Virus record (IMG/VR): IMGVR_UViG_3300045999_003076
Span: 1-31,065 of that record
Origin: a virus
Strand: one strand, 5' to 3'
DNA length: 31,065 nucleotides
The first letter of the stretch is position 1; each line of letters opens with the position of its first letter. The notes beneath the pieces were generated by a model. The model saw only the letters and a list, made by a program, of their open reading frames with translations, searched no databases and was not told where the DNA came from. Positions 1 to 31,065 of this stretch are shown here, one piece after another. Position numbers and translations under genes: made by a program.

Positions 1-127
1 GCCTTTTCTAGGTCGATTAAATGCGTTCCTTTTTTTCTGGCACGTGTTATGTACTTAATAACGTTTCCCTCGTTAAAATTGAGGCTATTGTCGCTCACGA
101 AGTCGATAACATCGTAAGTCTGTGGGT
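1..127. repeat. Terminal 127-bp direct repeat (left copy)
   Basis: Bases 1-127 are identical to bases 30939-31065. The repeat begins and ends inside a coding sequence and has no packaging-site features. A 127-base overlap equals a common assembly k-mer length, so it most likely marks a closed circular contig rather than a biological terminal repeat. Removing one copy leaves 30,938 bp and restores an intact reading frame across the join. Confidence 0.95.
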
Positions 128-281
128 AATGTAGTGGGATCATAATTTCTTTTTTAAAAATTTCTAATAATTCGTTGTATAAATAAGTTTCATCATATTT
201 GCTTTTGCCGTATAATCTTTCATTCCTATAATTTCTATTCCTGTAAGGATAATTTTCATCTAACCAAGTTTCAAATTTCAT
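1..281 (-). CDS. DUF3310-family protein, N-terminal part (gene crosses the circular join)
   Basis: Leftward gene starting at the ATG at 281 and running off the left edge; it continues at 30938 and ends with TGA at 30872, giving 115 aa in total. The second half, from about residue 57, has the signature of the DUF3310 family (VIDFVSDNSLNFNEGN then VIKYITRARKKG, and a final helix ALDYIQREI), a small domain common in phages and often found near nucleotide metabolism genes. Its biochemical role is not established. The first 55 residues are charged and specific to this protein. The start overlaps the stop of the 30-aa gene upstream (ATGA), and its own stop overlaps the next start (ATGA), so it is part of a translationally coupled chain. 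Confidence 0.85.
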   Translation of the reverse strand, partial: MKFETWLDENYPYRNRNYRNERLYGKSKYDETYLYNELLEIFKKEIMIPLHYPQTYDVIDFVSDNSLNFNEGNVIKYITRARKKGTHLIDLEK

Positions 282-370
282 TTTTCTCCTTTTTTAATTA
301 AATAATAAAACAACCAAATCAATTTTGGTCTTATAAATTCATAACCTGCAAAGATTAAAATATACTTCAT
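278..370 (-). CDS. Small hydrophobic protein, 30 aa
   Basis: A 30-codon frame starting MKYILIFAGYEF and ending IKKGEK. The middle (ILIFAGY and LIWLFYYLI) is hydrophobic enough for one short membrane segment with a basic end. No family is recognised. The support is positional: its ATG overlaps the stop of the 121-aa gene upstream as ATGA, and its TGA overlaps the ATG of the DUF3310 gene in the same way, which fits the chained layout of the whole region. Confidence 0.6.
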   Translation of the reverse strand: MKYILIFAGYEFIRPKLIWLFYYLIKKGEK

Positions 371-732
371 ATTTTATATAATTTTGAGATATTTTCATTT
401 ATTCCATAATCTAGCAAAATGTAATTTTTGTTTTCTATTCCCCAATTTTCAGCTTTGTATAAATCGCAGTTGTCAAAATCAAATTCAGGTATTAATTCTT
501 TTATATGCCATACTTTTGTGTTTGGTACTCGTTTAACTGGGTTATATCTTTTCTGACAAACTATACCTAAAAACATCCATTTTAATTCTGCTAAACAACC
601 AAATTGTTTATACTTATCCCAAATGTATTTTTCGTTCAATCCTTGTAAATAACCACGTTTAGACAATGGTATCTTTATAACTATATTATCAAATAATATT
701 ACAATTCTAGTTGAATATTTAAAGTAAATCAC
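367..732 (-). CDS. Hypothetical protein, 121 aa
   Basis: I do not recognise this protein. It is basic and rich in aromatic residues (WDKYKQFGC, ELKWMFLG) with a conserved-looking end (ENKNYILLDYGI). The codon at 732 is GTG, not ATG; the first in-frame ATG lies about 53 codons in and would remove half the protein, so GTG is kept. That start sits inside the last codons of the 86-aa gene upstream (14-bp overlap), and the stop overlaps the next ATG as ATGA, consistent with coupled translation. Confidence 0.65.
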   Translation of the reverse strand: MIYFKYSTRIVILFDNIVIKIPLSKRGYLQGLNEKYIWDKYKQFGCLAELKWMFLGIVCQKRYNPVKRVPNTKVWHIKELIPEFDFDNCDLYKAENWGIENKNYILLDYGINENISKLYKI

Positions 733-979
733 AATCCTTTTTTTTTAAACTCATTAAAATTGTGGCTCTCTGACTGGCGCAACTTAACTTGTGATTACCC
801 TCATTTTGTCCGCAATCTTTACAAGTGCCATTATGCCAAAATAGATCGCAGTTGTAAGCATCCGCCTCTCGGTTTGTGTTTACCCAGCTTTGTCTAAATT
901 TGTCTGCTGGCGCAGTAAATCGATAACAAATAGTTTTGGATGGGCAAAGGTGGTCTAAGCATTTACTTATATCAGCCAT
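719..979 (-). CDS. Cys-rich small phage protein, 86 aa
   Basis: Contains eight cysteines, including CPSKTICYRF near the N-terminus and CKDCGQNEGNHKLSC in the middle, which suggests zinc binding. The segment CYRFTAPADKFRQSW resembles a small protein seen repeatedly in phages (pattern C-P-x(4)-C-YRF-TA), whose function is unknown to me. It overlaps the start of the HTH gene's 3' end (972-979) and the next gene, so it is embedded in the same leftward chain. Confidence 0.7.
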   Translation of the reverse strand: MADISKCLDHLCPSKTICYRFTAPADKFRQSWVNTNREADAYNCDLFWHNGTCKDCGQNEGNHKLSCASQRATILMSLKKKDCDLL

Positions 980-1172
980 TTTTAAATAATTTTATTTTAT
1001 CAAATTTATCTTTTATTATCAAATAACCTAAAGCCTCATAAAGTTTAAGATAACGGTAAACTGTTCTATTATTTACATTTAAATATCTTGCTATTGTATG
1101 CATATTTCTTGGCTTCTCTTGCAAAAATTCCATCATCCTGATGCACCTATACATTTTGTGTTGATTCATCAT
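972..1172 (-). CDS. Small HTH DNA-binding protein, 66 aa
   Basis: Almost the whole chain is one helix-turn-helix fold of the HTH_11/winged-helix type: helix MMEFLQEKP, then MHTIARYLNVNNRTVYRYL as the helix-turn-recognition helix (about residues 24-42), followed by a wing-like GYLIIKDKFDKIKLF. It probably binds DNA as a dimer and is a candidate transcription regulator of the phage. It has no extra effector domain. The ATG overlaps the TGA of the 59-aa gene upstream. Target sites are unknown; the AGTAAACAT repeats at 6056-6242 are one possibility but nothing shows a link. Confidence 0.75.
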   Translation of the reverse strand: MMNQHKMYRCIRMMEFLQEKPRNMHTIARYLNVNNRTVYRYLKLYEALGYLIIKDKFDKIKLFKNG

Positions 1173-1348
1173 AGCTTTTCAATTTCTTGTTTAACTTCTT
1201 GCCAATACATTTTTGCTACTGGATGAGTATAAAATTCATTTATAATTTCATCAACTGCAATTAAAGCGCATTGTTTAGCATCATATTTTGTTGTGGTTTC
1301 AAAATACATTTTATCAAATAAATCTTTTGCTTTTTCTTTTGCATTCAT
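1169..1348 (-). CDS. Conserved small phage protein, 59 aa
   Basis: Begins MNAKEKAKDLFDKMYFET and continues DAKQCALIAVDEIINEF, ending YWQEVKQEIEKL. The pattern of KEKAKDL, then KQCALIAVDEII, is one I associate with a small recurrent ORF in Bacteroidota phages with no known function. It is predicted largely helical. Both ends overlap neighbours as ATGA (start at 1348 with the upstream stop, stop at 1169 with the HTH gene's ATG), which supports translation. Confidence 0.75.
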   Translation of the reverse strand: MNAKEKAKDLFDKMYFETTTKYDAKQCALIAVDEIINEFYTHPVAKMYWQEVKQEIEKL

Positions 1349-1599
1349 AAATTATCTAATATTTTACGAGTTTCTTCGTGGTTAAACTTCTGTACAAATT
1401 TATCATTGTAATCAAACTCAAATCCAAAAAAGCTATTGTCATCCGTATAAACAAAAACATAATACCAATGCCAACAGTCAACTCTATTAATCCACTTGCT
1501 AGGTACTTGTAAATTCTTTGCAATAGCGGAAAGGCGGTAAGGTCTGCCCAACTTTGAAAGTTGAGGCGTAATACTTAAATTGAGGCTTCTATAATCCAT
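1345..1599 (-). CDS. Hypothetical protein, 84 aa
   Basis: Not recognised. It carries a tryptophan- and tyrosine-rich centre (WINRVDCWHWYYVFVYTDD) followed by an acidic stretch and a helical end (NHEETRKILDNL). The start overlaps the upstream 51-aa gene by 25 bp and the stop overlaps the next ATG (ATGA). Confidence 0.65.
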   Translation of the reverse strand: MDYRSLNLSITPQLSKLGRPYRLSAIAKNLQVPSKWINRVDCWHWYYVFVYTDDNSFFGFEFDYNDKFVQKFNHEETRKILDNL

Positions 1600-1730
1600 A
1601 ACCTATCTATTTGGTTTTGACAATGTTCAATACTTGTTCCAGTTCCCATATACGATTTTTCCCAAAAAAAATCAAAGACTAATTCACTTGAAGTATAATC
1701 TCGCTCGATGTTGTAACCTCTGTAAATCAT
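1575..1730 (-). CDS. Small hypothetical protein, 51 aa
   Basis: Frame MIYRGYNIERDYTSSELVFD through NQIDRLWIIEASI. It looks like a small alpha/beta protein of a sort common in early phage regions (a short beta pair followed by a helix), with no family assigned. The ATG at 1730 overlaps the TGA of the 45-aa gene upstream (ATGA), the main reason to accept it; its last 25 bp lie inside the next gene. Confidence 0.6.
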   Translation of the reverse strand: MIYRGYNIERDYTSSELVFDFFWEKSYMGTGTSIEHCQNQIDRLWIIEASI

Positions 1731-1864
1731 CGTGTATAAATTTCTCGAATTTCGTAATTGTATAAACCTTTTAGTTCCGCTCTTAATTTAGCTTGCTCTT
1801 CGGTTCTGTAATAATTTTCAGAGTGTTGGTTCTCTTGTGTCCAGATAAAAAATTGTTTTCTCAT
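1727..1864 (-). CDS. Small hypothetical protein, 45 aa
   Basis: Frame MRKQFFIWTQENQHSENYYR, then EEQAKLRAELKGLYNYEIREIYTR; charged, with a likely helix in the middle. No family recognised. It is the first gene after a 51-bp AT-rich gap (1865-1915) and its stop overlaps the next ATG. Confidence 0.6.
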   Translation of the reverse strand: MRKQFFIWTQENQHSENYYRTEEQAKLRAELKGLYNYEIREIYTR

Positions 1865-1915
1865 AATGTTATATTTTAATGTTTCAACAAATATTAAAAG
1901 AATTTTTTTATTAAA

Positions 1916-2179
1916 CTAATTTTTTAACATAAAATCGACTTCGTAATCTGTCCAAACTTTACACTCAAAACCAAGATCTGTTAATTGCTTAATTCTTAAT
2001 TTTTGTAATTCCGACAAAACTCCAGTTGGCTGCTTGACTTCTATAAAAATTACTTTGCCATCTTTAAGGCACATTAAGTCTGGGATTCCATTGCAGGAAG
2101 TTTTAATTAGCTTAACGACTAAAAACCCCTTTTCTTCCAACTTCTTTTTTATTTTGGTTTGTATTTTTGATTCCAGCAT
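1916..2179 (-). CDS. VRR-NUC domain nuclease, 87 aa
   Basis: A stand-alone VRR-NUC nuclease, a PD-(D/E)xK fold enzyme that cuts structured or branched DNA in a metal-dependent way in characterised members. Catalytic residues visible: the PD motif in GIPDLMCLKDGK (D34), and the E-x-K pair in FIEVKQ (E47, K49), followed by the conserved Q and helix GVLSELQKLRIKQL. At 87 aa it is the minimal domain. It overlaps the C-terminal codons of the helicase gene by 68 bp in another frame. VRR-NUC plus a SNF2-type helicase side by side is a recurrent phage pairing, which suggests joint work on replication or recombination intermediates. Confidence 0.9.
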   Translation of the reverse strand: MLESKIQTKIKKKLEEKGFLVVKLIKTSCNGIPDLMCLKDGKVIFIEVKQPTGVLSELQKLRIKQLTDLGFECKVWTDYEVDFMLKN

Positions 2180-3389
2180 CGTGTTTAAATAAATTTAGTG
2201 TGTAATCTTTTTTTTGCAAAACGGTCTTATAAATTTTATATTCAATACCTCCTTTGGAGAAAATCCAAAATACCTCATTACTTAATCTAGTTTTTTCAGT
2301 AAGTCTATCCCTACTTTGCCAATAACTGACACTCGAAAAGTCAATATTATAATAAACTAGGTATTTTGCCTCTTTTAAACTTATTCCCTCACGCCCTGAA
2401 ACAATCTGTAAAGCAATCCATTTATCACTTGTATTAAACTCATCCAAGTTATCGGTTAACTTATCCCCTAAAATCGATTTTAAGGCGTTATATTCCTCTT
2501 TAAATTTATAAAATATACCAATCTTTACTTCTTTAAAATTATCCCTTATAAACTCCGCTTTTGAGTAATCAATTACTTTGCTCGATCCATCCTCAAACTT
2601 ACACGTTCCACTTGAAAGCTGGTGGACTTTCTGCATTAACTTAACGCCAGTATCTGCTAATATTATTTGTCCTTGTGGGTTTTTTACAACCAAATCTTTT
2701 TTTAGCCTTTCAATAATTTGATAGGTTATCGGCTTCATTTCAACTTCCAAAACCATTTCATTAACTGTTGAAGTGAACCCCGCTTGCTCTTGAGTAAAAG
2801 TTAGGATGAAATATTTAATTCTCCTTTGGATATGTTTAATATCGGCATCGCTGTAATCATTCACTTTTGCGTACCCTAAGTGCTTAACTTTTACATTTAC
2901 AAAATCGGCAGCCCATTTATAAAAGTTTGCATATTCCTTAAACGGACTGTTATCACTAACCCAAAATTGATGATACCATTGTGAGTGCGATTCAGCGGTT
3001 GGCGTTCCAGATAAAAATATCATTGGCAAATGCGAATATTTTTGCTTAAATAATTTTGCTACTGCGTTCGGCTTTGGGTAGGCACCAAATCGGTGGTGTT
3101 CATCGTGGATAACTAAATCAAACTCTTTATTGACCAAATGTAAACTCTCATCATTGATAATTGTTAAATCAAAGTCAAATCCGAAGTTGTCGTAATCCCA
3201 TTGAATACTAGATATTGCCTTCTTTTTTGTTAAAAACAAAACTCTCTTAGCTTGAAATAATTTAGCGGTCTGGAGTGCGGTTAATGTCTTGCCAGTTCTC
3301 ACAGCCATTGCCAGATAAACCAATCCTTTGCGCCTTAAAATATCCGCTGCCTCATTAGATAATTTTATTTGATAATCTCTTAAAATCAT
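2112..3389 (-). CDS. SNF2-like/SF2 DNA helicase, 425 aa
   Basis: Superfamily 2 helicase of the SNF2-like phage type. Motifs in order: Q-like LRDYQIKL at the N-terminus, Walker A MAVRTGKT (28-35), Walker B DEHH (96-99), motif III SGTPT (127-131), motif V GREGISL (332-338) and motif VI QSRDRLTEKTR (358-368). Both RecA-like domains are therefore complete. It should couple ATP hydrolysis to DNA translocation or remodelling in replication or recombination, probably with the adjacent VRR-NUC nuclease. The ATG overlaps the upstream TGA (ATGA); the 3' end overlaps the nuclease gene by 68 bp, longer than usual even here. Confidence 0.92.
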   Translation of the reverse strand: MILRDYQIKLSNEAADILRRKGLVYLAMAVRTGKTLTALQTAKLFQAKRVLFLTKKKAISSIQWDYDNFGFDFDLTIINDESLHLVNKEFDLVIHDEHHRFGAYPKPNAVAKLFKQKYSHLPMIFLSGTPTAESHSQWYHQFWVSDNSPFKEYANFYKWAADFVNVKVKHLGYAKVNDYSDADIKHIQRRIKYFILTFTQEQAGFTSTVNEMVLEVEMKPITYQIIERLKKDLVVKNPQGQIILADTGVKLMQKVHQLSSGTCKFEDGSSKVIDYSKAEFIRDNFKEVKIGIFYKFKEEYNALKSILGDKLTDNLDEFNTSDKWIALQIVSGREGISLKEAKYLVYYNIDFSSVSYWQSRDRLTEKTRLSNEVFWIFSKGGIEYKIYKTVLQKKDYTLNLFKHDAGIKNTNQNKKEVGRKGVFSR

Positions 3390-3565
3390 ATCGTTTTAAA
3401 TTTAATTGGATATTGACTTAAATAAGGCAAAACCTCTTTTAATTTTGCAAACTTTATGTACTTACCATTTTCATCCAAAACTTTTATCATTTCAATAATG
3501 ATTTTTGGCTCTCCATTTATCAAATCAAATCTATATCTTACTATTTCAAAACTTCCTATTTCCAT
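3386..3565 (-). CDS. Small hypothetical protein, 59 aa
   Basis: Frame MEIGSFEIVRYRFDLINGEP through LPYLSQYPIKFKTI. Not recognised; mixed beta/alpha character. It starts 2 nt after the primase-helicase stop and its TGA overlaps the helicase ATG (ATGA), so it sits neatly between two replication genes. Confidence 0.65.
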   Translation of the reverse strand: MEIGSFEIVRYRFDLINGEPKIIIEMIKVLDENGKYIKFAKLKEVLPYLSQYPIKFKTI

Positions 3566-3567
3566 AA

Positions 3568-5928
3568 TTAAAACATTATATCGTTATCTTCTTCTTCTAT
3601 TACTTCTCCGCTTTTGATAATAAACCATTGCATACCGTTGGAAGTATCGCTTATGTATTCAAATCCCATAAATGAACAGTACTTTTGAACCCATAAATTA
3701 AACTTCTTACGAGTAAGCCATTTTTTAAAGTCTGGGTATTCCTCAACAAACTTGTCAAAAATTATCTTTTTATCTAGCCTTTCATTTTGTAATACAACTT
3801 CGGGATCTTTTATAAATTCGTAGAACTCCATCGAACTTTCAGCGATAAACTTCCGCATCTTAATATTTTTAGCGTTTTGCTTAACCAATCCATTATTTAA
3901 AAACAACTGTAAACAATGCACCATATAATTATCAAACTTCTGAAAATCGATTAGTTCCCAATCGTCGAACAACTGGCGTTTAAACTCATCCTCTGGCGTT
4001 AAATCCTTTCCGTAATATTGTGCTATTTCCAACTCGTATCTTCTTCTGTCGTGGCTATTTCCCTCGCCACGAATAGCGTAATTTGTAGATATAACTAACT
4101 TGGGGCTTTCGTGTACATTTAACTTAATTGCATCCTTATTTTTACGCTCTAAAGTCAATCCCTCTGTAACCAAACTAAACTTTTCCTCAAAATTAAAGTT
4201 CTTAATAACATCATCAAACACTAGTATCTTTGTATCAAGAGAAACGGTCTGATAAGGAAAAGACTTTTTACCATCAAATAACTTACCATCGATTATACTT
4301 GTTTTTCTTATTTGGCTAATACCTTGCACAAAAACTCCCTTTCCTGTTCCTCCCTCTGGGTTCTCTGAAATAACCTCGTCATTTAAAATTATAGCCTTAT
4401 TATTTGAACGGTTTTTATAAGTTGATATTAGGTAACCTATAACGCTCTCGGTTGGTAGTTCGGATTCGTTGGATATATTCTTAATAAAAGATTTGTAGTC
4501 ATTCTCAAATTCATCCAATACCACAAAATCACGATCCAAAATGTGATTTTCCCAAATGTAAAAATCAACATCGATGTAATCAATTAGCTTACACTCGTTT
4601 TTTGTTACTTCTAAGACGCCATTTTTATAAGCAATATAAGATTTGTGGCGGTCATCGTTTAACATCTTTAAATCGATTGATTCAAGCATCAAAAGGAAGT
4701 TTTCAGTAAATAAGTTTTGATATTTGGCGCAGTAGTTCCAGACTTCAAACTCTTTTTTATCTAATAGGTAATTAAGAACAAAGTCTTTGATAATTTCAAC
4801 AGATGTTATTCTTACCTTGTTTGAATTAATATAAACCCACGTCGGCTTTTGTGTATCGTTTGGGTAGTGTTTTTTATATCCGTTGCGCTCTAAAAAAAAC
4901 TTATACTTTAACGAGTCTATTGTTACCTTTTCTTTTCCGCTTTTATCGCAGGTAGTGAACCAAAAATCGTCGTGTTCTAATACTTCCTTTATTTCATCGA
5001 ATGTATCCTCCGTAATACCGTATTTCTTTATAACTGCTTCTTTACCTCTTTTTAAATCAACTCTAACCTTATCAATTTTTTGGTAATCTTCAAAGAATTT
5101 ACAATCAAAGTTTCTTTTTTTATATCCGCTTTTGATTGTGGTCTTTGCCTCTGCCTCTGAAAAATCTCCAATTACAACGTTATTAATAATATAGTTCTCA
5201 GCAGTTGTTTGGCTAACTCCATATTCGCAAAACATTCCAGCCAAATCAAAAATAAAGGCGTTTCTCTCTCCCTCTACAAAATCCTTTTTCCAATCAAAAG
5301 CCATTATCCTTTCGATTATCTTATCTTCATCTGTTATAGGTATTAAAGGCGTTTTTTCTGTAACGCTATAACCTACATCAATTAAGTTTGGTGCAAATTC
5401 AATAGCATCGTAATTAACAAATATATCTGGATCATATGATTCATAACAAACACGATCAACATTTGAACAGGACTTATCCCAATAATCAAAATCAAATTCC
5501 TTTTGAAAGGCAGTAAAATATTTGGGATGCGTTTCTTTTGTCGCTTCTGGTATTTTTACTACTCCTTTAATTCCTTTCCCGGATGGGGAAGTAAATAAAA
5601 GTAAAAAGTGAGGATTACGCTCAAGTATCGCTCGATGCTCAAGCATAACCTCATCGTTTTCGTATTTGTCAAAATCAACACACATAAGTCCGGAATGATT
5701 AACAAGGCTATTTCCGTTGCGCTCTGAAAATTCTCCAGCAAATAAAATGCAAGGCAATTTCTGTTTTATAAGGTCTGCATCTTTTTTATTGGTTGCATTT
5801 CTAACTTTGTCAATAATTGTAATTGACTTACCAACTTTTATACGTTGGATAATCTTTTCTAAATCTACAATGTAGGGTACATCTTTAGATTTTAAAAGGT
5901 CTTTAAAAACTGAAATTTTATATTCCAT
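3568..5928 (-). CDS. Primase-helicase (VirE_N/BT4734-like primase + SF3 helicase), 786 aa
   Basis: Main replication initiator. The N-terminal third matches the VirE_N/BT4734 domain of archaeo-eukaryotic-primase type: LMCVDFDKYE carries the metal-binding D85-x-D87, followed by LLFTSPSGKGIKGVVK and SNVDRVCYESYDPDIF. The C-terminal half is an SF3 helicase: Walker A NPEGGTGKG (about 523-531), Walker B KILVFDDV (about 567-574), motif C PKLVISTNY (about 609-617) and an arginine cluster HDRRRYE. It should unwind and prime phage DNA on its own. I chose the ATG at 5928; an upstream GTG at 5952 lies inside the leader hairpin and would add only eight residues. A promoter, repeat array and structured leader lie upstream (5945-6242). 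Confidence 0.92.
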   Translation of the reverse strand: MEYKISVFKDLLKSKDVPYIVDLEKIIQRIKVGKSITIIDKVRNATNKKDADLIKQKLPCILFAGEFSERNGNSLVNHSGLMCVDFDKYENDEVMLEHRAILERNPHFLLLFTSPSGKGIKGVVKIPEATKETHPKYFTAFQKEFDFDYWDKSCSNVDRVCYESYDPDIFVNYDAIEFAPNLIDVGYSVTEKTPLIPITDEDKIIERIMAFDWKKDFVEGERNAFIFDLAGMFCEYGVSQTTAENYIINNVVIGDFSEAEAKTTIKSGYKKRNFDCKFFEDYQKIDKVRVDLKRGKEAVIKKYGITEDTFDEIKEVLEHDDFWFTTCDKSGKEKVTIDSLKYKFFLERNGYKKHYPNDTQKPTWVYINSNKVRITSVEIIKDFVLNYLLDKKEFEVWNYCAKYQNLFTENFLLMLESIDLKMLNDDRHKSYIAYKNGVLEVTKNECKLIDYIDVDFYIWENHILDRDFVVLDEFENDYKSFIKNISNESELPTESVIGYLISTYKNRSNNKAIILNDEVISENPEGGTGKGVFVQGISQIRKTSIIDGKLFDGKKSFPYQTVSLDTKILVFDDVIKNFNFEEKFSLVTEGLTLERKNKDAIKLNVHESPKLVISTNYAIRGEGNSHDRRRYELEIAQYYGKDLTPEDEFKRQLFDDWELIDFQKFDNYMVHCLQLFLNNGLVKQNAKNIKMRKFIAESSMEFYEFIKDPEVVLQNERLDKKIIFDKFVEEYPDFKKWLTRKKFNLWVQKYCSFMGFEYISDTSNGMQWFIIKSGEVIEEEDNDIMF

Positions 5929-5944
5929 AAATACATAAAAGGTT

Positions 5945-6011
5945 AATGCCACTCAAACACGCTGGAAGTCGTGAAAGAGTGGCATTGATAATTTCTTATA
6001 ATAGCTTCCAG
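5945..6011 (-). promoter_or_regulatory. Structured leader of the primase-helicase mRNA (pseudoknot-type)
   Basis: In the leftward RNA, AATGCCACTC (5986-5977) pairs perfectly with GAGTGGCATT (5954-5945), a 10-bp stem with a 22-nt loop. Inside the loop, CTTCCAG (5968-5962) is the exact complement of CTGGAAG (6011-6005), which lies near the predicted transcript start. The two helices interleave, so they form a pseudoknot or kissing interaction, or two competing folds. The structure ends 16 nt before the ATG. There is no U-tract, so it is not an ordinary terminator. Confidence 0.6.
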
Positions 6012-6021
6012 ACTACATTCG

Positions 6022-6029
6022 CAAATATA
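6022..6029 (-). promoter_or_regulatory. Host-type promoter for the primase operon
   Basis: Leftward TATATTTG (6029-6022) matches the Bacteroidota -7 consensus TAnnTTTG exactly. An ATTG lies 22 nt upstream (6055-6052), close to the usual -33 spacing, and overlaps the first AGTAAACAT repeat. Transcription would start near 6018, just before the structured leader. Confidence 0.6.
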
Positions 6030-6055
6030 AAAATAAAAAACAATATAAATACAAT

Positions 6056-6242
6056 AGTAAACATTTTTTTTTATAGTAAAGATTAATATTATAAATGTTT
6101 ACTTAAATAAGTCAATAAAATAAGGACTTAACAAAGCAAAGTAAACATAGTAAACATTTATTTTGATTTTGATACCCCCCCCTATTAAATTTATCAACTC
6201 TGTTTTGTAAAGGGTATAGGGGAAATACGAGTAATGTTTACT
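6056..6242. repeat. Array of AGTAAACAT repeats (candidate origin or operator)
   Basis: Five exact 9-bp copies of AGTAAACAT: forward at 6056-6064, 6140-6148 and 6149-6157 (a perfect tandem), inverted at 6095-6103 and 6234-6242; a one-mismatch copy is at 6075-6083. The gap 5953-6297 has no gene and is very AT-rich apart from a run of eight C at 6175-6182. A 7-bp inverted repeat CCCCTAT (6179-6185)/ATAGGGG (6216-6222) lies within the array. Repeats of this kind next to a replication initiator gene resemble iterons of an origin; the first copy touches the primase promoter, so repression is an alternative. Confidence 0.65.
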
Positions 6243-6251
6243 ATAAAAAGA

Positions 6252-6275
6252 AAAGCCACCGATTAAGGTGGCTTT
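6252..6275 (-). terminator. Rho-independent terminator after the SSB-like gene
   Basis: AAAGCCACC (6252-6260) and GGTGGCTTT (6267-6275) form a 9-bp stem with a 6-nt loop. On the leftward RNA the stem is followed by a U-rich run (TTTTCTTTTTAT). It lies about 22 bp beyond the stop of the SSB-like gene and isolates the primase unit from the upstream operon. Confidence 0.85.
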
Positions 6276-6297
6276 AGTTAGTTGTGTTGTTTGGAGT

Positions 6298-7002
6298 TTA
6301 GAAGTCTAACCCATCATCATCATCTGCATCCTGCATATCATTAAAGTCATTTGCTATATCTCCATTTAATACAACCTCGATGTCGGCTTTGACTAGGTAT
6401 GTTTTAAGGTATGCTTCAAGTTGGTTGAATACTTCATCGGCTTGTGAGTTTTGCTCATCGTTAAGCGATCCATCAAATGTAAACTCTGGAACTGAAAATT
6501 TAACTGCTCCCTTTTTTCCATCTTTAGCGGTCTTAACGCTTACCCATTCATCACTAAGGCGTGAACGTGTCTTTTGTGTAAAATCTCCCCACGCTTGAAC
6601 TGCGGAACCTTTTAATTGTATGTTGGCAATGGTGCCATCTTCAAGCATTACATAAATCGATTTTGTATAATGTCCTCCAGCGGCAACAACTTTATCCTTA
6701 ATGTCTTTGTAATAACCTTTGGCAATTTCGTTACCCTTGAAAGGTTTAACTGTCATTACTTCTTTTGAAATGAATTTCACTTCGTTGGAATAAATGTTGC
6801 TTGATGAAGCATCATTCCAACCCTTAATAGTGTGCAATTCATCTAAGACTAAGAACTTAAAAGGCAAAGGTATTTCTACATTTTTCTGCGCTTCTTTGTC
6901 GTAGTAATTAAAACATTTGTCGTTTGATTTCCACTCGATAAATTTAGTGGCTGGATTTGTTTGTGGTTGTGCAAACGCTTGTCTGCGGTTTGAAGTACTC
7001 AT
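6298..7002 (-). CDS. Probable single-stranded DNA-binding protein, 234 aa
   Basis: The clearest feature is the very acidic C-terminal tail ending DADDDDGLDF, an arrangement typical of phage SSBs such as T7 gp2.5, where the acidic tail with a terminal aromatic residue recruits partners and gates DNA binding. The body has alternating beta stretches (PLPFKFLVLDELHTI, KSIYVMLEDGTIANIQLKG) compatible with an OB fold, and it lies in the replication block two genes from the start of its operon. No motif proves the fold, so the call rests on tail, size and context. The gene is preceded by a promoter-like TATATTTA and an H-type pseudoknot leader (7021-7052), and followed by a terminator. Confidence 0.65.
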   Translation of the reverse strand: MSTSNRRQAFAQPQTNPATKFIEWKSNDKCFNYYDKEAQKNVEIPLPFKFLVLDELHTIKGWNDASSSNIYSNEVKFISKEVMTVKPFKGNEIAKGYYKDIKDKVVAAGGHYTKSIYVMLEDGTIANIQLKGSAVQAWGDFTQKTRSRLSDEWVSVKTAKDGKKGAVKFSVPEFTFDGSLNDEQNSQADEVFNQLEAYLKTYLVKADIEVVLNGDIANDFNDMQDADDDDGLDF

Positions 7003-7020
7003 AATATTATATTTATTTAT

Positions 7021-7052
7021 GGTTCGGAGTTAAGATGCCCGAACCTTGCATC
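7021..7052 (-). promoter_or_regulatory. H-type pseudoknot in the leader of the SSB-like gene
   Basis: Leftward RNA: stem 1 GATGC (7052-7048) with GCATC (7038-7034); stem 2 GGTTCGG (7045-7039) with CCGAACC (7027-7021). The order is S1, 2-nt loop (AA), S2, no gap, S1', 6-nt loop (TTAACT), S2', the geometry of a classic H-type pseudoknot. It ends 18 nt before the ATG at 7002, in reach of the initiating ribosome. The pairings are exact; in vivo folding is inferred. Confidence 0.65.
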
Positions 7053-7068
7053 GGTTAATTATGAAATG

Positions 7069-7076
7069 TAAATATA
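7069..7076 (-). promoter_or_regulatory. Possible promoter before the SSB-like gene
   Basis: Leftward TATATTTA (7076-7069) matches TAnnTTTG except for the final base and lies in the 79-bp gap upstream of the pseudoknot. No convincing -33 element is visible, so the gene may rely mainly on the promoter at 7633-7626. Confidence 0.3.
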
Positions 7077-7081
7077 GTAAT

Positions 7082-7525
7082 TTAAAATGATATAGCCAAA
7101 CTACTTTTGCGAGGAGTTGTACTAACTTTTGGCACCTGTACTCCTGCCGCATCGTATATTTCGTTTTGCGATTTCAAAGCTAATTTAAGAAGTTCCTCAC
7201 GTTCTTTTAACTCTCTGTTTATGTCGCTCCAAACTTCGCAATCTTTGTAGTTAATTGTTTCGCCACCGCTTCTAAATGTGCCTTTAAGTCCAAACGCTTC
7301 AAAGTTCTCTTGAGGCAATACTTTTAAAAGTTCGGCGTTAATCACTTCTAACGCTTCGCCCATTCTTTTGGCTTGCGCTAGTAGTTCAAATTTGTCTGTT
7401 TCTCCAGCATCTAACAAATCTTTGATAAATGTTTGTGCCGAGAACTGAATCTCTTTTTTGTTTGGCAGGAAATTTTGTGTTTGAATTTCTTGTTGTCGCA
7501 TTAAACTAAATAAATCTTTGCTCAT
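7082..7525 (-). CDS. Conserved phage protein of the replication block, 147 aa
   Basis: Function not recognised. It is mostly helical: an N-terminal segment, a helix TDKFELLAQAKRMGEALEVI, a short loop with GLKGTFRSGGETINYKDC, then a long helix around SDINRELKEREELLKLALKS and a Pro-rich end (VQVPKVSTTPRK). The end EIYDAAGVQVPKV, after a long helix, resembles small proteins found beside SSB or recombination genes in Bacteroidota phages. It is the first gene after the promoter at 7633-7626 and has a long structured leader (7542-7616), so it shares the leader-type control of its two neighbours. Confidence 0.7.
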   Translation of the reverse strand: MSKDLFSLMRQQEIQTQNFLPNKKEIQFSAQTFIKDLLDAGETDKFELLAQAKRMGEALEVINAELLKVLPQENFEAFGLKGTFRSGGETINYKDCEVWSDINRELKEREELLKLALKSQNEIYDAAGVQVPKVSTTPRKSSLAISF

Positions 7526-7541
7526 AATGTTTAAGTAAAAA

Positions 7542-7616
7542 ATCCTAACTTAAATCCTACTGGTCAGAGTAGGCAAAATTAGGATCGATTATAGTTTTCT
7601 CTCAATCTCTGACCAG
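7542..7616 (-). promoter_or_regulatory. Structured leader of the 147-aa gene (pseudoknot or switch)
   Basis: Leftward RNA: CTGGTCAGAG (7616-7607) is the exact complement of CTCTGACCAG (7569-7560). That second segment is the loop of a hairpin with inner stem CCTA (7573-7570)/TAGG (7559-7556) and outer stem ATCCTAA (7585-7579)/TTAGGAT (7548-7542). The 10-bp helix and the hairpin compete for, or share, the loop, so this is a pseudoknot or a two-state switch. The structure ends 16 nt before the ATG, the same distance as in the primase leader. Confidence 0.6.
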
Positions 7617-7625
7617 ATTGTTTTG

Positions 7626-7633
7626 CAAATATA
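7626..7633 (-). promoter_or_regulatory. Host-type promoter for the 147-aa/SSB operon
   Basis: Leftward TATATTTG (7633-7626) is an exact -7 consensus. The predicted start lies near 7622, about 7 nt before the first strand of the leader structure. The -33 region is only T-rich, with no clear TTG. Confidence 0.55.
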
Positions 7634-7645
7634 AAAACTTTTTTT

Positions 7646-7852
7646 TTATAAATAACTTTTTGCGGTATAATTTAATTTACTTTCAACTAAAATGCACTCG
7701 TCATTCTCCTGCCACTCGTCTAAAATTCTGTTAATTTTTTTGGAACTAATAGCCATTCTATTGATGAATGTTTGTCGCCCGAAGTACTCGAACCTAAACC
7801 ATAACTCGATAATGGTTATTTTGAATCTGCTGTAATCTTTTCTTCTGTCCAT
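7646..7852 (-). CDS. Small helical protein, possible HTH, 68 aa
   Basis: Segments FKITIIELWFRFEYF, then FINRMAISSKKINRILDEWQ and a short beta-like end (ECILVESKLNY) are compatible with a helix-turn-helix with a wing, but the match is too weak to name a family. The start shares one base with the preceding stop (TAATG). It is the last gene of the early leftward block. Confidence 0.6.
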   Translation of the reverse strand: MDRRKDYSRFKITIIELWFRFEYFGRQTFINRMAISSKKINRILDEWQENDECILVESKLNYTAKSYL

Positions 7853-7986
7853 TATTCCCAGTTCTCATTAAATTCTTGTATAATCTCTTTTGGAAAAAAT
7901 AAGATGAAAACTATAAATATAACCATCATTAAAATATATCCAGCTAATAAGCTACAAAGCACTATATTATCTTCTATAAAATCCAT
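7852..7986 (-). CDS. Small membrane protein, 44 aa
   Basis: One strong transmembrane helix, CSLLAGYILMMVIFIVFILFF (residues about 11-31), with an acidic N-terminus (MDFIEDN) and an acidic C-terminus (EIIQEFNENWE). No family recognised. It overlaps the end of the 81-aa gene by 20 bp and its stop overlaps the next start (TAATG). A role at the host inner membrane, for example in exclusion or early takeover, is possible but unproven. Confidence 0.6.
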   Translation of the reverse strand: MDFIEDNIVLCSLLAGYILMMVIFIVFILFFPKEIIQEFNENWE

Positions 7987-8212
7987 TTGTCAAGTTGTTT
8001 AGTTGTTCAATAGGGTTCTGAAAAGCCTCGTCAAAAACTTTTGTAGCCTCATCAAGTTGAGGGAAGTTTAATACCTCCGCATCTTGCACCTCCCACTCGT
8101 TAATAAGTGCTTGCATTAATTCTCTAGCTTGTTGTAGTTCGTTTCTTAAACGCTCGTTTTCTGCTCTTACTGCGCTTAATTGTTGCGCTTGAAATCTGAT
8201 TAAATCTTCCAT
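7967..8212 (-). CDS. Coiled-coil hypothetical protein, 81 aa
   Basis: The N-terminal half is a heptad-patterned coiled coil (LIRFQAQQLSAVRAENERLR, then NELQQARELMQAL), followed by an acidic linker and a helix ATKVFDEAFQNPIEQL. It probably oligomerises. Not assigned to a family. It starts on the last base of the upstream stop (TAATG). Confidence 0.65.
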   Translation of the reverse strand: MEDLIRFQAQQLSAVRAENERLRNELQQARELMQALINEWEVQDAEVLNFPQLDEATKVFDEAFQNPIEQLNNLTNGFYRR

Positions 8213-8460
8213 TATTCTACGTCTTTTAAAAGGTTTGATATTATTGTTGCTAATCCGTTATTGTCGTACATTCCATCCGCTAGAAATTTAATCTCTTTAA
8301 TGTAAACCTCTAAGGTAATTGCTTTTTTCATCCACTCCATTTTTTCGTTAAAGAGTTTGTCGGCTAGTTGCTCGTATCCGTTTGGATCGTTGTTCTCAAC
8401 TTGGTTCGCTGGGTGTAGTGAGTTTCCAACTCCTATCACATCGTTGTCGTAATTGCTCAT
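8212..8460 (-). CDS. Hypothetical protein, 82 aa
   Basis: An N-terminal polar stretch (SNYDNDVIGVGNSLHPANQ) is followed by helices (YEQLADKLFNEKMEWMKKAI and LEVYIKEIKFLADGMYDNNG). Not recognised. Joined to both neighbours by one-base TAATG overlaps, so it belongs to the same early transcript. Confidence 0.6.
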   Translation of the reverse strand: MSNYDNDVIGVGNSLHPANQVENNDPNGYEQLADKLFNEKMEWMKKAITLEVYIKEIKFLADGMYDNNGLATIISNLLKDVE

Positions 8461-8549
8461 TAGTATCTAAATATTATTTGAGTTAGAAACCATACTGCTG
8501 CGCCAAACGCAATTAAATACTGCCAATCGTTTTTTTGAAATCTGTTCAT
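8460..8549 (-). CDS. Small membrane peptide, 29 aa
   Basis: Frame MNRFQKNDWQYLIAFGAAVW, ending FLTQIIFRY: a basic N-terminus followed by a single hydrophobic segment (YLIAFGAAVWFLTQIIF). It is supported mainly by the TAATG overlap with the next gene at 8460. Function unknown; one of several single-pass peptides in this phage. Confidence 0.5.
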   Translation of the reverse strand: MNRFQKNDWQYLIAFGAAVWFLTQIIFRY

Positions 8550-8563
8550 AATGTTTGTTTGTG

Positions 8564-8734
8564 TTAAATAGTTATAAATTGTTTTTCTCGGTTAAAATTT
8601 TGCATAAATACTAAATTAGAACAAAAGTATATTGTATCTCTATTTCCGTTCATGTCTTTTTTACCGCTAGTAATACCGTATTGTTTTGAACCTATTTTTA
8701 GAGCTTCTTTTTTTGTAATAATTACGTTCAACAT
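8564..8734 (-). CDS. Hypothetical protein, 56 aa
   Basis: The ATG at 8734 (MLNVIITKKEALKIG) is preferred: an alternative TTG at 8764 lies inside the -7 promoter element and could not be transcribed. The protein is small and basic, with an apparent alpha-beta layout (KKEALKIGSKQYGITSG, then RDTIYFCSNLVFMQNF). No family recognised. It is the first gene of the early leftward operon. Confidence 0.6.
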   Translation of the reverse strand: MLNVIITKKEALKIGSKQYGITSGKKDMNGNRDTIYFCSNLVFMQNFNREKQFITI

Positions 8735-8761
8735 AATTTTATTATTTAAAGTTTGATGAGG

Positions 8762-8769
8762 CAAATATA
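8762..8769 (-). promoter_or_regulatory. Host-type promoter, leftward early operon
   Basis: TATATTTG read leftward (8769-8762) is an exact -7 consensus, about 27 nt before the ATG at 8734. It is one half of a divergent promoter region with the rightward element at 8817-8824. Confidence 0.6.
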
Positions 8770-8816
8770 GAATCTAAATTGGAATAAAAAAATTTTTTTA
8801 TATAAAAGTTTATTTG

Positions 8817-8824
8817 TAGGTTTG
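8817..8824 (+). promoter_or_regulatory. Host-type promoter, rightward operon
   Basis: TAGGTTTG matches TAnnTTTG and ends 4 nt before the ATG at 8829, so the message would be leaderless or nearly so. No clear -33 TTG is visible at the usual distance. Confidence 0.45.
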
Positions 8825-8828
8825 CGAA

Positions 8829-9035
8829 ATGAAAATATCCCACATTAATACAATCCAAAATCCTAAATTTATTATAGTGAGGCAATATAATAATTCTATT
8901 GTAACTTTACCGAGCAATTTTAAAGTAAGGGAAGAAAATGCGATAGGTTGTTGGCGTGTGCGAATGATCGATAAAATACCTACTGAATATAAACAACAAA
9001 ATCAAATACAATGGGAAGAAAAGCAAAAGGAATAG
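8829..9035 (+). CDS. Hypothetical protein, 68 aa (only rightward operon)
   Basis: Beta-rich and basic (KFIIVRQYNNSIVTLPSNFKV, then CWRVRMIDKIP) with a Gln/Glu-rich tail. Not recognised. It is the first gene of the only rightward transcription unit in the genome, next to a divergent promoter region, a position often taken by very early or regulatory phage genes. The rightward frame is open for its full length, starts just after a -7 element and overlaps the following gene, which supports it over a chance frame. Confidence 0.6.
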   Translation: MKISHINTIQNPKFIIVRQYNNSIVTLPSNFKVREENAIGCWRVRMIDKIPTEYKQQNQIQWEEKQKE

Positions 9036-9157
9036 AAAAAAGAGAACCTTATAACGGTAAACTAGAAAAGTATAAGATTGAAGTTATTGGAGGCACAAAG
9101 GAATGCAATCGATTAGCTTACGAATATTTAACTAAAAGATACAATGAAACAAGATAA
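9011..9157 (+). CDS. Small basic protein, 48 aa
   Basis: Frame starting MGRKAKGIEKREPYNGKLEK, then IEVIGGTKECNRLAYEYLTK. Strongly basic N-terminus and a C-terminal helix; may bind nucleic acid. It overlaps the end of the 68-aa gene by 25 bp and the start of the 27-aa gene by 14 bp. No family recognised. Confidence 0.5.
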   Translation: MGRKAKGIEKREPYNGKLEKYKIEVIGGTKECNRLAYEYLTKRYNETR

Positions 9158-9227
9158 TGAGGATGTTGTCATTTTAATAGTTATGCTTTTAGTATCTATA
9201 ATTTACGGAGTTTTGTGTTGTTGGTAA
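9144..9227 (+). CDS. Small membrane peptide, 27 aa
   Basis: Frame with an acidic N-terminus (MKQDNEDV), one hydrophobic helix (VILIVMLLVSIIYGVL) and a final CCW. Single-pass peptides of this kind are found in early phage regions; the function is unknown. It overlaps the preceding gene by 14 bp, and a terminator follows 51 bp later. Confidence 0.45.
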   Translation: MKQDNEDVVILIVMLLVSIIYGVLCCW

Positions 9228-9277
9228 ATAAATAATTTATACATTTGCCTTTCATAATGTTTTGGTTTGATAATTAG

Positions 9278-9305
9278 AAAAGCCGCTATTAATCTAGCGG
9301 CTTTT
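9278..9305. terminator. Bidirectional terminator between converging operons
   Basis: AAAAGCCGCTA (9278-9288) and TAGCGGCTTTT (9295-9305) form an 11-bp perfect stem with a 6-nt loop, followed by T-rich tracts in both directions (CTTTTTTAT rightward, TTTTCTAATTA leftward). It ends the rightward operon and the leftward lysis unit; the stop codon of the 39-aa leftward gene lies in its loop. Confidence 0.9.
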
Positions 9306-9408
9306 TTATATCATCCTCAATCGGTGGTATTCCTTTCCATTTGTTGACTGGTATTTGGATTCGCACCCAGTCTTTGCCCTCTTTAATCCACTTGTACTCT
9401 GGAATCAT
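9289..9408 (-). CDS. Small hypothetical protein, 39 aa
   Basis: Frame MIPEYKWIKEGKDWVRIQIP, ending PIEDDIKKPLD. The core KDWVRIQIP resembles TDWVRVRIK in the 68-aa gene at 30669, and the two share the 12-base string TCGCACCCAGTC on the plus strand. Its ATG overlaps the spanin stop (ATGA), and its TAA is in the loop of the terminator. Function unknown. Confidence 0.55.
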   Translation of the reverse strand: MIPEYKWIKEGKDWVRIQIPVNKWKGIPPIEDDIKKPLD

Positions 9409-9908
9409 AACAAAGGGAATTTAAGATAACCTTTATATCTGCGGTATGCTAAATAAATAGCTAATATTATAAGTAGCCACAACCAATATAATTGCAAAAT
9501 AAATGTGCCCCAATTAAACTGCTCCTTATAAACTATCTTTGTGCTTTCAACTTTATTGACTTCAATCTCGTTTGTGAGCGAATCAACTACGATTTTAGCG
9601 ACTGTTTTCTCGTTTACTACAATAGTATTGTCTTTTCTTTTTTTCTTTGTTAAACGTGCGTTTTTGTATTTAGTTACTTTGCCCTCGTTATTAATTATCT
9701 CGATTGGTTTAGTGCTATCAACTGCCTCGATAATTATTTCCTCACTCACAACATCGAATTTAATTGAAGTGCTATCTTTAGAAATAGAATCGGTTTTGAC
9801 TACTTGCGTGGCGGTTGCGGTGCTATCTGTTTTCTTTTCTTCTTTGTTTACTGTTTTAGCTCCGCAGCTAATAATAAGAAACGCAAGTAGTAAATATTTC
9901 ATTTTCAT
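9405..9908 (-). CDS. Putative unimolecular spanin (u-spanin), 167 aa
   Basis: Starts with a lipoprotein signal peptide (MKMKYLLLAFLIISC-GAK; the lipobox cysteine is C15) and ends with a transmembrane helix (FILQLYWLWLLIILAIYLAY, about residues 136-155) and a basic tail. Between them lies a charged, Ser/Thr-rich periplasmic stretch of about 115 residues. A lipid anchor in the outer membrane plus a C-terminal inner-membrane helix in one chain is the plan of a u-spanin (as in phage T1 gp11), which fuses the two membranes in the last step of lysis. It lies downstream of the endolysin and holin-like genes. An ordinary lipoprotein would not need the second anchor. Confidence 0.7.
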   Translation of the reverse strand: MKMKYLLLAFLIISCGAKTVNKEEKKTDSTATATQVVKTDSISKDSTSIKFDVVSEEIIIEAVDSTKPIEIINNEGKVTKYKNARLTKKKRKDNTIVVNEKTVAKIVVDSLTNEIEVNKVESTKIVYKEQFNWGTFILQLYWLWLLIILAIYLAYRRYKGYLKFPLL

Positions 9909-10024
9909 TTTAATTTAGTTTTAATTATTTTACGATATACCTCGTTTACGTTTTCTCTATTTTGACCTCTTTTGTAATAAAATTGCAAAACTCTTTTAAT
10001 CCTTTGGTAATGTGTTTGGCTCAT
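9905..10024 (-). CDS. Small basic protein, 39 aa
   Basis: Frame MSQTHYQRIKRVLQFYYKRG, then QNRENVNEVYRKIIKTKLK; strongly basic and helical. It starts one base after the metallophosphoesterase stop and its TGA overlaps the spanin ATG (ATGA). No family recognised. Confidence 0.55.
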   Translation of the reverse strand: MSQTHYQRIKRVLQFYYKRGQNRENVNEVYRKIIKTKLK

Positions 10025-10025
10025 A

Positions 10026-11177
10026 TTAAAATAAATGCGTTAATCTACTTGTTTGACCGTGTTCAAAATCGTGTATAAACCCCTCAACCGCTTTTGGAGA
10101 ATGTTGATAGCCATTACGATGATGCCAGCTATCTGTACCACTAGGAGAACGTAAAGCCTCAACACATACACTCATATAATCTTTGCTTATTTTATGATGG
10201 AAATGATGGATATAAAAATACCTATGCTTACTTTCGTGCCATTGCTTACTTTCGTGTGCCATTAATAAAGCCAAATCGCTTTCCTTTGCACCATCTCCGT
10301 GAGTAGTACCTATTAAATTGTTCCCATATTGGTAATATTTCCGATGTGAAATGCTACAATCAAAAGTAACATTTTTACAATCTTTAAAATGTGCCTCAAT
10401 AACTTGCGCCAAAAAGAATCCATTTGTATAATCGTGATTGCTAGGATTGAAAACAACGTGAACATCTGCAACCGACATCATAATTTCAATAATATCTACA
10501 TAAAGTTGTTTGGCAATTAAGAAATTCTCAAACCACATTCCATCGGTATCTTGTGGCGTTCCGCTTGTCGTTGTTCTTTTGGTATTATCTATGTGTAAAA
10601 TATCGTTTCCAATAACGAATAATATTTTATCTATGCTATCTGTTGGAAGTTCGCTTAATAGTCCGTTACAACCATCTAAAACACGTTTAACCGCTATTTG
10701 ATTGTTATAATCTTCTCCGCTTTCAAATGCGTTACATAGTTTTCCAATATGAATATCAGCTGGAGAAAATACAAATAGTCTTTTCTTTACATTTTTAGAA
10801 CGTTCAATCTTTGGGTATTTTGGTATGTAGTCTTTTAGGTTATCGATTAACTTTGTGCGTAGTTCTTGTAAGTCTTGCGTAACTTGCTCAACATAATTAG
10901 GGTTTTTTACAAATAAAGATGCCTCTTTATTCTTTACCCACATATGTTTAACGGTTGTATTGGCTATATCTAGACTATTTGTAGCGTTGTAAATACCCTC
11001 GTGATCGTCGCAAATTCTTTTAAGGTTGCGTTCTAAATATTTACTAAAAGATTTTTTATCTGCTTCATTTAGGTCATCATCAATTTTCCTTATAATCTCA
11101 ATCTTTTTTAAATCTCTATTTGAATTGTTTACTATTTCAAGTATGTTATTGTCATAGATACTCCATTTTGATAACAT
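10026..11177 (-). CDS. Calcineurin-like metallophosphoesterase, 383 aa
   Basis: The C-terminal two thirds carry the metal-binding motifs of this superfamily in order: SPADIHIGK (D141-x-H143), GNDILH (190-195), NPSNHDY (N247, H248, D249), THGDG (H293) and IHHFHHK (324-329). The N-terminal 130 residues are charged and helical and may bind DNA. Such enzymes cleave phosphodiester or phosphomonoester bonds with two metal ions; the substrate here is unknown. Many phages carry a related gene. It has its own host-type promoter (11205-11198) inside the lysis region, which suggests a time of expression separate from late genes. Confidence 0.85.
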   Translation of the reverse strand: MLSKWSIYDNNILEIVNNSNRDLKKIEIIRKIDDDLNEADKKSFSKYLERNLKRICDDHEGIYNATNSLDIANTTVKHMWVKNKEASLFVKNPNYVEQVTQDLQELRTKLIDNLKDYIPKYPKIERSKNVKKRLFVFSPADIHIGKLCNAFESGEDYNNQIAVKRVLDGCNGLLSELPTDSIDKILFVIGNDILHIDNTKRTTTSGTPQDTDGMWFENFLIAKQLYVDIIEIMMSVADVHVVFNPSNHDYTNGFFLAQVIEAHFKDCKNVTFDCSISHRKYYQYGNNLIGTTHGDGAKESDLALLMAHESKQWHESKHRYFYIHHFHHKISKDYMSVCVEALRSPSGTDSWHHRNGYQHSPKAVEGFIHDFEHGQTSRLTHLF

Positions 11178-11197
11178 AGTTTTCTTTTTTAGTTAAA

Positions 11198-11205
11198 CAA
11201 ATGTA
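11198..11205 (-). promoter_or_regulatory. Host-type promoter before the metallophosphoesterase
   Basis: Leftward TACATTTG (11205-11198) matches TAnnTTTG and lies about 20 nt before the ATG at 11177, just after the endolysin stop. No clear -33 TTG at the standard spacing. Confidence 0.5.
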
Positions 11206-11217
11206 GAATTTATAATT

Positions 11218-11664
11218 TTAAAAAGGATCTACAAATAATACGTTTATATTTTTCCTAGTTCGGAGCATTACATTGCCACCATTTGAATCGTTACCTACTG
11301 CCGTATTACCCTCAATCGCTTCAAATGTTTTATTTAATTCGATCCATCGCACAAATATGCCAGTATGGTCGTGTCTACCGTCTTTATTCCAATCAAAAAA
11401 AACAATATTCCCAGCAACTGGATTAGTTGTAATTCTATTTGTTTTACGATAATGAGCAACCGCTGTTTGACATCCAGCAAATCCTTTTTTAAAACCAATG
11501 TTGCCAAGAGGCGCACCCGCTTTATCATAACACCAACTTACAAACATACCGCACCACGCTACGCCATCAAATCCAAACCATTTGCCGTATTTTGTTTTAT
11601 TGCTATTTAAAGGTACTTCGCCTTGTCCTATTTCTTTTTGCGCTATTGCAACTACTTTGCTCAT
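11218..11664 (-). CDS. CHAP-domain endolysin, 148 aa
   Basis: Peptidoglycan-degrading lysis enzyme built of a single CHAP-type (NlpC/P60-like) cysteine peptidase domain. The nucleophile is C38 in VAWCGMFVSWCYDKAG, the histidine is H100 in DGRHDHTGIF, and the polar third residue is in EAIEGNT (E118 or N120). The domain fills the whole chain, with no separate wall-binding domain and no signal peptide, so export should need a holin. It follows the two membrane proteins of the lysis block, with a one-base TAATG overlap at 11664. Confidence 0.88.
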   Translation of the reverse strand: MSKVVAIAQKEIGQGEVPLNSNKTKYGKWFGFDGVAWCGMFVSWCYDKAGAPLGNIGFKKGFAGCQTAVAHYRKTNRITTNPVAGNIVFFDWNKDGRHDHTGIFVRWIELNKTFEAIEGNTAVGNDSNGGNVMLRTRKNINVLFVDPF

Positions 11665-12014
11665 TACTTTAATTTTTTGTAATTATCAAAATCAGTTTTT
11701 AAGCGATCATACAATCCTTTTAACTGCTCATAATCTTTAGCCAACTTTTGAGATTTTTGCAATTCTTTTGCGTGTAGCTTTTGAATATCGTTAAACTCTC
11801 TTTGTAAGGTAAGATTGTGTTTTTTCAAATCTGTAACTTCCTGCATTACTTCATTCATTCGAGATTGGTAAACAATTAAAAAATCATCGTACATCGTTTT
11901 CATCGTGCTAACCGCATCTTGTCTTTGCTTTGCTCTGCCTCCAAAAAACCACGCAACAGGTGCGCTTAATGCTGCTAAAATTGCCTCCCAATATTCACTA
12001 AAAAAATTTACCAT
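11664..12014 (-). CDS. Membrane-anchored coiled-coil protein of the lysis block, 116 aa
   Basis: N-terminal hydrophobic helix (AILAALSAPVAWFFGG, about residues 11-26) followed by a long charged coiled coil (from VTDLKKHNLTLQREF to the end). I chose the ATG at 12014 because it overlaps the stop of the preceding gene by 7 bp; an in-frame ATG at 12065 would add 17 residues inside that gene. The form, one N-terminal membrane segment and a coiled coil, resembles i-spanin or holin-accessory proteins, and it lies between a holin-like gene and the endolysin. A classical Rz-like role is possible but a u-spanin candidate is already present downstream. Confidence 0.65.
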   Translation of the reverse strand: MVNFFSEYWEAILAALSAPVAWFFGGRAKQRQDAVSTMKTMYDDFLIVYQSRMNEVMQEVTDLKKHNLTLQREFNDIQKLHAKELQKSQKLAKDYEQLKGLYDRLKTDFDNYKKLK

Positions 12015-12346
12015 AACAAATGTGTTAATATTACCCCTATAATTAAAAATATTTCGCCAACCCATAAATCCTTGTCGCTTTCAAATTTTTCTAATTCGCC
12101 AATAATTCTGCCGCTTTGTTGGAATGATTCAAAAGAAAATAAGAAAATAAACCCTATAAATGATGGAACAAAGATTTTAAAAGCTACCTCAGTTGCAACG
12201 TATGTATCGCTTATTGTTCCGCTAATTGCCCAATATAATAAACAACCCGCAATAAACGCTATTGGTGCGTGTAAATGCCATCGGTTAAGTATTATCATAT
12301 CTAAACTCTTTATATCCCTTAAAATAGACTTAAATATCTTTTTCAT
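12008..12346 (-). CDS. Putative holin, 112 aa with three membrane segments
   Basis: Hydrophobic segments at about residues 28-42 (PIAFIAGCLLYWAIS), 57-73 (KIFVPSFIGFIFLFSF) and 97-111 (GEIFLIIGVILTHLL), with a basic N-terminus (MKKIFKSILRDIK). Size, number of membrane segments and position just before the endolysin suggest a holin that forms inner-membrane holes to release the endolysin. No specific holin family is recognised. The ATG overlaps the stop of the 74-aa gene (ATGA). Confidence 0.6.
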   Translation of the reverse strand: MKKIFKSILRDIKSLDMIILNRWHLHAPIAFIAGCLLYWAISGTISDTYVATEVAFKIFVPSFIGFIFLFSFESFQQSGRIIGELEKFESDKDLWVGEIFLIIGVILTHLLW

Positions 12347-12567
12347 TTTAGTAAATTTAACAATTCGCTTTTTTCTTCTTCACTCATTACTTCAACTTGT
12401 TTAGTAACTAAATCGATAATAACCTCGTTTACTGTTAAAGTTGCGATTACTTCTTGTTCAATTTCTATTTCAAACTCTATTGTTTCAAATGAAAGTCCTT
12501 GTGGAATATCATTTAAGTTTAAAGTTTCAATACTTTGGTTTTCGATTGTGTATCTATATTTTATCAT
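12343..12567 (-). CDS. Small acidic protein, 74 aa
   Basis: Very acidic (EFEIEIEQEVIATLTVNEVI) and ends in a helix (SEEEKSELLNLLK). It sits directly after the fibre gene with ATGA overlaps on both sides, a place where small fibre-associated or chaperone-like proteins occur in related phages. No family recognised, so the role is open. Confidence 0.6.
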   Translation of the reverse strand: MIKYRYTIENQSIETLNLNDIPQGLSFETIEFEIEIEQEVIATLTVNEVIIDLVTKQVEVMSEEEKSELLNLLK

Positions 12568-14918
12568 CTTGCAGTTGTAAATATTTCTTCGTACATAAAA
12601 TAATCTGTTTGCATTGTTCTAGCAGTTATTCCTACTGTTTTGTTTATTATATTGACTACACTCATTCCAGTTGTTGTAGCAGGTATGTTTGTTGTGTGAG
12701 TTGCTACTAAAACACCATCAATATAAAATCCTACACTATTTCCAGCGTTATTTATTTCTATTCTTAATTTATACCATTGACTAGCCACTACTGGAATTGA
12801 TGTTGTTGTAAGTGTTGTAACGTTTGCTAATTTTGTATAACATTTAAAATTAGGACTTGCTGCACCCGAAGCAAAATTAACAGCTCCACCCTCATCATAA
12901 GAAAAGAATATAGCATTGCCATTATTTTGCCAATTTGAAGGAACTGCATACCCAAAAAAAGTAAAAAATCTTTCAGTTGCATTTGAAAGTGTTTCAATAG
13001 TTACATAAGTTTCCAAACTAATTGCGCCTTGTCCAATAAACAAACTTGAATTTCCTAAAGCAAATCCAGCAAATCCAGATAAAGTAGTTCCAGTAGTATG
13101 TCTAACTACACCTTGTTGGTTTGTTTTGTTTAATACTGCGCTAGTTGTAACACAAGCTGCACCAACTCCACTAACAATTGAAATAACTCCTCCAAAACTT
13201 GTAGTAACACTTCCTGCTTGACCACCCATAAAATCTTCAAAGTAATAAAGACCTTGAGTTGTATTAAATGTTTTAAGATTGTTTTGCTTTGCATTAAATG
13301 TACTCCAATCAGCAGCACTTAAAGCACCTCTATTTGAAGCACTAGCATTTGGTAAATTAAAGGTGTGTGTTGAACCGCTTGAAACAATACCGAAATCAGT
13401 TCCGCTTGTTCCTACTGCTAAATTCTGTACTTGTGCTGTAAGTCCATTTAAAGCAGTTAAACCAGTTGAGAATGTTGTTATTACTTGGCAAAGATGGCTG
13501 TTCTCTGTATGTAATGTAATAGTCCTACCGCTGTGTGTAACGTAAATTCTAACTGCTAGTCTATCAGTTACTAATAAAGTAGTTTGTGGAACTGCTAAAG
13601 CACTAAAATAAGCCTCTATATTTGTGCCGTCTGTAATTAATCTTGGCGATGATGAGTTTGATGCTATTAAAGATAAAGTAGTTCCATTCCATTTATATAA
13701 CTCAATGTAAAATGATGGCGAACCTCCACCGCTTGAAGCACTAAAATAAGTTTCAAAATTCCAATTTCCTGCTGGTATCTCTAATTGATTTGGTACTCCA
13801 GCATCAGTTATAAAAGATTGAATATAACCATTTGCATTTATTGTAAAATCAGTACCCGCACCTAAAATTGGCGTTCTATCCATTTCTCTAAATGCAACTC
13901 CACCAAATGTGCCTTGTGAAACTGAACCATTAAGATAAAAAGATAATGAAGAACCACCACCACTTGAAGCTGGAAAGTTAGCCAATGTTCCATCGCCACG
14001 AACATATTGAGATACTGCTCCCGCACCTGTTACAGCTATATTTCCACTTGAAGTAATTGGACTATTTGTTACTGTAAAAGCACTTGGCATTGTTAATCCG
14101 ACTGAAGTAACTGTACCACCGCCACTTGGTACATCATCCAACATAGCCACCGTACCGCTTTTATTTGGAAAAGTAAATGTTCTATTTGCCGTTAATGATT
14201 CAAAATTTAAAAATGCAGAATTAAATAAAGTATTAAATATTTTAAATATTCCTAATTGCACAGAAAATAAAGTATTTCCAGTTGTAGTATCTCCAACACT
14301 AAAAATACCGTTAGAGATTTGAATTGCACCAAAAAAATCTCTAATAGAATCGTATAAAAATAATTTTCCTATTTTAGCGTCTTTTGTTGATTCATTATTT
14401 TCAGTAAGTACTTGGTCAAGTGTAGGAATGAAATTGTGATAAATTTCCCAAACTGCTGCGCCCTCTGTGTTATCTGTACAAATGTAAGTAGTGCCATTAT
14501 CTAAACTCCAAAATGAACCAACTTTAAAACGCAATGTTACATCAAAGCTAGAATCTGGAACTAAATCAAATCCATTACTTGAATTACGAATAAATCCGCT
14601 TTGGTCAAATACGTGTCTAAATCCATTTTGCCACATATCCTCGTACTGATTTGAGCAAATGCGAGATATACCACCGTTACCACCAAAATCGTATGTTCCC
14701 TTTTTTAGCAAAGAAGTATTTTCTAACTCAATCGCATCGGCATTATTTACAAGTATATTTTCGCCACCAGTTTGATTGCCTAAATCTAAAGTTTGTGCTA
14801 GTGTTTGAGAACCACCTCCGCCTCCGCTTGTACGTGTTACATTAACCTCTATTACATTAGGGTTTACCGTAATATCAACAACATCAATCGTTTCGTTAAT
14901 TACTATATCTACTGCCAT
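12564..14918 (-). CDS. Tail fibre / receptor-binding protein, 784 aa
   Basis: Long structural protein with Gly/Ser-rich linkers. The first 30 residues (beta-strands ETIDVVDITVNPNVIEVNV) may be the virion anchor, followed by a GGGGG hinge. Residues about 40-260 hold shaft-like segments; about 262-316 contain the linker SGGGTVTSVGL and the YVRGDGTLANFP signature common in Bacteroidota phage fibres; about 320-490 look like a TNF/C1q-type beta sandwich; and about 555-784 a jelly-roll, lectin-like tip (LETYVTIETLSNATERF, QWYKLRIEINN, GFYIDGVLVATHTT). It should bind the host surface and set host range. The start shares one base with the upstream stop (TAATG). Confidence 0.85.
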   Translation of the reverse strand: MAVDIVINETIDVVDITVNPNVIEVNVTRTSGGGGGSQTLAQTLDLGNQTGGENILVNNADAIELENTSLLKKGTYDFGGNGGISRICSNQYEDMWQNGFRHVFDQSGFIRNSSNGFDLVPDSSFDVTLRFKVGSFWSLDNGTTYICTDNTEGAAVWEIYHNFIPTLDQVLTENNESTKDAKIGKLFLYDSIRDFFGAIQISNGIFSVGDTTTGNTLFSVQLGIFKIFNTLFNSAFLNFESLTANRTFTFPNKSGTVAMLDDVPSGGGTVTSVGLTMPSAFTVTNSPITSSGNIAVTGAGAVSQYVRGDGTLANFPASSGGGSSLSFYLNGSVSQGTFGGVAFREMDRTPILGAGTDFTINANGYIQSFITDAGVPNQLEIPAGNWNFETYFSASSGGGSPSFYIELYKWNGTTLSLIASNSSSPRLITDGTNIEAYFSALAVPQTTLLVTDRLAVRIYVTHSGRTITLHTENSHLCQVITTFSTGLTALNGLTAQVQNLAVGTSGTDFGIVSSGSTHTFNLPNASASNRGALSAADWSTFNAKQNNLKTFNTTQGLYYFEDFMGGQAGSVTTSFGGVISIVSGVGAACVTTSAVLNKTNQQGVVRHTTGTTLSGFAGFALGNSSLFIGQGAISLETYVTIETLSNATERFFTFFGYAVPSNWQNNGNAIFFSYDEGGAVNFASGAASPNFKCYTKLANVTTLTTTSIPVVASQWYKLRIEINNAGNSVGFYIDGVLVATHTTNIPATTTGMSVVNIINKTVGITARTMQTDYFMYEEIFTTAR

Positions 14919-15238
14919 TATCTTGAAATATCGTCGTTAATAATAAACAATCCACTAATCCACGTTACAACCGTATCATCTGCCAAAGTTATCTGTATAT
15001 CGTATTGGTAAGTGCAAGCTGGAATATTAATAATTTGCTCATCAATTTGAAAATCCCCACCAACTGCATCGGTTATTGTTAAATCGGGAGTTAATGCAAT
15101 AACGCCTCCCGCCTCTTTTCGAAGTTGCATCAAAATAACTGCACCCGTTAAATCGAGATCAACGTTATTTACCTTTATGTTTATCGGTGTTTGGTAAAAT
15201 GTATCCCCTCGTTTGTGCGTGAAATTTACTGTTTTCAT
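14918..15238 (-). CDS. Baseplate upper-protein-like beta-sandwich protein, 106 aa
   Basis: The start FTHKRGDTFYQTPINIKVNN, then LDLTGAVILMQLRKEAGG and the end TVVTWISGLFIINDD, resembles the N-terminal domain of phage baseplate upper proteins and similar small Ig-like structural modules (pattern RGDTF...DLTGA). It is encoded directly upstream of the fibre and probably helps attach it. The stop and the fibre ATG share a base. Confidence 0.65.
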   Translation of the reverse strand: MKTVNFTHKRGDTFYQTPINIKVNNVDLDLTGAVILMQLRKEAGGVIALTPDLTITDAVGGDFQIDEQIINIPACTYQYDIQITLADDTVVTWISGLFIINDDISR

Positions 15239-15299
15239 TTGATAAATACTTTTGTAATTTTTTTATATTGTCCTCTGTTCTTTTGTCTACTTTTCTCAT
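15165..15299 (-). CDS. Possible small basic protein, 44 aa
   Basis: Frame MRKVDKRTEDNIKKLQKYLS, ending LPNTDKHKGK; basic, helical at the start. It begins one base after the stop of the 172-aa gene, which favours translation, but it overlaps the first 74 bp of the next gene, more than most neighbours here. I am unsure it is expressed. Confidence 0.35.
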   Translation of the reverse strand: MRKVDKRTEDNIKKLQKYLSNENSKFHAQTRGYILPNTDKHKGK

Positions 15300-15300
15300 T

Positions 15301-15819
15301 TTAAAAATAGTTATTGTTTGGATCTAAAAAGTACCATCTATTTAAAATACTACTTTTGTTGTAAACTGGAGGCACAATCTGACTATCTGCGCTCAAATAT
15401 TCCGGTAATTCGTTTAGCATTAACCAACGCTCTAAACGCCCCTGATACATTTCGGCTTTTAATCTTTGGTTATTTACTAAATAATCAACTTCAGTTTTGT
15501 CAACTGCCGCGGTGTTTTCTGGTTGTGTTTTATAAATCCCGTTATTAGTGATTTTGTAAGCACCCACTAAAAGGTATTCAACTGCGCTTTGATGAATCAA
15601 AAAAGGTTTAATGTAATCATCAAACAAAGTGAGATATAAACCGCTTAAATCATCGTTTCCGAAGTCAACATCTATTTTATTAAATAGCGTTTCCCCTAGA
15701 ATTTCCTCCAATCGTGTGCGCTGAGCATCTGCAATGCAAGGGATGTATAAATCAATATCTATATTACCCCCTAATAAGGTGTTTTTCGTGAGTTCGTTTT
15801 CTCTTAACCAAATATTCAT
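15301..15819 (-). CDS. Head-tail adaptor-like protein (DUF6712-like), 172 aa
   Basis: Helical protein with IPCIADAQRTRLEEILGETLF near the N-terminus, DDYIKPFLIHQSAVEYLL in the middle and a C-terminal segment that ends in WYFLDPNNNYF. This layout fits the helical connector proteins that bind the portal, and resembles the DUF6712 group found beside portal genes in Bacteroidota phages. It directly follows the portal gene. The assignment is by resemblance and position only. Confidence 0.6.
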   Translation of the reverse strand: MNIWLRENELTKNTLLGGNIDIDLYIPCIADAQRTRLEEILGETLFNKIDVDFGNDDLSGLYLTLFDDYIKPFLIHQSAVEYLLVGAYKITNNGIYKTQPENTAAVDKTEVDYLVNNQRLKAEMYQGRLERWLMLNELPEYLSADSQIVPPVYNKSSILNRWYFLDPNNNYF

Positions 15820-15837
15820 AATAATTTTTTTTGTAGG

Positions 15838-17754
15838 TTACATATCGTGAGGCGCGATATAGGCTTTTGATTCACTTGGTTTTAATGCTGGTAAAATTTC
15901 GCCCTCTTTTCTAGCTTTTGCAGGTGTAATTTTTTCAGCTAAAGGATTGTTTACATCGGCTCTTAATCTGTACGTTTCACGAACCCAAAAATGCTTACAA
16001 GTTCCAAAAGGGAAAGCCTCTGAAAGCAAGCCGCCACCTTTCCATAAAAATATATCATAAGGCTTGTTTGGGTTTGGTCGCATTCCAAATCCAGGATTTA
16101 CATTTCTCTTACTCATCATATCAATATCCTCTCTCCTATACAATTTATTCGCGCTCATCATTGCTTTGCAAAACTCACGCTCCGGGTTTGGATTTCCGCT
16201 GTATCTATATCGGCTTTTAAATAGAACGCCATCTTGATTACTTCTTGCATTTGGTCTTGCGGTTCCAGTCTTTACATCTGCCAAAGCAACATTCATCAAT
16301 TTAATCGTTGTTGCGTTTAACCTTTCAATCTCTGCATCTCTCTCCTCTTCTTTGTCGTAATCAACTGGCTCGGCACTAATTAACTCCCACTCGTTTAAAT
16401 CGATGTCCTCTCCTAAATCTGAAAAGTCGTGTGATGATAATTGCGTTACTGCTGCGGTTTGTTGCGTGAATAACGCTTGCGCCACACTTGCAGGAATATT
16501 TAAGAATTGAACCAAGAAAACAATCGCTTGCTCGGTTGTCAAAATACCCTCTTTTACTTTTGCAAAAATATCGATAGCACTTGAAATTTGCGCACCATTG
16601 TAAGAAACCGCAGCATCTGAACCAGCTTTATCATTTTGGTCAACAACATTACCAATCGCTTCTTCACTTCTCAAACTTTCAAACTGCAAATCTAAACTAA
16701 TACCGTTTGCCGCTAGTATTTCCATTAAACCATCCAAAATAATTTCTTGCTTTGGTGTTATAACGTTAATCATTAACTCCGCAAATCCGACTTTTATTTC
16801 ATCAGCGTTTGAACTAAATCCGCTTGCCTCTTTTATACCTACCAACATAGGAGAAGTAAGTTTGTGAGCGGTGCAAAGTTGTTGCCTTGCTTCCGCGCTT
16901 AAATACTCATACTGTTTGTGCGCCTCGCTAACATCCAACGCTGTAATTGTAATCTCACTTTCTTTATTATCGTTCCAATTCAAAAAGAAATTTCCCGCTT
17001 TATTTGATCCCGTTAAATTCTCACGAATCCTGCGAGTAGTTTCCATTATTTCAATCTCACTCGCTTGTACTCCAGCGTTCATATTTATAATGTACCCAAA
17101 AGATAGTCCGTTTTGAATGTGCTTAATGCAATAGTTTTGAAATTCCTCTTCAAACTTTGCCCAAGACAATCCAGAAACGTAACTCGGATTGCTATAATAA
17201 AATTGTCCGACTTGGTAATCTCTAATAATATAAATTTCTGAACGCTCTCCGCTTCCGCTTCCAAATCCGAAAGCATCATAACGCTCTGGCTTGTATTTTT
17301 GAACATTTGAAAAATCATAACTATACCAATATCCAGTAATATCGCCATCCTCATTTGCTACTTCGGGAGCAACCCTTTCTTTTGCAATATGGTAAACTTT
17401 TCGTACTTCATTATTCAAATATTTGACTTCAACCGAAGCCTCCCCAAACATTTCAAAATCTTTACAAATTTTTCTTAATTCCTTTTTATCAAAGATGGTG
17501 TTTAATGCGCTCCACTCTTTTGGCTTGGTTAATTTCTCGTTGGAGGCAATCCCTTTTCCGTAAATGAAATTTGCGTAACTATCAATTATTGCCGAGTTGG
17601 TTGTTGATCCGTTATAAGCATCAATAATCGTCTTATAAAATTCGTTATTTCGCCCATTCAATACCCACTTTTTGCCCTGTACTTCCTTAATTTCTGGGCG
17701 AATGTAGTTACTTAATTGAATTTCGAATACTCTTTGCGTTGGTTTATTAGCCAT
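15838..17754 (-). CDS. Portal protein with C-terminal extension, 638 aa
   Basis: Residues 1 to about 450 have the features of a phage portal: FIYGKGIAS, the wing region YWYSYDFSNVQKY, the clip/stem region ISLDLQF, and the segment LTSPMLVGIKEASGFSSNADE that is typical of Bacteroidota phage portals. Twelve copies would form the DNA channel at one capsid vertex. From about residue 512 there is an extra domain with FKSRYRYSG, REFCKAMMSANKLYRRED (C529), PYDIFLWKGG and TCKHFWVRETY (C586, H588), which I cannot name; it may be a MuF-like or head-morphogenesis module fused to the portal. The gene starts 2 bp after the 102-aa gene. Confidence 0.85.
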   Translation of the reverse strand: MANKPTQRVFEIQLSNYIRPEIKEVQGKKWVLNGRNNEFYKTIIDAYNGSTTNSAIIDSYANFIYGKGIASNEKLTKPKEWSALNTIFDKKELRKICKDFEMFGEASVEVKYLNNEVRKVYHIAKERVAPEVANEDGDITGYWYSYDFSNVQKYKPERYDAFGFGSGSGERSEIYIIRDYQVGQFYYSNPSYVSGLSWAKFEEEFQNYCIKHIQNGLSFGYIINMNAGVQASEIEIMETTRRIRENLTGSNKAGNFFLNWNDNKESEITITALDVSEAHKQYEYLSAEARQQLCTAHKLTSPMLVGIKEASGFSSNADEIKVGFAELMINVITPKQEIILDGLMEILAANGISLDLQFESLRSEEAIGNVVDQNDKAGSDAAVSYNGAQISSAIDIFAKVKEGILTTEQAIVFLVQFLNIPASVAQALFTQQTAAVTQLSSHDFSDLGEDIDLNEWELISAEPVDYDKEEERDAEIERLNATTIKLMNVALADVKTGTARPNARSNQDGVLFKSRYRYSGNPNPEREFCKAMMSANKLYRREDIDMMSKRNVNPGFGMRPNPNKPYDIFLWKGGGLLSEAFPFGTCKHFWVRETYRLRADVNNPLAEKITPAKARKEGEILPALKPSESKAYIAPHDM

Positions 17755-17756
17755 TT

Positions 17757-18065
17757 TTATACTTTTAAAATCCCGTTATTCATTTCGTAGTTTTCTAAAT
17801 CGGTTTGAGCAGTAACATAAGCCTTACCTCTGTACGTAATTGCGTCATTTTCGAGTATTGTTACCTCAAAACTCTGCCCCTCGATGGTCTGAAAATCCGA
17901 AAATGTGATTATTAATTGAAAGTTTTGGTAAAAAACATTATCATATTCGATTGAATAGGTAATATTTTTCAGTTCATCACGTAAATTTAACACAATTTCC
18001 CCACCATTATAGTAAGATGGAATGCATTTAAACGTGTGATTTGTTGCTACATTAAAGACTATCAT
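17757..18065 (-). CDS. Small beta-rich structural protein, 102 aa, first gene of the portal unit
   Basis: Beta-rich (CIPSYYNGGEIVLNLRDE, ITYSIEYDNVFYQNFQLIITF, GQSFEVTILENDAITYRGKAY), looks like a small beta-sandwich. I do not recognise the family; head or neck decoration is plausible because it is read with the portal. The ATG at 18065 follows the late-promoter element at 18066-18094 with the same spacing as at 20861 and 28199, and a terminator lies just upstream. Confidence 0.65.
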   Translation of the reverse strand: MIVFNVATNHTFKCIPSYYNGGEIVLNLRDELKNITYSIEYDNVFYQNFQLIITFSDFQTIEGQSFEVTILENDAITYRGKAYVTAQTDLENYEMNNGILKV

Positions 18066-18094
18066 ATTTATAAGACTAAAATATATCGATTTGT
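18066..18094 (-). promoter_or_regulatory. Late-promoter element A (ACAAA-N12-AGTCTTA-N5-ATG)
   Basis: Leftward ACAAA (18094-18090), a 12-nt spacer, AGTCTTA (18077-18071), 5 nt (TAAAT), then the ATG at 18065. The same two boxes with the same two spacings occur before 20861 and 28199. It lies directly after the terminator at 18101-18124. No host-type TAnnTTTG is present. Confidence 0.7.
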
Positions 18095-18100
18095 AACAAA

Positions 18101-18124
18101 AAACCCATCAATTAAGATGGGTTT
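18101..18124 (-). terminator. Terminator after the tube-like gene
   Basis: AAACCCATC (18101-18109) and GATGGGTTT (18116-18124) form a 9-bp stem with a 6-nt loop, and the leftward RNA continues in a T-run (TTTTTTG). It separates the 177-aa gene from the portal unit. Confidence 0.85.
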
Positions 18125-18146
18125 AAGTAGTAGATTAAGCTAAAAT

Positions 18147-18680
18147 TTAAGAAACTACGTCCTCAGATACCAAAGTTGCTAATTCTGTTTTTGCGCCTGC
18201 ATCCAAAAATGGAGAAAGTGAACCCTCTTCAGCTGCGATTGTCAAAGTATAACCCGTCAAATCTCCACCCGCTGCACCTGTTACCTTTGTACAGTTGCTC
18301 ATCGTTCCGTTAGTTGCTCCTAAAAGCATAATATTTCCATTGTAATCTTCAACAAATACAAATGGTCTGCCTTGACAAATTAATTGTACCTGCGCTTGTA
18401 AGTCTGCTGCTAATTTTGGAAGTGTAACCGCCAAAGATTGAGCAACTAAATAAGTTCCGTTATCTTCAGAACTTGTACCCGTTTCTGTTAGTGCGTTGGT
18501 TGTAGCTTTTACTTCGTATTTAAAAACTTCTGTTAACTCTGATAAATCTGTAACCTGCTGATTACTGATTCCAAAAGTAGTATTAGAAACGTAATTCGCA
18601 AAGTAAAGGTTTTTTACGCCCCCTCTTTGATTTTTACAATTATTCAAAAGTCTACCCGCTGTGATAGGACAATATGCCAT
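18147..18680 (-). CDS. Probable tail tube or other virion protein, 177 aa
   Basis: Begins MAYCPITAGRLLNNCKNQRG and contains beta-rich segments with LPKLAADLQAQVQLICQGRP, then FVFVEDYNGNIMLLGATNG, and a final TLTIAAEEGSLSPF. The alternating strands, the size and its own strong terminators on either side suggest an abundant virion protein; a tail tube protein is the best guess because no other tube candidate is present, but a capsid-associated role cannot be excluded. The gene has a GGGCGGT hairpin upstream and a terminator downstream. Confidence 0.55.
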   Translation of the reverse strand: MAYCPITAGRLLNNCKNQRGGVKNLYFANYVSNTTFGISNQQVTDLSELTEVFKYEVKATTNALTETGTSSEDNGTYLVAQSLAVTLPKLAADLQAQVQLICQGRPFVFVEDYNGNIMLLGATNGTMSNCTKVTGAAGGDLTGYTLTIAAEEGSLSPFLDAGAKTELATLVSEDVVS

Positions 18681-18699
18681 AATAATATATTTTAAAATA

Positions 18700-18721
18700 A
18701 GGGCGGTAACTAAACCGCCCT
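18700..18721 (-). terminator. Terminator after the major capsid gene
   Basis: AGGGCGGT (18700-18707) and ACCGCCCT (18714-18721) form an 8-bp stem with a 6-nt loop 9 bp beyond the capsid stop; the leftward RNA then runs TTATTTTAAAAT. No promoter is visible before the next gene, so partial readthrough or 3'-end protection is likely. Confidence 0.75.
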
Positions 18722-18730
18722 AGTTACTTC

Positions 18731-19750
18731 TTATCCTCCGTAAAGTACTCCTTTTGTAGCTTGTCCAACGTTCGCTGCCAATGTGTAGATTGATCTTACA
18801 AATTGAACATCTCCATCGTTAACCAATTTACCAACTTCAAATCTGTTTACATCGTCAAGTAAATCTGTGTTCCAAGATACTGCCGCTTTTCTTTGTGCGT
18901 AAGCCATCAAAGCATTTGGTGCAGGAACGAACAATAATTCAATTCCGTTATAGAATACTTGAGAATTGTTAAAGTTATCTCCAGTGATTACAAAGTTGAT
19001 TTGTTGAGCAGCACCAACCGCATTGTTTGCGTTGTAGCAAAGTTGCTTCCAAGAACGTGGGCAATAGATAACCGTTGGGCTAACTGTATCAAGTAAGTTT
19101 TCCGCTGGTATTGCAGCAAAGATTTTACCAACTTCCGTAGCGATGTTTGCAGACGTTACAGTTGTTCCGATTACTTTGATATAACCTCCTAATGCAGCGT
19201 TATCATAAAGTGCTTTTGCGAAAACTCCATCAACAAGTCCAGGAGTTAATGCAGCAACCGCAGTTTTTGTAGCAGCAGTAATTGAACCTTGTGCGTTACC
19301 CGCAGTTAAGGCAGCGATAGCCGTTTGAGTTGCAGCAGTCATACCACCCCAAAAAATGTTTTCAGCATCTTGTGAAACGTTTGGTCCTACCATAGCCAAA
19401 ACAGTTGAAGCAAACTCGCTTGATTCAATGTTAAAAGCACCCGGATTCATTGAACGGTTAAATCTAGAAGTACGCAAAGCCTCTTGTAAGAATGTTTGCT
19501 TGTACTCTAATTTTGTAGGTGTAATTGTGCGGTCTGTAATGTTAATACTTCCGCTTGAACTCAAAGCACTTCCTGTGTAAAGTTGTGCAGTTACATCAAC
19601 TCCAGCCTCTGTAAAGATTGTACCGGCTTTGATGTTGTCGTTAAATGTCACGTATCCATCGCTAATGGTTTTATTTGCGAATAATACTTCTTCAAGGATT
19701 GGTTCTACTGCAACCCCTCTAATGTCTACTGGTGTATAGCTTATTGCCAT
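18731..19750 (-). CDS. Major capsid protein, 339 aa
   Basis: Best candidate for the HK97-fold capsid protein: typical length, many small residues, the early segment GVAVEPILEEVLFANKTIS, an extended loop, TLLDTVSPTVIYCPRSWKQL-type central strands (TVIYCPRSWKQL, about residues 224-235), and the P-domain end with GIELLFVPAPNALMAYAQ and NRFEVGKLVNDGDVQFVRSI. It follows the protease/scaffold gene and is closed by a strong hairpin, as expected for a highly expressed gene. A low-complexity Ala/Thr stretch (TAATQTAIAALTAGNAQGSI, repeated in part as TAATKTAVAALTPG) forms an internal duplication. Confidence 0.85.
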   Translation of the reverse strand: MAISYTPVDIRGVAVEPILEEVLFANKTISDGYVTFNDNIKAGTIFTEAGVDVTAQLYTGSALSSSGSINITDRTITPTKLEYKQTFLQEALRTSRFNRSMNPGAFNIESSEFASTVLAMVGPNVSQDAENIFWGGMTAATQTAIAALTAGNAQGSITAATKTAVAALTPGLVDGVFAKALYDNAALGGYIKVIGTTVTSANIATEVGKIFAAIPAENLLDTVSPTVIYCPRSWKQLCYNANNAVGAAQQINFVITGDNFNNSQVFYNGIELLFVPAPNALMAYAQRKAAVSWNTDLLDDVNRFEVGKLVNDGDVQFVRSIYTLAANVGQATKGVLYGG

Positions 19751-19769
19751 TTTTTTTAGTTTTTAGTTG

Positions 19770-20861
19770 TTATTTTAATTGATTTTTGATTGCTCTGTGT
19801 CGCTCCAAAGCTGTCATTGCCTCGAAAGGTTTTGACTCTTTAACTTCGGGTTTTGCTTTTGTACTTGCGCTTAATTGAATTTCTTTAGCTTCTGAAATTT
19901 CCGCTTTTAATTCAACTTTAAGATCGTTCATTTGCTTAGCCACTTCCGAAGAAAGGTTCATCACAATCGTTTTGATTAACGCCTCAAATTTTGCATCGTT
20001 ACTCATTTCCACTTCTTCAGCTTCCATTTCCTTAACTCTGATTTCAGCGATAATTCCCGCTTCTGTAATTATCAAAACGTTTCCGTCTTCCAATTCGTGT
20101 TCGCCAACTGGTGCCGGAGTAGTCGTGCCATCTTCAGCAACAATCACAACCTCTTGTCCAGCTTCAAAACTCTCTGCCTCTAAAACTGTAACGCCATCGC
20201 TAAGTTTCATTTGTGCTAGTTTTACATCCACCACTTCGGGTGTTGGGTTATCGCTCGATAATTTTATCGCTGCAAACCCCTCTTTAATTGCATTTGCAAT
20301 CGCTTCTAGATTCATATAGTTAGTATTTAAATTAATTTTCTCTAATCCGAATTTTGTACCATCGATTGAAAAGCCTTTCACTTTTCCGGTTTTAATATAA
20401 TCGTTCCAAACCTCGTCATTGTTTATTTTTTGCATTCCGTACAAAGTTCCAATCGGGTGCTTAAATCCGTATAAAACTGACTTATCGTGTACTTCATCCT
20501 CTTTTATCCACGTTTCGGTAAAGGTTACATCTTCAATAAATTTACCATCGTGTTCGATAGTTGAATTATTTTGAAATCCATTTTTTATAAATTTCTCGTG
20601 GATTTCTGCAATCGTTTCTGCCTCAAACATAATGTTAAACGGTTCCCCTCCATTTGGATCGTTTCTTAATATTAATTGGTTTGGAATTAATACCGGGCCA
20701 ACTACAATTCTTTTTTCCTCATTTGCTGTTGCAAGTTGTATATCTGTTTGCTCTGCACTAAGTGAAATAAAAAGTTCTTTTGTGGCTGGATCATCCACTA
20801 AAGAAATTGCGTAAATTCCGCTCTCATCATTTTCGTTTAAAACTACTTTGTACGTTTGCAT
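19770..20861 (-). CDS. XkdF-like prohead protease fused to a scaffold region, 363 aa
   Basis: Residues about 10-185 resemble the XkdF family of putative head maturation serine proteases: GIYAISLVDDPAT, the histidine in TIEHDGKFIEDVTFTETWI (H104) and the serine in GKVKGFSIDGTK (S165). The rest is acidic and coiled-coil-like (NDAKFEALIKTIVMNLSSEV, KQMNDLKVELKAEIS), as in scaffolds that are encoded with the protease and removed on maturation; the end TALERHRAIKNQLK is a likely capsid-binding tail. It starts with late-promoter element B and precedes the capsid gene. Confidence 0.82.
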   Translation of the reverse strand: MQTYKVVLNENDESGIYAISLVDDPATKELFISLSAEQTDIQLATANEEKRIVVGPVLIPNQLILRNDPNGGEPFNIMFEAETIAEIHEKFIKNGFQNNSTIEHDGKFIEDVTFTETWIKEDEVHDKSVLYGFKHPIGTLYGMQKINNDEVWNDYIKTGKVKGFSIDGTKFGLEKINLNTNYMNLEAIANAIKEGFAAIKLSSDNPTPEVVDVKLAQMKLSDGVTVLEAESFEAGQEVVIVAEDGTTTPAPVGEHELEDGNVLIITEAGIIAEIRVKEMEAEEVEMSNDAKFEALIKTIVMNLSSEVAKQMNDLKVELKAEISEAKEIQLSASTKAKPEVKESKPFEAMTALERHRAIKNQLK

Positions 20862-20890
20862 ATCTTTAAGACTGAATTTAATTATTTTGT
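20862..20890 (-). promoter_or_regulatory. Late-promoter element B (ACAAA-N12-AGTCTTA-N5-ATG)
   Basis: Leftward ACAAA (20890-20886), a 12-nt spacer, AGTCTTA (20873-20867), 5 nt (AAGAT), then the ATG at 20861. It fills the 39-bp gap between the tape measure gene and the protease gene and heads the head module. Confidence 0.7.
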
Positions 20891-20900
20891 TATAAACTTT

Positions 20901-22898
20901 TTATCCTAGTGAGGCATTTCGGATGATGTTGCGGTCTAAAGATTGCCCCGTTGTAACATCGCTCGGAACTACGTATGCTTTAACTGGTGTTTGTTGTTGA
21001 GTGCTCATCACGTTTGCTAATTGATTCACTCCGCTATTTCCAACCACGTTGAATTGTGGGGCTGCTCCGCCTCCTGCACCTGCTCCGCTCATCGATGGTG
21101 CTGCACCTCCGCCACCGCCTCCCGGTACTTTTACAGCAACAATATCCTTAACCGCTTTTAATCCAGTTGCCGCAATTAACGCCACGTTTGCAATTTTTAA
21201 ACCAATCTCAAAAGGCGTAACTGTTTTGGTCGCTAATTCTGCGGTAATACCTTGATAAGTGTTTATGGTTGCCGCTGCTATCGACATTGCCTTTCCTGCT
21301 GCTGTATTTTTTCCAAGTAAGTCTGCACCTCTTGAAAGTACGCCTGCGGTTTTATCCATTAAAGCAACTTTTGCAGCCGCTTCTTTTTTTGATAATTCTA
21401 TTGTTGCGGCAGAATTTTCCTCTTTAATTTTTCTGTCCTCTTCATCAGTCTTTACCCTAATATCATTTATCTCATTTGCTTGAGCAATTTCTAAATCTAA
21501 GGTATCTTTTCCTTGTTGTTTGGCTAATTCAATTAAACGAAAATATTTATCATTTACTGCTCGCTCTTCAATTTCACTTCTAGTCATAAATGCTTCCGCA
21601 TTTTTGTCTTGTGCATCTCCAATAGCTTTTGTTATTTCTAACTCATTTGCTAGTGTTGCATCTTTTTGCGCTTGTAAAGCTGATTTTAATGCCTCTGCAT
21701 CTTTTTTCTTTGCTTCATCTTCTTGCGTTTGTACTAATTTTATAAATTCAGTACGGTCATCTTTTGTTAATTTATTATATTCTTTTATTAATTTTCTTTT
21801 TTCATCAAAACTTAACTTCTCGCTTTTTAATTCATCTGCAAGTCTTGTTTTGTACGCATCATATTGCTGCTCCGCAATTTTTTTATTTTGGTCTGTATTG
21901 TCTTGTAAATCATCAACTATTTGTTTTCTTTTTATAGCAGTTCTTTCATCGTATGCAGATTGTACAATTTTATTTTGTTTGTTGTATTCCTCTATTGATT
22001 TATTTGTGGTTTCTTTTTGCTTTTTAATTAACTCCTCATCAGCATCTGCTGCCAATAATGTAGCTAAATAATTTTTGTTTTTTTCAACTGTGCTTTTTGC
22101 GGTTGCTCTAGCAGATTCCTCATAAGCAATTTTTTCGGCAACAAGTTTTAATTCCAATGCTTGTATAGCATCTTTATTTTTACCTGAAGCTTTTGCCATA
22201 TCTAAATCAAACTGTTGCTTTTTTTGAAAAACTTCGTTTGCCCTTTCTGCTGATTTTACTTGTCTATCTAAAGCCTTTGCGTTTTCATCAACTGCCTTTG
22301 TTTGATTACGTGCTTCTTGAGCAGATTCTCTAAAAAAATTAATTAAAGCATAACCAGCAGCTACTAAAGCGGTAACTGCAACCACAACCGCACCAATTGG
22401 ATTAGCTGCCATAACCGCATTAAACGCCGCTTGTAATACTGTACTAACTCTTTGAACAATAGTGTAAGATTTTACTACTGCCCCCAACTGTTTGAAACTA
22501 TCTACACTTTCGCCGATAGTCTGTAAACCTTGCGATAATGCCATTGCTCCCTGCACTTTCAAAAGTGTTTTTTCAACTTCTTTTGATTCGGCACCAAATA
22601 AAGCCATACCGCCCTGCACCGCAGCAAATCCACCCGCCACTCCAGCAAGTGAACTGCTCAACGCCTTGAATTTAGCATCTGGATTGAACGCATCGGTTAA
22701 CGCTTTTGCATCTCCTATTTGGTCTTTTAATTCTCCGGCACGTTTTGCAGCTTCAACAGCCTCTCGACTTGTGGCTCCAAACTTTGCCGATAACTCCCCA
22801 ACTTCCGCTTGCGCTTGTCTTAATTGTGAGCGTAATGATCCAACCGCCTCGTCTGCGTTGCCTTGTACTTTTATATCAATAACCTTTTCTATTGCCAT
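20901..22898 (-). CDS. Tail tape measure protein, 665 aa
   Basis: Long helical protein typical of siphovirus tape measures: N-terminal heptads (SLRSQLRQAQAEVGELSAKF), a hydrophobic region around residues 80-190 (LSSSLAGVAGGFAAVQGGMA and NPIGAVVVAVTALVAAGYAL), a long charged coiled coil, and a second hydrophobic part (ISIAAATINTYQGITAEL, LKIANVALIAATGLKAV), ending in Gly/Ala/Pro-rich sequence. It fixes tail length; at roughly 1.5 angstrom per residue, 665 aa would give a tail near 100 nm (inference). A 44-aa gene overlaps its first bases. Confidence 0.9.
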   Translation of the reverse strand: MAIEKVIDIKVQGNADEAVGSLRSQLRQAQAEVGELSAKFGATSREAVEAAKRAGELKDQIGDAKALTDAFNPDAKFKALSSSLAGVAGGFAAVQGGMALFGAESKEVEKTLLKVQGAMALSQGLQTIGESVDSFKQLGAVVKSYTIVQRVSTVLQAAFNAVMAANPIGAVVVAVTALVAAGYALINFFRESAQEARNQTKAVDENAKALDRQVKSAERANEVFQKKQQFDLDMAKASGKNKDAIQALELKLVAEKIAYEESARATAKSTVEKNKNYLATLLAADADEELIKKQKETTNKSIEEYNKQNKIVQSAYDERTAIKRKQIVDDLQDNTDQNKKIAEQQYDAYKTRLADELKSEKLSFDEKRKLIKEYNKLTKDDRTEFIKLVQTQEDEAKKKDAEALKSALQAQKDATLANELEITKAIGDAQDKNAEAFMTRSEIEERAVNDKYFRLIELAKQQGKDTLDLEIAQANEINDIRVKTDEEDRKIKEENSAATIELSKKEAAAKVALMDKTAGVLSRGADLLGKNTAAGKAMSIAAATINTYQGITAELATKTVTPFEIGLKIANVALIAATGLKAVKDIVAVKVPGGGGGGAAPSMSGAGAGGGAAPQFNVVGNSGVNQLANVMSTQQQTPVKAYVVPSDVTTGQSLDRNIIRNASLG

Positions 22899-23023
22899 CT
22901 CGATAATTTTTTAAATAATTCCCAGTTGTTTGTATATTGATATTTTCCCTTTGCGGTTTCGATTATCTCGTTGCCTTTATAGTCCTCTGCTATTTTTAGC
23001 ATCTCTAAAATTTGTTTAAGCAT
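22889..23023 (-). CDS. Small protein before the tape measure, 44 aa
   Basis: Frame MLKQILEMLKIAEDYKGNEI, ending WELFKKLSRWQ. The ATG overlaps the end of the 783-aa tail gene and the TAG lies 10 bp inside the tape measure gene, the position usually held by a short tail-assembly protein. No family recognised. Confidence 0.6.
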   Translation of the reverse strand: MLKQILEMLKIAEDYKGNEIIETAKGKYQYTNNWELFKKLSRWQ

Positions 23024-25367
23024 ATTGTAGTACTGGTATTTGTATTGACCTATCAACTCCGTCTTTTGTAAATTCTATAACTATATTTCCGTTCCTATCC
23101 GCTGCGGTTCCATTTGCTGGAACTGAAACATTTAATAAACCATCTTGAAAAGTATCGTCTTGAAAATAACTTCCTGCTAAAAATCCAAATGATGCTTTAG
23201 CGTTCCAAAAATCATCGTCATTCAAAAAAACTTGCACTTCTATTTCTTGCGCTGTATTGTCTATAACTAAACTTTCAATATTTGTATTTCTTAACCCTAC
23301 ATTTGCATCGGTAAATTGTCTAAAATCACTCAACAATTCAAAGGTTGTTTCTTTGGTTGTTAAATCGACAGTCATTGTATTAATCGTGTATCTTTTATTT
23401 TTTAAAATAATTCTATCGTATAACTGAATGCTATTTACAATTAAAGTATTTAGCATCGCTTTTACCGTTACCTTTCTAGTTCTAATATTGTAAAGATTTT
23501 CTACGTAATTTGAATAGTAGGTATCATATAAACCTTTTGGCGGTGCTGCATTAGTATCTACAACTCCGAACTCATCGCCAAAATTAAAACCGTATAAAAA
23601 AGCTCCATCGGTTGCTGCAATTTCTATTTCGTTTGTAAATCTTCTGTAATTACTTGAGGTAAAATTACTACCCCCAAAATCATAATTTATATTAGTAGTT
23701 GTTCCGTCTACTTTTAAAATTTGAAAATCATTATCGTACATTAAAATTGGCTTTGGCGTGTACGCTTGTCTGTCTTTATTCCATAGCGTTGCAGTTACAA
23801 AATTGGTTACTGTTGTGCCAGTTGTAATTGGTGGAATGTAACGCTCGTACATTATATCCTCAAAAGGTAATTTAACATCGTAAACTTCTGTACTTGAAAT
23901 ATTGTCGTTATCATAATTCAAATCTCCATATTCACGATTAAAGAATCCACGAAAAGCATTATTAATTATATTCTCTGACTTTTCAAATGCAAATTTAATC
24001 GACTTAAATATTCTCGGTTTGCTAATTTGTTCTTCATCACTACCGCAATATTCCGTTATATCTAAAATTCTACCACGTTGGAAATATGCATCCATTGTTA
24101 TAAACTCAAAAGAACTTTCAGTTAATGGAATAATCATTAAATTATGCGCTTTTAAAATACCAATAAGAAACGCCTCGACTGTAATGTCTGGAATGTAATT
24201 TTGTATGTTTAATAATGATGATGTTGATTGATTTGTTGGCGTTCCGGTTACGTTTGCAGTTATTATATTAACAGTAATGCCACTATATGCTACTAACTGA
24301 AACAAAGATGTAAATGTCATTGGCAAATCTGAATTTACAAAAAAAGTAAATCTATGTTGAATCCAATTTCCATTAACTTGCGCCTCTTGATTGCTAGATT
24401 TTTCAAAAAATATAATTCCTTGAGTACCTAATAAATTTTCATAAGTTTGATATATAACTCCATTGTCATAAATAGTTAATGTGTATGGTATTGTATTATC
24501 TGTTGGTACTATACTAATAAAAGAACGAAATCTATTTACTGCTGTGCCAAATTGAAATATATTTTCATTAGTTGTTAAGTCGTAAAAATCAGAACTTGTA
24601 GTAGTAAACATATCAACTTGTATCGGTTCAGTTCTTAATGTAAACTTTTCAGCATTTTTTAAATACAACCATAATTTTTTAAACACTAAACTTTCTAAAA
24701 ATACACCGCTAAAAGTTAGATTATATTTATCTTGGATAAACTCAAATATTTTCCAAACTGGGATTGCAGGAAATAAAGTTCTTGTATCTATTTCGCCGCT
24801 TGGTGTTGTAATATCTGAACCACTACCAGTGCCACATTCAAAACGCCTATCACTACCAATTAAAGGGAATGCTACGTAAGGATTGAGTGTGCCAAATTGT
24901 AAAGCGTTACCAATATTTGTTAAATTGTAATCAAAATTTAATTCGCTATAATCTAAACTATTTAATTTATCCTCTTTGAATCTGTCTTTTAGTTGCGTTA
25001 AATTACCAGTAAAATTGATAGTATAGCTTTCAATCTTATTATCCTTTTTGTCGGCTTTCTCTAACTGAAATTTACCAAAACGAAAAGGTATGTCATCAAT
25101 CTCTATTCTACCAAAATATTTTTTGCGTTGGTCAAATCCATCACTTACTGAATTTTCATACCAATGCGAAAAGATTTTATTATTTACCGCACTTGCTGGA
25201 ACTGTAAACGATTTGGAATAGTCGGTAAAGATTTTACCTAAATCATTAAAGTTTTGAATAGATGAAGTAATAGTAATTGTTTCATCCGCAAATAACTCTA
25301 TTCGTTTTGAAATCGGAGTTAGTACGTCATCAATTAATTCATCTATGTAAATGTAAATTCCTACCAT
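23016..25367 (-). CDS. Large tail protein (baseplate hub-like), 783 aa
   Basis: Beta-rich protein with IELFADETITITSSIQNFND near the N-terminus and GKIFTDYSKSFTVPASAVNN, a signature I associate with large tail proteins of Bacteroidota siphoviruses, then FGRIEIDDIPFRFGKFQLEK. The second half has strand-rich segments such as RTRKVTVKAMLNTLIVNSI and KRYTINTMTVDLTTKETTFEL, like phage hub proteins. The C-terminal 80 residues may be a small Ig-like domain (VPANGTAADRNGNIVIEF). It probably forms part of the tail tip; the precise role is unproven. Overlaps with both neighbours indicate coupled synthesis. Confidence 0.65.
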   Translation of the reverse strand: MVGIYIYIDELIDDVLTPISKRIELFADETITITSSIQNFNDLGKIFTDYSKSFTVPASAVNNKIFSHWYENSVSDGFDQRKKYFGRIEIDDIPFRFGKFQLEKADKKDNKIESYTINFTGNLTQLKDRFKEDKLNSLDYSELNFDYNLTNIGNALQFGTLNPYVAFPLIGSDRRFECGTGSGSDITTPSGEIDTRTLFPAIPVWKIFEFIQDKYNLTFSGVFLESLVFKKLWLYLKNAEKFTLRTEPIQVDMFTTTSSDFYDLTTNENIFQFGTAVNRFRSFISIVPTDNTIPYTLTIYDNGVIYQTYENLLGTQGIIFFEKSSNQEAQVNGNWIQHRFTFFVNSDLPMTFTSLFQLVAYSGITVNIITANVTGTPTNQSTSSLLNIQNYIPDITVEAFLIGILKAHNLMIIPLTESSFEFITMDAYFQRGRILDITEYCGSDEEQISKPRIFKSIKFAFEKSENIINNAFRGFFNREYGDLNYDNDNISSTEVYDVKLPFEDIMYERYIPPITTGTTVTNFVTATLWNKDRQAYTPKPILMYDNDFQILKVDGTTTNINYDFGGSNFTSSNYRRFTNEIEIAATDGAFLYGFNFGDEFGVVDTNAAPPKGLYDTYYSNYVENLYNIRTRKVTVKAMLNTLIVNSIQLYDRIILKNKRYTINTMTVDLTTKETTFELLSDFRQFTDANVGLRNTNIESLVIDNTAQEIEVQVFLNDDDFWNAKASFGFLAGSYFQDDTFQDGLLNVSVPANGTAADRNGNIVIEFTKDGVDRSIQIPVLQYA

Positions 25368-26452
25368 TAGTCTACATCGTTTATAAGGTTAAACGAGTAC
25401 TCAAAATTCATCTCGTAATTAATCATTTTATCTCTTAACCTTGTTTTCTTTTGCAGCGATTTGTCTTTTAGCGTAGCTGGCTCGTTATCGAGTAAAATAG
25501 TTTCGCTTGTCATCAACTCTACAAGTAACTCGATTGTGTTTTCATCAACCCAACCTGTGTTTAACTTAACACTTTGCTTTAAATCAAAGTTAAATTCTTT
25601 GCGTTGCCCTCTTAATGGGTTATAATCAACCGCATCAGCTAATAGATTAAACCCTTTGCTCTTTACTTCGTAGCTATCTGTTCGTGCTTTAAAGAATGTT
25701 AGGTATTGCCATCCGCCTTTTGAGTTTATAAACGCGCATTTAATTGGTGTGTAAAGACAATCATCTCCGTTTAAGAAGTAAATTTGTGGTTGCGCTGGAA
25801 CACTTCCTGAAGTATTGTATCTCACTTGTACAGTATTACCGTTTTCAAGTCCAGCAGTTGCAGTTCGATAAGGAACTTTGTACATATAAATTCCAGAGGG
25901 ATAAGCACTACCAATAACAAGTACATTTTCAATAGTTGTACCCGCCAAATTTCTATATCTGTAAATTAAATCATAAGTGCCAGTTGTAAAATCAATCAGC
26001 AAATTAAAATATTGGTTATTATCCGAGCGATAAATGTTTACATTTGGATTGGTTAATAAAACAACATCCGAAGTGATTGATTGATTATAACCGCCTTGGT
26101 AATTATTATATCCATTTACTGCAACAAACTCTTGTACTTCTAATTCTGTCCAGTCATCTGTTAAATCTACTTTCCAATAAGTTGTAACTTCAACCTTGCG
26201 CCACATATTTGAATCTTCATCAGTCGGAGTGATTGCACTCGGTGCGATGTTTTCTATTTCATCTTTTATGTAAGGCGAAATATTAAACCAACAATCTCGA
26301 TTAACTGTATCGGGGATTTGCTTTTCAAGTGTTACGATTTTATTTGGTAGCACTCCCGCTGGATCAATTATATCAACCACGCATTTAGTGTAAACTTGTG
26401 TAGCTTCATCAACTAGAATTTTATAAGGACTTCGTACAAATATTACTTTCAT
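25367..26452 (-). CDS. Tail protein, distal-tail-like, 361 aa
   Basis: Starts MKVIFVRSPYKILVDE and is beta-rich with YKIPVxx-type edges (GIYMYKVPYRTATAG) and a central WYLTFFKARTDSYEVKSKG-like block (GGWQYLTFFKARTDSYEVKS). The end, LDNEPATLKDKSLQKKTRLR followed by MINYEMNFEYSF, is typical of conserved tail proteins that Bacteroidota phages encode beside the hub. A distal-tail or baseplate role is likely from position. Its stop shares one base with the next start (TAATG). Confidence 0.6.
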   Translation of the reverse strand: MKVIFVRSPYKILVDEATQVYTKCVVDIIDPAGVLPNKIVTLEKQIPDTVNRDCWFNISPYIKDEIENIAPSAITPTDEDSNMWRKVEVTTYWKVDLTDDWTELEVQEFVAVNGYNNYQGGYNQSITSDVVLLTNPNVNIYRSDNNQYFNLLIDFTTGTYDLIYRYRNLAGTTIENVLVIGSAYPSGIYMYKVPYRTATAGLENGNTVQVRYNTSGSVPAQPQIYFLNGDDCLYTPIKCAFINSKGGWQYLTFFKARTDSYEVKSKGFNLLADAVDYNPLRGQRKEFNFDLKQSVKLNTGWVDENTIELLVELMTSETILLDNEPATLKDKSLQKKTRLRDKMINYEMNFEYSFNLINDVD

Positions 26453-27003
26453 TTTATTTCTTTTAACGTGAACTTTAAAAACGATTCTAAATCCAAACCG
26501 TACTTTTCAACTATATTTTCATCTAAACTTTTGTAAGTCGTTTCAAAGGCTTCTCGGAAAAACTTTGTTTCTGGTGTACCCTTTAAGTATATACTTCGGC
26601 TGATCATCGATACCATTTGTTTTCGGCTCATAAATCGCCCATCTGCGCCCCTAGTTCCTGCCAAACCTTTACGTACTACCCAGCTATCGATTGCAGTCCT
26701 TAAACCGCCCTTTTTACCCGTTCCGCTTCCAAACTTGTAAGGGGAGTTCGGTGCTTTTGCGCTTGAGATTTTACCCTTAACTCCTTTATCTAAAAACTTC
26801 CAATAATCCTCAGCGTAAAAATCAAATTCAATACTTCTCGCACTTTCTTTAGTTTCAAATCTTAAAGAGTTGGTCAACTTGTTACTTGTATTATGTGAAC
26901 CGTATTTGCCTCCTTTCTTTAAGTTAGACTTCGCCCGATCAATAACAAGTTTTCCGAACTCGTTTAACGCTGCTTGTACGTTCTCAATCTTCACAACAAA
27001 CAC
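26449..27003 (-). CDS. HK97 gp10-like tail completion protein, 184 aa
   Basis: Resembles the HK97 gp10 family of neck/tail completion proteins: an N-terminal helix (VQAALNEFGKLVIDRAKSNL), then GKYGSHNTSNKLTNSLRFE and a strand-rich middle (SIEFDFYAEDYWKFLDKGVK), with a basic Gly-rich stretch (FGSGTGKKGGLRTAID). The first codon at 27003 is GTG; a second GTG at 26994 is possible and there is no ATG nearby. It overlaps the preceding gene by 20 bp, and its stop overlaps the next ATG (ATGA). Confidence 0.75.
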   Translation of the reverse strand: MFVVKIENVQAALNEFGKLVIDRAKSNLKKGGKYGSHNTSNKLTNSLRFETKESARSIEFDFYAEDYWKFLDKGVKGKISSAKAPNSPYKFGSGTGKKGGLRTAIDSWVVRKGLAGTRGADGRFMSRKQMVSMISRSIYLKGTPETKFFREAFETTYKSLDENIVEKYGLDLESFLKFTLKEIK

Positions 27004-27445
27004 TCATTGCGTTATTAGGAATTGAAAGCGTTAAATCTACTTTCCATCCGTCTAACATATTCGTAAATTCTAAAAGGATCGGAGTTAAATCTGAAACGTT
27101 TTCAATCTCTATATCAAACTCGTTTCTCGTTAACTGCATTTTTGTTAAGGCATAATTTATAATGGCGTGGCAGGTGTTCAAATTGTCAATCTCATTATCG
27201 TTGCCTAAGAACTTATTATTTGATTTTACCTTGCTTACGTTGCGAATATCTAGGACTGCAATCTCAAAAGTAAAAGTATTGCTTTGTCCAGGTGCGGATG
27301 CGTTTAAAATATTGATATGTGCAAGGGGAAATATGTTTTTTTTGACGTTATCAATTATATCCGTTCCCTGCGTAATAGTATTGACAAATGGAGCATCTTT
27401 TATGCTATCTCGGATGAAGTTTAAACAGGTATAGTATTGGTTCAT
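26984..27445 (-). CDS. Tail terminator-like protein, 153 aa
   Basis: A small alpha/beta protein with the layout of tail terminator proteins: N-terminal helix (YYTCLNFIRDSIKDAPFVNT), central strands (FTFEIAVLDIRNVSKVKS), a helix (CHAIINYALTKMQL) and closing strands (MLDGWKVDLTLSIPNN). It lies next to the gp10-like gene, as in many siphoviruses. Its ATG overlaps the stop of the frameshifted chaperone frame (ATGA at 27445-27442), which argues that this other frame is translated. Confidence 0.65.
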   Translation of the reverse strand: MNQYYTCLNFIRDSIKDAPFVNTITQGTDIIDNVKKNIFPLAHINILNASAPGQSNTFTFEIAVLDIRNVSKVKSNNKFLGNDNEIDNLNTCHAIINYALTKMQLTRNEFDIEIENVSDLTPILLEFTNMLDGWKVDLTLSIPNNAMSVCCED

Positions 27446-27704
27446 TGCTTTTGTGTTTGTTTTATTCTACGCGCTTCCTCTTTGCTTTCATCGATTAAGT
27501 AAGATAGTAACGTGAGTGATTCAAAAAGAGGCTCTTTTCCAACGTCTGAAATTCTAATTTTAAGTTCTCGGCTAATTGTGATAAATGATTGATACCATCC
27601 CCAGCGTTCGGTAAAACTTCCTCCAAATTCAGCTTCTCCCTCGCTGCCATCTTGGGAATAGAGCAAAGGGTGTTCTGTAATAATTCGTTGAATAAACTCC
27701 AAAA
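27442..27704 (-). CDS. Frameshift extension of the tail assembly chaperone (T-like part)
   Basis: The frame carrying FGGSFTERWGWYQSFITISR and EPLFESLTLLSYLIDESKEE has no ATG of its own; its first usable codon is a TTG at 27702, directly after a run of nine T. Its content looks genuine (the WGWY and LTLLSYLID patterns recur in tail chaperones of Bacteroidota phages), and its stop overlaps the next gene's ATG. It is best read as a -1 frameshift extension of the 234-aa frame, giving a fusion of about 166 + 86 residues. The zero-frame product is described at 27495-28199. Confidence 0.7.
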
Positions 27705-28199
27705 AAAAACCATTGCGCCACGTACTATGTGCATCGGTGTATCGTTGAAATTTAAAGCCAAAGATTCATCGCCAGTAAACTCTTCAATCTCGTAATATTT
27801 TTCCCCGTTTACTTTTATGCTTTTTGTGATTGGTCGGTACATTACTGAAAGCATCAACTCGGTTAGTTCATCTTTACCCATACAAGTGTCAATCGTTGCG
27901 TGTTCCCCTAGTGAAATCCGTTCCATATTAGGAATAAATCCGTAGTTAACGCCATTCATTTTAAACGTGCGTGTAAGTGATGGCGATTGGTCAAGCGTTT
28001 GCGCTATTGTTTTGACTATATCGGCAAACTCCAACGCTGGGAGTTTCATCACATCGGCAACTTCTATATTGCAAAAGATAGCCACCATCTGAATGCAAAT
28101 GTACGTTTCATCATCTGCATTATCGGCTACGACTTTTTGGTAACGCTTGTACTGCGACAAAGTTATTTCTTTTAAATCTGTGGGAATTACTACTCTCAT
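27495..28199 (-). CDS. Tail assembly chaperone, zero-frame product, 234 aa
   Basis: First gene of the tail module, beginning MRVVIPTDLKEITLSQYKRY. The N-terminal 160 residues have mixed helices and strands (DETYICIQMVAIFCNIEVAD, MKLPALEFADIVKTIAQTL) and the segment MHIVRGAMVFFWSLF just before the slip site. In siphoviruses two proteins with a common N-terminus are made here by a frameshift (G and GT), and they help load the tail tube on the tape measure. After the T9 run the zero frame continues about 70 residues to 27495; the -1 frame continues to 27442. The gene is preceded by late-promoter element C. Confidence 0.72.
   Translation of the reverse strand: MRVVIPTDLKEITLSQYKRYQKVVADNADDETYICIQMVAIFCNIEVADVMKLPALEFADIVKTIAQTLDQSPSLTRTFKMNGVNYGFIPNMERISLGEHATIDTCMGKDELTELMLSVMYRPITKSIKVNGEKYYEIEEFTGDESLALNFNDTPMHIVRGAMVFFWSLFNELLQNTLCSIPKMAAREKLNLEEVLPNAGDGINHLSQLAENLKLEFQTLEKSLFLNHSRYYLT
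27702..27708 (-). promoter_or_regulatory. -1 frameshift slippery site U UUU UUU
   Basis: Leftward GG-TTTTTTTTT-GG (A9 on the plus strand, 27701-27709). Zero-frame codons are GTT TTT TTT TGG, so the heptamer T TTT TTT at 27708-27702 fits the canonical X XXY YYZ slippery form. Slipping back one base continues in the frame that ends at 27442. Confidence 0.72.
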
Positions 28200-28228
28200 A
28201 CTTATAAGACTAAAAAATGTGGTTTTGT
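28200..28228 (-). promoter_or_regulatory. Late-promoter element C (ACAAA-N12-AGTCTTA-N5-ATG)
   Basis: Leftward ACAAA (28228-28224) immediately after the terminase stop, a 12-nt spacer, AGTCTTA (28211-28205), 5 nt (TAAGT), then the ATG at 28199. It heads the tail module. Confidence 0.7.
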
Positions 28229-29392
28229 TTATGTTATTATTACTTTTCTCGTTGGCTTAATTGCAAGTTGCATCATTGCGAAGTATCGAAGCGCATCGAT
28301 AGCGTGGTTCATCGAGTCAATCGGCTTGTTTAATTTTTTGCCAGTCTTGTCAACATCCCAGCTATACGCCCTCAATTCTTTAATTAGGTTCACGCTTGCT
28401 TTTGTGATTAACATTTGCTTTTGTTGCAGGACCGATATCCCGAAATTAATCGAGTCCGCACCTTTTACAACCGCTTTTATATTATATCCTGCTCGCCTTA
28501 TTTCCTCGATTGATTTTGGCTCTGCACTATCCGCCCAAATCGGGAGGCGTTTATCGTGGCTCATTAAGTTGATGATATCGGAGTTCAAAAGTGAGGTGCT
28601 ATAAATAACCTCGTTGCAAATTATTTTACCATCGTATTCGTGAACCTCGATTAATGCGCTCGGATCGTTGCTATATCCAAAATCTAATCCGTAACCGATT
28701 AACTTTGCCTCGGTCGGTATTGTGTCGATTAATTCGTAATTTTCGAATATAACGCCCTCCAGCGTTCCGAGTTGCCCTAATCCGTAAACCTTGTACCAAT
28801 TATCCCAATAGGATGAAGTTAACGCCTTTTGCTTTGCTTTGTTTATGAAGTTCAAAGCGGATTCCGGGCAGGCTTCATTATCTAAATAGTTAACGATTAT
28901 AAAATCCACATCACTATCATTTTGGAGTTCGGTATGGAACCAAAATTCATTCGTTGGATTCCAGTCTAAATAAACTCCTAATTTTGTTCGTGATGCGAGT
29001 TCGGTGTATGCGTGAAATACCATATTGTTAGCCTCGTTCATATACAAATAATCACGCCTCGCACCCCTTAACTTTGCATCGTTATCCGCTGAAAAAAACT
29101 CAATTTGTGATCCGTTGGCAAACGTGTATTTAAAATCGGTTGCGTTCCATCTATTGTCAAACCATCGCCCCGTTTCTTTCATTATCTTTTTAAAATCTTT
29201 CATCGCACCACGTTTAAGATGCGGGATTGATTCTGCCACTACGCTAATTTCGGTTAACTCTGTTTTGGTTGCGATATTAATTAAAATAGGAAGCACTCCA
29301 AAGGTTTTCCCCGCTGAAGTGCCTCCTTGTATTCCTTTGACAAATTTTGTCAAATTAAGTATTTTATTTATTACTGTGGTTCGAATAAACAT
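28229..29392 (-). CDS. Terminase large subunit, 387 aa
   Basis: DNA-packaging motor. The ATPase domain has Walker A GGTSAGKT (23-30) and Walker B DYLYMNEAN (114-122); the RNase H-like nuclease domain has GLDFGYSNDPSA (D237), ADSAEPKS (D288) and a last acidic motif in NHAIDALRYF (D366). It cuts concatemers and pumps DNA through the portal. I chose the ATG at 29392, which overlaps the small-subunit stop (TGATG); one codon upstream is a TTG. At 387 aa it is on the short side for a large terminase, with little room for extra C-terminal sequence. The late-promoter element C starts right after its stop. Confidence 0.93.
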   Translation of the reverse strand: MFIRTTVINKILNLTKFVKGIQGGTSAGKTFGVLPILINIATKTELTEISVVAESIPHLKRGAMKDFKKIMKETGRWFDNRWNATDFKYTFANGSQIEFFSADNDAKLRGARRDYLYMNEANNMVFHAYTELASRTKLGVYLDWNPTNEFWFHTELQNDSDVDFIIVNYLDNEACPESALNFINKAKQKALTSSYWDNWYKVYGLGQLGTLEGVIFENYELIDTIPTEAKLIGYGLDFGYSNDPSALIEVHEYDGKIICNEVIYSTSLLNSDIINLMSHDKRLPIWADSAEPKSIEEIRRAGYNIKAVVKGADSINFGISVLQQKQMLITKASVNLIKELRAYSWDVDKTGKKLNKPIDSMNHAIDALRYFAMMQLAIKPTRKVIIT

Positions 29393-29796
29393 CAATCCGG
29401 AAATAGTGGTTGTTCTGCAATTATAGTATTTTGAACCTGCTCTGTTAATCCGTTTAATCTTTGCGTTATGCTCGGATTATAAACGCCAGCCATACCGCCC
29501 TCGATTTGATCTTTACGTGTGTGTTTTTTAATATATGAACAGATGGGTGCATAATCGGAGTATCGATTGTCTTTATTCTTTAAATAATCCCCCAAATCTT
29601 CTATAATATCATTATCCGCTAACCAACATTCAAAGCCCTCTATTGTGAGAGGTCGTTCCTTTTCTTTGTACACTTCTAAAGCATCTTTTCCTACCCAATC
29701 TTTAACTATAAAAGGATTGTTTTTTGTTTCCTTTTGATAGCAATGGAAATACTCTTTTAGCTTTTCGGGTGTTTCTATGTATTTAGTTCTGCCCAT
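29392..29796 (-). CDS. Terminase small subunit (GP3_package-like), 134 aa
   Basis: Resembles the small-terminase family with P22 gp3-like GP3_package domain: RPLTIEGFECWLADND, LKNKDNRYSDYAPICSYIKK, and IEGGMAGVYNPSITQRLNGL, the last block being the most characteristic. It recognises the packaging start and loads the large subunit. It lies directly before the large subunit with a one-base overlap, and overlaps the upstream Cys-rich gene by 14 bp. Confidence 0.85.
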   Translation of the reverse strand: MGRTKYIETPEKLKEYFHCYQKETKNNPFIVKDWVGKDALEVYKEKERPLTIEGFECWLADNDIIEDLGDYLKNKDNRYSDYAPICSYIKKHTRKDQIEGGMAGVYNPSITQRLNGLTEQVQNTIIAEQPLFPD

Positions 29797-30079
29797 CGTT
29801 AAATAATTTATTCAAATCCTTAACCATTATCGCCATTATCTTTTCGCTTTTAGTGTTGGTGTTATCCAAGCCGAAGTATTTTAAGTACAAAGCTGGGATG
29901 TTAGGATTATCACTATTAAACTCTTGGCAGTCCTTACAATCAATTTTACAAATTGGCTTTTTATGTGTCCATTTATCCATTGTGAATTGTCTGTCCTCAC
30001 ATTTAGCGCATTGCTTTATTCCGACTGCCTCTGTGATCTCTTTTACTATTGTTCCGAGTTTTGGTTTTTTACTTGCCAT
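29783..30079 (-). CDS. Zinc-ribbon-like small protein, 98 aa
   Basis: Contains CAKC (C24, C27) and CKIDCKDC (C44, C48, C51), a likely zinc-binding site, followed by a helical end (YLKYFGLDNTNTKSEKIMAI). Small Cys-rich proteins are common just before the terminase genes of Bacteroidota phages; this one might help DNA recognition for packaging, but no evidence shows it. It overlaps the sigma-like gene by 34 bp and the small terminase by 14 bp. Confidence 0.65.
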   Translation of the reverse strand: MASKKPKLGTIVKEITEAVGIKQCAKCEDRQFTMDKWTHKKPICKIDCKDCQEFNSDNPNIPALYLKYFGLDNTNTKSEKIMAIMVKDLNKLFNDGQN

Positions 30080-30483
30080 ATTAGTTTCTCTTTTACCATT
30101 TTATTAATTCTGTGAACTGTTTGAATATGTATACCTGTTTGCCTTGAGAATGGTCTTTGCCCCTCTAGTGTTGAGCAAACAAACATTGTTTTTTCATACC
30201 AAGTCAATCGCTTTGAAATTTCATCAAACTCCGGTAGCGTAACGTATTCATCATCTATAATCTCAAACCTTGTAAAGTCATCGATTAGTATTTCTTTTGT
30301 CTTTAAACTATCGTAAAATAAATTTCTTAAAATCGTGTAAATGTACGAATTATTTATATTCTTGAACGTGTGCGCTTTTAAGTACATCTCCTGCACGATA
30401 TCGTCAGCAAGGTCTTTGTCTTTCGTAATCTTGAAAGCCATCAATCGCCAGTCGCTATCTCGTTGTGCAAGTTCGTGTATCAC
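30046..30483 (-). CDS. Sigma-70-family-like (ECF-type) factor, 145 aa
   Basis: Short two-domain sigma factor. Region 2: a helix WRLMAFKITKDKDLADDIVQ leading to the conserved QEMYLKAH (about 20-37), then YIYTILRNLFYDSLK (about 47-61), like the 2.3/2.4 segment. Region 4: an HTH with FSRQTGIHIQTVHRINKMVKE (about 111-131). It would direct host RNA polymerase to phage promoters, and ECF-type factors read AAC-N16-GTC-like promoters, compatible with the ACAAA-N12-AGTCTTA elements. The start is a GTG at 30483 that overlaps the upstream stop (GTGA); no ATG is better. Some phage small-terminase proteins also carry HTHs, but the region 2 pattern favours sigma. Confidence 0.72.
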   Translation of the reverse strand: MIHELAQRDSDWRLMAFKITKDKDLADDIVQEMYLKAHTFKNINNSYIYTILRNLFYDSLKTKEILIDDFTRFEIIDDEYVTLPEFDEISKRLTWYEKTMFVCSTLEGQRPFSRQTGIHIQTVHRINKMVKEKLIWQVKNQNSEQ

Positions 30484-30659
30484 ATTGTACTTATTTTTTC
30501 ATTTAAATAACAATAAACATCATTCATATTGCTAAAATTAATTTTATACAAAAAATCTGACCATTGCGATAAATCTTTTACCGTTACTTTTTCATACAAA
30601 TCAAATGGAATGTAATCAATGCAAATTTGATTGTACCAAAATTTATCTTTATTCATCAT
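30480..30659 (-). CDS. Small hypothetical protein before the sigma-like gene, 59 aa
   Basis: Frame with two in-frame ATGs (30659, 30656): MMNKDKFWYNQICIDYIPFD, then LYEKVTVKDLSQWSDFLYKI, ending YLNEKISTM. Helical, no family recognised. It could be an anti-sigma or partner because it is co-translated with the sigma-like gene (GTGA overlap), but nothing in its sequence proves this. Confidence 0.6.
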   Translation of the reverse strand: MMNKDKFWYNQICIDYIPFDLYEKVTVKDLSQWSDFLYKINFSNMNDVYCYLNEKISTM

Positions 30660-30660
30660 T

Positions 30661-30668
30661 CAAATGTA
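30661..30668 (-). promoter_or_regulatory. Host-type promoter before the sigma operon
   Basis: Leftward TACATTTG (30668-30661) matches TAnnTTTG and ends one base before the ATG at 30659, so the message would be leaderless and could start at the second ATG (30656). No clear -33 TTG is seen. Confidence 0.45.
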
Positions 30669-30875
30669 TTAATTATTTTCTAATGTTTTGCTTTTTATTC
30701 TTACTCGCACCCAGTCGGTAACATTTTGCTTTGGATCGAGGTCAATTATATCATCATAAATGGTGCCATCTAAATCCTCTTTTCTACAAATTTGCCTAGC
30801 GTGCCTAGCATCGATATTATGCTCCATTCTAAAATTATCGTAAATCCCTTTATCTGTGGTTAAAATTGCAATCAT
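30669..30875 (-). CDS. Hypothetical protein, 68 aa
   Basis: Frame MIAILTTDKGIYDNFRMEHN, then ARHARQICRKEDLDGTIYDD and TDWVRVRIKSKTLENN. Not recognised. The TDWVRVRI motif resembles KDWVRIQI of the 39-aa gene at 9289. Its ATG overlaps the DUF3310 stop (ATGA). Stop at 30669 lies inside the promoter region of the sigma operon. Confidence 0.6.
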   Translation of the reverse strand: MIAILTTDKGIYDNFRMEHNIDARHARQICRKEDLDGTIYDDIIDLDPKQNVTDWVRVRIKSKTLENN

Positions 30876-31065
30876 TGTTCAATTTGTTTAAGTTCGTTTT
30901 CTCTTACTATTTTTATTTCTCGTTGGATATAATCGAGTGCCTTTTCTAGGTCGATTAAATGCGTTCCTTTTTTTCTGGCACGTGTTATGTACTTAATAAC
31001 GTTTCCCTCGTTAAAATTGAGGCTATTGTCGCTCACGAAGTCGATAACATCGTAAGTCTGTGGGT
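30872..31065 (-). CDS. DUF3310-family protein, C-terminal part (gene crosses the circular join)
   Basis: The right-edge continuation of the gene that starts at 281. The window shows its last 22 codons uniquely (30872-30938) plus the repeated 127 bases. It reads through the join as KALDYIQREIKIVRENELKQ and stops at TGA 30874-30872, sharing ATGA with the next gene. Its family features are given at 1-281. Confidence 0.85.
   Translation of the reverse strand, partial: PQTYDVIDFVSDNSLNFNEGNVIKYITRARKKGTHLIDLEKALDYIQREIKIVRENELKQIEQ
30939..31065. repeat. Terminal 127-bp direct repeat (right copy)
   Basis: Exact copy of bases 1-127. It marks circular closure of the assembly; discard one copy when counting genes or length. 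Confidence 0.95.

What the first reader, a model, noticed from the sequence alone, without database searches (positions are those of the whole stretch)
7021..7052. Textbook H-type pseudoknot before the SSB-like gene suggests T4 gene 32-style autoregulation
Seen: GATGC/GCATC and GGTTCGG/CCGAACC interleave with loops of 2, 0 and 6 nt, the geometry of a compact H-type pseudoknot, ending 18 nt before the start codon. The gene product has the acidic tail ending in an aromatic residue known from phage SSBs. Known: T4 gp32 represses its own translation by nucleating on a pseudoknot in its leader. Inference: this phage may use the same principle with an unrelated SSB in a Bacteroidota host.
Basis: partly seen in the sequence, partly recalled or inferred. 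Interest (0 to 1): 0.78.

Follow-up and report, generated by a model that had tools for sequence, protein, structure and literature searches.

The report
Conserved pseudoknot before phage SSB gene
A small knotted RNA fold sits just upstream of the start codon of a probable single-stranded-DNA-binding protein gene in well over a hundred phages of Bacteroidota; evolution has rewritten both of its stems many times while keeping the fold, so it is very probably a real switch by which the protein limits its own production, as in the unrelated phage T4.

Summary
On the minus strand, 7052-7021 forms an H-type pseudoknot (stems 5 and 7 bp; loops 2, 0 and 6 nt) ending 18 nt before the ATG of a 234-aa protein (phrog_6706, unannotated). 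Leaders of homologs at least 60% identical keep the knot in 83 of 85 distinct cases. More distant ones (40-60%) keep it in 35 of 48, and all 13 failures are one clade in which the gene directly abuts its upstream neighbour. Shuffled leaders give it in 2%, other genes' leaders in 3%. Stems are freely rewritten: 24 stem-1 and 57 stem-2 types. A scan of 2.9 million viral contigs with the stems left almost open found 59 knots, all before this gene. Rfam has no matching family. The protein keeps an SSB-type acidic tail ending in an aromatic residue (148 of 160) and precedes a primase-helicase. An A/U-only, UAAA-rich spacer follows the knot, as in T4 gene 32. Best reading: a gp32-like autogenous translational operator that arose with an SSB family without detectable similarity to gp32. 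Protein binding and repression are inferred, not shown; nor is ssDNA binding proven.

The parts
7048..7052 (-). stem 1, 5' arm GATGC
   Evidence: stem 1 paired in 62 of 62 aligned leaders, all 5 pairs with double changes
7046..7047 (-). loop 1, AA; nearly invariant in close and distant leaders
7039..7045 (-). stem 2, 5' arm GGTTCGG
   Evidence: 97.5% of cells paired, 5 of 7 pairs with double changes
7034..7038 (-). stem 1, 3' arm GCATC (no nucleotide between the stems)
7028..7033 (-). loop 3, TTAACT; A/U-rich, 3-7 nt in relatives
7021..7027 (-). stem 2, 3' arm CCGAACC
7003..7020 (-). A/U-only spacer with UAAA repeats between the knot and the start codon; presumed spreading and ribosome-binding region
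   Evidence: GC of the last 16 nt 4% against 18% in other leaders; TAAA 1.70 against 0.70 per last 20 nt
7053..7081 (-). region between the upstream gene and the knot, with a promoter-like box TATATTTA (TATATTTG in several relatives) about 15-20 nt before stem 1
   Evidence: loose box in 67 leaders of homologs at least 60% identical; inference, no transcript data
6298..7002 (-). probable single-stranded-DNA-binding protein, 234 aa, phrog_6706, acidic tail ending DDDDGLDF
7082..7525 (-). upstream gene (147 aa, unknown); in the clade without the knot it abuts the SSB gene (4-5 nt)
3568..5952 (-). primase/helicase-like protein downstream (PriCT_1, BT4734-like N-terminal domain), showing the replication context

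Best explanation
The 32-nt element is an RNA pseudoknot in the leader of a phage SSB-like gene and acts as an autogenous translational operator. SSB made in excess of the available ssDNA binds the folded knot. From there it spreads cooperatively over the A/U-only spacer and covers the start region, shutting off its own translation. Shown: the knot, its conservation as a fold with freely changing stems, its exclusive link to this gene, and the A/U-only UAAA-rich spacer. Inferred: that the protein is an SSB, that it is the ligand, and that binding represses translation.
For: Compensatory change in two independent sets: 62 leaders aligned without gaps, 98.5% of cells paired, 134 double-change cells against 19 in shuffles, slid controls 31-55% paired; 19 distant leaders, 100% paired, covariation score 0.63 against 0.18. 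On the protein tree the stem-1 type changed at least 40 times and the stem-2 type at least 80 times. Many G-U pairs fit selection on RNA rather than DNA. A pattern scan of viral contigs, with most stem positions open, gave 80 hits: 59 form the knot and all 59 precede a homolog; the other 21 have neither. The knot stays with this gene when the upstream gene differs or the P0002 homolog lies downstream. C-terminal tail: 148 of 160 end in an aromatic residue, 154 of 160 have at least 5 acidic residues in the last 15. The spacer matches the UUAAA/UAAA element that T4 gp32 needs (PMC535899). The one Bacteroidota clade without the knot has the gene 4-5 nt behind its neighbour, a plausible alternative control.
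Against: No binding, probing or expression data exist. The protein has no Pfam match, no significant solved-structure match and no annotated PHROG, so the SSB identity is indirect. The spacer is 16-20 nt, much shorter than the >40 nt in T4. A/U-rich leaders are common in Bacteroidota. Mycobacteriophage homologs and one Bacteroidota clade manage without the knot.
Confidence: 0.68

Rival explanations
1. The knot is a constitutive translation or mRNA-stability element: it keeps the start region open or protects the 5' end, giving the high SSB level a replicating phage needs, with no feedback.
For: A knot ending 18 nt before AUG lies at the edge of the initiating ribosome; in many leaders a promoter-like box places it near the 5' end. 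Loops carry little fixed sequence beyond AA.
Against: A general enhancer would be expected before other highly expressed phage genes too; the pattern scan found it only before this gene, and other leaders in the same contigs lack it.
Confidence: 0.17
2. The knot is the operator for another RNA-binding protein, of phage or host, that coordinates replication genes.
For: A fold kept without fixed stem sequence suits any protein that reads shape.
Against: Only this gene carries it; a shared regulator would normally have several targets, and the window has one copy.
Confidence: 0.09
3. The knot is a small-molecule riboswitch of the compact H-type class (preQ1-I or SAM-II like).
For: Similar size and topology (own knowledge); a position next to the start codon is typical of translational riboswitches.
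Against: No Rfam match at gathering or relaxed threshold; few invariant loop bases; an SSB gene is not a metabolic target.
Confidence: 0.04
4. It is a DNA-level feature (operator, recombination site, or origin hairpin), not RNA.
For: It lies in a replication region; stems could form in ssDNA.
Against: G-U pairs are frequent; distance to AUG is held near 16-20 nt; the knot is kept with or without a promoter-like box and behind different upstream genes.
Confidence: 0.02

Closest known systems
T4/T2/RB69 gene 32 translational operator (PMC535899, PMC3014915)
   Same: H-type pseudoknot in the leader of a phage SSB-type gene, followed by an A/U-rich stretch with UUAAA/UAAA repeats reaching the start region; RNA sequence diverges while the fold is kept; some relatives (RB49) lack it.
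   Different: No sequence similarity of the protein to gp32 was found; the knot ends 16-20 nt before AUG, where the RB69 unstructured segment runs from -1 to -45; Bacteroidota phages; autoregulation untested here.
STAXI motif (RF01728; PMC2864571)
   Same: Pseudoknot found near genes for DNA-handling proteins, including SSB.
   Different: STAXI is a tandem array of 2-3 knots in Enterobacteriales, often with UUCG loops, near several gene types; here one knot at a fixed distance before one gene.
E. coli S15 (rpsO) operator pseudoknot
   Same: Autogenous translational control through a leader pseudoknot bound by the gene's own product (named as such in PMC3014915).
   Different: Ribosomal protein of the host, different RNA and mode; general parallel only.
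Compact H-type riboswitches (preQ1-I, SAM-II)
   Same: Size and topology (from own knowledge).
   Different: No Rfam hit and a non-metabolic gene.

Membership tests
T4 gene 32-type translational operator | H-type pseudoknot in the leader of the SSB gene | tested here: met
   (the SSB identity of the gene is itself inferred)
T4 gene 32-type translational operator | unstructured A/U-rich stretch with UUAAA/UAAA repeats between the knot and the start region | tested here: met
   TAAA 1.70 against 0.70 per last 20 nt, GC 4% against 18%; it is only 16-20 nt long
T4 gene 32-type translational operator | knot far upstream with >40 nt to the start | tested here: not met
   18 nt here; >40 nt in T4
T4 gene 32-type translational operator | knot at the 5' end of the mRNA | tested here: inconclusive
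   promoter-like box just upstream in many leaders, absent in others; no transcript data
T4 gene 32-type translational operator | gene product homologous to gp32 | tested here: not met
   no Pfam match at E up to 1 for P0001 and no gp32 family among members of A4
T4 gene 32-type translational operator | protein binds the knot and represses its own translation | not testable with these tools
   needs biochemistry
single-stranded DNA-binding proteins | acidic C-terminal tail ending in an aromatic residue | tested here: met
   148 of 160 aromatic end, 154 of 160 acidic
single-stranded DNA-binding proteins | OB fold similar to a solved SSB | tested here: inconclusive
   confident models (pLDDT 83 and 91) but no significant PDB match; weak matches to predicted phage SSBs
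STAXI motif | two or three tandem knots | tested here: not met
   single copy in the window; no Rfam match
known Rfam families | score above the gathering threshold | tested here: not met
   none in the whole window; no match to the knot at E up to 5

The most novel reading that the evidence does not exclude
A phage SSB family with no detectable relation to gp32 independently evolved a shape-read pseudoknot operator that nucleates cooperative self-repression. Its RNA has been rewritten in sequence dozens of times, making it a new and widespread RNA family and a case of convergent evolution of the gene 32 principle.
Probability: 0.6. Interest if true: 0.82.

Novelty: new variant of a known kind. 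Interest (0 to 1): 0.72.

Why it matters
The gene 32 leader knot is a textbook case that I know only from T4-type phages, where even relatives such as RB49 lack it. A second, apparently unrelated SSB family with the same leader architecture would suggest a general solution: an SSB told when ssDNA is saturated by a small RNA fold next to its own start codon. Over a hundred natural variants with rewritten stems make the long-open question of how an SSB tells its own mRNA from other single strands directly testable. The result also gives a new RNA family and a functional handle on phrog_6706, now unannotated.

Tried and rejected
Riboswitch and known RNA families: no Rfam match. A second knot in the window: none. 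Knot before other genes: none found in the pattern scan; the 16 knots found among 563 other leaders are mostly weak A/U matches. SSB identity by sequence or fold: Pfam, PHROGs, PDB sequence and Foldseek PDB gave no significant SSB; the only solved structure with some fold similarity is the phiC31 recombination directionality factor (9teh, TM about 0.3, E 0.01-0.09). Isolated phages: only Mycobacterium phages carry homologs in the phage collection, and the three leaders examined lack the knot, so no isolated phage with the knot is known here. Genome search: 1 of 399 genomes of the Flavobacterium MAG's genus and 3 of 397 of the Lacinutrix MAG's family carry a homolog, one of them (L328) deep in a long contig with a knot CAAGG/CCTTG + GCGGATG/CATCCGC read by eye. 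Held papers: no description of this element found.

Full report
Observation. The window is a virus record of 31,065 bases. The minus strand at 7052-7021 reads GATGC-AA-GGTTCGG-GCATC-TTAACT-CCGAACC, then 18 A/U nucleotides and ATG. A nested folder sees only stem 2. It is the only such site in the window.

Homologs. The protein (P0001) matches only phrog_6706, of unknown function. Scans of viral contigs with P0001, with an alignment, and with more distant members gave more than 200 loci; bacterial genome assemblies gave four loci, from Flavobacterium, Lacinutrix and Bacteroidetes MAGs. Isolated-phage records hold homologs only in Mycobacterium phages, at about 30-35% identity.

The knot is conserved as a fold. 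Among distinct leaders, 83 of 85 with homologs at least 60% identical form it, 13 of them with one mismatch in stem 2. One of the two failures, L152, is a partial match with two stem-2 mismatches; the other, L067, belongs to the gene-abutting clade. Of 48 leaders at 40-60%, 35 form it; all 13 failures are in the L061-L077 clade. None of three mycobacteriophage leaders does. At 80% non-redundancy, 39 of 47 form it without mismatch, against 2.1% of shuffles. Other genes' leaders in the same contigs: 16 of 563 (without L081, the window's own copy).

Covariation. Sixty-two leaders of the near group align without a gap: 98.5% of cells pair, stem 1 in every one, 10 of 12 pairs show changes on both sides, the covariation score is 0.61 against 0.17 in shuffles, and sliding the partners by 1-3 columns drops pairing to 31-55%. 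Nineteen leaders of a distant group, with different stem sequences (for example GCCG/CGGC, GCCC/GGGC, GCTG/CAGC, ACCC/GGGT), pair in 100% of cells. On a protein tree of 158 members the stem-1 type changes at least 40 times and the stem-2 type at least 80 times (quick tree). There are 24 stem-1 and 57 stem-2 types. Loop 1 stays AA or nearly so, loop 3 stays A/U-rich.

Specificity. A pattern fixing only the AAGG start, loop 3 and CCATAAA found 80 places in 2.9 million viral contigs. Fifty-nine form both stems and all 59 lie before a homolog; the remaining 21 have neither knot nor homolog. The upstream gene varies, and in L165 and L232 the P0002 homolog lies downstream instead, yet the knot stays with the SSB-like gene. 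Knots read by eye also occur in L334, L348 and L328.

The protein. 148 of 160 distinct members end in an aromatic residue and 154 have at least five acidic residues in the last fifteen; L228 ends in DDDIPF, the tip of E. coli SSB as known to me. The gene lies before a primase/helicase-like gene and a helicase, and in three Mycobacterium phages before a DNA primase/polymerase. AlphaFold models are confident (pLDDT 83 and 91), but no solved structure matches significantly; predicted viral structures match widely, most unnamed, one called SSB. SSB is therefore probable, not proven.

Mechanism. In T4 the operator is a 28-nt 5'-terminal knot plus a less structured stretch of more than 40 nt with UUAAA/UAAA repeats that includes the ribosome-binding site; gp32 nucleates on the knot and spreads (PMC535899, PMC3014915). 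Here the knot is followed by a spacer with 4% GC and 1.7 TAAA per 20 nt, against 18% and 0.7 in other leaders. Many leaders have a promoter-like TATATTTG-type box just upstream, so the knot may also be near the 5' end; others lack it and probably rely on read-through transcription. The best reading is self-repression like gp32. The steps from RNA fold to protein binding to repression are inferred.

Membership. By homology this is not a gp32 operator: the protein shows no gp32 similarity and the distance to AUG is shorter. It has the same layout, and I expect it to work like one. Rfam holds no family for it.

Noticed in passing
window 7536-7645, minus strand, leader of the 147-aa gene P0002: A second structured leader: promoter-like TATATTTG, arm A CTGGTCAGAG (7616-7607), arm B ATCCTAATTT (7585-7576), A' CTCTGACCAG (7569-7560), B' AAGTTAGGAT (7551-7542) followed by a T-run, then ATG. 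A pairs with A' and B with B', interleaved, so a pseudoknot joined to a terminator-like hairpin (attenuator-like). At least three unrelated sequence versions keep the layout: window type, CCGCCAAG type (L004, L011, L051, L366, L369) and L022. Not in Rfam.
   Followed up: partly
L368, L375: The same P0002-leader element is followed by an ORF starting MEIWKPVKDYPN (161 aa, looks like a NUMOD/HNH homing endonuclease, not checked) instead of P0002.
   Followed up: no
L021, L051, L059 proteins: Some members carry a different central segment with an insertion (around VKTYHKDFGGKNTTT) in an otherwise near-identical protein, suggesting domain-level recombination in the SSB-like gene.
   Followed up: no
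P0001 family against predicted and solved structures: The only solved structure with some fold resemblance is the phiC31 recombination directionality factor (9teh), and a predicted phage RDF also appears; RDF and this SSB-like family may share a fold.
   Followed up: no
L166-L168, Mycobacterium phages Gaia gp93, Lucky2013 gp129, Thibault gp120: Unannotated homologs of this protein next to a DNA primase/polymerase, all ending in F; probable SSBs of these phages without the knot.
   Followed up: partly
L328 (genome G554, contig C1 near 1.54 Mb): A homolog with the knot lies deep in a long bacterial contig, suggesting an integrated prophage and a possible laboratory source.
   Followed up: no
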